A DNA stretch of 64,000 nucleotides, taken from positions 1 through 64,000 of the forward strand of contig DASWYF010000022.1 of the NCBI GenBank assembly GCA_036405135.1, read 5' to 3'. Origin of the DNA: Verrucomicrobiia bacterium. GTDB lineage: Bacteria > Verrucomicrobiota > Verrucomicrobiia > Limisphaerales > JAEYXS01. The notes under the pieces were generated by a model. The model had not been told where the DNA came from. It ran no database searches and was given only the letters and a program-made list of their open reading frames with translations. Made by a program: the position numbers and the translations under genes. This document shows, piece by piece, positions 1 through 64,000 of this stretch. Every line of letters begins with the position of its first letter. Position 1 is the first letter of the stretch.

Positions 1-120
1 ACCGGCCGATCGGCGCGGATTCGCGCGGATGACCTTCGCAGGTGTGCGTTTTGGTATGCGTTGGGCGCTTTTTAACCCCTCAAGCCAGAAAAACCCTAGG
101 AAACAGCCTAGAATTCGCAT

Positions 121-195
121 TGGAGGCGAGGGTCGGAATCGAACCGACGAATGCAGCTTTTGCAGAGCCGTGCCTTACCACTTGGCTACCCCGCC
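121..195 (-). tRNA. tRNA-Cys (GCA)
   Basis: Read on the minus strand, the 75 bases fold as a full cloverleaf. The acceptor arms GGCGGGG and CCTCGCC pair with one G-U. The anticodon loop CTGCAAA places GCA at positions 34-36. The T arm carries TTCGAAT. The discriminator base is U, as usual for cysteine tRNAs, and the 3' CCA is encoded. A promoter-like sequence lies just upstream. Confidence 0.95.
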
Positions 196-211
196 ATCAC
201 GCGTGCCGGGA

Positions 212-239
212 AATCTAAGGAACTCTCCCGTCAGCGCAA
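212..239 (-). promoter_or_regulatory. Putative promoter of tRNA-Cys
   Basis: On the minus strand TTGCGC (-35, positions 239-234) is followed by a 16-base spacer and TAGATT (-10, 217-212). The -10 ends 17 bases before the tRNA 5' end, a normal distance for a tRNA promoter. The call rests on consensus resemblance alone. Confidence 0.45.
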
Positions 240-462
240 GCTCTTGTTTTGAGTTTTTAGTAAAGTTTCGAGTTCGCTGAACTTGCCAGCTGAGGCCGGG
301 CCCCGTTTTTCAATTAACGCGCTGCGAAATCAAGGACGGTGATGTGCGTGTTTTTGCCAAAAGGTGCAGGGTATAAGTCGAAGGACGATTACGATCGGGG
401 GTGGGTGTGAAACCCGCTCGACAGGGGTTTGGTGGGCGGGCTAGGTTTCTGGGGTCAAACAA

Positions 463-1413
463 ATGGCTGAAGTGAATACATCGGCGGGTTCGCCTGCCCC
501 TACATCGGCACCTGCGCCAGCACCTGGTCCCAGCAAGGGGAAGGTGTTCTTGCGCCGTCTGTTCAGCTCGGTGATGTTGTGGACGGTGGTGATTACGGCT
601 TTGTTCTCCGGGAACAAAGTCATCTCGGATTGGTTCTTTGTCGGCATCATGACGTTGCTGGCGGTGACGGGGCTTCTGGAATTTTACGGGATGGTTGAGA
701 AGCGCGGGTTGGTTTGCTTCAAAGGGTGGGGGGTGTTCGGCGGTGTTTTGCTGATGACGAGCACGTTCTTCTATGTCTCCGGATTCTTGGGACCGAAAGA
801 TCCGGCGCGTCCGGCGGATTTTGAATCCAGCATCATCGTCATCTTTGTGCTGGGGTTGTGTGTGAAGCAGTTCACGTCCAAGACGAATACAGCGGGCATT
901 TTGGCGATTTCTACGACGTTGTTCGGCCTGATGTATGTGCCGTGGCTGTTGAATTTCGTGCAGAAGATCAATTACTTCCCGCGCATCAATGATAATGGGC
1001 ATTGGTATGTGCTGTATTTCATTCTGGTGACGAAGTTCAGTGATTTGGGGGCGTATGTGACGGGGTCATTGATCGGGAAGCACAAGATGATTCCACGTAT
1101 CAGTCCGGGGAAGACGTGGGAGGGGTTTGGCGGGGCGATCGTGATCTCGACGGGGGTGAGTGTGGCGTTTGCACACTTTGCGGCGGCGAAGCTGCCGGGG
1201 ATGAACCTCATGCATGCGGTGATCTTGGGCATTATGCTGAGCATCGCGGCGGTGATCGGGGATCTGATCGAGTCTTTGTTCAAACGGGAGTCGGGGGTGA
1301 AGGACTCGGGAGCGTTCTTTCCGGGTATCGGTGGCATTCTGGATCTCTTGGACAGCATCCTTTTCAACGCACCGCTCATGTATCTTTATCTGCGTCATGT
1401 TTTGACGCATTGA
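463..1413 (+). CDS. cdsA: Phosphatidate cytidylyltransferase (CdsA)
   Basis: Makes CDP-diacylglycerol from phosphatidic acid and CTP at the inner membrane, the branch point to phosphatidylglycerol and phosphatidylethanolamine. The 316-residue protein starts with a proline/alanine-rich soluble stretch of about 30 residues, then has a series of hydrophobic membrane segments. The family signature lies near the C-terminus: a KRESGVKD motif followed by FPGIGG, with acidic residues in LDLLDS. SPGKTWEGFGG upstream is also conserved in CdsA. It is the first gene of a compact operon with dxr, rseP and ispG, an arrangement common in bacteria with the MEP pathway. The stop is 34 bases before the dxr start chosen here. 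Confidence 0.95.
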   Translation: MAEVNTSAGSPAPTSAPAPAPGPSKGKVFLRRLFSSVMLWTVVITALFSGNKVISDWFFVGIMTLLAVTGLLEFYGMVEKRGLVCFKGWGVFGGVLLMTSTFFYVSGFLGPKDPARPADFESSIIVIFVLGLCVKQFTSKTNTAGILAISTTLFGLMYVPWLLNFVQKINYFPRINDNGHWYVLYFILVTKFSDLGAYVTGSLIGKHKMIPRISPGKTWEGFGGAIVISTGVSVAFAHFAAAKLPGMNLMHAVILGIMLSIAAVIGDLIESLFKRESGVKDSGAFFPGIGGILDLLDSILFNAPLMYLYLRHVLTH

Positions 1414-1447
1414 GGTGGAGTACGCATTATCGCCGGGTTTTTCGCGC

Positions 1448-2596
1448 ATGAAGAAAGTGGTTTTATTGGGCAGCACGGGTTCTATCGGCACCAGCACGAT
1501 CAAGGTGGCGGAGGACTTGCCGGATCAATTTCAACTGGTGGGGCTGGCGGCAGGTAACAACGTGGAGTTGTTGCTGGAGCAGACGCGTCGGCACAAACCG
1601 GCGGCGATCTCTATCACCGATCCGGCCAAGGCGAAGGAGCTATCCAACCTGCTGGGCACGGCTTGCCAAGTTTATAGCGGCAATGAAGGTCTCTTGAAGC
1701 TGGCGACGATGCCGGGGGCGGACATCGTGCTCATAGCCATCGTCGGCACGGCGGGATTGCAACCGGCGTTGGCGGCGATTCGGGCGGGCAAGGACATCGC
1801 GGTGGCGTCCAAGGAAATCTTGGTGATGGCGGGCGAGATCGTGATGAACGAGGCCCGGAAGCATGGGGTGCGCGTCCTGGCGGTGGATAGCGAGCACTCG
1901 GCTATTTTCCAATGCTTGGATGATAAACCAGCCAATTCGGTGCGGGCCTTGTGGTTGACGGCTTCCGGCGGTCCTTTCCGGGATAAGACGGTGTGGCCGA
2001 AGGAGAAGTTTGCGGAGATCACACTGGAGAAGGCGCTCAAGCATCCTTCTTGGGTGATGGGGCGGAAGATCACAATCGATTCAGCCACCTTGTTCAACAA
2101 AGGGCTGGAGATGATCGAGGCGCGGTGGCTCTTTGATATCGAGATGCCCCGGGTGAAGGTGGTGGTGCATCCGCAGAGTATCGTGCATTCCATGGTGGAG
2201 TTTGTGGACGGGTCCATTATCGCCCAGCTTTCCACGCCGGACATGTGCCTGCCCATTCAATATGCGCTGAGCTATCCGAAGCGGATCGGCAGTGACCGGG
2301 TGCAGACGAACTTTGCGAAAATCGGCACGTTGACCTTTGAAGAGCCGGATGTGGAACGCTTTCCAGCGGTGCAACTTGCGCGTCGGGCAGGGGAGGTTGG
2401 CGGGACGTTGCCAGCGGTATTGAACGCGGCCAATGAAGTGGCGGTCGAAGCTTTTGTTAATCGCCAAATCAACTTTCCTCAAATCACAGGGCTGGTTGCG
2501 AAGGTGATGGACGCGCACAATGTCGTATCGCATCCGACTCTGGATCAAATACTTGCAGCCGATGCTTGGGCACGGCAGGAGGCGGCGCGCGGCTGA
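1448..2596 (+). CDS. dxr: 1-deoxy-D-xylulose 5-phosphate reductoisomerase (Dxr)
   Basis: Converts DXP to MEP with NADPH, the committed step of non-mevalonate isoprenoid synthesis. The N-terminal nucleotide-binding motif GSTGSIGTST, the metal-site segment AVDSEHSAIFQ, the TASGGPFR loop and HPQSIVHSMVEF are all present. At 382 residues it has the usual family length. The ATG at 1448 was preferred because the protein then begins MKKVVLLGSTGSIG, as in other Dxr proteins; an in-frame GTG at 1415, directly after the cdsA stop, would add 11 residues that do not belong to the fold. Second gene of the cdsA operon. Confidence 0.95.
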   Translation: MKKVVLLGSTGSIGTSTIKVAEDLPDQFQLVGLAAGNNVELLLEQTRRHKPAAISITDPAKAKELSNLLGTACQVYSGNEGLLKLATMPGADIVLIAIVGTAGLQPALAAIRAGKDIAVASKEILVMAGEIVMNEARKHGVRVLAVDSEHSAIFQCLDDKPANSVRALWLTASGGPFRDKTVWPKEKFAEITLEKALKHPSWVMGRKITIDSATLFNKGLEMIEARWLFDIEMPRVKVVVHPQSIVHSMVEFVDGSIIAQLSTPDMCLPIQYALSYPKRIGSDRVQTNFAKIGTLTFEEPDVERFPAVQLARRAGEVGGTLPAVLNAANEVAVEAFVNRQINFPQITGLVAKVMDAHNVVSHPTLDQILAADAWARQEAARG

Positions 2597-2706
2597 CGAG
2601 GTTGCTGGCAAATCCGTGGTTTTACTAGGTTGCCAGTCGCTGGTGCGCCAGTATAGTCAATCCTGTGGCATTCACACCACGGGCGTATCCGTGGTGTAAA
2701 CCCTAT

Positions 2707-4137
2707 ATGAGCATAGCTGGTGTCTTAAAATTTTTGTTCATCCTGTTTGAAGTGATCGTGCTCTTCAACTTGGTGATCATCGTGCATGAGCTGGGTCATT
2801 TCCTAGCGGCCAAGTGGCGCGGGCTGCATGTGGACCGGTTTGGCATCTGGTTCGGCAAGCCGATCTGGGAGAAGAAAATCGGCGGCGTGACCTATTGCTT
2901 GGGTTGCATCCCGGCGGGTGGCTTCGTTTCCCTACCGCAGATGGCACCGATGGAGGCGATCGAGGGCAAGATTGAAGGCCCGAAGGAGAATCTCCCGGAG
3001 ATCTCGCCGATCGACAAGATCATCGTGGCGTTCGCAGGACCGTTGTTCAGTTTGCTGCTGGCGTTTGCTTTTGCTGTGATCGTATGGGGTATTGGGCGTC
3101 CGGTGAGCGAGAAGGAGACGACAACCATCGTGGGTTTTGCCCCGAAAGAGTTTCCGGCGGCACAAGCTGGCATCCAGGCTGGTGATAAAATCTTGGAGAT
3201 CGATGGAGCGCCCGTGGACCGCTTCTCGGGTGTCAGCAAGCACAGCATCATGTGGCGGATCGTGAGCAGCGAAGGCGAGACGATCAATGTGAAGATACAA
3301 CGCGGCGAGGTGGTGACGAATTTCGTGGTGGCACCGAGATTGCCGGAAACGAAGAGCTATGAGCGCAAGGGATTGCGACAGATCGGTGTGGAGCCTTCGC
3401 AGACGCCTGTTGTCGCGGGATTGGTAGAGCATGGACCGGCCTTGAAGGCGGGCTTGCAGATCAATGACGAGATCGTGGCGGTGAACGGGGTGAAAGTGTA
3501 TCACCCGGCAGGTGTGGCCCAGCAACTCGCGCTGGCGAGCAACAATGTCTCGATGGTCACCGTGAAGCGTGCTGGTGCGGAAAAGACTTTGGAAGTGAAG
3601 CCGGCCAAGCCGATCAATTGGGACGAATTCAAGATCGGCATCGAATGGGATGCCACGGGGAAGATGTCCCTCATCCATCCGAATCCGATCGAGCAGGTAA
3701 AGGGTGGTATCGATTCCATGGTGGGCACGTTTGCTGCATTGTTCTCCCCGAAATCTGATATCAAGCCGCAGCATCTCTCGGGTCCAGTGGGCATCATGCG
3801 CATCTACTATCTGCTCTTCGAGAGCGATCAGGGCTGGCGCCTGGCCATCTGGTTCAGCGTGGTGTTGAACATCAATCTCGCCATCATGAACATGTTACCG
3901 GTGCCAGTCTTGGATGGTGGCCATATCACGCTGGCGTTGATCAATCTCATCAGTCGTCGCGAGGTAAGCCCGAAGATATTGAACTGGGTTTATCAGGGAT
4001 GCGCGGTGATGGTGATCGGCTATATCATGTATGTCTCGTTCTATGATGTGCAGGATCTGAAACCGGATAAATCGGCTCCGCCGAAAGAAATGAAGTTTGC
4101 ACCGGAGCCCAGTTCGTCTACGAATTCCCCGAAGTAG
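2707..4137 (+). CDS. rseP: Site-2 membrane zinc protease (RseP family, M50)
   Basis: Intramembrane metalloprotease that cleaves anti-sigma factors and leftover signal peptides. The zinc motif HELGH is at residues 27-31 in the first membrane helix. Two PDZ-like domains occupy roughly residues 130-310, and MLPVPVLDGGH in a C-terminal helix supplies the third zinc ligand of the family. The 476-residue length fits RseP proteins with two PDZ domains. ATG at 2707 gives the normal short N-terminus; a GTG at 2665 would add 14 residues. It lies between dxr and ispG, 2 bases before the latter, so the genes are almost certainly co-transcribed. Confidence 0.93.
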   Translation: MSIAGVLKFLFILFEVIVLFNLVIIVHELGHFLAAKWRGLHVDRFGIWFGKPIWEKKIGGVTYCLGCIPAGGFVSLPQMAPMEAIEGKIEGPKENLPEISPIDKIIVAFAGPLFSLLLAFAFAVIVWGIGRPVSEKETTTIVGFAPKEFPAAQAGIQAGDKILEIDGAPVDRFSGVSKHSIMWRIVSSEGETINVKIQRGEVVTNFVVAPRLPETKSYERKGLRQIGVEPSQTPVVAGLVEHGPALKAGLQINDEIVAVNGVKVYHPAGVAQQLALASNNVSMVTVKRAGAEKTLEVKPAKPINWDEFKIGIEWDATGKMSLIHPNPIEQVKGGIDSMVGTFAALFSPKSDIKPQHLSGPVGIMRIYYLLFESDQGWRLAIWFSVVLNINLAIMNMLPVPVLDGGHITLALINLISRREVSPKILNWVYQGCAVMVIGYIMYVSFYDVQDLKPDKSAPPKEMKFAPEPSSSTNSPK

Positions 4138-4139
4138 TC

Positions 4140-5933
4140 ATGCAATATTGTTCCTCTCCATTCCAGTTCCAGCGCCGTCAGACCCGTGAAGTCGTGGTGG
4201 GTGATCCGGCGAACGGTGGCGTCATCATCGGTGGCAAGCACCCGGTGGTGAAGCAGTCCATGCTCACGTGCGATACGATGAACACGGCGCTCTGCGTGCA
4301 GCAGACGTTGGAGCTGGTGGCCGTGGGCTGCCAGATCGTGCGCATCACCGCACCGACGGTGAAGGACGCCGCGAACCTGCAGAACGTGGTGGCGGAATTG
4401 CGCGCCAAAGGATGCAACGTGCCGATCGTGGCGGACATTCATTTCAAACCAGATGCGGCGATGGAAGCGGTGAAGTGGGTGGAGAAGATCCGTATCAATC
4501 CCGGCAACTACGCGGACTCGAAGAAGTTCGCAATCAAGGAATATACGGACGAGGCGTATTTGGCCGAGCTGCAACGCATCGAAGAGAAATTCACGCCGTT
4601 GGTGCTGGAATGCAAACGCCTGAACCGGGCGATGCGCATCGGCACGAACCACGGCTCGCTCAGCGACCGTATCATGAACCGTTACGGCGATTCGCCGTTG
4701 GGCATGGTGGAGAGTGCGCTGGAGTTCGCCCGCATCTGCCGGAAGAATGATTTTCATAACTTCGTGTTCTCGATGAAGTCGAGCAATCCGAAGGTGATGA
4801 TCGAGTGCTACCGCTTGTTGGTGGCGCGTCTCGCGAAGGAAGGTGCGGACTGGAATTATCCGATCCACCTCGGTGTCACTGAGGCGGGTGAGGGTGAAGA
4901 TGGTCGTATCAAATCCGCCATCGGCATCGGCTCGCTGCTGTGCGATGGCTTGGGTGATACAATTCGGGTTTCCCTCACGGAAGATTCTCCGCGTGAGATC
5001 GCGGTGTGTAATGACTTGGTGGCGCAAATCCCGTTGCTGACGGCGAAGAACAATACCATTGGGCACACACAGTTCCCGTTTGATCCATTCCACTACGAGC
5101 GTCGGTTGACGCCGGAGACGGAGTTGAACGAAACGATCAAGTGCGGCGGTGAACAGACCGTGCGCGTGGTGGTGACGAAAGCGACGTGGGAGAAGGTCGC
5201 GCCGAAGATTTCGCCGAAGGCGGATGTGAAACCGGAAGCGGTGTATGAGGATCTGAACATCCTCGAACTCGATCCGACGCAGGAGATTTCCAGTGAAGCG
5301 ATCAATTGCGATACGCAACTGGTGGCGGTGAAGGACGGCGTGCAGTTGCCCGTCATCACGGCGTATCGCCTGCTGGTGGCACAGTTGAAGCGTCTGGGCC
5401 GCAAGAACCCGATTCTGCTGAAGGATTGCCTGACGTTTGAACCGGTGCCGTTGCACCCGAATATCGCACTCTTGCGCGCGGCGGTGAACATCGGAGCGTT
5501 GCTGGCGGATGGCATCGGTGATGCGATCCTCGTGCGGGGGGAATCGGGCGCGGGACAATCGTTGCGGCTCGCTTACAATATTTTGCAGGCGGCGGGTTGC
5601 CGTTCGTTCAAGACGGATTACGTGGCGTGCCCGAGCTGCGGGCGAACGTTGTTCAATCTCCAGACGGTCACGGCGCGCATCAAGGCGCGCACGGAACATC
5701 TGAAGGGCGTGAAGATCGCGATCATGGGTTGCATCGTGAACGGGCCGGGCGAGATGGCGGATGCGGACTTCGGTTACGTGGGCGGGGCACCGAACAAGAT
5801 CAATCTCTACGTAGGCAAGACGCCGGTGAAGTTCAACATTCCCGAGGCGGAAGCCGTGGAACGTCTGGTGGATCTTATCCGCGAGCATGGCAAGTGGGTG
5901 GAACCGCAGCTCGAAGAAGCGGCGGCGAACTAA
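4140..5933 (+). CDS. ispG: 4-hydroxy-3-methylbut-2-enyl diphosphate synthase (IspG), long form
   Basis: Iron-sulfur enzyme that reductively opens MEcPP to HMBPP, the penultimate MEP-pathway step. At 597 residues it is the long form with an extra central domain between the TIM barrel and the iron-sulfur domain, as in plants, Chlamydiae and Bacteroidetes, rather than the shorter proteobacterial form of roughly 370 residues. The C-terminal cluster domain is clear: CPSCGRTLF and MGCIVNGPGEM provide the three cysteines and the catalytic glutamate. It starts 2 bases after rseP. With dxr it puts two MEP steps in one operon. Confidence 0.95.
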   Translation: MQYCSSPFQFQRRQTREVVVGDPANGGVIIGGKHPVVKQSMLTCDTMNTALCVQQTLELVAVGCQIVRITAPTVKDAANLQNVVAELRAKGCNVPIVADIHFKPDAAMEAVKWVEKIRINPGNYADSKKFAIKEYTDEAYLAELQRIEEKFTPLVLECKRLNRAMRIGTNHGSLSDRIMNRYGDSPLGMVESALEFARICRKNDFHNFVFSMKSSNPKVMIECYRLLVARLAKEGADWNYPIHLGVTEAGEGEDGRIKSAIGIGSLLCDGLGDTIRVSLTEDSPREIAVCNDLVAQIPLLTAKNNTIGHTQFPFDPFHYERRLTPETELNETIKCGGEQTVRVVVTKATWEKVAPKISPKADVKPEAVYEDLNILELDPTQEISSEAINCDTQLVAVKDGVQLPVITAYRLLVAQLKRLGRKNPILLKDCLTFEPVPLHPNIALLRAAVNIGALLADGIGDAILVRGESGAGQSLRLAYNILQAAGCRSFKTDYVACPSCGRTLFNLQTVTARIKARTEHLKGVKIAIMGCIVNGPGEMADADFGYVGGAPNKINLYVGKTPVKFNIPEAEAVERLVDLIREHGKWVEPQLEEAAAN

Positions 5934-5941
5934 GGGAACGC

Positions 5942-6505
5942 GTGGGATTGCTGCAAACCATCTTCGGCTACAAAGACCCGGCACAGCAATGGCCGGTGGT
6001 GGGCGGGCAGAAGGTGGTCTTTGATTTCGACAAGAATACGCTTAACGGCGTGGGCCTTCATGCGCCGTGGACGGCGCTGGAGGTATTCGGCAAGCCGGAG
6101 CTGAAGCGGCGCAAGGTGGAGGATTCGCTGGTCTATCTTTCACGCGGGTTCAGTGCGGACCTTTATCAAGGGAGTGTCGCCAGCTATAGTTTCGTGTGGA
6201 ATGACTACCTGCGGCAGGGGTTTCAACCGTTTCAAGGGGTGTTCCGCTTCAAGGGCAAAGAGCTGCATCTGGATGGCGATACAACGGAGAAGGAGATCGA
6301 ATCGATTTTTGATGATGAGTATTGGCGGGATGAGGGGAAGGACGAGATCGTCCTATTCTACGAGATGGAAGGGGCGGAGTGGCAGTTCGAGCTGGATCAG
6401 GAAGGTTTTTTGAAGACGTGTCTGATCCTGGCGTATCCGGTGCTGGCGGATGAGTTTCAGCGGGAGGCTTACAAGGTGACGAAGCCGTGGCCGACTTGGG
6501 GTTGA
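5942..6505 (+). CDS. Hypothetical protein downstream of ispG
   Basis: A 187-residue soluble protein starting at a GTG 8 bases after the ispG stop, so probably the last gene of the cdsA operon. The reading frame is open further upstream inside ispG, but only as a shadow of that gene. The protein is rich in acidic and aromatic residues (EIESIFDDEYWRDEG, EMEGAEWQFELDQEG), with no signal peptide or membrane segment. No family is recognised. Its spacing suggests a link with membrane or isoprenoid metabolism, but nothing in the protein itself shows this. Confidence 0.75.
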   Translation: MGLLQTIFGYKDPAQQWPVVGGQKVVFDFDKNTLNGVGLHAPWTALEVFGKPELKRRKVEDSLVYLSRGFSADLYQGSVASYSFVWNDYLRQGFQPFQGVFRFKGKELHLDGDTTEKEIESIFDDEYWRDEGKDEIVLFYEMEGAEWQFELDQEGFLKTCLILAYPVLADEFQREAYKVTKPWPTWG

Positions 6506-6508
6506 AGA

Positions 6509-6605
6509 TTTTTGACAGGATTAATAGGATTTACGGGATGGGGAGCGTAATGCGTAATGCGTAATGCGTAACTGAAAGACATCGAATGCCCAACTTTCAA
6601 CATCG
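6509..6605. repeat. Three short degenerate direct-repeat tracts
   Basis: Directly after the ispG operon come GACAGGATTAATAGGATTTA (about 6513-6532), four turns of a GCGTAAT unit (about 6546-6571), and a tract around ACATCGAATGCCC...ACTTTCAACATCGG (about 6580-6605). Each is an imperfect tandem of a 6-10-base unit. Similar tracts recur elsewhere in this window beside genes. Confidence 0.6.
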
Positions 6606-6666
6606 GAAGTGAGAGATGAGGAAGGTCGGAGGGGAAGGGGGATTTGATTCGTCGGAGGGCAACTTA

Positions 6667-6712
6667 CTGCCGGCTAGAAGCGCGGCAGCACGGGGCTTTG
6701 GGTTTCGTCGGG
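6667..6712. repeat. Hairpin repeat family A, copy 4 (diverged)
   Basis: The core has arms CTGCCG and CGGCAG, followed by AGCACGGG and GGGTTTCGTCGGG. It matches the copies at 16717, 22597 and 39301 in the hairpin arms and in the trailing TTTCGTCG. Confidence 0.7.
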
Positions 6713-6753
6713 AAAGAAAAAGGCCGCACAGTGATGTGCGGCCGGTTGTTTTT
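6713..6753 (-). terminator. Intrinsic terminator of aroF, possibly bidirectional
   Basis: Perfect 9-bp stem GGCCGCACA / TGTGCGGCC (6722-6730 and 6735-6743) with a GTGA loop. On the minus strand it is followed by TTTTTCTTT, about 30 bases after the aroF stop. On the plus strand GGTTGTTTTT follows, so it may also stop transcripts from the other side. Confidence 0.9.
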
Positions 6754-6772
6754 ACGATGATAAGCAGTTGGC

Positions 6773-7840
6773 TTAGGCCACGGCGGTTTGAGCGGTCAGT
6801 TTCGCGAGGCCTTCGTGGCCTTTGCGGAGGATGCGCTCGGTGGTGGTCCAGTCGATGCAGGCATCGGTGATGGAGACGCCGTATTTCAGATCGGCAGGGG
6901 CTTTGAGCGCCTGGCTGCCTTCGCTGAGGAAGCTCTCGACCATCACACCGGTGATGTATTGATTTCCTTCCGCGCGTTGGGCGATGACGCTATTCCAGAC
7001 TTCTTCCTGCTTCGCGTGTTGCTTGCCGGAGTTGGCGTGGCTGCAATCTACCATCAGGCGGGGCGGAAGCTTGGCCTTGTTCAGCGCGGTCACGGCCTCG
7101 GCGATGCTCTCGGCATCGTAGTTCGTGCGGACACGGCCACCGCGCAGCACCACGTGGCCATCGGGATTGCCGGTGGTGGAGATGATGCTGGTGAAGCCAT
7201 CGGGATCGATGCCGAGGAAGCTGTGCGCGCTACGCGCCGCAGTCATGGCGTCGATGGCGGTTTGCAGGCTGCCATCGGTGCCGTTCTTGAAGCCGACGGG
7301 CATGGAGAGGCCGCTGGCCATCTCGCGATGGGTTTGCGATTCCGTGGTGCGCGCGCCGATCGCGGCCCAACTGATGAGCTCGGCGAGGTATTGCGGCACG
7401 ATGGGATCGAGGAACTCCGTCGCGGCAGGCAGGCCGAGTTCATTGATCTGCAAGAGCAGTTTGCGTCCGACTTTCAGGCCAGCTTCGATGTCATACGTGC
7501 CGTTCAGGTGCGGATCGTTGATCAGACCTTTCCAGCCGATGGTGGTGCGCGGTTTCTCGAAGTAAACGCGCATCACGATGCACAGGCGGTCGCTCAATTC
7601 CTGCTGCAGTTTCACGAGGCGGGCGGCGTAATCCAGCGCGGCGGACGGATCGTGAATGGAGCAGGGGCCGAGGATGACCAGCAGGCGCGGGTCTTCGCCA
7701 CGCAAGATGGCGCGGACGGCTTCGCGACCTTTGACGACGGTCTGTTCCGCCTTCTGGCTGAGCGGCAACTGGGCTTTCAGCGCATTGGGCGAGAGCAAGC
7801 GTTTGGTCTCCTGTACGTGCAGGTTATTGATCGGCTGCAT
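6773..7840 (-). CDS. aroF: 3-deoxy-7-phosphoheptulonate (DAHP) synthase, AroFGH type
   Basis: Condenses phosphoenolpyruvate and erythrose 4-phosphate, the first step of the shikimate pathway. The 355-residue sequence is class I (AroF/G/H-like): [12 protein letters not shown] near residue 55, [41 protein letters not shown] and [11 protein letters not shown] are all canonical and include the metal and PEP ligands. The isozyme, and thus the feedback effector, cannot be told from sequence alone. It lies 27 bases after a HAD phosphatase gene on the same strand and ends in a strong terminator. Confidence 0.93.
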
Positions 7841-7867
7841 GACAACTAATATGGCCTTTGGCCGGGA

Positions 7868-8749
7868 CTACTTCCACGCGGGGTTTTCCGGCAGGCAGGC
7901 GTCGAATTCCTTAACCAGTGCGGTCTCGTATTCGCCTGCATAGGTGCCCTTGAAGAAGCGGTCGAGCGCTTCGTTGTGCAGGCGTTCCCAGGAGGCTTCT
8001 TCTTTGCCGGGGTTGATGGGGAAGAACAGCGCGCCGTTTTTCTTGGCGGCGTTGAAATCGCCCGGGGCGTCACCGATCATGAGGATCTTGGTGGGGGCGT
8101 ATTTGTCCTTCGCAGCAAATTTGATGTGCTCGGTCTTCGTGCCCATCTCCTGACCGGCGATGATCTTCACGAACTTCTCGATGCCGTGCTCGCTCCACTC
8201 GCGTTGGAGGGCGTCCACGGGCGTCTGGCTGATGCACATGGCATCCGCCTGAGCGTTGATTTTGGCGAGGCATTCGCGGACGAGCGGGAAGGGGGGCACA
8301 CCATGGACGAGGTCCAGCACGGTGTCATTGACGGCGTCCGACCAGACTTTGACCTGGTCGAGGCCGCGATTGCCGTTCTTCACTTCGGCGGCGAGGGTCG
8401 CATTGCCGAGCTTGGTTTCACGGGCGATCCATTCATCGAGTGCTTTGGTGTCAGCGATCTTGACGCCACGGGCGTTGACCTGCGGACGTTCACGCAGGAG
8501 GTTCAAGGCGCGGACGAGGGCCGGGAAACGGTTGGCCCCACGGGTCTTGGAGTAAAGGTTCACAAACGCCCAGGTTTCACGGGCGTATTTGCTGACGGCT
8601 TGGAGGTGGAAATGCTTGATGAACATGGGGGCAAAGCACTCCTGGTGCTTGATCTCCATGCTGTCAAAGATGCAGCCGTCAGAATCAATGCCGACGAAGA
8701 ATTCTTTCGAGGGCTTAAAATCGCGCAATACTTGTGCCGGATCGCTCAT
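7868..8749 (-). CDS. HAD-superfamily phosphatase
   Basis: A 293-residue soluble hydrolase. Motif I is GIDSDGCIFDS (nucleophile Asp and acid/base Asp in the DxD pair), motif II is around CISQTP, and motif IV is MIGDAPGDFNAAKK. The large helical cap between motifs I and II (about residues 40-150) is of the C1 type. The substrate is unknown. It precedes aroF on the same strand with a 27-base gap, so the two are likely co-transcribed; a role near sugar phosphates is possible but unproven. The start codon gives a short N-terminus with no signal peptide. Confidence 0.85.
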   Translation of the reverse strand: MSDPAQVLRDFKPSKEFFVGIDSDGCIFDSMEIKHQECFAPMFIKHFHLQAVSKYARETWAFVNLYSKTRGANRFPALVRALNLLRERPQVNARGVKIADTKALDEWIARETKLGNATLAAEVKNGNRGLDQVKVWSDAVNDTVLDLVHGVPPFPLVRECLAKINAQADAMCISQTPVDALQREWSEHGIEKFVKIIAGQEMGTKTEHIKFAAKDKYAPTKILMIGDAPGDFNAAKKNGALFFPINPGKEEASWERLHNEALDRFFKGTYAGEYETALVKEFDACLPENPAWK

Positions 8750-9115
8750 AAATAGAGGGCAAGATAGGAGGGCAAGCCGGGCAAAGAGTCAAATACGTTT
8801 TAAAGGCAAAAAACGAGGGGTTTTGCCCGGAATGACTCATGACGAAGTACGAATGACGAAGGGGAAAACTTCGAACATCGAACTTCTAACATCGACCAGC
8901 GAGAAGATGGGAAGGTTTTGGCTCCATATTGTGCATATAGCGCACGGAGGCTTAACGGTATTTTGAGAGGCGGGCAGGGTAGGACGTGAGATGCAGTGCG
9001 ATGGGGTTATAGGAGGTTGGTTTGGAGAACTGCGCTCCAAAAGTGCATGTGGGTTCGATAATCTTGCATGGCGGAGTCGGGGACGAATGGGTATGGTGAA
9101 GGCATTGAAATCCCT
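8750..9115. other. Divergent intergenic region with degenerate repeats
   Basis: About 366 bases between the HAD gene (minus) and the first DUF1549 gene (plus). No coding sequence is convincing. It carries ATGACGAAGTACGAATGACG (about 8838-8857) and TTCGAACATCGAACTTCTAA (about 8869-8888), two imperfect direct-repeat tracts of the dispersed type. The promoters of both flanking genes should be here, but none stands out. Confidence 0.6.
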
Positions 9116-12100
9116 ATGGTGAGCTGTAATGCAATAGCGCTGGTGAAGCGCGTGAGTTGGTTGCTGGTTTTGCTTTCGCTGGCCGCTTCAAGCGAGGCGG
9201 CGGAGAAGAAGGCGGGCAAGGTGGATTATCAGCGCGATGTGCGACCCATCATCTCGGCCAAATGTTACCATTGTCACGGGCCGGATGAGGGGACGCGCGA
9301 AGCGAAGTTGCGCTTGGATATCCGGGAGGAGGCGGTGAAGGATCGCAAGGGGTCGTTCGCAATCAAGCCGGGTGATATCAAGAACAGTGAGGTGTATGCG
9401 CGCATCATCACGACGGATGAGGATGATATCATGCCGCCGAAGAAGACGGGGCATCCGCTGACGGCGGAGGAGATCGAGACGCTGAAGCGGTGGATCCAGC
9501 AGGGCGCGGTGTATGAGGATCATTGGGCGTTCAGCAAACCGACGTTACCTAAGGTGCCGGAGACGCGGAGTTCCAAACGGTGGGCGGCGAATGGGGTGGA
9601 TCATTTTATTTTTGAGCAGTTGGAAGAGAAGGGGTTGAAGCCATCGGCGCAGGCGGATCGTTATACATTGATCCGGCGGTTGTCGCTGGATCTGGTGGGT
9701 TTGCCGCCGACACCGCAGGAGGTGGAGGCGTTTGTGAATGACAAGTCGCCGAATGCGTATGAGAAGCTGGTGGATCGTCTGCTGGCCTCGCCGCATTACG
9801 GGGAGAAGTGGGCGCGGATGTGGCTGGACTTGGCGCGTTATGCGGATTCAGCGGGTTACGGTTCCGATCCATTGCGATTGAACATCTGGCCGTATCGCGA
9901 CTGGGTGATCAATGCCTTCAACCGCAATCTGCCGTATGACCAGTTCACCATTGAGCAACTGGCGGGTGATCTGCTGCCAAAGCCGACACGGGAACAATTG
10001 GTGGCGACAGCGTTTCATCGCAACACGATGACGAACACGGAGGGCGGCACGGATGATGAGGAGTTTCGCGTGGCGGCGGTGAAGGATCGCGTAGGGACGA
10101 CCTCGCAGGTGTGGATGGGCCTGACGATGAATTGCGCGCAATGTCACACGCATAAGTTCGATCCAATCTCGCACAAGGAATATTACCAGTTCTTCGCGTT
10201 CTTCAACCAGACGGAGGACACGGACAAGCCGGATGAGTTTCCGACGATGCCGTTACCGACGGCAGATGAGACGGCGAAGACGGAGAAGATACATAGCGAG
10301 ATTGTAGCGCTGGAGAAACAGATGTCGGTGACGACGCCGGAACTGCTCACGGAATTGGCGCAGTGGGAGAAGGCACAGCAGGCGGGTGTGAAATGGACGA
10401 CGCTGAACGCGGTGGAGGCGAAGGCGAAATCCAACATGGAACTGGTGGTGCAATCGGATCAATCGATCCTCGCGAAGGACAGCAAGGCGGAGACGGATAC
10501 TTACACGGTGACATGGCGCTTGAATGAAAAGGGCGTAACGGCGGTGCGCTTGGAGGCGTTGCTGGATGCGAGCTTGCCGGGACAGGGGCCGGGTCGCGCG
10601 GGTGGGAATTTTGTGCTGAGCGATGTGAAGCTGACGGTGAAGGCATCCGAGAAGGCGGTACCGCAGGCGCGGTTTGTGCGCGTGGAGATCGCGGGGAAAG
10701 AAAAGGTGCTTTCGCTGGCGGAGGTGCAGGTATTCAGCGGCGGGAAGAATATCGCGCAGGGGAAGGCGGCGAAGCAATCGAGTACAACATACGATGGCGC
10801 GGCGGGTTACGCGGTGGATGGGAATACGGACGGGAAATTTGATTTGAAATCCACGTCGCACGCGGGACCGGAAGAGAATCCGTGGTGGGAAGTGGACCTC
10901 GGCGAAGTGCAGACGGTAGAGCGCGTGACGGTGTGGAATCGCACAGATGGGAACGTGGGCAATCGGCTGAATGGGGCGCGGGTGATCGCGTTGGATGCGG
11001 CGCGCAAGCCGGTGTGGGAAACGACGGTGAGCGAAGCGCCGAAGACGAGCGTGGAGTTCGCGACGAACGGGGAGCGGGCCATCGCGCTGAAGAATGCGTC
11101 AGCGGATCACAGCCAGCAGGATTATGAGGTGGCGAAGGCGATCGATGCAGACAAGAAGACGGGGTGGGCGATCGGTGGCGAAGTCGGCAAGGCGCATGCG
11201 GCGGTGTTTGAACTGGGCAGTGCATTGACGGAGGGCGAGGGGTCGATTGTCACGCTGACGCTGGAACAGAATTACGGGAGCAAACATCTGCTCGGGAAGT
11301 TCCGCTTGCAGGCGACGACGCAGAAGACGCCGGTGCGAGAATTACCGAAGAACATTCTGGCGATCCTCGCAGTCGAGGCCGGAAAACGGAGTGAGGCACA
11401 GCAAGCGGCGTTACTGGATTATTACCGGCCGATGTCGGCTTCGCTGGCGAAGGTGAACACGCAGCTCGCACAGAAACGGAAGGACTTGGCGGCGATCAAA
11501 CCGTTGGTGCTGCCGATCATGAAGGAGTTAGGTGTGGATAAGAAGCGCACTTCTACGATCTTCAACAAGGGCAACTTCCTTGACCCGGGGGCGAAGGTGG
11601 AAGCGGAGTTCATGGCGAAATTCGCGCCGCCGAGTGCCTCGGTGCCACGGAATCGCCTCGGGGTGGCGGAGTGGTTGGTGAGCCGGGAAAATCCACTCAC
11701 GGCGCGGGTGCAGGTGAATCGCGTGTGGTCGCAATTGTTTGGTCGCGGGCTGGTGCTGACGGAAGAAGATTTCGGCACGCAGGGGACGATGCCAACGCAT
11801 CGAGAATTGCTCGACTGGCTGGCGGTGGAGTTCATGGACAAAGGGTGGGACATGAAGGCGTTCACCAAGCTGTTGGTGATGTCCTCGACGTATCGGCAGT
11901 CGTCCGTGGTGAGCGAGCAGGCGCGGGCGAAGGATCCGTTGAATGAGTTGCTGTCGCATTATCCACGGCGTCGTTTGGATGCGGAGGGCGTGCGGGATCA
12001 GGCACTGGCGTTGAGTGGGTTGTTGAGCAGCAAGATCGGCGGGCCATCGGTGTATCCGCCGCAGCCGGATGGGTTGTGGCGTGCGGCGTTCAATGGTCAA

Positions 12101-12589
12101 CGGAGTTGGACGACGAGCACGGGCGAGGACCGGTATCGGCGCGGGCTCTATACGTTCTGGCGGCGCACGGTGCCGTATCCGAGCATGGCAACATTCGATG
12201 CGCCGAGCCGCGAGAATTGCACGATGCGGCGTTTGCCCACGAACACGCCATTGCAAGCGTTCGTGACGATGAATGACCCGGCGTTCGTGGAGATGTCGCA
12301 GGCATTGGGACGGCGCATCCAGAAGGAAGGCGGCAGCACGGTGGAGGAACGGATGAAATATGCGCTCACGTTGTGTCTGTCACGACCACCGCAAGCGGAG
12401 CAGGTGAAGGCGTTGGTGCAATTGTATCAAAGCGAGCTGGAGCATTATCGCACGGACGTAGAAGCGGCGAAAAAATTGGCGACGGGCGCGGATGGGAAAG
12501 TGATGAGCGGCGACACAGCGGAGCAGGCGGCGTGGACGGTGGTGGGGAATGTGTTGTTGAACCTGGATGGGGTGTTGGCGAAGGGGTGA
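9116..12589 (+). CDS. Secreted DUF1549/DUF1553 cytochrome-like protein with F5/8-type domain
   Basis: A 1157-residue exported protein of the Planctomycetes-Verrucomicrobia PSD1 type. A signal peptide (hydrophobic core about residues 12-27, ending SSEAAE) precedes a Planctomycete cytochrome domain with haem motif CYHCH (C50, C53, H54). DUF1549 follows (IRRLSLDLVGLPP, DLARYADSAGYGSD, IEQLAGDLLP) and contains a second CxxCH (CAQCH). A discoidin-like F5/8 type C region (about 545-680) suggests carbohydrate binding. DUF1553 is C-terminal (VNRVWSQLFGRGLV, ELLDWLAVEFMDKGW). Proteins of this kind are usually encoded directly before a DUF1501 protein and are linked to polysaccharide breakdown, but no activity is established. 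ATG at 9116 gives a clean signal peptide; 9068 would add 16 residues. Confidence 0.9.
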   Translation: MVSCNAIALVKRVSWLLVLLSLAASSEAAEKKAGKVDYQRDVRPIISAKCYHCHGPDEGTREAKLRLDIREEAVKDRKGSFAIKPGDIKNSEVYARIITTDEDDIMPPKKTGHPLTAEEIETLKRWIQQGAVYEDHWAFSKPTLPKVPETRSSKRWAANGVDHFIFEQLEEKGLKPSAQADRYTLIRRLSLDLVGLPPTPQEVEAFVNDKSPNAYEKLVDRLLASPHYGEKWARMWLDLARYADSAGYGSDPLRLNIWPYRDWVINAFNRNLPYDQFTIEQLAGDLLPKPTREQLVATAFHRNTMTNTEGGTDDEEFRVAAVKDRVGTTSQVWMGLTMNCAQCHTHKFDPISHKEYYQFFAFFNQTEDTDKPDEFPTMPLPTADETAKTEKIHSEIVALEKQMSVTTPELLTELAQWEKAQQAGVKWTTLNAVEAKAKSNMELVVQSDQSILAKDSKAETDTYTVTWRLNEKGVTAVRLEALLDASLPGQGPGRAGGNFVLSDVKLTVKASEKAVPQARFVRVEIAGKEKVLSLAEVQVFSGGKNIAQGKAAKQSSTTYDGAAGYAVDGNTDGKFDLKSTSHAGPEENPWWEVDLGEVQTVERVTVWNRTDGNVGNRLNGARVIALDAARKPVWETTVSEAPKTSVEFATNGERAIALKNASADHSQQDYEVAKAIDADKKTGWAIGGEVGKAHAAVFELGSALTEGEGSIVTLTLEQNYGSKHLLGKFRLQATTQKTPVRELPKNILAILAVEAGKRSEAQQAALLDYYRPMSASLAKVNTQLAQKRKDLAAIKPLVLPIMKELGVDKKRTSTIFNKGNFLDPGAKVEAEFMAKFAPPSASVPRNRLGVAEWLVSRENPLTARVQVNRVWSQLFGRGLVLTEEDFGTQGTMPTHRELLDWLAVEFMDKGWDMKAFTKLLVMSSTYRQSSVVSEQARAKDPLNELLSHYPRRRLDAEGVRDQALALSGLLSSKIGGPSVYPPQPDGLWRAAFNGQRSWTTSTGEDRYRRGLYTFWRRTVPYPSMATFDAPSRENCTMRRLPTNTPLQAFVTMNDPAFVEMSQALGRRIQKEGGSTVEERMKYALTLCLSRPPQAEQVKALVQLYQSELEHYRTDVEAAKKLATGADGKVMSGDTAEQAAWTVVGNVLLNLDGVLAKG

Positions 12590-12598
12590 GGTTTTTTT

Positions 12599-12634
12599 AA
12601 CCGCAGATGAACACAGATAGACACAGATGGGGGA
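12599..12634. repeat. Dispersed direct-repeat tract (ACCGCAGATGAACACAGAT type)
   Basis: Directly after the DUF1549 stop and a run of Ts the sequence reads ACCGCAGATGAACACAGATA and then GACACAGATGG. It is an imperfect tandem of a roughly 10-base unit, ACACAGATGA-like. Tracts of this kind occur as intergenic repeats in many bacterial phyla (from memory). It marks the left edge of the block that separates the DUF1549 and DUF1501 genes. Confidence 0.6.
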
Positions 12635-12665
12635 AAGAAGCAGGGAAGCCAGATGGCCAGAAGCT

Positions 12666-13175
12666 TTATGCCTCACCAGCAGCAGAGAGAGCGGCTTGGG
12701 CTAAGGCTTCGCTGATGTGGAAACTGTGTTCGGTGCGCAGGGAGTCCAGTAGTGGTTTGAGGGCAGAGATTTTACCGGCGTTTTTGGCGGCGAGCAAAAT
12801 ACCCAAGGTGCCAGCGGGCTTGAGGCCTAAACGCACGGCCGCACGGCGTCCAGCGGCATCGTCTATCAGAATGGTGGTGGCACCGGTTTCCAAAGCTAAC
12901 AAGATCGCAGCGGCTTCTCCGGCATCCAGCTCTGAGGTTAACAGTGGCGTGAGCGGACCGGTGGATGGATGTTTGATGATGATCCATCCAGCAGAAACTG
13001 CGGCACGCAGTTCAGCAGCTCCTTTTAAGGCTGCGTTGGCATCAGCTACTTCGTGGAAAACTTGGTCTGGGATCAGGAGCTGCGAATATAGCTGGCGCAG
13101 CAAATCGAATTGCCGGATGGCGGCCAGGAAAACGATGACCGAGGAATCACTGACGATGGGTGAATTCGCGGGCAT
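12666..13175 (-). CDS. DUF3368 PIN-like nuclease (putative toxin)
   Basis: A 169-residue protein resembling the DUF3368 family of VapC-like PIN nucleases. It opens with IVSDSSVIVFLAAI, containing the first PIN-type Asp. TSELDAGEAAAILLALETGA and TILIDDAAGRRAAVRLGL supply the later acidic residues, and GTLGILLAAK is typical of this family near the C-terminus. ATG at 13175 was chosen because the protein then starts MPANSPIVSDSS. The start lies inside the 3' end of the UPF0175 gene, a 29-base overlap that indicates translational coupling. The pair runs against the surrounding DUF1549/DUF1501 genes. Probably an RNA-cleaving toxin; activity is not shown. Confidence 0.85.
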   Translation of the reverse strand: MPANSPIVSDSSVIVFLAAIRQFDLLRQLYSQLLIPDQVFHEVADANAALKGAAELRAAVSAGWIIIKHPSTGPLTPLLTSELDAGEAAAILLALETGATTILIDDAAGRRAAVRLGLKPAGTLGILLAAKNAGKISALKPLLDSLRTEHSFHISEALAQAALSAAGEA

Positions 13176-13413
13176 GAGCGAGGTCTTGGGCCAGTTCGGT
13201 TTCGCCGTAGTGCATGGGGACGTGACGACGGGCAAGTGTTTCCGTCATGGTTTGACGGGAAATTCCGGCCAGTTCGGCAGCCTTGCCCAAGCCCAAGATT
13301 TCTTGCGCGTAAAAAGAAATGGCAAGTTCGAGCTTCATGCGGGCCTCCACTTCGGGCGGAGGCAGGCGCATGGCTTCCACCACTGCATCCGAGATTTCCA
13401 GAGTGACGCTCAT
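13147..13413 (-). CDS. UPF0175-family antitoxin
   Basis: An 88-residue protein with the UPF0175 pattern: a short N-terminal strand (MSVTLEISDAVVEAMRLP), then ELAISFYAQEILGLGKAAEL and AGISRQTMTETLARRHVPMH, a helix-turn-helix-like segment ending at the usual YGETEL. UPF0175 proteins are regularly encoded just before DUF3368 nucleases and are taken as their antitoxins. Here the two genes overlap by 29 bases. It probably also represses its own promoter, in the spacer upstream of 13413. Confidence 0.87.
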   Translation of the reverse strand: MSVTLEISDAVVEAMRLPPPEVEARMKLELAISFYAQEILGLGKAAELAGISRQTMTETLARRHVPMHYGETELAQDLAHAREFTHRQ

Positions 13414-13475
13414 AAACGAACAGTAAGGGAAAACGGCCTCTGATGCAACACCAGCGAAAAGGCGGCTTATCCTCT

Positions 13476-13847
13476 ATGAAAACGACGCCAAAATCGAGAT
13501 TCGTACTGATAACCCTGATTGTCTGTTTGGTTTCGGTGGTGCTGTTGGCACCGTTCATATTAGACCATGTCAAAGCAAGGAAATCGCATCAGGAATGGCA
13601 ACAGAAGGTGACGGTTTCTAAGATTCTTTTGATGGCGCTTGATAATTATCAAATGCGCGAAGGGCAGTATCCGAATAGTATGAATGATCTGGGTATGGAA
13701 TTAGATCTGATTTTTAAAGATGCACATCTGGCGAAAGGTCTTGCACGTTTCACTTATGAGAGAGCCGCCGATGGTGGGTTTGAGTTGAAATGTGACGGTG
13801 ATTCGGTGGCCAAACGAAGCAACCATGAGTTGTCCTCCAAGCCTTGA
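13476..13847 (+). CDS. Small membrane-anchored protein, pseudopilin-like
   Basis: A 123-residue protein with a basic N-terminus (MKTTPKSR), one hydrophobic helix (about residues 9-29) and a soluble remainder. ILLMALDNYQMREGQYPNSM followed by DLGM resembles the segment after the helix in type II secretion major pseudopilins (GspG), where a variant of ALxxYxxxxGxYP recurs. There is no prepilin cleavage motif of the (G/A)-F-xxx-E kind, so it may be a fixed membrane relative rather than an assembled pilin. It ends 14 bases before the DUF1501 start and probably shares its transcript. ATG at 13476 was preferred to 13443, whose extra 11 residues look unstructured. Confidence 0.7.
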   Translation: MKTTPKSRFVLITLIVCLVSVVLLAPFILDHVKARKSHQEWQQKVTVSKILLMALDNYQMREGQYPNSMNDLGMELDLIFKDAHLAKGLARFTYERAADGGFELKCDGDSVAKRSNHELSSKP

Positions 13848-13861
13848 TAGAATTTTCAGAC

Positions 13862-15340
13862 ATGAATGACGATATTTCAAATCCACGGTTGGCGGCGATG
13901 CGGGCGATGACGCGGCGGACGTTTTTCGGGCGCGCGGGTCTGGGGCTCGGCGCGCTGGCGTTGGGGCAACTGGGATTGCGCGGAACGTCGTCTTCAGCAG
14001 CACCAGCGGTGGCGGGGGGGAATCCTTTGGCGGTGCGAGCGCCGATGTTTGCGCCGAAGGCGAAGTCGGTGATTTATCTGCACATGTCGGGGGCGCCGCC
14101 GTCGCTGGACCTGTTCGATTACAAGCCGAAGTTGAAGGAGTTGAACATGCAGCCGTGTCCGCAATCGCTGCTGGATGGACAACGGTTCGCGTTCATCAAG
14201 GGCGTGCCGAAGATGCTGGGCTCGCCGTATGAGTTCAAGCAGCGTGGGCAGGCGGGCATGTGGGTGAGCGAGACGTTGCCGCACTTCTCAAAGATCGTGG
14301 ATGACGTGTGCCTCGTGCGCTCGATGAACACGGACCAGTTCAATCACGCGCCGGCGGAGTTGTTTCTCTACACGGGGTCATCGCGCGCGGGCAGTGCCTC
14401 GATGGGTTCATGGCTCACGTATGGCTTGGGCAGCACGAACCAGGATTTGCCGGGGTTCGTGGTGTTGCTCTCAGGCGGCACGGATCCGACAGGTGGGAAG
14501 AGTTTGTGGAGTAGCGGATTTTTGCCATCGGTTTATCAAGGCGTGCAATGCCGTTCGCAGGGCGAGCCGATCTTGTTCTCGAACAATCCGGAGGGCATGA
14601 GCCGGGAATCGCGGCGGCGCAGTCTGGATGCGTTGGCGAAGTTGAACGAGATCGAGGCGAAGCAGTTCGGCGATCCGGAAACGCTCACGCGCATCCAGCA
14701 ATACGAGCTGGCGTATCGCATGCAGATCGCGGTGCCGGAAGTGTTCGATATCGCGCGTGAGCCAGAACATATCCGCGAGGCATATGGCGCGAAGCCGGGC
14801 GAGGCGTCGTTCGCGAACAATTGTTTGCTGGCGCGACGGCTGGTGGAGAAGGGCGTGCGGTATGTGCAGCTTTATGATTGGGGCTGGGACATCCATGGCA
14901 CGGGCGCGGGCGATGATTTGATGACGGCGTTTCCGAAGAAGTGTCGGGATGTGGATCAGGCGGCGGCGGCGCTGATCACGGATTTGAAACAGCGCGGGAT
15001 GCTGGATGATACGCTGGTGATCTGGGGCGGAGAGTTCGGTCGCACGCCGATGAATGAGGAACGAAACGGCTCGAAGCTCTTGGGGCGCGATCATCATCCA
15101 CACTGCTTCAGCATCTGGATGGCGGGCGGGGGCATCAAGGCCGGGCACATCCATGGTGAGACGGATGAACTGGGCTACATGATCACGCGCGACAAGGTGA
15201 CGATCCGCGATCTGCAATCGACCATCCTACATCAGATGGGCATGAACCCGCATCAATTCAGCTTCCGTTATCAGGGATTGAATCAGCGGTTGATAGGGCC
15301 GACGGATGAGGGTGTGGTGGTGAAGGGGATTCTGGCGTAG
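13862..15340 (+). CDS. Tat-exported DUF1501 protein, copy 1
   Basis: A 492-residue DUF1501 protein, related to the alkaline phosphatase/sulfatase fold. The Tat signal is TRRTFFGRAGLGLGALALG (about residues 15-40). Conserved segments include [18 protein letters not shown], a DQFNHAPAELF stretch, GGEFGRTPMNE and LGRDHHPHCFSIWMAGGG, which hold likely metal ligands. DUF1501 proteins are exported partners of DUF1549/DUF1553 proteins; enzyme activity is inferred only from the fold. Start at ATG 13862, because the upstream in-frame TTG at 13844 overlaps the previous gene. It is separated from its DUF1549 partner by about 1.3 kb of unrelated genes. Confidence 0.92.
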   Translation: MNDDISNPRLAAMRAMTRRTFFGRAGLGLGALALGQLGLRGTSSSAAPAVAGGNPLAVRAPMFAPKAKSVIYLHMSGAPPSLDLFDYKPKLKELNMQPCPQSLLDGQRFAFIKGVPKMLGSPYEFKQRGQAGMWVSETLPHFSKIVDDVCLVRSMNTDQFNHAPAELFLYTGSSRAGSASMGSWLTYGLGSTNQDLPGFVVLLSGGTDPTGGKSLWSSGFLPSVYQGVQCRSQGEPILFSNNPEGMSRESRRRSLDALAKLNEIEAKQFGDPETLTRIQQYELAYRMQIAVPEVFDIAREPEHIREAYGAKPGEASFANNCLLARRLVEKGVRYVQLYDWGWDIHGTGAGDDLMTAFPKKCRDVDQAAAALITDLKQRGMLDDTLVIWGGEFGRTPMNEERNGSKLLGRDHHPHCFSIWMAGGGIKAGHIHGETDELGYMITRDKVTIRDLQSTILHQMGMNPHQFSFRYQGLNQRLIGPTDEGVVVKGILA

Positions 15341-15411
15341 CGGCGAAATGATGAATGTCTAAGCATCAATGGCGAAGGAATGTTCGAATGCCTATGTCTG
15401 AAGGGTGATGA
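15341..15411. repeat. Degenerate direct-repeat tract between convergent genes
   Basis: The 71-base gap between the DUF1501 gene and the PQQ-like gene reads as loose repeats of GAATG and TCGAATG-like units (AATGATGAATGTCTAAGCAT, then GGAATGTTCGAATGC). It resembles the tracts near 6580 and 8838. No terminator hairpin is obvious. Confidence 0.45.
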
Positions 15412-16665
15412 TCACTTCTTCTCGCCGATGCAATAGAGGTATTCCTGGCGGGGTTCGGTCTTGGTGGCGACGCGCAGGTAGATGCGGCTGCCGCAGATGA
15501 CGGGAGAGGCGTAGGCTTGGTCGCCAAGCTGGTTTTGGGCGAGGAGTTTGAAGCTCTTGGGCGTGGCTTCATAGACGAAGGTTTTACCGGCGACGTTCGA
15601 GGAATAGATGCGGTTGCCGACCATCACGGGTGAGGCGTAAACTTCGCCACCGAGACGTTCTTTCCAGAGTTCTTCGCCGGTGTCGGATTTCCAGCAGGTG
15701 GCGATACCGGAATCGAGGACGGCGTAGAGGTGGCCTTCCTTCACGATCATGGAAGGGACGTAAACGCGGGCGATGTTATGCCAGGCAATTTTGCCGGAGC
15801 CATCGGCATGGACAGCCACTACGTGGTTCTTCGGATAACCGCCGCTGGCGAAGACGCGCTCGCCATCGGTGACGATGGTGGTGACACATTCTTCGGTGGA
15901 GCCTTCGATCTCCCAGATCACTTTGCCATTCAGCGGATCGTAACTGGCGAGGACATTGCCACCGGCCATGACCATCTGCGTGCGGCCAGCGGCTTTCACG
16001 ATGGAAGGCGTGGTGTAGTTGTGATGCTTGGGACGTGGCTGGCTCCAGACGACCTTGCCGGTCTTGCGATCCAAGCCTGCTACCACGCCACCGCCTTTAT
16101 GATCCGCCGCAACAATCACGAGGGATTCGTGGACGACCGGTGAGGCCGCGTAGCCTTGATGGATCACATAGTCGCAGATCTTTTGCTGCCAGAGCAGCTT
16201 GCCGCTGAGATCGAGGGCACTGGTGTAAACGGCGCCGGAGTTGAGGAAATTGATGAAGAGCTGGTTGCCATCGTAGGTGACGGAAGCGGAGGCGGCGGAG
16301 GAATGAGATTGCTTGCCGTATTCGGCGCCGGAGCTGTGGACATCGGTCTGCCAGACGAGTTTGCCATCGGTGCGATTGAGGCAGAGGATGGATTGAGTGC
16401 GCTTAGTGGTGTCGGCTGTCGGAAGATAGATGCGGTCACCGACGACGATGGGTGAGCCGTGGCCGCGGCCGGGGATGGCGACTTTCCACAGGACATTCTC
16501 CGTTTCGCTCCAGGTGGTGGGCGGGTTCTGATTCGGAGAGGCGAGGCCATCACGTGTCGGACCGCGCCAGGCGGGCCAATCGGCAGGACTGGTGGCAGCG
16601 TGCAGGCCGAGGGACAGGGTGAGGGCGGTGCCAGAGAGTAATATGGAAAAAGCGCGGCGATTCAT
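15412..16665 (-). CDS. Secreted PQQ-like beta-propeller protein
   Basis: A 417-residue exported protein. The signal peptide is MNRRAFSILLSGTALTLSLG... ending near HAATS; the paired arginines could also direct it to Tat. The mature part is a repeated beta-propeller of the PQQ-binding-like type: WRGPTRDG at the start, then blades with GKLVWQTDV, GKLLWQQKI, GKVVWSQP, GKVIWEIEG and GEELWKERL. Such proteins are often called PQQ-dependent dehydrogenases, but no catalytic residues can be assigned, and it may be a BamB-like or substrate-binding propeller. The ATG at 16665 is chosen; the frame is open for 71 codons upstream only because it runs through a repeat. Confidence 0.88.
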   Translation of the reverse strand: MNRRAFSILLSGTALTLSLGLHAATSPADWPAWRGPTRDGLASPNQNPPTTWSETENVLWKVAIPGRGHGSPIVVGDRIYLPTADTTKRTQSILCLNRTDGKLVWQTDVHSSGAEYGKQSHSSAASASVTYDGNQLFINFLNSGAVYTSALDLSGKLLWQQKICDYVIHQGYAASPVVHESLVIVAADHKGGGVVAGLDRKTGKVVWSQPRPKHHNYTTPSIVKAAGRTQMVMAGGNVLASYDPLNGKVIWEIEGSTEECVTTIVTDGERVFASGGYPKNHVVAVHADGSGKIAWHNIARVYVPSMIVKEGHLYAVLDSGIATCWKSDTGEELWKERLGGEVYASPVMVGNRIYSSNVAGKTFVYEATPKSFKLLAQNQLGDQAYASPVICGSRIYLRVATKTEPRQEYLYCIGEKK

Positions 16666-16716
16666 AAGGGATTGCAGCGGGGAGATTGGAGGAAGGAGAG
16701 GGGATGGGCAAGTCTG

Positions 16717-16766
16717 TTGGCTACGGCGGACGTCGCGGACTGCCGGCTGGAATCCGGCAGCACGGG
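16717..16766. repeat. Hairpin repeat family A, copy 1
   Basis: A 50-base sequence identical to 22597-22646. Its core is a hairpin with 7-bp arms CTGCCGG / CCGGCAG and a CTGGAAT loop. It lies between the PQQ-like gene (minus) and the GAF-cyclase gene (plus). TTCGTCGC follows about 10 bases later. Confidence 0.9.
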
Positions 16767-16877
16767 CGTGGTGCTTCGTCGCAGGGCAAAAACTCAAAAC
16801 TGTCTTACTACAAAGCGAGCGATGGAACCGCATGGCATAAGGCTGAGAAGGGAGCAGAAAAAAGAAATTAGACTCCA

Positions 16878-16906
16878 TTGACCGGGGGCGAATTCATTTC
16901 TAGCAT
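16878..16906 (+). promoter_or_regulatory. Putative sigma70-type promoter of the GAF-cyclase gene
   Basis: TTGACC (16878-16883), a 17-base spacer and TAGCAT (16901-16906). It lies 62 bases before the ATG at 16969. Consensus match only. Confidence 0.5.
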
Positions 16907-16968
16907 ACCGTCTGACTCTGGGGCGGACGATAGCAGTGGCGTATCGTGCGGATGGGCTTATTGATGTC

Positions 16969-18219
16969 ATGCAATCCAATTCTTCATCACCGGCGGAAAC
17001 GGGACCGATCAAGATCACGGATTCTGTGAGTGCGGCGCAGCGGGCGATGCTGCAAGTCACCGGCCTGGCGGATGAGGCCACGGCGCGCCTGAATCTCCTG
17101 TATGACCTGCCCCTGCAATTCGCGGCGGAACGGAGCGAGAAGGCGCTCTACAGCCTGATCCTGAACCGGGTGGTGGATCTCATCCCGGGTGCCTTGCGCG
17201 GAGCGTTGCTGATCTTTGAACCGGCCTCCGGCAAGCTGGCCTTGCGGGCGAGCATCCCGGCGGACAACCCGCCCATCAGCCGCACCTTGATCAAACGGGC
17301 GGTGAGCGAGGGGAATGGTTTTATCTGGAGCGCAGACGAGGGGGAGCAGGACCTGAGCAAGAGCATCCAGCGCATCAATGTGCGCACGGGCATGTATGTG
17401 CCGTTGCTGTGGCAGGGAAATCCGATGGGGGTTTTGTGCGTGGACAATCCCGAACGGCCCGCGGCGTTTTCCAAGGAGGATCTGCAGTTTCTGGTTTCCG
17501 TGGCGCATTACGCGGCGGCGGCGGTGGCGAACCAGCACTTGCAGGCGAGCCTGGCGCAGAAGAACAAGACGATGGAGCATTTGCTGGCGAATTTTTCACC
17601 GAAGCTGCGGAGCACGTTGCTGGCGAAGGCGCAGGCAGGGAAATTGAAGCCGGGCGGGCAGAAATCGCAAGTGACCATTTTGCTTTCGGACCTGCGCGGG
17701 TTCACGCGGGTGAGCACAGGTTTGCCGGCGGAGACGGTGGTGGAGATGCTCAATGATTATTTCTCCGCGCTGGTGGAGGTGATCTTCCAATACGACGGGA
17801 CGGTCGATAAGTTCATGGGGGATGCGATCCTGGCGGTTTTCGGCAGCCCGGAGACCGATCCTGAGCATGCGATGAAGTCCGTGCGGGCGGCCATCGGGAT
17901 GCAGGCGGCGACGGAGCGGGTGAATACCCGGCGGAAGGAAGCGGGCTTGCCGTATTGTGAACTGGGCATCGGTCTGCATACGGGCGAGGTGTTGCATGGA
18001 TTCATCGGCGCGGAGGAGCGGTTGGAATACACGGTGATCGGAGATACGGTGAACCGGGCGTCCCGTTATTGTGACGGGGCGAAGGGCGGGGAGATCGTGT
18101 TCAGCCCGGAACTGTTCGGTGTGTTGAGCGGGACCATCCAGGCGACTTCTTCCATCATCCAGACAAAGCATGAGGGTGAGCAGAAGGCGTGGGTGCTGAA
18201 GTGCAAGACGGATGCTTGA
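16969..18219 (+). CDS. GAF-domain class III adenylate/guanylate cyclase
   Basis: A 416-residue soluble signalling enzyme. A GAF domain fills about residues 40-190 (ending FSKEDLQFLVSVAHYAAAAVANQHL), followed by a short coiled linker and a class III cyclase domain (about 220-385). Both metal-binding aspartates are present (LLSDLRGFT and MGDAILAVFG), as are KFMGD and TVIGDTVNRASR, which carry the base-reading and transition-state residues. It should make a cyclic nucleotide in response to a ligand or redox signal at the GAF domain. The class III pattern leans to cAMP but does not settle it. ATG at 16969 is chosen; GTG at 16936 is an alternative. A promoter-like sequence precedes it. Confidence 0.92.
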   Translation: MQSNSSSPAETGPIKITDSVSAAQRAMLQVTGLADEATARLNLLYDLPLQFAAERSEKALYSLILNRVVDLIPGALRGALLIFEPASGKLALRASIPADNPPISRTLIKRAVSEGNGFIWSADEGEQDLSKSIQRINVRTGMYVPLLWQGNPMGVLCVDNPERPAAFSKEDLQFLVSVAHYAAAAVANQHLQASLAQKNKTMEHLLANFSPKLRSTLLAKAQAGKLKPGGQKSQVTILLSDLRGFTRVSTGLPAETVVEMLNDYFSALVEVIFQYDGTVDKFMGDAILAVFGSPETDPEHAMKSVRAAIGMQAATERVNTRRKEAGLPYCELGIGLHTGEVLHGFIGAEERLEYTVIGDTVNRASRYCDGAKGGEIVFSPELFGVLSGTIQATSSIIQTKHEGEQKAWVLKCKTDA

Positions 18220-18270
18220 ATCATCCGCTAGCAGGATGTGTCGGGCTGTGGGGGACAGGCGGGCGGAGCG

Positions 18271-18298
18271 TTGAGGTAAGGTGAGGTGTTCATAAAAT
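18271..18298 (+). promoter_or_regulatory. Putative promoter of the ankyrin gene
   Basis: TTGAGG (18271-18276), a 16-base spacer and TAAAAT (18293-18298), 18 bases before the ATG at 18317. The implied leader is very short, with GGGGAG as a possible ribosome site. Resemblance only. Confidence 0.4.
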
Positions 18299-18316
18299 TG
18301 AAGGGGAGCGAAAGTC

Positions 18317-20899
18317 ATGAGCAAAGGTGGAAAAAGTATCAAGGGCGGCAACGACGCCTTCATCAAAGCGGCATTTAAGGGAAACATCGTCACTCTCAGG
18401 GAATTTCTGCAGGCGGGGACGAGTCCGGATGCCCGGGATGAGCATGGTCGCACCGCCCTGATGAGGGCAGCCGAAGCGGGTCGGCTGGCGGTGGTGGAAG
18501 CACTTCTGAAAGCGGGTGCGGATGCGAAGGCGGTGGTGAACCACAAGGATTCCTCCCGTTTCCGCTGTTCCGCCATGCTGTATGCGGTGGAGGGCAAGAA
18601 TGCGACGATCGTGGAATTGTTGCTGGCGGCAGGGTGCGGGCCGGACGGTGAGACTACCGATGGAGTCACCGCCATCGGTCTGGCGGCGGAAGCCGGAGCG
18701 GAACAGATGGTGCGCGCATTGGTGAAGGCCGGGGCGAAGTTGCCGAATGATATCCTGCTGGCTCCCGTGTGGGCGAGGCACGAAGCAGTCAGCCTGACAT
18801 TGATCGAGGCCGGGGCAAATCCCAACGCCATGAATGACCTGAAGCATCCGGTCATCGCGAAGGCGGCGGAGACCGGCCAACTCGCAGTGCTCAAGGCATT
18901 GATCGGCCGAAAGGCGAAGATCGACAGCAAACTGGACGGGGCCACGCCCTTGGTGCTGGCGGCCCAGAACGGGCACGCAGCCTGCGCGTTGGAACTGATC
19001 CGGGCGGGTGCGGATGTGAACCTGGCGGACCTCGCGAAAAAGACGGCTTTGATGTATGCGGCGGTGAGCGGACAGGTGGAGGTGCTGCGGGAACTGGTGA
19101 AAGCCAAGGCCAAGCTGGATGTCAAAAGCCGGGATGGCAAAACCGCACTGATGCTGGCGGCGGAGAAGAAGCAGGAGGCAGCCGTCCAGATCTTGAAAGG
19201 TTCCGGGGGCGATGAAGCGGGATACCGGGAACAGGAATTTCATGCTGCAGCGATCGAGGGAAATACGGAACGTTTGCAAGAATTGCTGAAGGCGGGCGTG
19301 AATGTGGATGCCCTGAGCAAAGCCAAATGCACGGCGCTTATTTTGGCAGGAGCGCGGGGTTATCTGGAGGCGGTGAGATGTCTGCTGGAGGCGGGTGCGA
19401 ATCCGAACCTGCGTGACGGGGAGGGGGCTGATACTCTGGCTTACGCGGCCAAGGGAGGTCACTTGGATGTGGTGAAAGCGCTGCTACAGGCGGGAGCCGA
19501 TGTGAAGCGCAGCGGGTTTTATCAGTTCGATACCCTGACTCTTGCGGCGATGATGGGACATGGGGAAGTGCTGAAGGTGCTCATAGCGGCCCGTGCTCCG
19601 ATCAAAGGAAAAGCCGGAGCGGTGGCCTTGGACCGGGCGATCCGGGGAGAGCATGAGGAGACGGCGTTGATCCTGATCGAGGCGGTGGTGGATGTTACGG
19701 GGAAGCATACTGAGAAGCCGCTGGTCCGGGCGGCGGGCAAAGGCAGTGTGAAAATCTGTGAAGCCTTGCTCAAAGCGGGATGCGATCCTTATGAGAAGGA
19801 CCAGTTCGGCGACACCGCGTTGGATGTGGCCAAAAGCTGCGGACACAAAGAGGTGCTCGCGCTGTTGCAACAGAAGAAGAAAGCCAAACCCAATCTGGTG
19901 GGAGACTTTATCGAGGCGGCGCAGAAGGGAGACCTTAAAACGGTGGCGTATCTGATCAAGGAAGGGGTGGCAGTGGATGCACGGGATGACCGGGGGGCGA
20001 CGGCACTGATGTGTGCGGCTCGCGATGGACATGCCGGAGTCGTCAAGGCGTTGCTGGGAGCAGGAGCGGAGGTGAATGCGATCCTGAAGAAATCCAAAAA
20101 ATCGGGCGGACTTTTTGAGCACATGGAGTTGGGCGGTGAATCTGCGCTCACGATGGCGGTGTGTTCCAGATCGGTGGAAACGGTGGATCTGCTGCTCGCG
20201 GCGGGGGCCAAGATTGATGACAAGGAATGCGGGCATCTGGTCGCCATGTTGCTGCAAACGGGTGAGAAGAATTGTCTGCCGGTGATCGAGCGGTTGCTGG
20301 AGGCGGGGATGAACCCGGATGCGCGCTGGCCGGAGCTGGATGTTTCAGCGTTGGAGATCGCAGCGCAGGAAGGTTTTGCGGGGATGGTGGCGAAGCTGAT
20401 CGAGAAGGGAGCGAGATTAAAATCACCGACTGAGAGGGACCGGGCCATCAAGGCGGCGTTGGAGCGTGGGGGTGTCGATATCGCGATCTTGCTGATACGG
20501 AAAGGGATTGCCCGGGAAGTGAAGGGGGCGGTGGGAGCAGATGTGCTGGTGTATGCGGCGATGAAAGGACAGAACGCCGTGCTGCCGGTGATATTGGAGC
20601 AAGGGACATCCATCGATGCGCGAGGGACGGTCTTTTTTGAGGATGAAAATGAGGAAGCGGAAAAGATCACGGCGCTGATGGCGGCGGCAAGGAGCGGTGA
20701 GGAGGAGACGGTGAAATGGCTGCTGAACCAGGGGGCCAGTGTTTCCGTGAAGGATGAGTACGGGCAGGATGTGTTTTATTGGGCGGAACGGAATGAACAC
20801 AAGAATCAACGTCAGATTTGTGAGGTGCTAAGAAGGGAAAAGGCAGTTGGACAGGGAGGGAAGCACGCCAGCGTCGCGAAGAAAAAACGGAAAGCATAA
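18317..20899 (+). CDS. Large ankyrin-repeat protein
   Basis: An 860-residue protein made almost wholly of ankyrin repeats, with more than 20 recognisable units. Examples are DEHGRTALMRAAEAGRLAVV, DGATPLVLAAQNGHAACALE, KKTALMYAAVSGQVEVLREL and DRGATALMCAARDGHAGVVK. A lysine-rich stretch (QQKKKAKPN, near residue 520) divides the two halves, and the C-terminus ends in the basic tail KKKRKA. No signal peptide or membrane helix is seen, so it is probably a cytoplasmic binding scaffold; the partner is unknown. It lies alone, after the GAF-cyclase gene and with its own promoter-like sequence. Confidence 0.92.
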   Translation: MSKGGKSIKGGNDAFIKAAFKGNIVTLREFLQAGTSPDARDEHGRTALMRAAEAGRLAVVEALLKAGADAKAVVNHKDSSRFRCSAMLYAVEGKNATIVELLLAAGCGPDGETTDGVTAIGLAAEAGAEQMVRALVKAGAKLPNDILLAPVWARHEAVSLTLIEAGANPNAMNDLKHPVIAKAAETGQLAVLKALIGRKAKIDSKLDGATPLVLAAQNGHAACALELIRAGADVNLADLAKKTALMYAAVSGQVEVLRELVKAKAKLDVKSRDGKTALMLAAEKKQEAAVQILKGSGGDEAGYREQEFHAAAIEGNTERLQELLKAGVNVDALSKAKCTALILAGARGYLEAVRCLLEAGANPNLRDGEGADTLAYAAKGGHLDVVKALLQAGADVKRSGFYQFDTLTLAAMMGHGEVLKVLIAARAPIKGKAGAVALDRAIRGEHEETALILIEAVVDVTGKHTEKPLVRAAGKGSVKICEALLKAGCDPYEKDQFGDTALDVAKSCGHKEVLALLQQKKKAKPNLVGDFIEAAQKGDLKTVAYLIKEGVAVDARDDRGATALMCAARDGHAGVVKALLGAGAEVNAILKKSKKSGGLFEHMELGGESALTMAVCSRSVETVDLLLAAGAKIDDKECGHLVAMLLQTGEKNCLPVIERLLEAGMNPDARWPELDVSALEIAAQEGFAGMVAKLIEKGARLKSPTERDRAIKAALERGGVDIAILLIRKGIAREVKGAVGADVLVYAAMKGQNAVLPVILEQGTSIDARGTVFFEDENEEAEKITALMAAARSGEEETVKWLLNQGASVSVKDEYGQDVFYWAERNEHKNQRQICEVLRREKAVGQGGKHASVAKKKRKA

Positions 20900-20999
20900 G
20901 TCTGTTGGTGAGCCTCTTTGCCAAGGGATGGTTGGAGCCGAAATTGAATATGAAAACCCAGTGCTTGCTGTTGACACTTCTCAGCCAGGAAATTGACCT

Positions 21000-21512
21000 A
21001 TGCGAAAAGAAACATTCGATTTGATCCAAGGAATGAAACTTGTGCCGTGGTTTCAGAATGTTGGGAAGCCAATAGAGAATAAGAGTTTGCTGCAGGTTGG
21101 TTCCTGGAAGCTGGCCATGAAGAGTTCTCAATCGGAAAATTGGGAGGCCGTTCAACTGCAGGTTACCAACTACACAAAATTCCTGCTGAATACGAACCAC
21201 TTTACCCGGTTTGATTCTTGGAACCCGATACTTCGAGAGGTTAAAGCGGAATTGAATGCACAGCTAGGGCCTTTCGTGGATTTGACCGCAAATGCTAACA
21301 AATTGCCCAGCAGCTTTAGGGACACAGTCATGTGGGATTTGTTCAGTGCCTGCATGGAAACTGAATTTCAAGATGTCGCGGAGCCGATGTTTTTCTTGCC
21401 AAGGGCATTACCAGTTTATGAGGAGGGACATTTTTTGTGCGGCTGGGATGGAGAGAAAATGTCAGACTACTTTCGGGGAGTTTGGCCCAATGGAAGGTTG
21501 ATGGTGTACTAA
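21000..21512 (+). CDS. Hypothetical protein
   Basis: A 170-residue soluble protein with no recognised family. It is rich in aromatic residues (WFQNVG, WGDGEK-like C-terminus HFLCGWDGEKMSDYFRGVWP) and has no signal peptide or membrane segment. AGGAA lies 8 bases before the ATG. Base composition is lower in G+C than in the neighbouring genes, which may point to recent acquisition. It follows the ankyrin gene by 100 bases and precedes the repeat-rich gap, so nothing around it suggests a function. Confidence 0.65.
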   Translation: MRKETFDLIQGMKLVPWFQNVGKPIENKSLLQVGSWKLAMKSSQSENWEAVQLQVTNYTKFLLNTNHFTRFDSWNPILREVKAELNAQLGPFVDLTANANKLPSSFRDTVMWDLFSACMETEFQDVAEPMFFLPRALPVYEEGHFLCGWDGEKMSDYFRGVWPNGRLMVY

Positions 21513-21927
21513 GCACACATAAACGATCGCGCGTAATATGAGGCGGGCTTTCAGCCCTTTTGCTTTAATGGGGCGAGAACCTGGGCCGATGGCCCAGGCT
21601 GGCTTGAAGCGGGCCTTTGGCCCTAAGCCGTAAACGTCGTCCGTAGCACCTCTTGACGAACGAACGGCAGTTATCAGAAGTATCTTAGCGTTCTGCTCCG
21701 ACGTTTTCGAAGCGGCTGGCAGAAGTGCCTGGTTGTTTGCAGCAGCCATCGCAGCGGGAGTGATGTCCGTGATCTCGTGATTGGACAGGTGCGGCAGGCG
21801 GGTGAGGACTTCCCGGAGGTAAGCATACGGTTTGAGCCCACGCCGTAACGCCGCTGGTAAATTTGTTCGTGCCGGTGAGGGGGAAGGTCTGGCGGCCTTT
21901 CAGGCCGCGTGGGGGGAGACGCGGTGT

Positions 21928-21954
21928 GCCCAGGGCAGGCGAACTGCCCTGGGC
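21928..21954. repeat. Perfect 11-bp hairpin
   Basis: Arms GCCCAGGGCAG and CTGCCCTGGGC with a 5-base GCGAA loop. There is no T-tract on either side, so it is not a typical terminator. It is one of several hairpins in this gap, most with 3-7-base loops. Confidence 0.85.
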
Positions 21955-22334
21955 TGGAGTCTTTTGGCCCGTTGGGCCAAGGGAGCGGGGTGGATGGCGG
22001 GCGAGCGGGGATTCCAAATTTGAGGATTTCAGATTTCAAAGGGGGAGAGATTACCGCGAACCACGCGGAATACGCGAACGAGGGGGTGGGAAGATTCTGG
22101 GCGTGTGGTTTTCGGCGAGGGTGGGCTGGCGTTGCTGAGGTGAGTTGCTGCGGGTTGAGACAACCCGCGCTCCGGGGGACGGGGCAGGGAGACGATGCGT
22201 CAAGCCCCGACTGAAGCCGGGGCTGGCCGCGTGGGGCGGACCCTGACCAAGACGCCGCATGGTACGGGGTAAAAAGCGGAGGCAAGCCTCCCCACTCCAA
22301 AGGTGGGCAGCCGGGATTTTCTGGGATGTGTTAG

Positions 22335-22366
22335 AGCCTCGTTATCCCGCACGCGGGACTGCTACG
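22335..22366. repeat. Dispersed repeat family C, copy 1
   Basis: Opens with AGCCTCGTTATCCCGC and ends GGGACTGCTACG, with an internal hairpin TCCCGCACGCGGGA. It matches 29780-29811 at 29 of 32 positions by eye. Confidence 0.8.
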
Positions 22367-22372
22367 TTCTGA

Positions 22373-22400
22373 GGAGCGCCGGATCGGAGATCGGCGCTCC
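22373..22400. repeat. Hairpin repeat family D, copy 1
   Basis: Perfect 9-bp arms GGAGCGCCG and CGGCGCTCC with a 10-base loop, GATCGGAGAT. Related pieces lie inside the apbE reading frame at 43409 and 43525. Confidence 0.75.
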
Positions 22401-22512
22401 GGGGGGAGCGGGTCGAGGACGACGACGCCCCGATCCCGCATGCGGGACACGGGGTCCAGGACGAGGACGAGGGGGATCAGCGGGGGAGGGTTTATGGGGA
22501 ATCGGTAGGAAA

Positions 22513-22540
22513 CCTCGGCACTTGTAGATAAGTGCCGAGG
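22513..22540. repeat. Perfect 11-bp hairpin
   Basis: Arms CCTCGGCACTT and AAGTGCCGAGG with a GTAGAT loop. No T-tract follows on either strand. Confidence 0.8.
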
Positions 22541-22596
22541 TGCGGAATGGGGGGAGGGGGATGGGGCGTGATGAATAGTGGGTGGGATGGACTTGG

Positions 22597-22646
22597 TTGG
22601 CTACGGCGGACGTCGCGGACTGCCGGCTGGAATCCGGCAGCACGGG
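22597..22646. repeat. Hairpin repeat family A, copy 2
   Basis: Identical over 50 bases to 16717-16766. The flanks also keep the trailing GGGTTTCGTCG found in copies 3 and 4. Confidence 0.9.
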
Positions 22647-22811
22647 TCGCGGGTTTCGTCGCGGCTCGCCAAAGCTCACCCAATTTTAATCACACAGGGG
22701 GATGTGTCGGTGATTCGGAAGGTGGCAAAATGATGGACAGGCGGCAGTGAAGGCCTTGGTTTGGGACCGGGTGGAACCGATCCTTACCAGTGCATGGTTT
22801 GGCGGACGCGA

Positions 22812-22823
22812 ATTTAGCTAAAT
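22812..22823. promoter_or_regulatory. Perfect 12-base palindrome upstream of DUF1549 gene 2
   Basis: ATTTAGCTAAAT, a perfect palindrome in an otherwise GC-rich setting, 334 bases before the chosen start of the second DUF1549 gene. Possible operator; no regulator gene is nearby. Confidence 0.3.
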
Positions 22824-22904
22824 GGCGGGAATTATTTTTCGGGATTTTCCGGTTTTGAGCGGGTTTTTATGCGTAAGATGCTCGTGATAAGTTGGTTGCG
22901 CTGT

Positions 22905-22950
22905 TTGAAAATATTTTCAAGAAAATGGCCCTATGACAGCGGATGTCATA
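22905..22950. promoter_or_regulatory. Two palindromes upstream of DUF1549 gene 2
   Basis: TTGAAAATATTTTCAA (22905-22920) is a perfect 16-base palindrome. TATGACA-GCGGA-TGTCATA (22932-22950) has perfect 7-base arms around 5 bases. They are 12 bases apart and about 210-250 bases before the gene. The second has the size and symmetry of a dimeric repressor site. Confidence 0.4.
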
Positions 22951-23156
22951 CCTGCGCCGTTATGGTAGCGGGCATGAAGATTGAGACAGGGAATGAAAAT
23001 GGCGGGGGGAAGGCGGCGGCTCCGGTGGAGTCGGGGGCAGGATTTTACATTGGGGCGGTGGATTTCTTTATGGTTGGAGGCGGGCAAAAGGGATATGGTG
23101 CGGACATTCGCCGTGTAACCCGTTTGCTGAGCCAGCGCGTCTGGTTCTTTATCGCT

Positions 23157-26100
23157 ATGATTTTGGGTCGTCAACGGAAGTGGTTGCTGCTGTGGGCGGG
23201 GATCGCGTGGACTGGATTTCAAGCGCACGGGGCGGAGGTGGATTTTGCCAAGGATGTGTATCCGGTGTTGCAGCGCGCTTGCTTTGAGTGTCATGCGGCA
23301 GAATTGCAGAAGGGGAAGTTGCGGGTGGATTCGCGGGAGGCGTTGCTCGCGGGAAAAGTGATCGTGCCGGGGAAGGCTTCGGAGAGCGAGTTGTACCGGC
23401 GCATCACGTTGCCGAAGGGGCATGAGGAGGCGATGCCGAATCGCGGGGAGCCATTGAGCAAGGCGGAGGTGGGGAAGATCCGGGCATGGATCGATGCGGG
23501 AGCGAAGTGGCCGGAGAATTTCACGGGCGGGAAGCACTGGGCGTATGAAGTGCCGAAGCAAGCGGCGCTGCCAGCGGTGAAGCAGAAGGCGTGGCCGAAG
23601 AATGCGGTGGATCACTTCGTGCTCGCGCAGTTGGAGCAGGAGGGTTTGAAGCCATCGCCGGAAGCAGACAAGGCGGCGCTCATCCGGCGCGTGACGCTGG
23701 ACCTGACGGGGCTGCCGCCGAAGCCGGAGGAAGTGCAGGCGTTTCTCGCGGACAAGAGCGCGAATGCTTATGAGAAGCTGGTGGATCGCTTGCTGGCATC
23801 GCCGCAATACGGGGTGCGTTGGGCGAGGCCGTGGCTGGACCTGGCGCGGTATGCGGATTCGCACGGGTTTCAGCGGGATGATCTGCGGGACTTGTGGCCG
23901 TATCGGGATTGGGTGATCAATGCGTTGAACGCGGACATGCCGTTCACGCAATTCACCATCGAGCAACTGGCGGGCGATCTGTTGCCGAACGCGACGGATG
24001 CGCAGAGGGTGGCGACGGGATTCAACCGGTCCGCGCCGACGAATGTGGAGGCGGGCAGTGATCCGGAGGAGACGCGGGTGAACCAGGTGCTGGACCGCGT
24101 GAACACGCTGGGTGCGGTGTGGTTGGGGACGACGCTGGAGTGCGCGCAGTGTCATAATCACAAGTATGATCCGATCACGATGAAGGATTACTACGGGTTG
24201 TTCGCGTTCTTCAACAACACGGCGCTGGAGGCGGACCGGACGAATCCGAAGGTGCCGGGCTCCATCCAGTTCAAGGGACCGTTCCTGACGGTGGAGGATG
24301 CGGAGACGAAGGCGGCGCGCGAGAAGTTCACGGCGGAGATGAGCAGCATGGATGAGAAAATCGCCGAGCGGGAGAAAGCGCTAAGCGGCCAGGTGGCGGA
24401 GATGGAGAAGGCGCTGGCGGCGAAGGTGGGGAAAGTATTGCAGGAGCATGTGCTGGAGATCGCGCAGTTCGAGACGAAGGAAGGTTCGGCGGGGCAAGTG
24501 CTGCCGGACAAGTCGGTGCTGATCAATGACGAGGCGCCGGACAAGGACACGTATATCGTGACGGTGAATACGACGTTGAAGGACATCACGGGGTTCAAGC
24601 TGGAGACGCTGACGGATGCGTCATTGCCGGGGAATGGGCCGGGTCGTGGGGATGACAAGCGGCCGAACTTTGTGCTGAACACGTTCGCGGTGAGCGCGGC
24701 GAAGCAGAACAGCAGTGAGACGAAGCCGGTGAAGCTGGCGAAGGCGAAGGCGGATTTCGCGCAGAAGGGTTTTGATCCGGAAAGAGCGATCGATGAAGAC
24801 GCGAAGTCGGCGTGGGCGATCAACCCGCAGTTCGGCAAGCCGCATTGGGCGACGTTTGAGACGGCGGAGCCGGTGGGGTTTGACGGTGGAACGAAACTGA
24901 CGTTCACGCTGGTGCAGGAGTTTGGCGGTGGACGGTTGATCGGCCGGATGCGGCTGTCGGCATTAACAGGAAATCCGGAGGCGGAAGCGATGCCGGCGGA
25001 GGTGGTGGCGGCGCTGAAGGTGGCGGAGGCGAAACGCAATGCGAAGCAGAAGAAGGCGATCACGGAGTTTTGCCTGGCGCAGGATGAGGAGTTGCGGAAG
25101 TTGCGGCTGAAGAAGCTGGATCTGGATCGCAAACTGAAAGCGGCGAAGGGGCAATCCACACTGGTGATGCAGGAGGTGGAGCAGCCGCGGATGAGCACGG
25201 TTTTCGGGCGCGGAGATTTTCGGAGTCCGGGGGAGAAGATTGCGCCGGGTGTGCCGGGGGTGTTGCATAAATTCAATTTTAGTTCAAAGACCGCAAACAA
25301 AGCGGACGCGTTGCGGCCGGCTGAGGACAGCCAGCCCTACCCGACACGGCTGGATTTGGCGAAGTGGCTGGTGGACCGCGAGAATCCGTTGGTGGCGCGG
25401 GTGACGGTGAACCGGTGGTGGATGGAGTTGTTCGGACACGGACTGGTGGCGACGGCGGAGGATTTTGGCATCAAGGGCGAAACCCCGACGCATCCGGAGT
25501 TGCTCGATTGGCTCGCGGTGGAGTTCATGGACAAGGGGTGGTCGATGAAGCAGACACTGAAGACGATGGTGATGTCGGCGACTTACCGTCAGGCGTCGCG
25601 GGTGAGCACGGAGTTGCTGGCGCTGGATGATCAGAATAAATTGTATGCGCGCGGACCGCGCTTCCGCATGGATGCGGAGATGATCCGGGACAATGCGCTG
25701 GCGATGGCGGGTCTTATCAGTCTCGAACAGGGCGGGCCGCCGATCAAACCGTATCAGCCGGATGGTTTGTGGCTGAAAGTGGGCGGGCAGAAGTATGATT
25801 ACGTGGTGAGTCCGGGTGAGGAGAAGTATCGGCGCGGCGTGTATGTGGTGTGGAAACGCGGTGCGCCGTATCCGAGCTTCACGACGTTCGATGCGAGCGG
25901 ACGCATGGCCTGCACGGTGAAGCGGTCGCGCTCGAACACGCCGTTGCAGGCGCTGACGCTGCTGAATGATCCGGTGTATGTGGAGGCGGCGTTCGGGCTG
26001 GCGCAGCGGTTGATGCGCGAGGTGCCGCAGGCGGATGTGGGGGCACGGATCGAGAGGGCGTTCACGATCTGTCTGGCACGCGTGCCGAAGGCGGAGGAGG

Positions 26101-26282
26101 CGAAGGTGTTGGCGGAATTGTACGCGAAACAACTGGCGGCGTATCGTGCGGATGCGAAGGCGGCGAAGGAGTTGCTAGGAAATTTTGAGGCGCCGAAAGG
26201 TGTGGAGGCAGCGGAGTTTGCGGCGTGGTACGGCGTGGCGACGGCGATGTTGAATCTGGATGAGACGATCACGAAGAATTGA
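23157..26282 (+). CDS. Secreted DUF1549/DUF1553 cytochrome-like protein, copy 2
   Basis: A 1041-residue paralogue of the protein at 9116. A signal peptide (MILGRQRKWLLLWAGIAW... to about residue 25) leads into a cytochrome domain with CFECH (C42, C45, H46), DUF1549 (IRRVTLDLTGLPP, DLARYADSHGFQRD, IEQLAGDLLP, second CxxCH in CAQCH), a charged coiled middle part and DUF1553 (VNRWWMELFGHGLVATAEDF). It lacks the clear F5/8 region of copy 1. ATG at 23157 is chosen; the frame stays open to 22869, but that part has no signal-like N-terminus. Near residue 720 the sequence RPAEDSQPY is encoded by a copy of a dispersed hairpin repeat. Confidence 0.9.
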   Translation: MILGRQRKWLLLWAGIAWTGFQAHGAEVDFAKDVYPVLQRACFECHAAELQKGKLRVDSREALLAGKVIVPGKASESELYRRITLPKGHEEAMPNRGEPLSKAEVGKIRAWIDAGAKWPENFTGGKHWAYEVPKQAALPAVKQKAWPKNAVDHFVLAQLEQEGLKPSPEADKAALIRRVTLDLTGLPPKPEEVQAFLADKSANAYEKLVDRLLASPQYGVRWARPWLDLARYADSHGFQRDDLRDLWPYRDWVINALNADMPFTQFTIEQLAGDLLPNATDAQRVATGFNRSAPTNVEAGSDPEETRVNQVLDRVNTLGAVWLGTTLECAQCHNHKYDPITMKDYYGLFAFFNNTALEADRTNPKVPGSIQFKGPFLTVEDAETKAAREKFTAEMSSMDEKIAEREKALSGQVAEMEKALAAKVGKVLQEHVLEIAQFETKEGSAGQVLPDKSVLINDEAPDKDTYIVTVNTTLKDITGFKLETLTDASLPGNGPGRGDDKRPNFVLNTFAVSAAKQNSSETKPVKLAKAKADFAQKGFDPERAIDEDAKSAWAINPQFGKPHWATFETAEPVGFDGGTKLTFTLVQEFGGGRLIGRMRLSALTGNPEAEAMPAEVVAALKVAEAKRNAKQKKAITEFCLAQDEELRKLRLKKLDLDRKLKAAKGQSTLVMQEVEQPRMSTVFGRGDFRSPGEKIAPGVPGVLHKFNFSSKTANKADALRPAEDSQPYPTRLDLAKWLVDRENPLVARVTVNRWWMELFGHGLVATAEDFGIKGETPTHPELLDWLAVEFMDKGWSMKQTLKTMVMSATYRQASRVSTELLALDDQNKLYARGPRFRMDAEMIRDNALAMAGLISLEQGGPPIKPYQPDGLWLKVGGQKYDYVVSPGEEKYRRGVYVVWKRGAPYPSFTTFDASGRMACTVKRSRSNTPLQALTLLNDPVYVEAAFGLAQRLMREVPQADVGARIERAFTICLARVPKAEEAKVLAELYAKQLAAYRADAKAAKELLGNFEAPKGVEAAEFAAWYGVATAMLNLDETITKN
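25313..25341. repeat. Hairpin repeat family B inside a coding sequence (copy 1)
   Basis: A 29-base sequence identical to 37487-37515. It is read in frame as RPAEDSQPY in the linker just before the DUF1553 domain. The hairpin has arms GGCCGGCT and AGCCAGCC around GAGGAC, followed by CCTACC. Confidence 0.85.
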
Positions 26283-26288
26283 GAGGCT

Positions 26289-26783
26289 ATGGATTACAGA
26301 AGCTCAAAGCTCAAAACTCAAAGCTCAAAAAAAGCTCCAGTTGGAAATGGCCAATGGGAGGCGGGCGATGAATTTTTGTATGATGCCTGGCTGGAGTCGG
26401 CCGATTTAACCCTGATTCTGAAGGATGAAACAGTTCTGCCAAACGGAAAGCCTAGAGATTTGCTGGAGAGAACGGCGCAGTTCGGGGAAGCCATTGTCAG
26501 ATTCGCCAGGAAAGTTCCTTTGCATCCTGCCAATACGCGTTTGATAAGCCAGGTGGTAGGCGCTGGAACGAGCGTTGGAGCAAATTATTGTGAAGCCAAC
26601 GAAGCGGTCTCCAAGAAGGATTTCCGGTTTATGATCAGCCGTTGCATGAAAGAGGCCAAGGAAACCAAGTTTTTCTTGAGGATGATAGCGGCCTCCGAAG
26701 CCGCGTTAGCTGAAGAAGCCAGAACACTGTATAAAGAAGCACACGAGCTGCTTCGCGTTTTCGGAAGTATGAGACATCATTAG
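26289..26783 (+). CDS. Four-helix-bundle protein (S23/TIGR02436-like)
   Basis: A 164-residue protein whose core (about residues 55-155) fits the four-helix-bundle family related to the S23 intervening-sequence protein and to Avd of diversity-generating retroelements. It reads GKPRDLLERTAQFGEAIVRF, then ISQVVGAGTSVGANYCEANE, AVSKKDFRFMISRCMKEAKE and TKFFLRMIAAS. Family function is unknown in this setting. The gene lies between a DUF1549 and a DUF1501 gene, 6 bases after the former. Its first 17 codons run through the left arm of a 37-bp inverted repeat, so the true start may be further in, for example a TTG near residue 30. No reverse transcriptase or rRNA gene is nearby. Confidence 0.88.
   Translation: MDYRSSKLKTQSSKKAPVGNGQWEAGDEFLYDAWLESADLTLILKDETVLPNGKPRDLLERTAQFGEAIVRFARKVPLHPANTRLISQVVGAGTSVGANYCEANEAVSKKDFRFMISRCMKEAKETKFFLRMIAASEAALAEEARTLYKEAHELLRVFGSMRHH
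26303..26339. repeat. Left arm of 37-bp inverted repeat around the four-helix-bundle gene
   Basis: An imperfect tandem of CTCAAAG/CTCAAAA units ending AAGCTCCA. The reverse complement of 26795-26831 matches it at 34 of 37 positions. It lies within the first codons of the four-helix-bundle frame. Confidence 0.85.
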
Positions 26784-26794
26784 TAATTTAGGCT

Positions 26795-26831
26795 TGGAGC
26801 TTATTTTGAGCTTTGAGTTTTGAATTTTGAG
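26795..26831. repeat. Right arm of 37-bp inverted repeat around the four-helix-bundle gene
   Basis: Starts TGGAGCTTATTTTGAGC and continues as GTTTTGAATTTTGAG-type units. It ends 7 bases before the DUF1501 start codon at 26839. See the left arm at 26303-26339. Confidence 0.85.
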
Positions 26832-26838
26832 ATTAGCC

Positions 26839-28266
26839 ATGAACAACCATAGCGACATCAGTCACGTGATTCCCCGGCGGGAGTTTTTTCGGCGGACCAG
26901 CCTTGGGTTTGGGGCCATGGCGCTTTCGTCGTTGCTGCGGGGGGAGGCGTTGGGGGCGGTGAATCCGCTGGGGTTGCATCAGCCGCATTTTGCGCCGAGG
27001 GTGAAGCATGTGATTTATCTGCACATGATCGGGGCGCCGTCCCAGTTGGACCTGTTCGATTATAAGCCGACGTTGCAGAAGCTGGATGGGGAGGCTTGTC
27101 CGGAGTCGCTGACGAAGGGGAAGCGCTTTGCGTTCATCGGGGACAATCTTAAATTGTCGGGGACGAAGTTCAAATTTTCGCAGCATGGAAAGAGCGGGCA
27201 GAGCATTTCGGAGTTGCTGCCCTTTCTGGGCAAGGTGGCGGATGATATCGCGGTGGTAAGATCGTTGCATACGGATGAGATCAATCACGCGCCGGCGCAG
27301 ATGTTTTTGCACACGGGGTTTGGGCGCGGTGGGCGGCCGAGTTTTGGTTCGTGGGTGTCTTATGGATTGGGCTCGGAGAACCGGGATCTGCCCTCATACG
27401 TGGTGATGTTGTCAGGCCCGCCGGGTGGGGCGGGGACGAGCTTGTGGTCGAGCGGGTTTTTACCGAGCGTGTATCAAGGCATCCAGTTCCGTTCGAGCGG
27501 GGATGCGGTGTTATTTCTTTCGAATCCGAAGGGGCACAACCAGGAGCAGCGGCGGCAGGTGCTGGATGCGGTGAACCAGTTGAACCAGGCGCAACTGGCG
27601 GATGTGGGCGATCCGGAGATCGCGACGCGCATCAGCCAGTATGAGATGGCGTATCGCATGCAGACCTCGGTGCCGGAGTTGATGGACATCTCGAAGGAAT
27701 CGCCGGATACATTGAAGCTCTACGGAGCGAAGCCGGGCGCGGCGTCCTTTGCGAATAACTGTCTGCTGGCGCGGCGATTGGTGGAGCGGGGCGTGCGGTT
27801 GATCGAGTTGTATGATTCGGATTGGGATCATCATTCCAACTTGGAGAATCGTTTGCGGGCGAAATGTAAGGATGTGGATCAGGGGATGGCTGCACTCATC
27901 ACTGACTTGAAGCAACGCGGATTACTGGATGATACGCTGGTGATCTGGGGCGCGGAGTTCGGTCGTACGCCGGTGGGCCAAGGCATCAATGGTGATGGGG
28001 CGAAGACGTCACCGGGGCGAGATCATCATAAGGACGCTTACACGATGTGGCTGGCGGGCGGGGGCATCAAGGGCGGGGTCAGCTATGGGGAGACGGATGA
28101 ATATGGGTTCAACGTGGCGAAGAATCCGGTGCATGTGCATGACCTGAACGCGACGGTGCTGCATCTGCTGGGGATGGATCATGAGCGGCTGACGTTCAAG
28201 TATCAGGGGAGGGAGTTTCGGTTGACGGATGTGCATGGGCACGTGGTGAAGGGACTGCTGGCATGA
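26839..28266 (+). CDS. Tat-exported DUF1501 protein, copy 2
   Basis: A 475-residue paralogue of the protein at 13862. The Tat signal is [20 protein letters not shown] (about residues 12-31). Shared motifs are [39 protein letters not shown] and [17 protein letters not shown], including probable metal ligands. It forms a functional pair with the DUF1549 protein at 23157; the four-helix-bundle cassette separates them. ATG at 26839 is used because the upstream TTG at 26827 lies in the right inverted-repeat arm. Exported enzyme of the alkaline phosphatase-like fold; substrate unknown. Confidence 0.92.
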
Positions 28267-28272
28267 AAGCCT

Positions 28273-29664
28273 TTAGGCGTCGGTGAAGGGGCCGGCGTTT
28301 TGAGCGGATAATTTTTCGCGGACTTTTACGCCACTCAGAGTGGCGACGGAGGATTTGCCTTTCAGTGACATCGCGGCGGCGCAACCGGCGGCTTCGCCGA
28401 GGGCCATGGCGGTGACGGTCACCCGTGAAGAGGCGTGGGCACCGCGCGTCGCAGAGTGGCAGCGACCGGCAACGAGAAGGTTTTCGACCTTTTTCGGGAC
28501 GAGTGAGCGGTAGGGGATATCGTAAGGCTCGGGTTGGACTTTCTTGGGATCGAAATCATTGGCGCTGCCGATGACGGTTTTGTTCGGATGGAGGTCGAGA
28601 TACCAGCATCCGGTGGCGATGGCGTCATCGAAACGGCGGGATTTCATCAAATCATCCTCGCTCAAGACATGCTGGCCGATGATGCGGCGGGATTCACGGA
28701 CACCGATCCACGGGTAGGCCTCTTGAAAGTAGGAGTCGGCAAAGGCGTGCACATCTTGCTTCCAGGCGCGGAACATGGCGTGGGCATCGGCGCGGCCTTG
28801 CATCTCGGCGCGGGAGAGATCGGCAGCATTGGTGGGATCAGCGGGAACACGGACACCGTGCACGTAGATCTCATTTTTGCCGAAGAGGAACATTACGCCG
28901 GGGCCGTAGTAGTAAGGGAGTTCACCACGTTTTTGCGCAGCCGCCAAGGCCGTGCGGCATTGGGAGCTGAGGCCGGGAACGTTCTGCACGTTGCCGATGC
29001 GGAAGTGGAGCGTGAGTGGTTGCACTTCGGCGTTTTGTTCAAAAGGCGCACCAGCCCATGCGGCGACATCGGCATCGCCCGTGCAATCAATGACCGTCTT
29101 GGGCTTCACCGTCACGAGGCCGTCCTTATTGGCGAGCATCACAGTGTCGATGCGGCCGCCACTGGTGCGGACATCACAGACGAAAGAGTTGTAGAGAACG
29201 CTGAGATTGGCGGATTGTTGCTGAAAGAGGCGGTCGAGGAGCAGCTTGAACTCGAACGTGTTCGGGATGGTGGGGTTGTGGCGTGAAACGGTTTTGGCAT
29301 CAGGTGCACAGACACCAGTTTTGGAGAGCAGTTCCAAGGCGATTCCGCGAACGACGACACGGTTTGTGGAGATGTGGGCAATACCATCGAAATAGGGCAG
29401 ACCCACACTCGTGATGATGCCGCCTGCGAAGGGAGCTTTTTCCACGAGCAGAACTTTTGCACCGGCACGGGCTGCGGCCAAGGCGGCTGCGGTCCCGGCA
29501 CAACCACCACCGCAGACGAGGACATCGGTTTTGATGGTGCGTGAGGCTTTCGCTTTGCCGGAAGACATAGTCGCGGCGGAAAGGGATTGGGTGGAGGTGA
29601 TCGCAGCAGTGGTAGCTGCCGTTTGCAGAAAACGGCGGCGAGTCTGGGATTGGGCGGCTTTCAT
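28273..29664 (-). CDS. Exported FAD-dependent oxidoreductase
   Basis: A 463-residue flavoprotein with a twin-arginine-like signal (TRRRFLQTAATTAAITS). The FAD-binding dinucleotide motif VLVCGGGCAGTAAALAAARAG (about residues 50-70) is followed by the ribose-binding VEKAPFAGG. A second FAD segment near the C-terminus is ENLLVAGRCHSATRGAHASS. It resembles the FAD-dependent oxidoreductases common in Planctomycetes and Verrucomicrobia, thought to act on sugars or polyols; the substrate cannot be told from sequence. It is convergent with the DUF1501 gene, whose stop lies 6 bases away. Confidence 0.9.
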   Translation of the reverse strand: MKAAQSQTRRRFLQTAATTAAITSTQSLSAATMSSGKAKASRTIKTDVLVCGGGCAGTAAALAAARAGAKVLLVEKAPFAGGIITSVGLPYFDGIAHISTNRVVVRGIALELLSKTGVCAPDAKTVSRHNPTIPNTFEFKLLLDRLFQQQSANLSVLYNSFVCDVRTSGGRIDTVMLANKDGLVTVKPKTVIDCTGDADVAAWAGAPFEQNAEVQPLTLHFRIGNVQNVPGLSSQCRTALAAAQKRGELPYYYGPGVMFLFGKNEIYVHGVRVPADPTNAADLSRAEMQGRADAHAMFRAWKQDVHAFADSYFQEAYPWIGVRESRRIIGQHVLSEDDLMKSRRFDDAIATGCWYLDLHPNKTVIGSANDFDPKKVQPEPYDIPYRSLVPKKVENLLVAGRCHSATRGAHASSRVTVTAMALGEAAGCAAAMSLKGKSSVATLSGVKVREKLSAQNAGPFTDA

Positions 29665-29779
29665 GGTGATGGAGAAAGGAAAGCGGTTTGAGGGGGAAAG
29701 AGCAAGCGGGTGTTAAACGCGAAACAGGCTAAGTGGCAAGGCTAGGAAGAAGGACGACGACGATTGAAAAGGTCAATGC

Positions 29780-29811
29780 AGCCTCGTTATCCCGCATGTG
29801 GGACGGCTACG
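29780..29811. repeat. Dispersed repeat family C, copy 2, across the alkB stop codon
   Basis: Opens AGCCTCGTTATCCCGC and ends GGGACGGCTACG, with an internal hairpin. The alkB stop codon TAG (minus strand, 29809-29807) lies in the GCTACG end of the repeat. Confidence 0.8.
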
Positions 29812-30451
29812 AGAGGATGATCGTGCGGAAGGTGAGGTTGATGCGCGGGGTAGTGAGTTTCTTCGTGGGCGGCAGGCGATGGAGCCAGTAGGTTTGGCAA
29901 GTGCCTTTCATGAGGAGCAGGCTGCCATGTTCGAGCATCACAGAAACAGTTTCGCCGGTGCGTTTGTGTTTGAAGCTGAACTTTCTTTCGGCACCGAAGC
30001 TCATTGAAGCGATTGCGGTATCCTTGCCGATCATCTTTTCGTCATCGCTGTGCCAGCCCATGCCTTCTTCTCCAGTGTGGTAGAGATTGAGGAGGCAGGA
30101 GTTGTAGGTGTCACCGGAAAGTTTTTCCACGAGGGATTTGAGTTCACGCAATTCATTAGTCCAATGGAGCGCGTGCTTGGTGGTGCCGGAGTAGGTGTAG
30201 GAATAATCACGATCACCATACCAAGCGACTTTGCGTGCAGTGACGATGCGCTTGCCGAAGAGGATGGTTTCGTCGTTCTTCCAAGAGATGGTTTGGAGCA
30301 AGGTATCGTGGTAGCGCCAGGCTTCGGCGGCAGGCAAGATTGGACCGTAGTAATTCACAATGCCATCAGCGGGGAGAAGATTGGCTGAGGAATCGTGGTC
30401 GAGAAAATTGAGGCTGCCTGTGCTCACGGGGTTTTGGCGGTTGTCGTCCAT
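29807..30451 (-). CDS. alkB: 2-oxoglutarate/Fe(II)-dependent AlkB-family DNA repair dioxygenase
   Basis: A 214-residue AlkB homologue closer to the ALKBH2/3-like bacterial group than to E. coli AlkB. LNLYHTGEEGMGWHSDDE carries the HxD iron ligands (H134, D136); H191 is the likely third ligand. TPRINLTFR supplies the two arginines that hold 2-oxoglutarate (R203, R209). It should remove alkyl groups such as 1-methyladenine and 3-methylcytosine from DNA or RNA. DUF4870 lies 15 bases upstream on the same strand. The stop codon lies in a copy of repeat family C. Confidence 0.94.
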   Translation of the reverse strand: MDDNRQNPVSTGSLNFLDHDSSANLLPADGIVNYYGPILPAAEAWRYHDTLLQTISWKNDETILFGKRIVTARKVAWYGDRDYSYTYSGTTKHALHWTNELRELKSLVEKLSGDTYNSCLLNLYHTGEEGMGWHSDDEKMIGKDTAIASMSFGAERKFSFKHKRTGETVSVMLEHGSLLLMKGTCQTYWLHRLPPTKKLTTPRINLTFRTIILS

Positions 30452-30466
30452 TTATGGATGACGGAC

Positions 30467-30823
30467 CTAAATGAGCCGGATGGTGAGCGGGTAACGGTAG
30501 AGTATGTTATCGGATGCCTTGATCGTGCCGATGATGCTCAGGATGAAGCCGAAGATACCGATCCCGATCAGTAATATGAAACCGATGAAGATGAACGCCA
30601 AGGGGATGCAAGCCAGCGAATAGATGAAAATGGAAAGGTGGAAGTTCAGGGCTTCCTTGGCATGCTCGGCAACGGATGTAGGTTCCGGCTTTTTCCAGAG
30701 ATAGATGATGAGCGGCAAGAGAAGCCCGGCTCCTAACAAGAGCGATATGTGAGAAAGAATGACCCACAGACGGTCATTACCGGTAACTGCTGGCGGTGAA
30801 AGTGGCGGCGGTGTATCGCTCAT
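30467..30823 (-). CDS. DUF4870 membrane protein
   Basis: A 118-residue protein. A short proline-rich N-terminus (MSDTPPPLSPPAVTGNDR) is followed by hydrophobic helices at about residues 20-42, 62-85 and 86-106. WVILSHISLLLGAGLLLPLI and HAKEALNFHLSIFIYS match the DUF4870 family, small membrane proteins of unknown function. It lies just upstream of alkB and probably shares its transcript; there is no known link between the two. Confidence 0.85.
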   Translation of the reverse strand: MSDTPPPLSPPAVTGNDRLWVILSHISLLLGAGLLLPLIIYLWKKPEPTSVAEHAKEALNFHLSIFIYSLACIPLAFIFIGFILLIGIGIFGFILSIIGTIKASDNILYRYPLTIRLI

Positions 30824-30980
30824 GGTGGTAATCCTTGAAAGGAAGATGGCACGTCCATCTGCCTAGGGCAAGACGGCACTTCCCATCCTTTGCCGTTGAT
30901 TCTGTGCGGGGGTTGGTTCAACAATGTCGCGCGTTCAGCCTGGGGTTCGTATAAGGGCTTCGGGGTGGCGCATATTTACC

Positions 30981-33272
30981 ATGGCAGGCGAGTCTTACAT
31001 TCCTAAGCCGCTCGATACGAGCAAGGTCCAGCTCACGGACGAGATCATCCGTCTCACCGAACTTTTTGCAGCCAATGCGCACGATGTCTGGGCGCAGCAA
31101 CGTGTGCTGGAGGGCTGGGTTTTTGGTCCTAACCGGGACGATGAAAAGAAAGAGCATCCTTCGCTCATTCCCTACGAGCAGCTTCCGGAGAGCGAGAAGG
31201 AGTATGATCGCAAGACGGCGCTTGAGACCGTCAAGACATTGATCTCGCTGGGTTACAAGAAGGACAAGGCAGGTCGTGAAACTTTGGTGGCGAGTGATGA
31301 TCTGAAGCAGCGGGCGAACGAGGTCATCGATAAGATGAAGAATCCGAAGCTGACGATCGCTGAATTACGTCGCTTTTGGGAAGAGCGTTTGCAGCTCGTC
31401 TGGTTTCAGAATGTGCAGGTTTACCGGCGCGCGGTGGATAACGCCCTGAAACTGGGTGAAGCATTTTTGGCCTTCGACATCACGGAGGAAGGTTTGCAGG
31501 CGTTTCCGGGTGACTTGCGTTTGATACAGTTGCAGGCACTGGCGTTGGCACGCACGGGTGCGACACGTCGGGCGAATGCGATTCTCGAGCAGCTCCGTCT
31601 CTCTGGTCACAAGGATGAGGAGACATTGGGCATCCTCGCCCGCACACACAAAGATTTCTGGCAGCTCGCGGCTGATCCCGAGGAAAAGCGCAAGCATCTC
31701 AAGACCAGTTACGAGCTTTATCTGGAAGGTTATCGCCGGAACACGGGCTACTACACCGGCATCAATGCGGCCTCGATGGGTCTGATCTATGGCGAGCGTG
31801 AAGCGGCTCAGGAGATCGCCCGCGCAGTAGTCGAGATGTGCTTGAGCAAGCTCGCTGCGTTGGGGCCGGATTCGGATGAAGCGTACTGGCTTGAGGCGAC
31901 TTTGGCGGAGGCGTATCTGATCTTGGGCGATATGACCCAGGCGGAGCAGTACTACAAGCGTGGCAGCACGGGCGGTGTTAGTTCCGTGGTGCTCAGTCGC
32001 ACACGTTCGCAGGCGCGTCTGCTCTCGGAATACATCGCAGGTGATACGCACCTGATGGATCATTGTTTTTCATTGCCGCGTATCGCAGTGTTCTCCGGGC
32101 ACATGTTTGACCGGCCAGGTCGGAAGAATCCGCGTTTCCCACATACTATCGAACCGCAAGTCCGGTTTGACATCGTGAAACGTCTGGAGCAGGTGAAGGC
32201 GCAGGTGGGATACTCGTCTTTGGCCTGTGGCGGTGACATCATCTTTGCCGAGGCTCTGCTACATCGCGGTGGTGAGGTGAACATCGTGCTGCCGTTCAAG
32301 AAGGAGGACTTCAAGAAGGCGAGCGTGGACATCATGGAGGGCACGGACTGGGGCAAACGCTTCGACCGGATCATAGAGAACGCGGCGACAGTGACTGTGC
32401 TCAGCGAACTGGGTGATGCGAATGACGGTGCGGCATATGATTTTTGCAACCAGGCCCTGAGCGGACTGGCGATCTTGAAGAGCCGGTTCCTCGGCATGGA
32501 CGTGGTGCCGATCGTGGTGTGGGACGGCAAGATGGGTGATGGCCGTGGTGGCACGCAGACGTTTGTAGATTATTGGCAGAACAAGCAGAAGGCGAACGTG
32601 GAAATCGTGGCCTTGGCGGATTATCTGCCCAAAGAACCTCTGACCCCGAGCGGGGGAACAGGTGATGAAAGCAGAGTGACGAAGTATCCAGCTCTGCCTG
32701 TGCCGGCATCGGCTGCCAGCAAGAACGTGATGGCGACGGGACAGGAGATCAAGGCGATGATCTTCACGGATATCGTAGGTTACACGAAGCTCACGGAAGT
32801 TCAGATTCCCGGATTCGTGCACAACTTCCTCGGCAAGGTCGCAGAATTGATGGAGCGCATGGAGCGTCCGCCCATCCATCAGAACACTTGGGGTGATGCG
32901 GTGTGCGCGGTGTTTGATCGGGTGGAAGACGCGGGAAGTTTTGCATTGAACATGCGCGATCTGGTGCGCGGCACAGACTGGAGCCATTACGATCTGCCGG
33001 AATTGAACATCCGCATCGCGCTGAACGCCGGACCGGTGTTCACATGTTATGATCCGGTGTTGCGCAAGCTGACGTATAACGGCTCACATGTGAATCGCAC
33101 GGCACGCATTGAACCGATCGCTGAGGAAGGTCAGATCTACGCTTCGGAGGCATTCGCTGCGTTGTCTGCGTCCGAAGGGGTTTCTGCGTTCACTTGCGAT
33201 TACGTCGGCACGAAGCAGCTCGCCAAGAAGTATGGGGCGATCCCGGTGTTTCTGGTGCGGCGGACGGCGTAG
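30981..33272 (+). CDS. RyR-domain / TRAFs-binding / class III cyclase protein
   Basis: A 763-residue soluble protein with several domains. Residues 31-94 match the RyR (ryanodine receptor) domain: HDVWAQQRVLEGWVFGPNRD, SLIPYEQLPESEKEYDRKTA and LETVKTLISLGY. Residues about 100-350 resemble the DUF4071/TRAFs-binding helical repeat. Residues about 355-560 look like a Rossmann-type domain (LPRIAVFSGHMFDRPGR, ACGGDIIFAEALL), perhaps SLOG-like. A class III cyclase follows (about 585-760), with metal Asp residues in MIFTDIVGYTKL and NTWGDAVCAVF. It probably makes a cyclic nucleotide in response to a signal read by the other domains. ATG at 30981 is preferred; an upstream ATG-like start at 30924 adds 19 unlikely residues. 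Confidence 0.85.
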   Translation: MAGESYIPKPLDTSKVQLTDEIIRLTELFAANAHDVWAQQRVLEGWVFGPNRDDEKKEHPSLIPYEQLPESEKEYDRKTALETVKTLISLGYKKDKAGRETLVASDDLKQRANEVIDKMKNPKLTIAELRRFWEERLQLVWFQNVQVYRRAVDNALKLGEAFLAFDITEEGLQAFPGDLRLIQLQALALARTGATRRANAILEQLRLSGHKDEETLGILARTHKDFWQLAADPEEKRKHLKTSYELYLEGYRRNTGYYTGINAASMGLIYGEREAAQEIARAVVEMCLSKLAALGPDSDEAYWLEATLAEAYLILGDMTQAEQYYKRGSTGGVSSVVLSRTRSQARLLSEYIAGDTHLMDHCFSLPRIAVFSGHMFDRPGRKNPRFPHTIEPQVRFDIVKRLEQVKAQVGYSSLACGGDIIFAEALLHRGGEVNIVLPFKKEDFKKASVDIMEGTDWGKRFDRIIENAATVTVLSELGDANDGAAYDFCNQALSGLAILKSRFLGMDVVPIVVWDGKMGDGRGGTQTFVDYWQNKQKANVEIVALADYLPKEPLTPSGGTGDESRVTKYPALPVPASAASKNVMATGQEIKAMIFTDIVGYTKLTEVQIPGFVHNFLGKVAELMERMERPPIHQNTWGDAVCAVFDRVEDAGSFALNMRDLVRGTDWSHYDLPELNIRIALNAGPVFTCYDPVLRKLTYNGSHVNRTARIEPIAEEGQIYASEAFAALSASEGVSAFTCDYVGTKQLAKKYGAIPVFLVRRTA

Positions 33273-33380
33273 CGTCTGACATGTGGATTTCGCACCGCAG
33301 CTGAAGGGTTTTGCCTCAGCTTCCGAACTGTGAAATAAATATGTCTGGCTAATATATGTCTTGGTTCAAAAACATTTTTT

Positions 33381-33401
33381 GGAGGAGACGAGACACCGGT
33401 G
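33381..33401 (+). promoter_or_regulatory. Ribosome-binding site that fixes a GTG start
   Basis: GGAGGAG (33381-33387) lies 11 bases before GTG at 33399. It decides the start of the SMI1/KNR4 gene. The competing ATG at 33356 is in another frame that closes after about 32 codons. Confidence 0.7.
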
Positions 33402-34382
33402 CCGCCATCGCCAGTAAATCCTCCGGCCAGTCCTGCCGAGATATCAGCCTTTGAGAAGAAAACAGAAGTCAAACTACCGCCAGCTATGGCGGCACTGTAC
33501 TGCCTGAGTGATGGCGTGCAGCCAGAACACGCCCGGACCTTCAATATCTTACGGCTGATGCCCTTGCAGGAAGCGGCTGAAACGCATGAGAATTTTCAGC
33601 AGACCGGGCTGGGTGAAATGGTGCGCCGCCATGGGATGATCTGTTTCTGGACGGATGATAGCTCCAATTATGCTGGCGTTTTCTGTTCAGGAATCTTTGA
33701 AGGACGGGTGTTTTTCCTGGATCATGATGGGTATTATTCGGGAGATCTATCCCCGCTGTTCCGGTCAGTGGAATCATTCCAAGCATGTCTCACTGAGGCG
33801 GTGGCGAGAAATCAGTTCGTCTATGCTTGCGAAGAGGGTGAAATCGAGATGGAGGAACTGAAAGAGAAGGTCAAGCCGTTCACGCATTATCGCTACTATG
33901 AGTCAATCGATACGGTGAACTGGCATGCCTTCCCGGTGGATTACCCGAGTGAAGCGGAGAAATATACCGAGACCGACCGGGCGGTTTACGAGCAATGCCG
34001 TAACATGCTCGCGAGTTCCAAAGGGGAAGAGGAAAGGCGATTCCTCATCTATGCGCTCGCACGGTTGGTGCCACCCTCGGAAAGAGCCGTGCTGTTACCT
34101 TACTTGAAGGAAGATGACCTGTGGATGCCAGCCCGACTGGCGAGCATGCTGGTTTCAGTGCGGGAGGCCGAGGCAATCCAGCACATCGTCACGCTGGCGT
34201 TGACGGGGAATCATAATTGCCGAGGACCTGCTAAAAGCGCCTTGGCGAAGTTGATCTTGCTGATGCCGCAGGTGCAGGGAAAAATTAAAGTGGAGTATTC
34301 CCGGCTAGGCGGTGACTACAGCGAAATCCAAAGAGATATCAAAGCTTTGGAAAGGTCTCCGACGCTGTTTTATCAGTGGTGA
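33399..34382 (+). CDS. SMI1/KNR4-family protein
   Basis: A 327-residue soluble protein. The N-terminal half (about residues 10-140) is an SMI1/KNR4 domain: ISAFEKKTEVKLPPAMAALY, LSDGVQ, FWTDDSSNYAGVF and GRVFFLDHDG. SMI1/KNR4 proteins are often immunity proteins of contact-dependent or polymorphic toxins, but many are stand-alone. The rest is acidic and helical (EEGEIEMEELKEKVK) with HEAT-like segments. No toxin gene is visible beside it. The GTG start is supported by a strong ribosome site, and the gene follows the RyR-cyclase gene by about 125 bases. Confidence 0.82.
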   Translation: MPPSPVNPPASPAEISAFEKKTEVKLPPAMAALYCLSDGVQPEHARTFNILRLMPLQEAAETHENFQQTGLGEMVRRHGMICFWTDDSSNYAGVFCSGIFEGRVFFLDHDGYYSGDLSPLFRSVESFQACLTEAVARNQFVYACEEGEIEMEELKEKVKPFTHYRYYESIDTVNWHAFPVDYPSEAEKYTETDRAVYEQCRNMLASSKGEEERRFLIYALARLVPPSERAVLLPYLKEDDLWMPARLASMLVSVREAEAIQHIVTLALTGNHNCRGPAKSALAKLILLMPQVQGKIKVEYSRLGGDYSEIQRDIKALERSPTLFYQW

Positions 34383-34449
34383 CAAGGATGAACTCATGCC
34401 TGGTCAAGCGTTCAGGCGTGAAGAGGTTAATCGTCAATCAGTTAGTCAG

Positions 34450-34472
34450 AGCCTCCTTACGTCGGCTGCTAC
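34450..34472. repeat. Family C-like fragment
   Basis: Begins AGCCTCCTTACGTCGG and ends CTGCTAC. It shares the AGCCTC-TTA start and GCTAC end with family C but lacks the central hairpin. It lies between the SMI1 gene and the Gfo/Idh gene. Confidence 0.5.
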
Positions 34473-34509
34473 TTTTTGAGGTCCGCCTCGTCACCTCGGC
34501 GGCTATAGC

Positions 34510-35814
34510 TTAGCTAAATTTCGTATAGCCGGGCATGGCCATCGGGGCGGCGGGGAGAGGTTGTTTCCAGTCGAGATTATCGGGGACGAGTTTTTCCTTC
34601 GAGTTCATCGCCATCTCCCAGGTGATTTCCTGGCCGGTGTAGGCGGCCATGCGGCCCATGATGCCGGCCATGGTGCTGATGGCCATGCGATGGCCGTTGT
34701 TGATCGGATTTCCCGCGCGGATGGAGGCGAAGAGTTCGTCGTGTTCCGTCTGGTAGCTGAGATTCCACGGGCCGGGATACTTCCAGACTTCGGAACCTTC
34801 CGTGTGGATCTCGGTGACGGGTTTCTGGCGGTTGTCAGCGCGTGAAAAGGCGCGGCCTTTGCTGCCAAGGATCTCATCGGCCACTTCGAAATAGGTGCGG
34901 TCCTGATGACGGGCGACGGCGTAAGCGCGGGCACCATTGGACCACCAATAGTTCGCCTCGAAATGATCGTAGATATTGCCGCCGGGATTGGGAACGTTGC
35001 GTCCGCCGACAGCGACGCATTTGATGGGCGGTTCATCTTTCATCATCCAGAGCAGGCGATCCACGCTATGGATGCAGTTCTCCACGATGCAATCGCCACA
35101 AGTCCACACGAAGTTATACCAGTTGCGCAACTGCCATTCCACATCGGTCATGCCTGCGGGGCGCGTGCTGGCATCGGGCATGGGCTTGATCGCGCCGACC
35201 ATGCAGGTGACATACATAGAGCGGATGTCGCCGATGGCGCCTTCATGCAGGCGTTTCACGAACTCGCGGCGGGAGTAATTGTAGCGCCAGTCGAAGCCGG
35301 AAACGATGGCGAGGTTCTTCTTCTTGGCGAGCGCAGCGGATTCGATCACGGAACGGACGCCGGGGGCATCCGTCGCGACAGGCTTTTCGGCGAAGACGTG
35401 TTTGCCCGCTTCAATCGCAGCTTTCAGATGCATCGGGCGGAAGCCGGGCGGGGTGGTGAGCAGGACCACGTCGCATGTCTCGATAACTTTCTGGTAAGCA
35501 TCCAAGCCGACGAACTGGCGCTCAGCAGGCACATTCACTTTCTCTGGCTGCAGTTTCTTCAGCGACTGGAGGCCGATTTGAAGTTTATCTGCGAACACAT
35601 CGCCCATGGCATGAAGTTCACAGTTGCTGTCCGCTGTCAGAGCCTGATTCGCTGCGCCATTGCCGCGCCCGCCGCAACCGATGAGGCCGATCTTGAGTTT
35701 GTCGCCAGTCGCACCGCGCATCACACTCGGAAAGGAGAGCGAGGAAGCCATGGCAGTAGTGACGGCAGCAGTCTTGATGAAGTCACGACGGGAGGATGTG
35801 TTGTCAGGCGTCAT
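34510..35814 (-). CDS. Tat-exported Gfo/Idh/MocA-family oxidoreductase
   Basis: A 434-residue NAD(P)-dependent dehydrogenase of the GFO/IDH/MocA family with a Tat signal (SSRRDFIKTAAVTTAMASSL). The Rossmann motif is LKIGLIGCGGRGNGAANQAL (about residues 40-60), and VFAEKPVATD carries the conserved EKP dipeptide. Secreted members are abundant in Planctomycetes and Verrucomicrobia and act on sugars or cyclitols, perhaps with pre-bound cofactor. The substrate is unknown. It stands alone, convergent with the SMI1 gene. Confidence 0.92.
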   Translation of the reverse strand: MTPDNTSSRRDFIKTAAVTTAMASSLSFPSVMRGATGDKLKIGLIGCGGRGNGAANQALTADSNCELHAMGDVFADKLQIGLQSLKKLQPEKVNVPAERQFVGLDAYQKVIETCDVVLLTTPPGFRPMHLKAAIEAGKHVFAEKPVATDAPGVRSVIESAALAKKKNLAIVSGFDWRYNYSRREFVKRLHEGAIGDIRSMYVTCMVGAIKPMPDASTRPAGMTDVEWQLRNWYNFVWTCGDCIVENCIHSVDRLLWMMKDEPPIKCVAVGGRNVPNPGGNIYDHFEANYWWSNGARAYAVARHQDRTYFEVADEILGSKGRAFSRADNRQKPVTEIHTEGSEVWKYPGPWNLSYQTEHDELFASIRAGNPINNGHRMAISTMAGIMGRMAAYTGQEITWEMAMNSKEKLVPDNLDWKQPLPAAPMAMPGYTKFS

Positions 35815-35990
35815 AATTTAGAGCGTAAGCAGCGATGCTGATGCGTCAAGCAACAGCGTGAGGTTCGACTATGCAGCTTGGATTTCAATTCAAAGTATTG
35901 TGATTCAATCGCATACGTTAGTTTGGGTGTGGCTAATAGTAAGCGGAGTGCAGGTTTTTGAGCAGTTGAAAACCTGTGTTATCCGTATGT

Positions 35991-37415
35991 ATGCAAATTG
36001 CGGGATTGGGGTGGCGGTGGGTGGTGATGGGGTGGTTGGTTCTCTTCCCCATGGCGAAACTTCATGCGGCGAGTGCTCGTCCTTCTGCGGGCGCTCCGAC
36101 GGCGACAGAGAAGTATGTGATGGATCAGGTCATCCTCGGGAATGTGGCGAACCTTTCTTCCGCATTTCCGAATGATGAACGGCGAGTGATACGGGGAGTT
36201 TTTCTGGAAGAACTGCTGACGGGTGTGCGTAAGGATTGTTCCATCCATCGCAATGGTGTGCAGATCGAGGGAGCGATCATCCATGATACGGTCGATCTTC
36301 GAAACGCCCAGATCAAGAATGACGTTCGCCTCATCAAATGCCAATTCAACGGCGAGGTGATCTTCGCGCAGGCAGATTTCGCGGATGGATTCTTGCTGGA
36401 GCGTTGCACGTTTGCCACGACGATGAATGGCAATGGCATCAAGGTGGCGCGTGATCTTTCGCTGCTGAAGTCGGTGTTCAACGGGCCGGTCAGCTTCGAG
36501 CAGTTGCAAGTGGAGGGTGTGTTGTTCGCGGAGGAGGCGTCATTCCTCAGCACGTCTGCGCCGGTGAATTTCAACACCTTGAAGGCGGGTGGAAATGTCA
36601 TCTTTTCCAAGACGGTTTTTGCCGGTGCCTTGCAGATGCAGTACGGGCATATCACGGACAATCTTCGGTTCGATGGGGCGCGCTGGACGAATCATCTGGC
36701 ATTGGCGAGTTTCGAGGCGACGAAGGTGGATGGCTCGGCTACTTGGGAGAAAGCGGATTTTACTGGTTACGTTTCTTTCAAAGACGCGAAGTTCAATGCC
36801 TTGAACTTGACCGGAGTGAAGTGGCCGGAACATGCGACGGGGGAATGGCTCTGGTTCAATGGCATGTCCTATCAACGCATCTCGGCGGGCTCGGAAAAAG
36901 ATTCGTGGAGTAACCTGATGCACTTGCTGGATCGTTCAGCGCGTGGGACGGCTTACAGCATCGATATCTATACTGGCTTGCAGGAGTTCTATAAGCGGGA
37001 GGGATATCCCGGTGTGGCGAATGAATTTTTCTTTGCTCAGAAAAAGCGTGAACGGGAGGAAGTGCTGCACGGCACGGAATGGTGCTGGAGCTTGTTCCTA
37101 GATGTGTTCGTCGGTTATGGGCGCAGTCCTTTGAGGGCACTCTTCTGGAGCATCCTCATTGTCACTTATGGAGTGAGTGTGTTCCGTCCGAAGCGGATGG
37201 AGCCGCGCTCGAAGGATATCAAGACGGGACCGTTCAGCCCGTTCTGGTACAGCATGGATATGTTCCTGCCTCTGATCAAATTACACGATGCGGAGCTGTG
37301 GATGCCGAAGGCGGAGGCGCGTTATGCGCGGTTCTGGGGGCGCATCCACACGGTGCTGGGCTGGGCGCTCATCCCCATCGCGGTGGCGGCGTGGACGGGG
37401 ATGTTGGAGAAGTAG
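35991..37415 (+). CDS. Exported beta-solenoid protein with C-terminal membrane helices
   Basis: A 474-residue protein with a signal or first membrane helix at the N-terminus (about residues 3-25). Residues about 75-280 repeat a five-residue-like beta-solenoid pattern of the pentapeptide type: VDLRNAQIKNDVRLIKCQFN, GEVIFAQADFADGFLLERC, GNVIFSKTVFAGALQMQYGH and GYVSFKDAKFNALNLTGVKW. The C-terminal region has hydrophobic stretches near 385-405 and 450-470. It may be an envelope-anchored scaffold; similar architectures accompany ion-channel pores in other bacteria, but no pore motif is seen. ATG at 35991 is chosen over the GTG at 35976. Confidence 0.75.
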   Translation: MQIAGLGWRWVVMGWLVLFPMAKLHAASARPSAGAPTATEKYVMDQVILGNVANLSSAFPNDERRVIRGVFLEELLTGVRKDCSIHRNGVQIEGAIIHDTVDLRNAQIKNDVRLIKCQFNGEVIFAQADFADGFLLERCTFATTMNGNGIKVARDLSLLKSVFNGPVSFEQLQVEGVLFAEEASFLSTSAPVNFNTLKAGGNVIFSKTVFAGALQMQYGHITDNLRFDGARWTNHLALASFEATKVDGSATWEKADFTGYVSFKDAKFNALNLTGVKWPEHATGEWLWFNGMSYQRISAGSEKDSWSNLMHLLDRSARGTAYSIDIYTGLQEFYKREGYPGVANEFFFAQKKREREEVLHGTEWCWSLFLDVFVGYGRSPLRALFWSILIVTYGVSVFRPKRMEPRSKDIKTGPFSPFWYSMDMFLPLIKLHDAELWMPKAEARYARFWGRIHTVLGWALIPIAVAAWTGMLEK

Positions 37416-37486
37416 GTGGATACGTAATTAATGACGCTACTTGGCGTCAAAAATCCATAGGCTATCGTATCCGCTTGGCTTCGGCG

Positions 37487-37515
37487 GCGGCCGGCTGAGG
37501 ACAGCCAGCCCTACC
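37487..37515. repeat. Hairpin repeat family B, copy 2, supplying a stop codon
   Basis: Identical over 29 bases to 25313-25341. The TAG stop of the SDR gene (minus strand, 37513-37511) lies in the terminal CCTACC of the repeat. Confidence 0.85.
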
Positions 37516-39046
37516 ATTCCGTCGGTACGTAATCTTTCAGGAACTGGCCGTACATGTGTTTGCCGGTGTTGATGCCGTCGATGATGGGATCGACGATGCG
37601 GGCGGCGCCGTCCACGATGTCCAGCGGGGGATTGAAGCGGTGGTCCTTCGCCTTGCGGGCGGCGATGGCGGCGGGGTCTTCATCGGATACCCAGCCGGTG
37701 TCCACGCTGTTCATGTGGATGCCGTCCACGTAGTAATCCGCAGCGGAGGTGCGCGTCATCATATTGAGCGCGGCCTTGGCCATGTTCGTGTGCGGATGGC
37801 GCGTGGTCTTATACTTGCGGTAGAACTGACCTTCCACGGCGCTGACATTGACGATGTGCTTGTCACGGTTGGGCGTGCGCAGCATCAAGGGTTTTAGGCG
37901 CGCGTTCAGGATGAACGGTGCGATGGCGTTCACCAATTGCGTTTCGAGCAATTCCACGGAGGGCACTTCTGCGAGGGTGAGACGCCAGGAATTGCGGTCG
38001 CGTAGATCGATCTGTTGCAGGTCTTGGTCCAAGCGTCCTTCGGGAAATAGGTCTTTCTGTGCGTGCAGTTCGTCTGGGAGCAAGGGGACTTGCGAAAGAG
38101 CGGCGGCGTGAGTCAGACCGGCGACTTCGGAGATGCGACGTTCGGCGACGGCCGCAGAAGCATCGCCCTCCGGTAACATGGAGTAACCGCGCAGGCCTTC
38201 GTAAGCGCCCAGCAGATTCTGCGCTTGAGCAGGCATGTCCTGCAGGGGACCGGTTTCTTGCGCCATCATGTGACTGTAGAAATCTGGCGGACGACGCACG
38301 GTCTGGCACGCATTGCTGATGATGAAGTCCAAACGATTACGCGTGGCGAGCAGATGGCGGCAGAAGGCTTCGACAGACGGCGTGTGGCGCAGATCGAGAC
38401 CGAAGATTTCCAAGCGGTCCTTCCATAAATGGAAATCCGGCTCCTGCGAATAGCGCATGGCGGAATCGCGTGGGAAGCGGGTGGTGACGATGAGATGCGC
38501 ACCGGCACGAAGGAGTTTGATACCCGCTTGGTAACCGATTTTCACGCGCCCACCCGTGAGCAAAGCCACGCGACCGGTGAGGTCGGCAAGTTCGCTGCGC
38601 TTGCGGTAGTTCAGTTCCGCGCACTTGGGGCAGAGCTGGTCGTAAAAGTGATGGATCTGCGAGTAATCCTGTTTGCAGATGTAGCAGTTCTGCGGTTCAA
38701 CGACTTCGCGGAATTCAGGCTCTTCCACGGTTTGCTGCTCATCACTGGCGGGAGGCAGATAGTTCGGCGTGGTGAAAACGGGTTTGCGGCGCAGTTCGCG
38801 GATGCCGGTTTCGTGCAGGACGGCCTGATCTTTATCGCGCTTATCGGCTTTGCGCTGGCGCTGGCTGGCTTTCGTGAGGCGGCGGCGTTCTTTGACATCC
38901 GGGCAATAGACGAGACCGGCGGCTTGCACGAGGCGGGCGCGGTCCTTGGCGGACATGCCAGCGAGGAGGGCGCGGTTGGCGGCAACGGCTTCGAGCAAAT
39001 CGGCAACGGCGCGGAGCTTTTCAGGCAGCGCGTTGGCGTCGGTCAC
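37511..39046 (-). CDS. Zinc-ribbon short-chain dehydrogenase-like protein
   Basis: A 511-residue protein. The first 110 residues are helical and basic (KERRRLTKASQRQRKADKRD). A zinc-ribbon-like unit follows: CYIC (C121, C124) and CPKC (C139, C142). From residue 158 to the end it has an SDR Rossmann fold (RVALLTGGRVKIGYQAGIKL, IFGLDLRHT, LDFIISNACQT). The usual YxxxK catalytic pair is altered: the lysine of HTNMAKAALNMM is kept, but Thr stands where Tyr is expected. It may use another residue or lack dehydrogenase activity. The stop codon lies in a repeat of family B. The substrate is unknown. Confidence 0.85.
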   Translation of the reverse strand: MTDANALPEKLRAVADLLEAVAANRALLAGMSAKDRARLVQAAGLVYCPDVKERRRLTKASQRQRKADKRDKDQAVLHETGIRELRRKPVFTTPNYLPPASDEQQTVEEPEFREVVEPQNCYICKQDYSQIHHFYDQLCPKCAELNYRKRSELADLTGRVALLTGGRVKIGYQAGIKLLRAGAHLIVTTRFPRDSAMRYSQEPDFHLWKDRLEIFGLDLRHTPSVEAFCRHLLATRNRLDFIISNACQTVRRPPDFYSHMMAQETGPLQDMPAQAQNLLGAYEGLRGYSMLPEGDASAAVAERRISEVAGLTHAAALSQVPLLPDELHAQKDLFPEGRLDQDLQQIDLRDRNSWRLTLAEVPSVELLETQLVNAIAPFILNARLKPLMLRTPNRDKHIVNVSAVEGQFYRKYKTTRHPHTNMAKAALNMMTRTSAADYYVDGIHMNSVDTGWVSDEDPAAIAARKAKDHRFNPPLDIVDGAARIVDPIIDGINTGKHMYGQFLKDYVPTEW

Positions 39047-39233
39047 CGGACTATTTTCAGCGGGCGTACTAATATGCGTAAACGGTTAGGTTTAACTTGA
39101 TCGAGACGGAAAAAGACCCGTTTCGACGGTCGGAGACGGTATCTGGACGCGGGAAGGCGTCAAGCAGGGGTTGTGGGAGAGCGATTGGAGGTGATGAGCG
39201 CATAAGGCGCTGTTGATTTTTGAGAGGGCAGAT

Positions 39234-39272
39234 GCTTCGGCGGCGGCCCGCTGAGGACAGCGGGCCCTACCA
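39234..39272. repeat. Hairpin repeat family B, copy 3 (compensatory variant)
   Basis: Shares GCTTCGGCGGCGGCC with the flank of copy 2. The hairpin has perfect arms GGCCCGCT and AGCGGGCC around GAGGAC, then CCTACCA. Both arms differ from copies 1 and 2 in a way that keeps pairing. Confidence 0.85.
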
Positions 39273-39300
39273 CTATAGTGCTACGTCGGCCACACATGAA

Positions 39301-39344
39301 CTGCCGGCTGGAATCCGGCAGCACGTGGCTGCGGGTTTCGTCGG
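39301..39344. repeat. Hairpin repeat family A, copy 3
   Basis: Arms CTGCCGG and CCGGCAG as in copies 1 and 2, followed by GCGGGTTTCGTCGG. It lies 29 bases after family B copy 3. Confidence 0.8.
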
Positions 39345-39478
39345 ACCGGGCAAAAGGCTTAAACGCTTAAAGGCAAAATTTTCCTGTCCAGTTTAGGGGG
39401 AAATGGAACTATAATAGGCCACAACCCGTTTTGGCGTTGGCGATTTGCTTTGGTCGTCGCTGCCTGCGGCTTAATTTT

Positions 39479-41773
39479 ATGCGCGATACGAAAAAGCTGA
39501 CATTGAAACTGAAGAGCTTGTTCGCCGGTCTGGTGGCCTTGGCGGCGGTCGGGACGGCCCAGGCGGCGGATACAGTGCTGGTGGAGGCGGAGAGCTTCCA
39601 AGAGCAGGGCGGCTGGATGCTGGATACCCAGTTCATCGAGATCATGGGTTCGCCTTATCTGCTGGCGCATGGCATGGGGACGCCGGTGAAGGATGCAGTG
39701 ACGACGGTGAAATTTCCGAGCATGGGCAAGTATCGCGTGCTGGTGCGCACGAAGGATTGGGTGGCGCGCTGGAAGGCGCAGGGCAATCCGGGCAAGTTTC
39801 AGGTGCTGATCGATGGCGAAGCGGTGAAGGAAACTTTCGGTACGAAGGGTGAGGACTGGTTCTGGCATGACGGCGGGACGGTCGAGATCAAGAAGCCTGA
39901 GGTGCAGGTGTCGCTCCGTGATTTGACCGGCTTTGAAGGACGTTGCGATGCGATCATCTTTACGAAAGATCCGACCTACAATCCGCCGGAGACCAAGGAG
40001 ACGTTGCCGAAGTGGCGTCGTGAATTGCTCGGGCTCCCGGCGAATCCAGTTGAGTCCGGTCCGTATGATCTGGTGGTGATCGGTGGCGGTTACGGTGGCA
40101 TGGGTGCGGCTATTTCGGCAGCGCGCATGGGTATCAAAGTGGCGCTGATCCAGAATCGTCCGGTGTTGGGCGGCAATGGCAGCTCGGAGATCCGCGTGTG
40201 GGCGATGGGTGGCACGCGTCGGGGCTTGTATCCGAAGCTGGGCGGCATCGTGGAAGAATTCATGGACAAGGCGAAGTCTTCACCCGGTACCTTTGAAGAA
40301 TTCGGTGATGCGAAGAAAGAGGAACTCGTTCGCGCGGAAAAGAACATCACGTTGTTCCTGAACAACCACGTATTCGCGGTGGAGACGAACGGGAACAAGA
40401 TCGTGGCGGTACATGGCTTGGACACGCGCACGACGAAGGTGACGCGGTTCGCGGGCAAGCTCTTCGTGGACAGCACGGGTCATGCGATGGTGGGCGCATT
40501 GGCCGGGGCGGATAGCACGATCCAGGAGGAAGGCCATCTGGGCATGAGCAACATGTGGCGCTGGGAAGAGGGCAAGGAACCGACGAAGTTCCCAGAGACA
40601 CCTTGGGCGCTGGACCTGGTGATGGATGATTTCCCGTATCCGAAGAAGGGCCATGCGGAGTGGTTCTGGGAATCGGGCTTCGACAAGCATCCGCTGCATG
40701 ATCTGGAATACACGCGCGACTGGAATTTCCGCGCGATCTACGGTGCTTTCAACGCGATGAAGAACAAGGACGGCGCGAAAGAGCATCCGAACGCGAAGAT
40801 GACGTGGGTGGCGTATGTGGGCGGCACGCGTGAATCCCGCCAATTGCTGGGCGATGTGATCCTCACGCGCGAAGATATCACGAGCAAGAAGATGTTCCCA
40901 GATGGTTGTGTGCCGACGACGTGGGACATCGATCTGCATTATCCGCGCGAGCAGTATATGAAGAAGTTCCCGCAGGATCCGTTCATCTCGAAGGCGGTGT
41001 TCGACAAGGCGGTGGACCGCAATCACGGTTATCCGGTGCCTTACCGCAGCTTCTATTCGCGCAATATCGAGAACTTGTTCATGGCAGGTCGCAATGTGAG
41101 TGTGACGCATGAGGCGCTGGGCACGGTGCGCGTGATGAAGACGGGCGGCATGATGGGTGAAGTGGTGGGCAAGGCGGCCTCCATCTGCATCAAGCAGAAC
41201 TGCCTGCCGCGTGATGTGTATCACTCCTATCTGGAACAATTGAAGGAGTTGATGAACTTGGATCACTTCATGCGTCGTGATACGGTGAACGCTCAGTTCT
41301 ACAAGAAGGAAGGAACGACGGAGCTGCCTGCACCGCAAGTGTTCGAGACAGGTCTCGATCCAAAGAAGCTGCCGGGCATCGTGGTGGATGACGACAAGGC
41401 GGTGAAGAAGGGCAAGTGGACGGCGGGTGAGGGCCTGAAGGGATTCGTGGGCGAGCATTATCTGTATGGCCGTGAAGCGGGTGCATCGGTGCGCTATGAG
41501 TTCTCCGTGCCGCAGACGGGCAAGTACGAGGTGCGCGTGGCTTATGGCATGCATGAGAATCGGGCGACGAATGTGCCGGTCACGGTGACGGACTCGGCTG
41601 GTTCTCAGACCGTCCGTATCAATCAAAAGCTACAAGCACCGTTGACGAACGGGTTCGTCTCGGTTGGCACCTACACTTTCGATGCCTCGAAGAAGGGCGT
41701 GGTGGAGATCGGCACGGACAAGGTGGATGGGAATGTCCATGCGGATGCCATCCAGGTGCTGCCGGCGAAATAG
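39479..41773 (+). CDS. Secreted FAD-dependent oxidoreductase with golvesin-like C-terminal domain
   Basis: A 764-residue exported flavoprotein. The signal peptide runs to about residue 30 (LFAGLVALAAVGTAQA). An N-terminal beta-sandwich (about 30-175) precedes the FAD dinucleotide motif VVIGGGYGGMGAAISAARMG and the LGGNGSSEIRVWAMGG loop. Near residue 540 come PYRSFYSRNIENLFMAGRNV and TGGMMGEVVGKAASI. The last 110 residues (YEFSVPQTGKYEVRVAYGMH ... GTYTFDASKKGVVEI) resemble a golvesin C-terminal or CBM-like domain and suggest carbohydrate binding. Substrate unknown. ATG at 39479 gives a clean signal peptide; 39431 would add 16 residues. A strong terminator follows. Confidence 0.88.
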   Translation: MRDTKKLTLKLKSLFAGLVALAAVGTAQAADTVLVEAESFQEQGGWMLDTQFIEIMGSPYLLAHGMGTPVKDAVTTVKFPSMGKYRVLVRTKDWVARWKAQGNPGKFQVLIDGEAVKETFGTKGEDWFWHDGGTVEIKKPEVQVSLRDLTGFEGRCDAIIFTKDPTYNPPETKETLPKWRRELLGLPANPVESGPYDLVVIGGGYGGMGAAISAARMGIKVALIQNRPVLGGNGSSEIRVWAMGGTRRGLYPKLGGIVEEFMDKAKSSPGTFEEFGDAKKEELVRAEKNITLFLNNHVFAVETNGNKIVAVHGLDTRTTKVTRFAGKLFVDSTGHAMVGALAGADSTIQEEGHLGMSNMWRWEEGKEPTKFPETPWALDLVMDDFPYPKKGHAEWFWESGFDKHPLHDLEYTRDWNFRAIYGAFNAMKNKDGAKEHPNAKMTWVAYVGGTRESRQLLGDVILTREDITSKKMFPDGCVPTTWDIDLHYPREQYMKKFPQDPFISKAVFDKAVDRNHGYPVPYRSFYSRNIENLFMAGRNVSVTHEALGTVRVMKTGGMMGEVVGKAASICIKQNCLPRDVYHSYLEQLKELMNLDHFMRRDTVNAQFYKKEGTTELPAPQVFETGLDPKKLPGIVVDDDKAVKKGKWTAGEGLKGFVGEHYLYGREAGASVRYEFSVPQTGKYEVRVAYGMHENRATNVPVTVTDSAGSQTVRINQKLQAPLTNGFVSVGTYTFDASKKGVVEIGTDKVDGNVHADAIQVLPAK

Positions 41774-41790
41774 TTTAGTGGGGAATTCAG

Positions 41791-41833
41791 ACCGCCTGTC
41801 ATGTGTGTTCATGGCAGGCGGTTTTGTTTTTTT
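41791..41833 (+). terminator. Strong intrinsic terminator
   Basis: A 13-bp stem (41791-41803 with 41810-41822; arms ACCGCCTGTCATG and CATGGCAGGCGGT, one G-U) with loop TGTGTT, followed by TTTTGTTTTTTT. It lies 18 bases after the stop of the FAD oxidoreductase gene. Confidence 0.95.
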
Positions 41834-41856
41834 GTGTGGTAGAGAGAAGACGGGCA

Positions 41857-41897
41857 CCCCTCACCCCGGCCCTCTCCCCTCCGAGGGTAGAGGGTGG
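41857..41897. repeat. Common dispersed repeat (CCCTCACCCCGGCCCTCTCC type)
   Basis: Contains CCCTCACCCCGGCCCTCTCC and an inverted pair CCCTCT/AGAGGG (41871-41895). The same motif is a widespread intergenic repeat in many bacterial genomes (from memory). No gene lies here. Confidence 0.55.
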
Positions 41898-42003
41898 TGG
41901 AGCGTTACGGTGCTTTTATTATCCGTTGGTAATTCGGAACCTGTGTCTGGTGATAATGAAATCATCGTAAGTTAAGAACAGTTCGTTTAGAACAGCCATA
42001 CTT

Positions 42004-43308
42004 GTGAGCGAGCAAAAGCCAGTTCAGAAATCTGCTTCACGATGGGTGCCCATCGCGATGAAGGTTTATCGTCTGGCGGTTATCTTGCTTATCGCGTGGG
42101 TGGTGCGGGATCATCATTACCGGTTGCGCATCCAAGGGGATACGCCGATCACGGCGGATGAGGTCACAAAGTTTTTACCGGAGGCGAAGGAGTTGCGGCC
42201 GGATCATTCGGAGTTTCGTGGATTGGAAGTGCTGAATGCAGCGGGAGAGAAGATTGGGTATGTGGTGCGGACGTCGCCGGATGCGGATCATATCACGGGC
42301 TATGTGGGGCGGACGGATACGTTGGTAGCCTTGGACAAAGATTTGAAGGTGCTCGGTATCAAAATCCGCAGCAGTGAGGACACGCGGAAGCATGTGGAGG
42401 ATGTGGCGATCGACCGGCAGTTCATGAAGGTGTGGAACGGAAAGAAATGGGAAGAGGTAGGGGAGATGACACCGAAGGCGTTGCGGATGGAAGGGGTGGC
42501 GGGTTCCTCGATGACGAGTCTGGCGATGGCGGAGGGGATCGCGCTGCGGTTTCGGCGGTCAGGGAATGAGACGAGTGAACAACCGGCGTTTCGGGCTTCG
42601 ACGGGAGATATTGGATTGGCAGTGGTTGTCATTGCGGCGCTGGTGATGACGTTTTCCAATGTGGAGAAACGGAAGTGGGTGCGGCGGGTGTTTCAGGTGA
42701 TCGTGATTGCGTATGTGGGGTTGATCAGTGGGGATCTGGTGGCACAATCGTTATTGATGGGGTGGGCGAAGTCGGGTCTGCCGTGGCGGATGGCGCCGGG
42801 AATCGTGTTGCTGGGCGTAGTCGCGCTGGTGGTGCCGTGGGCCACGCGGAAGCCGGTGTATTGCCTGCATCTGTGTCCGCATGGAGCGGCGCAGGAATTG
42901 GTGGGGCGATTGACGCCGAAGAAGTGGCGCGTGTCCGTGCCGGATGATGTGGCAAAGCGATTGCGGTATCTGCCGGGGGTGTTGCTCTTCATGGTGATCG
43001 CCATTGTGATGTTGGGATTGCCGATCGATCTGGCGAGTGTGGAGCCGTTTGATGCTTACATCATAGGCGTGGCGGGGATCGCGACGTTGTTGATCGCGCT
43101 TGGTGGATTGATCGCGGCGTTTTTTGTGCCGCAGGCGTATTGCAAGTTCGGGTGTCCCACGGGGGCGGTGTTGGAGTTCGTGCGTTCGCGCGGGCTGCAG
43201 GATAAGTTCACGGCGCGGGATGCATATGCGGGTGTGTTGCTGGTGGTGGCGGTGGTGATTTATTGGAAGTATTATGCGCTGCAGCAGTGGATATTGGGGC
43301 CGATGTGA
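42004..43308 (+). CDS. FMN-binding polyferredoxin-type membrane protein (NosR/NqrC-related)
   Basis: A 434-residue inner-membrane electron-transfer protein. After a membrane helix (about residues 20-36), an FMN-binding domain (about 50-185) carries EGVAGSSMTSLAMAEG. T171 is the probable covalent FMN site, as in NosR, RnfG and NqrC. Four to five membrane helices follow, with two reduced iron-sulfur motifs of the CX3CP kind (CLHLCPHG and CKFGCPTG). It lacks the soluble ferredoxin tail of full NosR. The GTG start gives MSEQKP. The next gene, apbE, should load the FMN. It probably moves electrons across the inner membrane to an extracytoplasmic acceptor. Confidence 0.87.
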   Translation: MSEQKPVQKSASRWVPIAMKVYRLAVILLIAWVVRDHHYRLRIQGDTPITADEVTKFLPEAKELRPDHSEFRGLEVLNAAGEKIGYVVRTSPDADHITGYVGRTDTLVALDKDLKVLGIKIRSSEDTRKHVEDVAIDRQFMKVWNGKKWEEVGEMTPKALRMEGVAGSSMTSLAMAEGIALRFRRSGNETSEQPAFRASTGDIGLAVVVIAALVMTFSNVEKRKWVRRVFQVIVIAYVGLISGDLVAQSLLMGWAKSGLPWRMAPGIVLLGVVALVVPWATRKPVYCLHLCPHGAAQELVGRLTPKKWRVSVPDDVAKRLRYLPGVLLFMVIAIVMLGLPIDLASVEPFDAYIIGVAGIATLLIALGGLIAAFFVPQAYCKFGCPTGAVLEFVRSRGLQDKFTARDAYAGVLLVVAVVIYWKYYALQQWILGPM

Positions 43309-43353
43309 GAAATGGTATTTGTGATGTGCAGTATGCGAGGTTGAAATATTCTT

Positions 43354-44436
43354 ATGGGTTACTGGTATGAGCTAGGTCCTGCGGGACACAGTCCCGCGCT
43401 CCACTGGCGGAGCGCCGGTCTCCGACTCGGCGTGAAGGTGGGCTTGTTGGTTTGCTATGTGTTGGTCGCTTTCGGTTGGCTGTTCGGTTTCAGTCAGGTT
43501 CACGCGCAGACGGTTTCAACTCTCGCCGGGTCGGAGACCGGCGCTCCGGCTGCGAGTGTGCATCACGTCACCGGTTCAGCGATGGGGATGACGTGGGCGG
43601 TGAAGTGGATTGGGGCGTTGGAGCGCTCGGTGGTGGAGAAGGAGACGAAGGGTTTGCTGGCGGAGATTGAGGGGCAGATGTCCACGTATAGAAATGATTC
43701 GGAGATTTCGCGGTTCAATGCTTTTGCGGAGACGAATTGGTTTCCGGTTTCGACGAATCTGGCGCGGGTGGTGGAGGTGAGCTTGGACATCGCGCGGAAG
43801 ACGGATGGAGCGCTGGACCCGACGGTGTTTCCGCTGGTGCAGGTGTGGGGATTTGGGCCGGAGCGGAGATTAGGTCAATTGCCGACGGTGAAGGCGATCG
43901 CGGTGGCGAGGGCGCGGGTGGGGTATACGAATTTGCAAGTGCGGTTGAATCCACCGGCAGTACGGAAGTTGAAAGAGGAGGTGGCGATGGATGTGAGTGC
44001 GGTGGCGATGGGGTTTGCGGCGGATCGGGTGGGAGAGAGGTTGAGGCAATTAGGCAGCACGAATCATCTGGTGGATATGGGAGGAGAGTTCGTTGCGCGG
44101 GGTGAAGGACCGGAGGGGAAGGGTTGGTCGGTGGGGATTGAAGAGCCGGGGACTGAAGGTAAGAAGATTCAGCGCGTGGTGGTGTTGCGGGATGAGTGTC
44201 TGGCGACTTCGGGGGATGATCGGAATTTTCGGACGATCAATGGGAAGCGGTATCATCACATCATCGATCCGCATACGGGCTGGCCGAGTGAGGCGAAGGT
44301 GGCATCGGCGACGGTGATCCATACGTCATGCGCGCAGGCGGATGGGTGGGCGACGGCGATGGTGGTGGTGGGACGGGAGAAGGGGGAGGCGTTGGCGGAG
44401 GGGAATGGGTTTAGGATGATTTTGTTGGGACGTTAG
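43354..44436 (+). CDS. apbE: FAD:protein FMN transferase (ApbE)
   Basis: Attaches FMN to a threonine of exported proteins, using FAD and Mg2+. A signal helix (VGLLVCYVLVAFGWLFGFSQ) is followed by the ApbE core: TGSAMGMTWAVKW, MDVSAVAMGFAADRV, LVDMGGEF and HHIIDPHTGWPSE are family hallmarks. The likely substrate is the FMN-binding protein 45 bases upstream. The ATG at 43354 makes 360 residues, but its first 26 codons run through dispersed hairpin repeats. A GTG at 43432 would start MKVGLLVCYVL directly at the signal peptide and may be the real start. SETGAPAAS after the signal is also repeat-derived. Confidence 0.9.
   Translation: MGYWYELGPAGHSPALHWRSAGLRLGVKVGLLVCYVLVAFGWLFGFSQVHAQTVSTLAGSETGAPAASVHHVTGSAMGMTWAVKWIGALERSVVEKETKGLLAEIEGQMSTYRNDSEISRFNAFAETNWFPVSTNLARVVEVSLDIARKTDGALDPTVFPLVQVWGFGPERRLGQLPTVKAIAVARARVGYTNLQVRLNPPAVRKLKEEVAMDVSAVAMGFAADRVGERLRQLGSTNHLVDMGGEFVARGEGPEGKGWSVGIEEPGTEGKKIQRVVVLRDECLATSGDDRNFRTINGKRYHHIIDPHTGWPSEAKVASATVIHTSCAQADGWATAMVVVGREKGEALAEGNGFRMILLGR
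43376..43432. repeat. Hairpin repeats in the apbE N-terminus
   Basis: GCGGGAC-ACA-GTCCCGC (7-bp arms, 43381-43397) is followed by GGAGCGCCGGTCTCCGACTC, related to family D. Either it is translated or it is leader, depending on the apbE start. Confidence 0.65.
43525..43549. repeat. Family D copy inside the apbE coding region
   Basis: GCCGG-GTCGGAGA-CCGGC then GCTCCGG, encoding AGSETGAP between signal peptide and catalytic core. It is related to 22373-22400. Confidence 0.7.
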
Positions 44437-44504
44437 GGAACGACTTTGCGGAAGGGCGGAAAGTTTGAAGTGGGGTAGCACATTGTTTTTGCCAAAGGAG
44501 CAAA

Positions 44505-46877
44505 ATGGCAGTTCTATTGATGGGGATGCCGGAGGTCGGCGTCCAAGAAAGCAGCATGCGCAGGCAAAATCGTACCGTTCGCATCTGGTTGGCCATCGGG
44601 TTGATGGCGTTCGCCGGTTTTTCTTCCCATGTTGAGGCGCAGCAACGGGTTGTGCCGCGCAAGGATACTGCGAAAAAGGCACCGGTTAAGGCGACTGCGC
44701 CCGCGAAGGCGGAGAGCAAAACGGGTGATAAGAAAACCACGGATTCGCGGGTGGAATCGGGGGCGATGTCGGTGGAGGAGTTGACGGAGCGGGCGAAGAA
44801 ATCGCTGGTGGTGATCTCGCATTACGGGCGGGATGGGAAGGTGGATGGGGTGGGCTCCGGGTTTGTGATCGATGCGAAGGGGTTGATCGCGACGAGTTTT
44901 CATGTGATCGGCGAGGCGCGGCCGATCAAGGTGGCGTTTCCCGATGGCAAACAGCGCACGGTCACGGAGGTGTATGCGTGGGATCGCAAGATGGACTTGG
45001 CGATCTTGAAGGTGGAGGCGGAGGGATTGACGCCGTTGCCGCTGGGGGATTCGGATGCGCTGAAGCAGGGGGCGAGTGTGGTGGCGCTGGGGAATCCGCA
45101 GGGGCTCGAATACAGCGTGGTGCAAGGGGTGGTGTCGGGTCGGAGGGAATTTGAATATAGCGAGATGATCCAGTTGGCGATTCCGCTGGAGCCGGGGAAT
45201 AGCGGGGGGCCGTTGCTGGATATGTTCGGCAATGTGCATGGGGTGCTGACACTCAAGCATGCGGTGACGAGGAACTTGGGTTTCGCGATGCCGGTGAATG
45301 CGTTGAAGCCGTTGCTGGAGCGGCCGAATCCGGTGCCGCTGGGGCGCTGGCTGACGATCGCGACGGTGAATACAGAGGAGTGGGAGCCGTTCTTTGGTGC
45401 GCGTTGGGTGCAGAAGGGCGGGCTGCTTTCCGTGGAGGGAGCGGGGGCGGGATTTGGCGGGCGATCCATCCTGCTCTCGAAGGCGGCGGTGCCGGAGGAG
45501 AAATTCGAGGTGGCGGTGAAGGTGAAGATGGATGATGAATCCGGTGCGGCGGGTTTGATCTTCGGCGGGGAGAATGAGAACGAACATTTCGGATTTTATC
45601 CCTCGAATGGGCGCTTGCGACTGACGCGGTTCAACGGGCCGAGCGTGTATTCGTGGCAGGTGTTGAGGGATCTGCCCTCGCAATATTATGTGGCGGGTGA
45701 CTGGAATGAATTGCGCGTGAAGGTGGAGGGGAAGGTCATCAAGTGCTTTGTGAACGGCCAGCCTTTTACTACGGTGCCTTGGGAAGCTCCAGTGACGGGG
45801 AAGGTGGGTTTGGCGAAGTTCCGGCAGACGGTGGGAGAGTTCAAACAATTCCAGGTGGGACAGGAGTTGCCTGCGGGGGTGGCCTCGGAGGCGACGTTGG
45901 CGAAGGTGGAGGAGCAGTTGAAGGGGATGAAAGCTTCAACTCTGCCGGACAGCAAGCTGGTGGAGGCGTTGCAATTACACGGCGAAGAGGGGCGGAAGAT
46001 TTTGACGGAGCGCGCGGAGACGGTGAAGAAGGAGGCGGAGCAATTGAAACGCCTGGCCGCCGCGGTGCACGAGCGGAATGTGCAGGAGCAACTCACGAAG
46101 CTGTTCGCGGATGGCGAGGCGAAGGCGGATCTTTTCGAGGCGGCGATGCTGGTGGCGAAGCTGGATAATGAAGAGCTGGAGGTGACACCGTATCGCAAGC
46201 AACTGGACCGCATGGCGCGGGAGATGCGCGAGCGCCTGACGGAGAAGGCGACGGCGAAGGAACGGATCAAGTTGCTGAATGATTATCTCTTCGCGGAGAA
46301 TGGGTTTCGCGGGAGCCGGAGTGATTACGAGAACAAGGCGAACAGTTACCTGAGCAATGTGATCGATGATCGGGAGGGGATTCCCATCACGCTCTCGGTG
46401 CTGTATCTGGAGCTGGCGAAACGCATCGGGGTGGAGGACATGGTGGGCATCGGGTTGCCGACGCATTTCGTGGTGCAACACCGGCCGAAGGAAGGGCAGG
46501 CGCAGTTCATCGATGTGTTCGAGGGCGGGAAGCCGATGAGCCAGCTCGAAGCGGAATTGATCGTGCGCTTCAATGAGCGCGGGCGTTCGCAGGAGGAGGC
46601 GTTCGAGCCGATGACGAAACGGCAGATCGTCGTGCGGATGTTGTCGAACTTGCTGAACAGCAGCCTGGATAAAGACACACCGGCGGAATCGGTCCGTTAT
46701 CTGGACACGATGGTGGCGCTGATGCCGGAAGATGCAGGGATGCGGTTGCGCCGCGCTGGGATGCGCTTGCAGATGGGGGATACGCAGGGGAGCCGGGGAG
46801 ATTTGCGGTGGTTACTGGACAATGAACCGAAGGGGGTGGACCTGGACAAGGTCGCGGAGTTGTACCGGTCGTTGTGA
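44505..46877 (+). CDS. Exported trypsin-like protease fused to SirB1/transglutaminase-like and TPR region
   Basis: A 790-residue protein. A signal helix (about residues 25-45) precedes a lysine- and alanine-rich linker. A trypsin-like (HtrA-type) protease domain covers about 95-265, with triad H133 (SFHVIG), D164 (KMDLAIL) and S233 (PGNSGGPL). There is no PDZ domain. Residues about 280-455 form a beta-sandwich of LamG/DUF1080 type (AGLIFGGENENEHFGFYPSN). The last 300 residues match the SirB1 N-terminal, transglutaminase-like family (VIDDREGIPITLSVLYLELA, GLPTHFVV, FIDVFEGGKPM) with a short TPR-like tail. AAGGAG lies just before the ATG. The role is unknown; envelope protein processing is likely. 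Confidence 0.85.
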   Translation: MAVLLMGMPEVGVQESSMRRQNRTVRIWLAIGLMAFAGFSSHVEAQQRVVPRKDTAKKAPVKATAPAKAESKTGDKKTTDSRVESGAMSVEELTERAKKSLVVISHYGRDGKVDGVGSGFVIDAKGLIATSFHVIGEARPIKVAFPDGKQRTVTEVYAWDRKMDLAILKVEAEGLTPLPLGDSDALKQGASVVALGNPQGLEYSVVQGVVSGRREFEYSEMIQLAIPLEPGNSGGPLLDMFGNVHGVLTLKHAVTRNLGFAMPVNALKPLLERPNPVPLGRWLTIATVNTEEWEPFFGARWVQKGGLLSVEGAGAGFGGRSILLSKAAVPEEKFEVAVKVKMDDESGAAGLIFGGENENEHFGFYPSNGRLRLTRFNGPSVYSWQVLRDLPSQYYVAGDWNELRVKVEGKVIKCFVNGQPFTTVPWEAPVTGKVGLAKFRQTVGEFKQFQVGQELPAGVASEATLAKVEEQLKGMKASTLPDSKLVEALQLHGEEGRKILTERAETVKKEAEQLKRLAAAVHERNVQEQLTKLFADGEAKADLFEAAMLVAKLDNEELEVTPYRKQLDRMAREMRERLTEKATAKERIKLLNDYLFAENGFRGSRSDYENKANSYLSNVIDDREGIPITLSVLYLELAKRIGVEDMVGIGLPTHFVVQHRPKEGQAQFIDVFEGGKPMSQLEAELIVRFNERGRSQEEAFEPMTKRQIVVRMLSNLLNSSLDKDTPAESVRYLDTMVALMPEDAGMRLRRAGMRLQMGDTQGSRGDLRWLLDNEPKGVDLDKVAELYRSL

Positions 46878-46944
46878 GGTGAAAAGGTTCACGAGGAGGA
46901 GGTTTTCCCTCGTTTCGTGCACGGTCATTTCTTAAGGTGGTTTT

Positions 46945-48291
46945 ATGGCTGAGGGAAAATCGCAAAAATCCGGACCGGAACTGGCACGTCATATCGGGTT
47001 GTTTTCCCTCGTGGTGTATGGTGTGGGGGACATGGTGGGGGCGGGCATCTACGGCACGATCGGCGTGGCGGCGGGCATGATGGGCAACGCGGTGTGGCTG
47101 GCTTTCGGTGTCTCCATGATCGCGGCGTTGTTGACGGGCCTATGCTATGCCTCACTTGGTTCACGCTATCCCCGTGCCGGTGGAGCGGCCTATGTCACGG
47201 AGCGGGCATATGGTTTCAAATTTCTATCCTACGTGGTCGGGCTGGCGGTGACGGCGTCTGGTCTGACCTCCATGGCGGCTGGCAGCAATGTGTTCGCCAC
47301 GACCTTGGGCGGCATGTTTCCCGCAATACCCGTGAAGGTGATCCTCGTGGCTTTCCTGCTGTTGATCGCCGCCGTCAATTTCATCGGCATCAAAGAATCG
47401 ATGACGGCGAATCTCGTATGTACGGCAGTGGAGATCGGTGGGTTGTTATTCGTCATCTTCGTGGGTGCGAAGTATTGGGGCAAGGTGAATTACCTGGAGG
47501 TGCCGCAAGGGAGCACATTGGGAATGTCCATGCTGCTATCCGGAGCGGTGTTGACGTTCTATGCCTTTGTGGGATTTGAGGACATGCTGAATGTGGGGGA
47601 AGAGGTAAAAGACCCGCAGAAGACACTGCCCAAGGGCATCATTATCGCCGTGCTGGTGGCGACGGTAGTTTATATGTTGGTGAGCATCACCGCCGTATCT
47701 GTGGTGGAGGCCAAGAATCTGGGAGATTCCAAGCTGGGAGCACCGCTGGCGCAAATAGTGGAAAAAGCGGCCCCTTGGATGCCCAAGGAAGTTTATACCT
47801 TTATCACGCTCTTCGCGGTGGCGAACACGGCATTGCTGAACTGTGTGATGGGGTCACGCTTGCTCTACGGTATGGCACGGCAGGGTCTGTTGCCGGAGCG
47901 GTTGGGAGCAGTTCACCCGCGTTTTCGCACACCACACATCGCCACTTTGGCTCTGACTGTGATTGTGGTCGTGCTAGCCCTTTCGGCGAATATTAGCCAG
48001 TTGGCCTCGGCCACCAGCCTGTTGTTGTTGACGTGCTTTTGCTTGGTGAACGGGGCGTTGTTTATACTTCAGAGCCGTCCCGATGAACCCAAGGGCAGTA
48101 TGGAAATACCCAGGATTGTGCCGGTCTTGGGTGTCATCGTCTGCCTCTGTCTCATATTTGCCAGATTGACTGCGGCTGGAGCGGATAAAAAAGCTCCCCT
48201 CATCGCCGGCTTCATCATCGCAGTAATCGCGGCTTTGTATTTTGTGTTGCGTCCCAAAGTGGTGGGAAACGCGGTTATTGAGGAGAAATAA
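46945..48291 (+). CDS. APC-family amino acid/polyamine permease
   Basis: A 448-residue secondary transporter with about 12 membrane helices. It opens with the APC signature in helix 1, VYGVGDMVGAGIYGTIGVAA, which forms the unwound substrate-binding segment. YPRAGGAAYVTERAYGFK and GFEDMLNVGEEVKDPQKTLP in later loops are typical of amino-acid permeases. It should exchange or import an amino acid with protons; the substrate is not predictable. AAGGTGG lies 8 bases before the ATG. A weak hairpin (CCCCT/AGGGG) follows the stop. Confidence 0.93.
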   Translation: MAEGKSQKSGPELARHIGLFSLVVYGVGDMVGAGIYGTIGVAAGMMGNAVWLAFGVSMIAALLTGLCYASLGSRYPRAGGAAYVTERAYGFKFLSYVVGLAVTASGLTSMAAGSNVFATTLGGMFPAIPVKVILVAFLLLIAAVNFIGIKESMTANLVCTAVEIGGLLFVIFVGAKYWGKVNYLEVPQGSTLGMSMLLSGAVLTFYAFVGFEDMLNVGEEVKDPQKTLPKGIIIAVLVATVVYMLVSITAVSVVEAKNLGDSKLGAPLAQIVEKAAPWMPKEVYTFITLFAVANTALLNCVMGSRLLYGMARQGLLPERLGAVHPRFRTPHIATLALTVIVVVLALSANISQLASATSLLLLTCFCLVNGALFILQSRPDEPKGSMEIPRIVPVLGVIVCLCLIFARLTAAGADKKAPLIAGFIIAVIAALYFVLRPKVVGNAVIEEK

Positions 48292-48513
48292 ACCAGAAAC
48301 CCCTGTGTTCGAAGGGGATTCAACGGATTTGCGATGCTTCATTGTCTTCCTGCCTGTGCAACAAATTTTGCATGTATAGAAATAGGGCTGAAATAACTTA
48401 CGGTAGGGCTTTATGCACTGGTGATATTGGTACGTAAGGTGCTATTGAAAACGTTAATGGGATGCCATGCAGCCCCTTTTGTCAATGGGATGAAAGGGTG
48501 AAAAGGTCGAAAG
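48292..48513. other. Short spacer before tRNA-Lys
   Basis: About 220 bases with no gene. It contains the weak hairpin after the permease (about 48300-48318) and AT-rich sequence. Nothing further is recognised. Confidence 0.5.
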
Positions 48514-48588
<75 letters not shown>

Positions 48589-48604
48589 CCCAAATGGGAC
48601 CGGC

Positions 48605-48632
48605 AGGATATTGAAGTAAGCGATGTTGTCAA
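48605..48632 (-). promoter_or_regulatory. Promoter of tRNA-Lys
   Basis: Minus strand: TTGACA (48632-48627), a 16-base spacer and TATCCT (48610-48605), 17 bases before the tRNA 5' end. The -35 is a perfect consensus. Confidence 0.7.
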
Positions 48633-48737
48633 TAGTTTGAAATGGAAAAATTTGCTGACAGTGAGAAATATTTTCAAACTAACTTAAACTGAGGTTCCGA
48701 AAACAGAAACCCTTGCGATAGAATGAACTGCGGGATT

Positions 48738-48766
48738 TTGCTGGCGTTTTAATAGGGCCATAATAC
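48738..48766 (+). promoter_or_regulatory. Putative promoter of the pilin gene cluster
   Basis: TTGCTG (48738-48743), a 17-base spacer and TAATAC (48761-48766), 67 bases before the first pilin gene. Directly after it ACCC-TTGACGTA-GGGT forms a small inverted repeat. Confidence 0.45.
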
Positions 48767-48832
48767 CCTTGACGTAGGGTGTAAAGAATCTAGCGTGAAA
48801 TCTAAATGGCTCTAAATTAGCTGATTTTCAAC

Positions 48833-49291
48833 ATGAATCTCACGAAATATTGGTCAGGTGGCAAAGCTAAGAGGCGCAGGGCATTTACCCTGCCTGAAGT
48901 GGTTATCTCTGTGGCTATTTCCGCCATCGCCATCGGAGGCATCATTTACGGATACATCATTTCTGCCAGGAGGGCGGAGTGGTCTGGTTATTCTTTGGCG
49001 GCCCATGCGGCTGCGCTTCAGGTTTTGGAGCGAACCAAGGCGGCCAAGTGGGATCCGAGCCGTGATCCGGTGGTCGATATGCTGACAACGGCCAATTTTC
49101 CAGAAGAACGTGTCTTGATGGATATCCCGATCACAGGAACCAACATGGTGTACGGTATCAATAAGATCAATATCTACACCATCAGCACCAGTCCCCACAT
49201 CAAAATGATCCGAGTGGACTGCGAGTGGCCGTTCATGAACGGTCGCATCTACACCAACACTGTGGTGACCTACCGCTCGCCTGGAGTTTGA
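48833..49291 (+). CDS. PilV/GspI-like minor prepilin
   Basis: A 152-residue type IV-pilin-like protein. The prepilin site is RRRA-FTLPEVVISVAISAIA: Ala at -1 instead of the usual Gly, Phe at +1 and Glu at +5. The hydrophobic helix then runs to about residue 45. The short globular part follows the PilV/GspI plan (HAAALQVLERTKAAKW). It is the first of four genes in the order PilV-PilW-PilX-unknown, spaced 1-10 bases apart. It should be processed by a prepilin peptidase encoded elsewhere and act in a pilus tip or secretion pseudopilus. Confidence 0.85.
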   Translation: MNLTKYWSGGKAKRRRAFTLPEVVISVAISAIAIGGIIYGYIISARRAEWSGYSLAAHAAALQVLERTKAAKWDPSRDPVVDMLTTANFPEERVLMDIPITGTNMVYGINKINIYTISTSPHIKMIRVDCEWPFMNGRIYTNTVVTYRSPGV

Positions 49292-49292
49292 T

Positions 49293-49925
49293 ATGAAAAT
49301 AAACATTTCCAGCTCCCAACGGCTCAGTCGGACCAGGCTGGCGTTCACGATGACTGAGCTGATGGTCGCGATGGCCCTGTTTGTCATCGTTTCAGGCGGC
49401 ATCATCTATTCCCATATCAACGGCCTGCGTTTTTATGAGATTACGCGGGCCAAACTTGGGGCAAGCGAGTCGGCGCGTATCAGTTTGGGATTGCTCATCT
49501 CGGAAGTCCGTGCGGCGCAAAAGATACAAGTGGGCACTGGCTCCAGCAGCAGTTTCACCCAGGCTACCGCAGGCAGCGCCCAGCGAGGCAACGCCATCCA
49601 AATCTACCGCCCGGACTGGCATGCGACAACGAATTCCAATTCGTGGGTGCGCTACTACCGTGACAGCACCACCTCTGCACTATATCGCAAGCCCGGACCT
49701 GCTGCGGGGCTTCAACTCATCGCAGAATACCTCACGAACCAGATAGTCTTTGCATCCACCGATTTTACCGGCACCAATGTGCTGACCGAGAACGATAACA
49801 GTGCCGTGATCGATGTGAAGTTCCAGTTCTATCAACTGCGGTATCCGCAAGTCAGAATCGGTACAAACCAGTTTTTCGAGTTTTTCCAGATCTCCGCGCG
49901 TGTCGCGCGGCGCTCCGTCTATTAA
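49293..49925 (+). CDS. PilW/GspJ-like minor prepilin
   Basis: A 210-residue prepilin. The site is TRLA-FTMTELMVAMALFVIV, again with Ala at -1, Phe +1 and Glu +5, followed by a full N-terminal helix. The mature part (RFYEITRAKLGASESARISL, IAEYLTNQIVFA) matches PilW/GspJ proteins, which contribute to minor-pilin tip complexes. It starts 1 base after the previous stop and is likely translationally coupled to it. Confidence 0.85.
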   Translation: MKINISSSQRLSRTRLAFTMTELMVAMALFVIVSGGIIYSHINGLRFYEITRAKLGASESARISLGLLISEVRAAQKIQVGTGSSSSFTQATAGSAQRGNAIQIYRPDWHATTNSNSWVRYYRDSTTSALYRKPGPAAGLQLIAEYLTNQIVFASTDFTGTNVLTENDNSAVIDVKFQFYQLRYPQVRIGTNQFFEFFQISARVARRSVY

Positions 49926-49934
49926 AGGTGTTGT

Positions 49935-51968
49935 ATGAAGCTACTTCTAAGATTCGCACGTAAAAACCGGGGCTTTGCCCTGTTGTTGGTGCTGGTATTT
50001 ATCAGCATCGGCCTGCTGTTGATGACTGCCTCGCTGAGTTATACCTCCAACTCCGCCCAGTTGAACGAGCGAAACAACCAGTACAATTCCACCATGCTGG
50101 CAGCCGAGGCGGCCACTGAGAAAGTGGTCGGCAACATGATCATGGACTTTAAGACGTACGGCCAGCCGGGCATCGCCAACAACATGAACAATTACCGGGC
50201 GATGGTGCCGACCTATGCGGAGAACACATATTGGTCTTCATTCCAGTTTTCAGATGCGCAGGGCAATACGAACAAGACTTACGTTGGTGAGAATGGGTCG
50301 TCTTATTTTTCGAGCGATCTAGGGTCCAGTTTTTCAGGTCTGGGCGGCACGCGCATCCCTTACAAGATTGTCTCCAATGCTCGCATGGTGAACGGCCGTT
50401 TCACCATGACCAATGCGGTGCAGCAAGAAGTGGCTTTCACTACCATCCCGATTTTCCAGTACGCCATTTTCTACAATGATCTGCTTGAATTCGTGAAAGC
50501 CGCCACCATGAACATCCGTGGGCGCGTTCACAGTAACGGTTCCATCTATGTTGGCGGATCTTCGCCGGTGACATTTTTTGAAGATGTCACTGCTGTAGGT
50601 GTGATCATCAAGCCGGGATTGTGGAATGGTGTTGATACGGTCAATTCATCTGGTGTCATCACATTCAACCAGGAAAAGACGACAAACGGTGTTCCGATGT
50701 CTCTGCCCATCGGCACGAACAACTCCTCTGCTGCCGTGCATAAGGTGATCGAGCGTCCGGACAGCGGTGAGGCTCCGAACTCGGCGATGGGCAAGGAGCG
50801 TTATTACAATAAATCGGAGATTTTGCTCTTGGTGAGCAATAACGTGGTTTCCATGAGCGTGAAGACCCCGTTCTCGACCACCTCAAACGCCATTCCCACA
50901 AACCATGTTTTGACGTTCGTGACGACCAACAAGTCAATGTATGACCAGCGTCAGGACCGCACCCAGCTTATCACGGAAATCGATGTTGCGAAGTTCAAGA
51001 CGTTCATAGCCACGAACACAGTGATCGCCAGTACATTGGGATCTACAGTTCCTTCCTTGCTTTACGTTGATGACAGTCGTGGCGGTTACTCTACGAACTA
51101 CACGACGAACATTTATAACACAAACACCACCTCCACTTCGTGGCCTGGTCCTATAGTGGCGCCCAAACTTACCATCACTACAAACCTGGGTTCTACACAG
51201 CCGAACAGCGGTGGCGTGAGACTTTCTGATATCCCCGGCAATGCTGCGACGAATTGGCTGTACTCTGGCACCGCAGGCCAAAGTAGTGCCCGTTACAGGT
51301 ATAAACTTGTCAGTAATTACACTCTCACCACGAGAATCACGAATGTAGTCACTACAGTAAATGATGGAGGTATGGGTGCCGTGCGGCTCACCAACGGCAT
51401 TTCCTTGCCTTCAAATGGCCTGACCGTCTCCACTCCCAACGGTTTGTACGTGGCGGGCAGCTACAACTGCCCCACTGCGGCGCACTTGGGCACAACCAAT
51501 ACCTCGGATGTTAAGCCTGCCTCGCTCGTCTGTGATGCGTTGACCATTCTTTCTTCGAATTGGAAGGACAGTCAGGGTTCTGCAAGCTACACAGACCGTG
51601 ATGCTTCGGATACTACTGTGAATGCTGCCATATTGACGGGTAATGTAAAAGCGGGCGGCACAAACGGCGATGATCCTCCGAGTGGTGGTGCACACAACCT
51701 GCCCCGATTCCTTGAGGATTGGTCGAACAGGACATGCACCATCAACGGTTCCTTGGTCTGCCTGTTTGAGAGTCAGCAAGCCAATGGGCAGTTCGTCACT
51801 ACGGGCCAGACGGATACTTATTATAATCCTCCGACCCGTAACTGGTCGTTCGACAAGAACTTTCTGAATCCAAACAAATTGCCGCCGGGAACACCTGCAG
51901 TGCGGGTGCTGGAACGTTTGAAATGGACGACACCACCGCCCAATTCGACCACATATGCTGGTTACTGA
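49935..51968 (+). CDS. PilX/GspK-like exported protein
   Basis: A 677-residue protein starting RFARKNRGFALLLVLVFISI. The RG-F site fits prepilin cleavage, but position +5 is not Glu, as in GspK and many PilX proteins. The remainder is rich in Asn, Thr and Ser (many TNT and NT steps) and predicted beta-rich and extracellular, longer than usual PilX. It follows PilV- and PilW-like genes, the same order as GspI-GspJ-GspK, and may be the tip protein of this complex. The large mature domain has no recognised family. Confidence 0.75.
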   Translation: MKLLLRFARKNRGFALLLVLVFISIGLLLMTASLSYTSNSAQLNERNNQYNSTMLAAEAATEKVVGNMIMDFKTYGQPGIANNMNNYRAMVPTYAENTYWSSFQFSDAQGNTNKTYVGENGSSYFSSDLGSSFSGLGGTRIPYKIVSNARMVNGRFTMTNAVQQEVAFTTIPIFQYAIFYNDLLEFVKAATMNIRGRVHSNGSIYVGGSSPVTFFEDVTAVGVIIKPGLWNGVDTVNSSGVITFNQEKTTNGVPMSLPIGTNNSSAAVHKVIERPDSGEAPNSAMGKERYYNKSEILLLVSNNVVSMSVKTPFSTTSNAIPTNHVLTFVTTNKSMYDQRQDRTQLITEIDVAKFKTFIATNTVIASTLGSTVPSLLYVDDSRGGYSTNYTTNIYNTNTTSTSWPGPIVAPKLTITTNLGSTQPNSGGVRLSDIPGNAATNWLYSGTAGQSSARYRYKLVSNYTLTTRITNVVTTVNDGGMGAVRLTNGISLPSNGLTVSTPNGLYVAGSYNCPTAAHLGTTNTSDVKPASLVCDALTILSSNWKDSQGSASYTDRDASDTTVNAAILTGNVKAGGTNGDDPPSGGAHNLPRFLEDWSNRTCTINGSLVCLFESQQANGQFVTTGQTDTYYNPPTRNWSFDKNFLNPNKLPPGTPAVRVLERLKWTTPPPNSTTYAGY

Positions 51969-51978
51969 GATCTAATCT

Positions 51979-52635
51979 ATGAGACCATTCATCCTCGCCG
52001 CCGTGGTGGCCGTTTTCTTGAACTCAGAGACTGGCTTTGCCCAAGAAACCACAGCCCAAAAAACACAATTGGCTCAAGCTGATGCGAATCCTGGCGGGAC
52101 AAATTCATCACCCGCACTAAAACTCAAGGCGACCAAGATTTACAACGGCAGCCAGCTCTATTCGACGCTTGTCAGTGTCAGTAATGGCAGGAGCATCATC
52201 GGCCTGACCGTTCCGGCACGGTTTCAGTTTTCAGCTTCTGAAAGTGGTCGTGAAATCACAGCTTATCTTGATTCTAGCCGCCAGGGATGGGTCAGAGCCG
52301 AGTTCAAGGATGTCAAACAGGTGGACTTCACCCATGAAGGTGTTCTGCCCTTGATTTCAGATGACCTCGGCAAAGGTGTGCCGGTTTTCTCTACTGTCTT
52401 TGCCGATGGCAGAAAGTATTTGGTTTATACAGTTCAATCAGGGGCCGACAGCAATACACGCCACTCTCAAATTCAGGTTGTCCAGAGCGATTCAGGAATC
52501 ATCATCTTGGGTGCTACTGCTTACGGATCTCAAAAAGATTTTGCCTTCTATGCGTTGAAACAGATCGCTTCCTCGCTGCAGTTTGCGAAATATGAGAAAG
52601 ACTTGAAACGTCAGGGACCAGCCAATCAGGATTGA
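51979..52635 (+). CDS. Exported protein of the pilin cluster
   Basis: A 218-residue protein with a signal peptide (MRPFILAAVVAVFLNSETGF, cut near AQE). The mature part has mixed alpha/beta content (KATKIYNGSQLYSTLVSVSN, GRSIIGLTVPARFQFSASES) and no recognised family. It starts 10 bases after the PilX-like gene and ends with a 10-base overlap of the convergent lpxB gene. Position and export suggest a periplasmic helper or extracellular component of the pilin set. Confidence 0.75.
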   Translation: MRPFILAAVVAVFLNSETGFAQETTAQKTQLAQADANPGGTNSSPALKLKATKIYNGSQLYSTLVSVSNGRSIIGLTVPARFQFSASESGREITAYLDSSRQGWVRAEFKDVKQVDFTHEGVLPLISDDLGKGVPVFSTVFADGRKYLVYTVQSGADSNTRHSQIQVVQSDSGIIILGATAYGSQKDFAFYALKQIASSLQFAKYEKDLKRQGPANQD

Positions 52636-53813
52636 AAACGGCTTTGTTTCAGGTCTGCGATCAACGCAGCGGCCCGACAGGGGGCGCCGCCCTCCCCAAA
52701 AGTTTCCAAGATCGGCTGCAACTGGGTGACAATACTTTGTCTGAGTTCATGACTTTTCAACCAGTGCAGTGATGCCTGCGTGAGGTTCTCTACGGTAGCT
52801 GCCTGCTGGATGAACTCTGGAAAAATGCCCCTCCCGGCGATGAGGTTTACCAGTGCGATATATTCCACCGTCACGATCTGTTTCCCGATCCAGTATTCGG
52901 GAGTGGACAGTTTGTATAGGACTACGGTCGGTACTTCCATGTAGGCGCACTCTGTGGTGACCGTGCCGGAAGAGGCGATCGCCATGGTGGCTTCGCACAA
53001 AGCTTCAGACAATCCCCCGATTTGCACCTTGATGGAGGAATCGGTGATCATCGGTCGCGCCAGTTCCACCAAGTTTTCGTTGGGCAGGATGATCCGGAAT
53101 TCGGCGGGCACTTGCGTGCGTATCTGTGCCGCAGCAGCGAGCATCACTTCGAGATGTCGTGAGACTTCCTTGCGCCGGCTGCCAGGCAAAAGCAGCACCA
53201 CGGGTTTCTCTGTCTTTGGTCCCATGACCCGCCGTTTCTCACGAAATGCCTTGAGCCGGTCCACCACAGGATGCCCGACATATTCCACCTGAAGTTTCGG
53301 GGTCTTCTTGGCGTACCACTCTTTTTCAAACGGCACGATGCTCAGCAACAGATCGAGATCTTCTTCCAGTTGATAAGCACGTCCGGGGCGTGAAGCCCAG
53401 ACTTGCGGAGAGACGAACTGGACGAACTTCGGCCGCCAATTGGTGAACGGGCCTTGTTGGGCGCGGGCGCGTTCTTTCAAGGCATGAGCCAGCCGACGGT
53501 TAAAACCGGAGTAATCCACGCCGATGAAAACATCCGGCAGCCGGTCTTCCGCCAGTTTTACGAGCTGGTTGAAGAGCCGCTGAAATTCGAGATATTTTTT
53601 GAAAACGTCGAAGAATCCGAACACCGCGTGCTTGGTCAGATCAAAGGACAGTTCCACACCCGCTTCCGCCATTTTATTTCCACCCGCGCCAAAGAATGTG
53701 GGCGGAAAAGGTTCGCGGCTGAACTGAGGTTGCTGGCGGATGGCACGGACAAGTTCTGCCGCCAGCGTGTCGCCGCTGGTTTCTCCAGCCACCACCATGA
53801 AACGCTTGCTCAT
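52626..53813 (-). CDS. lpxB: Lipid-A-disaccharide synthase (LpxB)
   Basis: Joins UDP-2,3-diacylglucosamine and lipid X to form the lipid A disaccharide, on the inner face of the inner membrane. The 395-residue sequence has the GT19 pattern: MVVAGETSGDTLAAELVRAI at the start, FIGVDYSGFNRRLAHALKE, FVSPQVWASRPGRAYQLEED, YVGHPVVDRLKA, LLLPGSRRKEVSRHL and SSGTVTTECAYMEVPTVVLY. It shows that the host makes a lipid-A-type outer membrane. It is second in a minus-strand pair, with its start overlapping the Gfo/Idh stop by 4 bases. Confidence 0.95.
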   Translation of the reverse strand: MSKRFMVVAGETSGDTLAAELVRAIRQQPQFSREPFPPTFFGAGGNKMAEAGVELSFDLTKHAVFGFFDVFKKYLEFQRLFNQLVKLAEDRLPDVFIGVDYSGFNRRLAHALKERARAQQGPFTNWRPKFVQFVSPQVWASRPGRAYQLEEDLDLLLSIVPFEKEWYAKKTPKLQVEYVGHPVVDRLKAFREKRRVMGPKTEKPVVLLLPGSRRKEVSRHLEVMLAAAAQIRTQVPAEFRIILPNENLVELARPMITDSSIKVQIGGLSEALCEATMAIASSGTVTTECAYMEVPTVVLYKLSTPEYWIGKQIVTVEYIALVNLIAGRGIFPEFIQQAATVENLTQASLHWLKSHELRQSIVTQLQPILETFGEGGAPCRAAALIADLKQSRFQS

Positions 53814-54868
53814 GAGCCCGCAGGAATCTTCGCGCCTTGGCGCGTGATCTGTTCGGTGATCTCCAAGGCGAGGTCGAGAGCCTGTTTGGCGGATTCACCG
53901 CTGACACGCGGCTGCTGGCGTTCGCGAACGCAAGATACGAAATGCTGCAGTTCCAGTTTGAGCGGTTCGTCTTTCACGATCGGCACCGGTTCACGCACGA
54001 TCTTCTTGCCAGCGAACTCGCTCACGATCGTGGAGTCATTCGCGCTCAGCAATTTCTTGAGCAAAGATGACTCCTGTTCATCAGAACGGGCCAATCGATA
54101 GAGGAAGCCTTGTTGCGCGCGGTAATCCAGCGAGATGTAGCTGCTGCTCGTCGTGCCGCCGCTGAACACGCGGATCTTGCGCATGCGCTCCGGGCTGATA
54201 CGGCTGGCGGTGAGATTCGCCACGCAACCATTTTCGAAGCGTAGGCGAACATTCGCGATGTCTTCCGTGGTACTTAGCACGGGAATACCTACGGCATCCA
54301 CACTCACGACGCGCGAATTGACGAACGCCAGAACCACATCGAGATCATGGATCATCAGATCCAATACCACACCGATATCGATGCTGCGGGCAGGGTAGGG
54401 GGAGAGCCGGTGTGCTTCGATGAACTTGGGTTGCGTGGCGGCTTTTTGCAGATAATCGAAAACCGGATTGAACCGCTCTACATGACCCACCTGGAGGATC
54501 AGTTTATTTTGCTGGGACAAATGTACCAGTTCAGCGGCCTGATCGGCGCGCTCGGTCATCGGTTTTTCCACCAGCACATGTTTGCCTTGGGAGAGCAAAT
54601 CCTTGGCGATGGCATGGTGGGTGATGGTGGGGGTCACTACGCTAAAGGCGTCGGCGGCTTCAGCGAGACCCTGGATGGTCGGGAAGATTTTGACACCCAG
54701 CTTGTCGGCCACACGTTGGGCATTATCGGCAAAAGAGTCGTAGATGCCTACGAACTCGCATTGCCCCGCCGTTGCCAGCTCGGCATAGAGGCGCGCATGC
54801 TCTTTGCCCAGCGAGCCGGTTCCGATGACGCCGACCCGCACACGTTGATTTGACTTGCCCGATTCCAT
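53810..54868 (-). CDS. Gfo/Idh/MocA-family oxidoreductase coupled to lpxB
   Basis: A 352-residue cytosolic NAD(P)-dependent dehydrogenase. VRVGVIGTGSLGKEHARLYA is the Rossmann motif (about residues 9-28), and HVLVEKPMTERADQA carries the EKP. There is no signal peptide, unlike the other family member at 34510. ATG at 54868 is chosen; 54910 would add 14 residues. It overlaps lpxB by 4 bases (ATGA), so it is probably translated together with it. Such oxidoreductases beside lpxB may modify UDP-GlcNAc or another lipid A precursor; GnnA is a family example, but its GnnB partner is not in this window. Confidence 0.88.
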   Translation of the reverse strand: MESGKSNQRVRVGVIGTGSLGKEHARLYAELATAGQCEFVGIYDSFADNAQRVADKLGVKIFPTIQGLAEAADAFSVVTPTITHHAIAKDLLSQGKHVLVEKPMTERADQAAELVHLSQQNKLILQVGHVERFNPVFDYLQKAATQPKFIEAHRLSPYPARSIDIGVVLDLMIHDLDVVLAFVNSRVVSVDAVGIPVLSTTEDIANVRLRFENGCVANLTASRISPERMRKIRVFSGGTTSSSYISLDYRAQQGFLYRLARSDEQESSLLKKLLSANDSTIVSEFAGKKIVREPVPIVKDEPLKLELQHFVSCVRERQQPRVSGESAKQALDLALEITEQITRQGAKIPAGS

Positions 54869-54955
54869 GTGGCAGCAGTCTGCCTGTGAGGTGGCACCCT
54901 GACACGCCAAAAATTTGAGCCTTGTCCGGTCCGTTGAACTGCCTACATTTCGCGC

Positions 54956-55606
54956 GTGGAAACAATGGTCTATCTGGTGACCGCTATCGTCGCGTACTTT
55001 TTGGGATCTATCCCCACGGGGTATCTTGTGGCGAAGGCCAAAGGCATCGATATCCGCTCTGTAGGCAGCGGTAATATCGGGGCCACGAATGTTTTTCGCA
55101 TCTTGGGCAAGGGGCCGGGCATCTTCGTTCTTTCCGTGGATGCGCTGAAAGGCTTCTTGGCGGTGGGGTTAGTGGCAAATCTGGTGTGGCAATTCTTGGG
55201 CGATCAAGCGGCAGGTGGAAACGATATCCGCCATCATCTGAAAATCGTGGCCGGTATCTGCGCCGTCTTGGGGCATAACTACACCTGCTGGCTGAAGTTC
55301 AAAGGTGGAAAAGGGATCGCAACTTCGGCGGGCGTGTTGATTGGTTTGGTGCCATATGCGTTCCTCGTGGCGTTGGCCACATGGCTCATCGTTTTCTTTG
55401 CGAGCAAGTATGTTTCTCTGGCTTCGATCTTGGCGGCGGTTGTGCTGCCGTTTGCCACATGGCAATTACATGGACGGACTTCTTTGATCGTCATCACCAC
55501 CGTGATGTCCGTGCTTGCCATCTATAAGCATCGCGCCAATATCCAGCGCTTGCGCGCCGGGACGGAAAATCGTATCGGTGGCAACAAGACCAAACCTCCG
55601 GCATGA
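54956..55606 (+). CDS. plsY: Glycerol-3-phosphate acyltransferase (PlsY)
   Basis: Transfers an acyl group from acyl phosphate to glycerol 3-phosphate, the first step of membrane phospholipid synthesis. The 216-residue membrane protein shows FLGSIPTGYLVAK, GSGNIGATNVFRILGK, HNYTCWLKFKGGKGIATSAG and later membrane helices of PlsY. Start is GTG 54956 or ATG 54965. It lies divergent from the Gfo/Idh-lpxB pair, with about 87 bases between them, and overlaps gpsA by 4 bases (ATGA). Confidence 0.94.
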   Translation: METMVYLVTAIVAYFLGSIPTGYLVAKAKGIDIRSVGSGNIGATNVFRILGKGPGIFVLSVDALKGFLAVGLVANLVWQFLGDQAAGGNDIRHHLKIVAGICAVLGHNYTCWLKFKGGKGIATSAGVLIGLVPYAFLVALATWLIVFFASKYVSLASILAAVVLPFATWQLHGRTSLIVITTVMSVLAIYKHRANIQRLRAGTENRIGGNKTKPPA

Positions 55607-56586
55607 AGATCACTGTTCTTGGAGCGGGTGCGTGGGGCACCGCCTTGGCCCGCCTGTTACATCAGGCGGAAGGTGCGGACGTGACCCTGTGGGGCCACAA
55701 TCCCCAGCACTTGCAAGACCTCAAGACCACGCGCATCAATACGCGCTATCTGCCGGGCGTGAAATTGCCCACGGGTCTTAAGCTGGAAACCGATCTCGCT
55801 AAAGCGGTCAAAGGCAGCGAATGCCTCGTGGTCGCATTGCCATCCAAGGCATTTCGTACGGTGACGAAACGCTTGGCCGATTATTCCGGTCTGGTGGTCA
55901 GCGTCACCAAGGGCATCGAGTATGATACTGGTCTGACGATGTGCGGCATCTTGGAGCAGACGATGCCCAAAGGCGTGCATGTGACGCTTTCCGGTCCGTC
56001 CATCGCGCATGAAGTGGCGCGTAATATTCCATCAGCGGTAGTCGTCGCCAGCCCGGATAAGAAGGCTGCCAAAAAGGTGCAGCAGCTTTTCCATCGTCCT
56101 TACTTCCGCGTTTACAGCAGCAACGATATGCTCGGTGTGGAACTCGGCGGTGCGTTGAAGAATGTCATCGCGATCGCAGCGGGTGTGTGCGATGGCTTGG
56201 GCTTTGGTGATAACTCCAAGGCCGCGCTCATCACTCGCTCCATTGTGGAAATCAGCCGATTGGGTGTGGCCTGTGGTGCTCAAGCGGAGACATTCGCGGG
56301 TTTGAGCGGTTTGGGAGATTTGACGGTGACGTGCTTCTCGAAGCACAGCCGTAATCGCACTTTCGGTGAACGTCTGGGCAAAGGTGAAGAGATCTCCCAA
56401 ATCCTCTTCACTGGTGTGCATGTGGCTGAAGGTTATCCCACGGCCTGTTCAGCGCATCAGCTTGCGCAGAAGAAGGGGATCGAGGCACCGCTCATCAATG
56501 AGATCTACGCCATGCTCTACGAGGGCAAGAACCCGGGTAAAGCCGTGGAAGACTTGCTCTCGCGTGATTACAAGGCGGAGGATTAA
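55603..56586 (+). CDS. gpsA: NAD(P)-dependent glycerol-3-phosphate dehydrogenase (GpsA)
   Basis: Reduces dihydroxyacetone phosphate to sn-glycerol 3-phosphate, the substrate of PlsY. The 327-residue sequence has the N-terminal motif LGAGAWGTALARLL, the SVTKGIE step, SGPSIAHEV, VELGGALKNVIAIAAG (catalytic Lys) and LSGLGDLTVTCFS, all diagnostic. The 4-base overlap with plsY links the two steps in one operon. Confidence 0.96.
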   Translation: MKITVLGAGAWGTALARLLHQAEGADVTLWGHNPQHLQDLKTTRINTRYLPGVKLPTGLKLETDLAKAVKGSECLVVALPSKAFRTVTKRLADYSGLVVSVTKGIEYDTGLTMCGILEQTMPKGVHVTLSGPSIAHEVARNIPSAVVVASPDKKAAKKVQQLFHRPYFRVYSSNDMLGVELGGALKNVIAIAAGVCDGLGFGDNSKAALITRSIVEISRLGVACGAQAETFAGLSGLGDLTVTCFSKHSRNRTFGERLGKGEEISQILFTGVHVAEGYPTACSAHQLAQKKGIEAPLINEIYAMLYEGKNPGKAVEDLLSRDYKAED

Positions 56587-56591
56587 GCCGC

Positions 56592-58595
56592 TTAGTGTTC
56601 CGGCTCGATCTTGTATTTCAGGCGTGCGCCTTGTTTACGGGCGGCATTGAGGATGCCTGAGATCACCGCAGAATTCGCGTCCATCTTCACCACATAGACG
56701 AGATCGTTGATCTGATTGGTGGCTTGTGTGCGGAAGAGCTGTGGCAACGCGCGGTCCCGGGCGAGATCTTCCAGCGCGCGACCGATCTGCAACATGAGCG
56801 CAAACGATTGGGCTCCTGAGACGGTAGGATTCGCCTCCAACTCCTGACGAAGCTTGCTGACGCGTGCGCCGATAGCTTTGGAAATTTTCACTGCCAGATC
56901 GCTATCGCTGGGGGAAGTCTGCTTTTCCAGTTCCGCCAAATCCTGGCGCACATTCGCGATGAGATCATGCACCATGCCACGGATGACCACGCTGCGTTCA
57001 CCGGGGCGATAGGGATTCGTGGTGATCTGGCCAGGTTGGATTGTTTTGCTGTAAGTATTCTCACGCCACGAGGTGTGCGAGACCACCATGAAATCATTCG
57101 CCTGATCATTCTCCGCCAACATCTGCACGATCTCGGGAATGGAACGGGCGCATTCAACGGCCATCATCTGCCGTTTCAATTCCAGCAGGCTTTCCAAAGT
57201 CGGTGATCCCGGGCGGAACGAGCCAAGCTGCTTTTTATCAATGCCCAAGCGCTTCAGCACCGCCATGGCGCTGCGCACCCAGATGCGGTTCGCTTCAATG
57301 GCTTCCTTGCCCAGATATTGCATCCACTTCTTGATACGCTCGGGTGTTTCATGCTTGAGCGATTCAAGGTAGCGGAAATTGATATACTCCGGGATGTCCG
57401 AGTGGTTATCGCGATGCAGTTCCAGATCGGAGATCAATTCATCGATGTTGTATTCCGGCAGACGTCGGGCCTTCTTCATGATCCACGCCGGGACCAAGCC
57501 GAGATGCCCTTGCAGCTTTTCCATGCCCGGAAGCAGATAGCCGCCATCCAAGGGAGTCATGAGGGGACCGCGCACCGGCCAGGGCAGGCGATGATTCCAT
57601 TGCACACTGGCCCACTGGTTCTGCGCGGCATAAGCCACCTCATCATCCAAGAGGCCATCCAATGGATCGTAAGCGAGGACTTCGCGCAGTGCATTGCGCT
57701 CTTCTTCGGTAAGCTCCTTGAAGCGTTTCGGCTGGACTACGAATTCATTCCACAAAGCCTGCTTCAGAAAGTAAGAGTGGCTGCCCCATAGTCCCCCGAG
57801 CGTCGGCTCGCTGTGATTGTGCAACAGCTCCTGTAGTGGTATGAACGGAGCGATGATGCCGCTCAAGATTTGCGCAGTGGTCTTGATGGAGTTGCTTTCA
57901 TCCACATACGAGTAAACGGTGCTGTAGATGGCCGCGCCGCTGGAATTGCGCACATCATCCACGATGCCGCTGTAAACGACGCGATTGAAAGCTTCTGCTG
58001 GAAGGTCGATGCCCGCCTTTTCCCTCAACGCCCGGCGCGCCGTTTCTGCAGATGTCTCGCGGCCTTCGGGCAATTGCCGGTAAACACCCGCGTCATTGAT
58101 CTCGTACAACTGTCCCTCACCATTCTGAGCGCGAATGCCGCCGGGTAACGCAAAGTAACCGGAAGCACGTTGGGTCAGGAGAACTTCGATGCCCTTTTCA
58201 CCGCGACGCAGCACAACGGTGTCCGCTGCTTCTGTGAAGATTTCGCCGAGCTCATCGCCTTGGCCTTCCACGGGAATCTCCGGGTAACCGGGGAATACTT
58301 GGGCGAAGTCAGGGTGACCGTGGCGATTGGGCGGCAGCATCCGTCCGGTCGGGTCCATGAACCATTGGATATCGGAAAAACGCAGATCAGAGGCAAGGGA
58401 GTGATACCACGGCTTGTTTGGAGCCTTGAGATGTATACGGGTGCGGTGATCGTCCCGGGAATCTTTCAGCGCAGCGAAGTCGATGCTTGCGCGACCGAGT
58501 TTATGCCAGAAAACGTCACCACTGTTTTCAAAGCTGGGAAGCGGCTTTGGCTTCAATCCCGCAAAGCCCGACGGAATGGTTTCCTGCTGGTTCAT
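56592..58595 (-). CDS. Large NUDT9-like Nudix protein
   Basis: A 667-residue soluble protein, much longer than ordinary Nudix hydrolases. The first 250 residues resemble the NUDT9/TRPM2-C-terminal ADP-ribose-pyrophosphatase fold: WFMDPTGRMLPPNRHGH, ADTVVLRRGEKGIEVLLTQR and SGYFALPGGIRAQNGEG. The Nudix box is interrupted and degenerate: after GG (152-153) about 25 residues intervene, and the REUxEE helix reads RALREKAGI (188-196), keeping one Glu of the catalytic set. The rest (about 260-667) is a mostly helical domain of unknown family with conserved-looking WRENTYSKT and RPGERSVVIRGMVHDLIANV. It may bind rather than hydrolyse a nucleotide. It is convergent with gpsA. Confidence 0.7.
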   Translation of the reverse strand: MNQQETIPSGFAGLKPKPLPSFENSGDVFWHKLGRASIDFAALKDSRDDHRTRIHLKAPNKPWYHSLASDLRFSDIQWFMDPTGRMLPPNRHGHPDFAQVFPGYPEIPVEGQGDELGEIFTEAADTVVLRRGEKGIEVLLTQRASGYFALPGGIRAQNGEGQLYEINDAGVYRQLPEGRETSAETARRALREKAGIDLPAEAFNRVVYSGIVDDVRNSSGAAIYSTVYSYVDESNSIKTTAQILSGIIAPFIPLQELLHNHSEPTLGGLWGSHSYFLKQALWNEFVVQPKRFKELTEEERNALREVLAYDPLDGLLDDEVAYAAQNQWASVQWNHRLPWPVRGPLMTPLDGGYLLPGMEKLQGHLGLVPAWIMKKARRLPEYNIDELISDLELHRDNHSDIPEYINFRYLESLKHETPERIKKWMQYLGKEAIEANRIWVRSAMAVLKRLGIDKKQLGSFRPGSPTLESLLELKRQMMAVECARSIPEIVQMLAENDQANDFMVVSHTSWRENTYSKTIQPGQITTNPYRPGERSVVIRGMVHDLIANVRQDLAELEKQTSPSDSDLAVKISKAIGARVSKLRQELEANPTVSGAQSFALMLQIGRALEDLARDRALPQLFRTQATNQINDLVYVVKMDANSAVISGILNAARKQGARLKYKIEPEH

Positions 58596-58690
58596 GGCGA
58601 TACCCCGTGACCTCGAAAGGCTACGGGGTAAGCCAATTTATGTAAAGAATTGTCCCGGAAAAACTGGTGACGTTTTGAAGGTCAAAACGG

Positions 58691-59296
58691 TCACAGCTCT
58701 GCCTTCATCAGACCTAGCAGATCGGAATATTCATCCACTGCGCGGAACTGCGGGAACTGCTTCTTGATAGCCTCGGGTGAGTGGAAGAGGAAGCCCACAT
58801 GCGCCTCACCTAGCATCGTCGTATCATTGAAAGAGTCCCCGGCGGCGATGATCTTGTAATTTAGGATCTTCAGCGCAGCTACAGCCTTCTGCTTCTGGTT
58901 ATCCTGACGCAGCTTGTAGTTCACGATGCGATCTTCCTTCACCTCGAGCTTGTGGCAAAGGATGGTGGGCCAACCGAGCTGGCGCATGAGCGGTTGGGCG
59001 AACTCTTCGAAGGTGTCCGAAAGGATGATCACTTGCGTCAAGGAACGCAGTTCATCGAGGAATTCCTTGCCGCCAGCCAAGGGGCTGAGTGTGCCGATGA
59101 CTTCTTGGATGTCGGAGAGTTTCAGGCCATGGCGGTCGAGAATCTCCAGACGACCGCGCATGAGCTTGTCATAATCCGGCTCATCACGCGTGGTGCGGCG
59201 CAGTTCGGGAATCTTCGTCTTTTCGGCGACGGCGATCCAAATCTCAGGCACCAAAACGCCTTCCAAATCCAAGGTGACAATCGTCTGTTGTTTCAC
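58691..59296 (-). CDS. thrH: ThrH-type phosphoserine phosphatase / homoserine kinase
   Basis: A 201-residue HAD-family protein very close in plan to ThrH, which acts as phosphoserine phosphatase and phosphoserine:homoserine phosphotransferase. Motif I is LDLEGVLVPEIWIAVAEKT (DxE rather than DxD, as in ThrH), followed by TTRDEPDYDKLMRGRLEIL, VIILSDTFEEFAQPLMRQLG and AAGDSFNDTTMLGEAHVGFL. It should serve serine or threonine metabolism. It is followed by the unrelated NUDT9-like gene, with which it may share a transcript. Confidence 0.93.
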   Translation of the reverse strand: MKQQTIVTLDLEGVLVPEIWIAVAEKTKIPELRRTTRDEPDYDKLMRGRLEILDRHGLKLSDIQEVIGTLSPLAGGKEFLDELRSLTQVIILSDTFEEFAQPLMRQLGWPTILCHKLEVKEDRIVNYKLRQDNQKQKAVAALKILNYKIIAAGDSFNDTTMLGEAHVGFLFHSPEAIKKQFPQFRAVDEYSDLLGLMKAEL

Positions 59297-59344
59297 GGCG
59301 CGGGAGGTTGGAGATGGATGCGGGTTTTGTCGAGATTAGACCTT

Positions 59345-60823
59345 TCAATCGATCTCCACTTTGCGCAACTCCGTCTTAAGAATCTTACCTGTCGCATTGC
59401 GCGGCAGGGCAGGCACGACGATGACTTTGCGCGGAACTTTGTAGTCGGCCATCTTCTCGCGGATGAAGGCGAGCAGGGCTTTTTCATCCAGCGTCACACC
59501 TTCGTTCAATGCCACGAAAGCAACGGCTTGTTCACCACGGCGCGCATCCGGTTTGCCGATAACGGCGGTTTCCTTGATGCCGGGGAATTTATAGATGACT
59601 TCCTCGATCTCGCGCGGATAGACGTTGATGCCGTTCACCAGCAACATGTCTTTCTTACGATCGGTGATATAGAAGAAATGGTCCGCATCGCGATGGCCGA
59701 CATCGCCGGTGTAGAGCCAGCCGCCGCGCAAGACGAGGGCGCTTTCCTCCGGTTGCTTCCAGTAGCCTTGCATCACGTTCGGGCCTTTGATGCATATCTC
59801 GCCGGTCACGTCGTGTGGTTGGGCATTGCCCGATTCATCGCGGATGCTAAGTTCAACATCGGGAATAGCGACACCAACGGAACCGGGCTTTTGCGGTCCA
59901 TTGATGGGATTCACCGAGGCGACCGGGCTGCTCTCCGTGGGACCGTAGCCTTCGAGGAATTTGATCTTGGGGAAGCGTTGTTGGAATTGATGCAAGACTT
60001 CCATCGGCAACGGAGCGCCACCGCTAACGCAAAGGCGGAGATTCAATTCAATGCCTTGCGGCAGGGAAGCGAGTGCACGATGAATTTGCGGAACGGCAGG
60101 AAGAACTGTGCCGCGATGGCGGATGATTTCTTCGAGCACGTGCTTCATCGGATGCAGCGATTTCACGAGCAAAATGCTCGCGCCACCGATGAGCGGCAGC
60201 AATGAGCCCACGGTGAACATGAAGCTGTGGAACTGCGGGAGCATGACCACGATGCGGTCATCCGCTGTCATCTCCAGTGCTTGAACGCAACTCTTCACGT
60301 TCGCGAGGAAATTGCCGTGCGTGAGCATCGCGCCTTTCGGACGACCTGTGGTGCCTGAGGTGTAGAGCAGGGCAGCCAGCTCGTTCTTATAGCGGCGGAC
60401 GGGTTCGATGGAGTCGTCTTCCGTGGTGGTGAATTGCTCCACGAAGATATAACGGATATCAGGCACGAGAGTCTTCACCTTGGCCTGATGTTCGGTAAGG
60501 CTCTGGTCCGTGATAACGATCTTCGCCCCAGAATCATTAAGGATAAAGGCGACTTCATCCGGCTTGAGGAAATTGTTCACCATCACCACCACTCCGCCAG
60601 CATGCCAGGAGCCGAAGATGGCGACGGGAAATTCCGGGCAATTCTTCACCCACACGGCCACGCGGTCACCAGGTTTCAAACCGAATTCATTGATCAAACG
60701 CTGGCTCAGGGCGCGGACCTGCGCGAGCAAGCGGGCATAAGTAATCTTGTCATCACCCCAAAAAATCGCCGTGCGGGACAGCGATGAACCGGCCATGTCG
60801 ATAAATTCCTCGTGGAGACTCAT
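59345..60823 (-). CDS. Long-chain acyl-CoA synthetase (AMP-forming)
   Basis: A 492-residue adenylate-forming ligase. The P-loop ALLYTSGTTGRPKGAMLTHG (about residue 150), EGYGPTESSPVASVN, the ADP/AMP loop GWLYTGDVGHRD, and the C-terminal GINVYPREIEEVI and NATGKILKTELRK are all present, including the catalytic Lys. It activates a carboxylic acid, most likely a long-chain fatty acid, to its CoA ester. The promoter has an operator-like palindrome between -35 and -10. Confidence 0.92.
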   Translation of the reverse strand: MSLHEEFIDMAGSSLSRTAIFWGDDKITYARLLAQVRALSQRLINEFGLKPGDRVAVWVKNCPEFPVAIFGSWHAGGVVVMVNNFLKPDEVAFILNDSGAKIVITDQSLTEHQAKVKTLVPDIRYIFVEQFTTTEDDSIEPVRRYKNELAALLYTSGTTGRPKGAMLTHGNFLANVKSCVQALEMTADDRIVVMLPQFHSFMFTVGSLLPLIGGASILLVKSLHPMKHVLEEIIRHRGTVLPAVPQIHRALASLPQGIELNLRLCVSGGAPLPMEVLHQFQQRFPKIKFLEGYGPTESSPVASVNPINGPQKPGSVGVAIPDVELSIRDESGNAQPHDVTGEICIKGPNVMQGYWKQPEESALVLRGGWLYTGDVGHRDADHFFYITDRKKDMLLVNGINVYPREIEEVIYKFPGIKETAVIGKPDARRGEQAVAFVALNEGVTLDEKALLAFIREKMADYKVPRKVIVVPALPRNATGKILKTELRKVEID

Positions 60824-60884
60824 TGTGCGGACTTAGATACCTGTTTCGCTTTAGTGTGAAAAGAAAATAGGACGTATACGGACG

Positions 60885-60913
60885 AATATATCCTACCGTC
60901 CGGTAGCTTGTCA
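60885..60913 (-). promoter_or_regulatory. Promoter of the acyl-CoA ligase with embedded palindrome
   Basis: Minus strand: TGACAA (60913-60908), a 17-base spacer and TATATT (60890-60885). The spacer holds CTACCG-GA-CGGTAG, a palindrome with 6-base arms (60893-60906). Placing an operator there would let a dimeric repressor block the promoter. The expected leader is about 55 bases. Confidence 0.6.
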
Positions 60914-60935
60914 GTGTTGCACGGCGAGAGAAATA

Positions 60936-61658
60936 TCAGCGCAATTCTTTGCCGAAATCTTTCAACCATTGTTCCGCTTCTTTATGTCGAGGAAAAGCGC
61001 TGGCGACGTGCTGCCAGAAACGGGCGGAATGGTTCATCTCCCGCAAGTGCATAAGCTCATGCACGATGACGTATTCCAACACGAAGAGAGGTGCTTGAAT
61101 GAGTCGCCAGTTCAGCGAGATGGTCTTGCGCGCAGAGCAAGAACCCCAGCGGGATTTCTGATCGCGGATCGAAACGTGTTTTACTTCCGATCCATGTTGT
61201 CTGGCCAAGGTTTGGACTAGTTTGGGAAATTCTTCTTCCGCAAGCGTTCGCAAGTGCAGTTCAATGAGCGGTCGCCAGTCGTCTTTGGCGACGTTGCTGC
61301 TGATCATCTGATCACAGAAATGTAGAGTGTGGATGGAATCGTGAGTATGAACTTGCAGTGGGATTTTCTCTCCGCGAAACCGGATGAGCGAACCGTGCAT
61401 GACAGGTTGCGCGATTTGTTTGCGGGCTAAAACCTTGGCGCGATGCTGGATGATCCACTCATTTTGACGGGCGACAAAGCGCATGGCTTCTTCACGATTG
61501 CCATAACGCGGGATGGTCACGCGCAAGCTGCCGTCCGGGCGGATGCGCAGGAGGTAACGGCGAGCTTTGCGGTTGTGGTGGATTTTCAGCGGTATCTCAC
61601 CTGATTCACTCGACAGAACTATCTCATCACTGACTGTCACAGCACTTTGATACCGCAT
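60936..61658 (-). CDS. YgjP-like zinc metallopeptidase (DUF45)
   Basis: A 240-residue protein with an HExxH-type zinc site: VIVHELMHLREMNHSARFWQ (about residues 190-209). The upstream part (RRYLLRIRPDGSLRVTIPRY, EEAMRFVARQNEWIIQ) matches the YgjP/DUF45 family, whose members include a UTP pyrophosphatase-annotated group and metal-dependent peptidases. Exact activity is uncertain. Its start overlaps the vapC stop by 22 bases, so the two may be translationally linked. Confidence 0.87.
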   Translation of the reverse strand: MRYQSAVTVSDEIVLSSESGEIPLKIHHNRKARRYLLRIRPDGSLRVTIPRYGNREEAMRFVARQNEWIIQHRAKVLARKQIAQPVMHGSLIRFRGEKIPLQVHTHDSIHTLHFCDQMISSNVAKDDWRPLIELHLRTLAEEEFPKLVQTLARQHGSEVKHVSIRDQKSRWGSCSARKTISLNWRLIQAPLFVLEYVIVHELMHLREMNHSARFWQHVASAFPRHKEAEQWLKDFGKELR

Positions 61659-62053
61659 TTTCTGGCGGCGAATTGCAATTGGGCATCCTTAGTGGCCAGT
61701 GGCAGTGATTTGCGGATGGCTAATTCGAGATAAACTGCATCATAGACGGTCAATCCATGCTGTTCTGCCAAGGTGTACAAACGTGTAAAAGCGATTACGG
61801 TTGATTCGTGGTCAACTTGTAAGTTCAAGCGTTCCAGTCGAGCTAATGCGGTGGAGCAATCGGCTTCAGTCAGTTTTTTACGGCGAACCAGCACGGCTAG
61901 CACATTGGCCATTTCTATGAACCATAGGGAGGGGACATGAAGTTTCGCGCCCTGCTTGACATCGACTAGCAAGCGGACGGACAAATCCGTTGATTGATCG
62001 GGATGGACCCAGCCAATAGCGATGGAGCTATCGACTACGAATGGATCTGTCAC
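61637..62053 (-). CDS. vapC: VapC-family PIN ribonuclease toxin
   Basis: A 138-residue PIN-domain protein. The first acidic residue is in FVVDSSIAIGWV; WFIEMANVLAVLVRRKKL holds the helix-2 Glu, and LTVYDAVYLELAIRKSLPLA and TKDAQL give the last acidic pair. Toxins of this kind cut tRNA or other RNA. The start overlaps the antitoxin stop by 4 bases (ATGA), the typical arrangement of type II modules. The neighbouring YgjP-like gene overlaps its 3' end. Confidence 0.92.
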   Translation of the reverse strand: MTDPFVVDSSIAIGWVHPDQSTDLSVRLLVDVKQGAKLHVPSLWFIEMANVLAVLVRRKKLTEADCSTALARLERLNLQVDHESTVIAFTRLYTLAEQHGLTVYDAVYLELAIRKSLPLATKDAQLQFAARKCGIKVL

Positions 62054-62313
62054 TTCCTTCCTTCCTCCAACGCAGAACGGACATCTTGATCGGTCAGCTT
62101 GCGGCCGCTTCGCTTGCGGGCGGCGATTTGCTGCCTTAATTCATTGAGGCCATTTACAGCGTCCTGTACGTCAGCGAGGCTGTTGCGGTTTTCAGGCACA
62201 ATTCGTGCAACCGGTTTGTCGTGCCGGGTGATGACAATCTCTTCGCCGGTCGCAACGCGGTCCAGCAATTCGCCAAAGCGCGTCTTGGCGTCAAATGCAG
62301 TTATAGTTGCCAT
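62050..62313 (-). CDS. vapB: Phd/YefM-family antitoxin
   Basis: An 87-residue DNA-binding antitoxin. The N-terminal half is the Phd/YefM fold: ITAFDAKTRFGELLDRVATG, EEIVITRHDKPVARIVPE. The C-terminal half, with QQIAARKRSGRKLTDQDVRS, is the flexible arm expected to wrap the toxin. It overlaps vapC by 4 bases and probably represses the shared promoter. The symbol vapB is used by position; the fold is Phd rather than the AbrB-type VapB. Confidence 0.88.
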   Translation of the reverse strand: MATITAFDAKTRFGELLDRVATGEEIVITRHDKPVARIVPENRNSLADVQDAVNGLNELRQQIAARKRSGRKLTDQDVRSALEEGRK

Positions 62314-62373
62314 AGCTTTAAATTAACCAGTCTTTAACCAGTTTAAGCGATACGCTTTGCTTTTGCAAGCGGA

Positions 62374-63915
62374 TCACGCCTTCTGCAATTTCGGCTGGCC
62401 GCTTTCTACAACGAACGAGCGGCGCGTGTTCATTGGTGAGCCGGGGCGGGTGACGTATTCCACGGTCTTGTAGTCGGTGCGCCATTGCTTGGGCGTGACT
62501 TCGCAGCGGACGTAGCCGCGCTCGGCGTTGTGGAATTTCACGAAGGGGTTTTCGGAATAGAGCGCGTCGAGATTCTTCGGAATGTTCAGGCCATCGCCGC
62601 TGGAGGAGATGGAGGTGCCGACGAATTCAGTGGCGACGCTCTTGGAGTCGAGGTTGTCGAAGTCTGCGATGAGTTCGTTTGCCCAATTCGTGTGGATGTC
62701 ACCGGCGAGGGCGACGGGATTGGAAATCTTACGGTCGTGCAGGAACTTCAGGAGCTTGCGGCGATCGCCTTCGTAGCCGGGCCACTGATCCATGCTGTAG
62801 CCGACTTCGGCACCGGCCTTGCGGTCCACGCGGGCGATCATGATCTGCTGGGCGAGGATGTTCCAAGTGGAAGCGGATTTGCCGAGGTTGTTGAAAAGCC
62901 AGTCGCGTTGCTTGACGCCGAGCAAGGTGCGGCTTGGGTCGAGCGCTTCATCGCATTGCGGTTTGTTGCCGTCACCACAAGGCTGGTCGGAGCGGTATTG
63001 GCGCGTATCGAGCACTTGGAATTCAGCGAGTTTGCCGAAGTTCAGCTTGCGATAGAGCGTCATGTCCGGGCCTTTCGGCAAGGCAGAGCGCCGCAGGGGC
63101 ATGTTCTCGTAGTAAGCTTGATACGACGCGGCGCGGCGGATGAGGAAGTCTGCGGGGAGAACACCTTTCTCCTCAGAGATGTCGTTCGCGCAGTTGTTGT
63201 CGAACTCATGGTCATCCCAAGTGACGATCCAGGGTGCGGCAGCGTGCATGTTTTGCAAGGCGGGGTCCGCCTTATACTGGGCGTAACGCGAGCGATAACC
63301 GTTCAAGGTTTTGCATTCCGGGCCGACGTGTTTGCGCACCCGTTTATCGATACCCGCGTATTCGTAGATATAGTCACCGAGGTGAAGCACAAGATCGAGG
63401 TCTTCCTTGAGCATGTGCTCGTAGGCAGTGAAGAGGCCGGTCTCGTAATGCTGGCAGGAGGCGAAAGTGAAGCGCAGGCGCTCAGGTGTGCTGTTCTTCG
63501 GGGGCATAGTGCGTGTTCGGCCTTTCGGGCTGAACTCGCTGCCGGCTTTGAATTGATACCAGTACCAGCGGTCCGGCTTCAGTCCATCCGCTTCCACGTG
63601 TACGGAATGGCCCCAATCCGGTGAAGCAATGACGGTGCCTTTCTTCACGACCTTGGCCATGGCTTCATCTTCGGCGATCTGCCAGGAGACCTCAATGGAG
63701 TCCGGCGTCATGCCAAAATCTTCTTCGAGCGGCTTTGGTGCGAGGCGCGTCCAGAGGATCACGCTTTTATCATCGGGATCGCCCGAGGCGACACCGAGTT
63801 GGAAAGGATAGGCGGAGAATTTGGGGTTCTTGGTGACCGCACCCAGCGCATGACCAGACCACAATGCGGCGGCAGCGATCGAGGTGGTGGTGAACAGGAA
63901 GGAGCGGCGGTTCAT
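62374..63915 (-). CDS. phoD: Tat-exported alkaline phosphatase D (PhoD)
   Basis: A 513-residue phosphodiesterase/phosphomonoesterase. The Tat signal is MNRRSFLFTTTSIAAAALWS. An N-terminal Ig-like domain (FQLGVASGDPDDKSVILWTR) precedes the metallophosphatase domain: FTFASCQHYETG, VLHLGDYIYEYAG, IVTWDDHEFDNNCAND, and later VALAGDIHTNWANEL. These hold the Ca/Fe ligands of PhoD. It releases phosphate from phosphate esters outside the cytoplasm, typically under phosphate limitation; no Pho box was recognised. Start at 63915 follows the Tat signal; 63954 would add 13 residues. Confidence 0.92.
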   Translation of the reverse strand: MNRRSFLFTTTSIAAAALWSGHALGAVTKNPKFSAYPFQLGVASGDPDDKSVILWTRLAPKPLEEDFGMTPDSIEVSWQIAEDEAMAKVVKKGTVIASPDWGHSVHVEADGLKPDRWYWYQFKAGSEFSPKGRTRTMPPKNSTPERLRFTFASCQHYETGLFTAYEHMLKEDLDLVLHLGDYIYEYAGIDKRVRKHVGPECKTLNGYRSRYAQYKADPALQNMHAAAPWIVTWDDHEFDNNCANDISEEKGVLPADFLIRRAASYQAYYENMPLRRSALPKGPDMTLYRKLNFGKLAEFQVLDTRQYRSDQPCGDGNKPQCDEALDPSRTLLGVKQRDWLFNNLGKSASTWNILAQQIMIARVDRKAGAEVGYSMDQWPGYEGDRRKLLKFLHDRKISNPVALAGDIHTNWANELIADFDNLDSKSVATEFVGTSISSSGDGLNIPKNLDALYSENPFVKFHNAERGYVRCEVTPKQWRTDYKTVEYVTRPGSPMNTRRSFVVESGQPKLQKA

Positions 63916-64000
63916 TGCCTTGGGCGAGAGCAAGGGATACAGCGGCTGATTCATAAAGATACTTTGGCCAAATAGATCGCGGTCTTGGATTCGTGTGAGG

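Follow-up and report, generated by a model that had tools for sequence, protein, structure and literature searches.

Gene and domain layout

The window analyzed here is a 64,000-nucleotide stretch of a Verrucomicrobiia genome. Positions 30981 to 33272 of its forward strand, on which all features of the protein given below lie, encode 763 amino acids (stop codon, 33270 to 33272) that join RyR, TPR-S, SLOG, and class III cyclase domains. An alternative start in the same frame, ATG 30924, gives an open frame of 782 codons (30924 to 33272, forward strand), but the ATG at 30981 is backed by homologs, which begin at this second ATG; residues are numbered here from M1 at 30981, and Pfam coordinates refer to the 782-amino-acid frame. 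Full-length homologs keep the same domain order (L042, ~90%, range 89 to 90%; L043 and L044, 63%; L005, 34%), and because the whole frame is conserved in them, it is neither a chance open reading frame (ORF) nor an assembly fusion. A full-length AlphaFold2 model built with 38 aligned sequences has a mean pLDDT of 87.3 and a pTM of 0.79, with low confidence in the linker ahead of the cyclase (residues 553 to 584). The initial annotation had proposed this layout, naming a RyR domain, TRAFs-binding-like helices, a Rossmann domain that may be SLOG-type, and an intact class III cyclase, and all four assignments hold.

The RyR domain (30996 to 31259) is the sole match to PF02026 in a six-frame search of the genome (E = 1.0e-32, above the cut-off); in the 782-amino-acid frame the match spans positions 25 to 112 (E = 7.5e-32; 109.9 bits, cut-off 27.4). 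By phmmer, this part also matches a "putative ryanodine receptor" of B. thetaiotaomicron (3nrt; E = 2e-28). TPR-like repeats that are helical in the structure model follow (residues 105 to 353; 31293 to 32039) and contain a TPR-S match (PF20308) at 31491 to 31778 (E = 8.6e-22), which in the 782-amino-acid frame covers positions 191 to 285 (E = 1.3e-20; 74.3 bits, cut-off 27.6). An overlapping match to MAP3K_TRAF_bd is marginal (24.3 bits, cut-off 24.1); this match corresponds to what had been described as TRAFs-binding-like. An NCBIfam search gave no useful match.

The Rossmann domain (32037 to 32669) was placed by fold search only: residues 380 to 560 of the 782-amino-acid frame match no Pfam family at E 0.1, hence no SLOG family, and a profile search of the PDB gave no sequence match for this part. 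Modeled alone, the domain reaches a pLDDT of 91.8 and aligns to YpsA (2nx2) with a VIA-align Z of 18.4 (159 aligned, rmsd 3.1). Scores are much lower for DprA (Z of 11 to 13), LOG (~10), and TRPM N-terminal domains (≤9.9, TRPM2 chanzyme). All of these belong to the SLOG superfamily, so the structure prediction and fold comparison suggested as a check turned a tentative SLOG call into the right one, and by its modeled fold the domain is a YpsA-like SLOG domain. It carries two conserved sets of alignment columns, GHMxDxPxRxxPRFP (32091 to 32141) and CGGDI (32226 to 32240). Within the SLOG superfamily, cADPR sensors fall in the YpsA-like clade (PMC9503650).

The class III nucleotide cyclase catalytic domain (32742 to 33269) matches Guanylate_cyc (PF00211) above the cut-off (E = 1.6e-9; positions 611 to 749 of the 782-amino-acid frame), and in Foldseek the full-length model matches the class III cyclases RhGC (6sir), CyaB (3r5g), and Rv1900c at E values of ~1e-8 to 1e-7. 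The metal-binding aspartates, identified by alignment, are D597 (32769 to 32771) and D639 (32895 to 32897). Both are kept in 38/38 aligned relatives, close homologs included, as the description of an intact cyclase implied; the sole relatives lacking both are L008 and L009, distant Opitutae proteins that retain TPR-S and SLOG. The transition-state residues Asn705 and Arg709 are present too, the Asn being frequently Ser in relatives. By Pfam score, fold, and the two aspartates, the domain is thus a class III nucleotide cyclase of predicted activity. Canonical base-recognition pairs are Lys/Asp in adenylyl and Glu/Cys in guanylyl cyclases; the corresponding positions here, mapped from alignments to 3et6 and Rv1264, hold N635 and T698, which match neither pair, so that the product base is not predictable from sequence. 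Overall, the domains and sites recognized by sequence or model describe a predicted soluble, multi-sensor class III cyclase.

Upstream of this gene are a DUF4870 gene and an AlkB-like oxygenase gene, and downstream (33399 to 34382) is a gene with a SUKH-1 domain and a weak HEAT-repeat match. The latter was rejected as a candidate partner because, by reading, it is not adjacent in the close relatives L042 to L044. A Pfam scan of the locus found no TIR, effector, or defense gene adjoining the cyclase gene; its neighbors differ from those of the ~90% relative L042, a search for a conserved operon at the locus found none, and a promoter and terminator scan gave nothing above shuffles. Farther upstream (22869 to 28266), three genes resemble, by reading only, the DUF1553/DUF1501 gene pairs of Planctomycetes and Verrucomicrobia: a long one with CxxCH motifs, a small one of four-helix-bundle type, and one with a TAT-like leader.

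A putative ligand site in the RyR domain

In a 2026 preprint, RyR proteins of phages are shown to bind 2'/3'cADPR or to cleave it; RyDEP acts on this molecule via His75, Trp78, His100, and Asp117 and hydrolyzes cADPR with the same His/Asp pair (PMC13232231). The quartet is complete and identically spaced in the window protein (H34, W37, H59, and D76; 31080 to 31208) and complete in 18 of the 21 RyR-bearing rows of the family alignment. Since the majority of tested phage RyR homologs bind without cleaving (PMC13232231), a sensor role is plausible here, and we regard the domain, on the strength of its residues, as a plausible cADPR-type sensor. Its tie to animal calcium release is no more than the common ancestry of the RyR domain.

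Family and distribution

Scanning GTDB genomes turned up 243 relatives; the family study used the best 80, which span Verrucomicrobia, Cyanobacteria, Chloroflexi, Acidobacteria, Planctomycetes, several proteobacterial groups, and others. TPR-S, SLOG, and cyclase form the constant core. RyR is found in 23/80, as an N-terminal fusion in 22 (some partial) and as a separate upstream ORF in one (L084/G222); in L010 to L012 it is the cyclase that stands apart, as its own adjacent downstream gene. On the core tree, RyR presence requires no fewer than 12 changes, indicating repeated gain or loss, and the distribution within the phylum is patchy, with matches to any part of the window protein in 21/388 genomes. 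Nothing related to the TPR-S–SLOG–cyclase part turned up in viral contigs, and plasmids and phages yielded no relative covering most of the window protein; a phage origin of the fusion is unsupported by these searches.

Several other arrangements were seen along the way. In a Rubripirellula MAG, a Ser/Thr kinase gene with a C-terminal RyR (L091:3523-5100) lies directly upstream of the RyR-cyclase gene. An HD domain, possibly a signal-ending phosphodiesterase, is fused to the cyclase gene or encoded directly downstream in two loci (L119:2709-5336, L098:9963-10550). By reading translations, the phylum also has another class of RyR that is more divergent and is found, apparently tandem and C-terminal, on TrkA-N/channel-like proteins (L143, L145, L149, L151, L153, L159), AAA proteins (L141, L144, L150, L152), and a TPR-SLOG-like protein (L140).

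NADase genes beside relatives

Surveying the gene neighbors of homologs, another check proposed at the outset, revealed TIR or DUF4062 NADase genes recurring beside many relatives. A TIR gene lies within 700 bp in 20/80 loci, almost equally frequently without RyR (13/57) as with it (7/23). The first TIR profile was seeded from neighbors at RyR-positive loci, a bias that was checked with curated Pfam models; the curated TIR_2 model, applied to the whole genomes of the 23 RyR-positive relatives, confirmed their TIR neighbors. These genomes hold ~75 TIR genes in ~124 Mb, so that ~0.02 adjacent genes would be expected by chance compared to 7 observed, an expectation that is too small since defense genes cluster. 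In the flanks of the same loci, TIR genes number ~200/Mb up to a distance of 700 bp versus ~7/Mb farther out. Among 69 operon-type neighbors scanned (picked by position; a few TIR genes were put back after their starts had been corrected), TIR_2 is the commonest Pfam family (17/69), and DUF4062 accounts for 4/69. Adjacent TIRs whose alignment spans the NADase-motif Glu, the catalytic residue, retain it. DUF4062 is itself reported to be a TIR-like NADase (PMC13174449). On the tree, NADase adjacency requires at least 20 changes and thus recurs; in the window protein's five-member clade, an NADase-type neighbor occurs in L050 only, as a divergent gene with, by reading, a TIR and a DUF4062-like part.

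The window's own genome has TIR genes on other contigs. One follows a SIR2-STALD gene in a Thoeris-like pair (L124:1-1935, contig C9); on another contig (L123, C24), a ~1,400-amino-acid frame combines, by reading, TIR with WD40-like repeats. As in this genome, a ~1,400-amino-acid frame with TIR is present in each of the genomes of the closest relatives (G388, G389, and G390).

A separate, independent case comes from a Priestia aryabhattai plasmid (NZ_CP128553.1; L122:7154-11780 and 13132-15360), where one operon encodes, in order, PycTM (PADLOC E = 1.7e-29), two proteins of unknown function, cyclase plus TPR-S, and RyR. A TIR gene runs the other way, on the complementary strand, with SIR2 and PLD genes close by. 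This operon looks like an undescribed Pycsar variant.

A proposed relay and its alternatives

We favor, as an even bet, a reading in which the protein is a sensor-cyclase that responds to an ADP-ribose-type signal derived from NAD by producing a cyclic mononucleotide, most likely in anti-phage defense. A TIR or TIR-like NADase would make the signal from NAD+; the signal would bind RyR and perhaps also TPR-S or SLOG; the ligand-bound protein would rearrange, switching on the cyclase dimer; and the 3',5'-cyclic mononucleotide (cNMP) produced would activate an effector. In the window's own genome the NADase would work in trans, and the ~1,400-amino-acid TIR protein is a possible partner. This relay is favored by the domains, the conserved sites, the recurrent TIR/DUF4062 linkage, the divided forms, and the Priestia operon; against it we count the lack of defense neighbors beside the window gene, the difference between its surroundings and those of L042, the N635/T698 pair, the dead cyclases of L008 and L009, and the absence of a matching PADLOC model. 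The initial annotation had suggested that the sensory domains perceive a ligand and control a second messenger, perhaps in defense; the RyDEP residues and the NADase neighbors of the family lend weight to this, and the surroundings of the window gene do not.

The chief weakness of the relay is that relatives lacking RyR have TIR neighbors almost as often, so the true sensor may be TPR-S or SLOG, or RyR may be just one sensor among several. A variant compatible with the favored relay goes further and has TPR-S or SLOG sense the TIR product, with RyR an accessory interaction domain. TPR-S and SLOG are indeed the invariant core and RyR is optional; retention of the RyR pocket residues in most members that have the domain (18/21) nevertheless makes this variant somewhat doubtful. 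Slightly better placed, though still tentative and short of an even bet, is a two-tier form of the relay in which TIR-made cyclic ADP-ribose is read by RyR, which directly gates the cyclic-mononucleotide cyclase. It has long been asked whether RyR repeat domains respond to cADPR directly, and a soluble enzyme whose RyR may control a measurable output allows a direct test.

The main rival reverses the order of events. The cyclase would then sense phage, as in Pycsar, and the cNMP would activate TIR as an NAD-depleting effector, with RyR serving as a safety or feedback device that binds or destroys any ADPR-type signal that has leaked. TIR could stand downstream, as Pycsar TIR effectors do. Pycsar pairs its cyclase with TIR or transmembrane effectors, PycTM shares the Priestia operon with cyclase plus TPR-S and RyR, and hydrolysis of cADPR by RyDEP would suit signal removal. 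We consider this order unlikely, however, since the scanned TIR neighbors carry TPR, WD40, BioY, CsgG, or FGE regions and, among the matches listed, no cNMP-binding domain, whereas PycTIR has one, with which it senses cUMP (PMC11224242); the predominance of binding over cleavage among tested phage RyR homologs also counts against it.

A role outside defense is equally improbable in our judgment. RyR, TPR-S, and SLOG would in that case read a normal adenine nucleotide, or else the NAD state, and tune ordinary cAMP or cGMP signaling, as a metabolic or stress regulator with no defense role in this bacterium. The window locus, with no defense neighbors, and a genome with 10 cyclase and 11 cNMP-binding domain hits would suit such a regulator. 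The recurrent TIR/DUF4062 linkage across the family, the patchy distribution in the phylum, and the Pycsar-type Priestia operon would not.

Comparison with known systems

Burroughs and Aravind (2015, 2020) reportedly predicted TPR-S, SLOG, and TIR as components of nucleotide-based conflict systems. Those systems share with the present family the placement of TPR-S beside NAD-processing TIR-class domains and the use of cyclic-nucleotide signaling. Neither the RyR–TPR-S–SLOG–cyclase architecture nor its TIR/DUF4062 linkage was found in the literature searched, outside which these two papers lie; the components had reportedly been predicted already, and the RyR–cyclase fusion and the linkage are apparently new. 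The family is widespread, with relatives in many phyla, and its partner appears to be a TIR-class NADase.

RyDEP shares all four ligand residues in its RyR domain, but it is a stand-alone phage anti-defense protein, whereas the RyR of the window protein is fused to a bacterial cyclase. Thoeris, with its TIR protein ThsB and SIR2-SLOG protein ThsA, resembles the many relatives in which a TIR gene lies beside a SLOG-containing partner. Its output is a SIR2 NADase; the window protein instead ends in a class III cyclase, adds RyR and TPR-S, and has no adjacent TIR or SIR2 effector gene at its locus. Pycsar, in which the cyclase PycC acts with PycTM or PycTIR, shares the class III-type cyclase output and, in the Priestia operon, PycTM itself; the window protein differs in its large sensor part, in having no effector at its locus, and in matching no PADLOC model. 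If the relay is correct, bacteria chain NAD-derived and cyclic-mononucleotide immune signals; its more tentative two-tier form would unite Thoeris-type with Pycsar-type immunity in a single protein and give bacteria a counterpart to the cADPR control proposed for RyR channels in animals.
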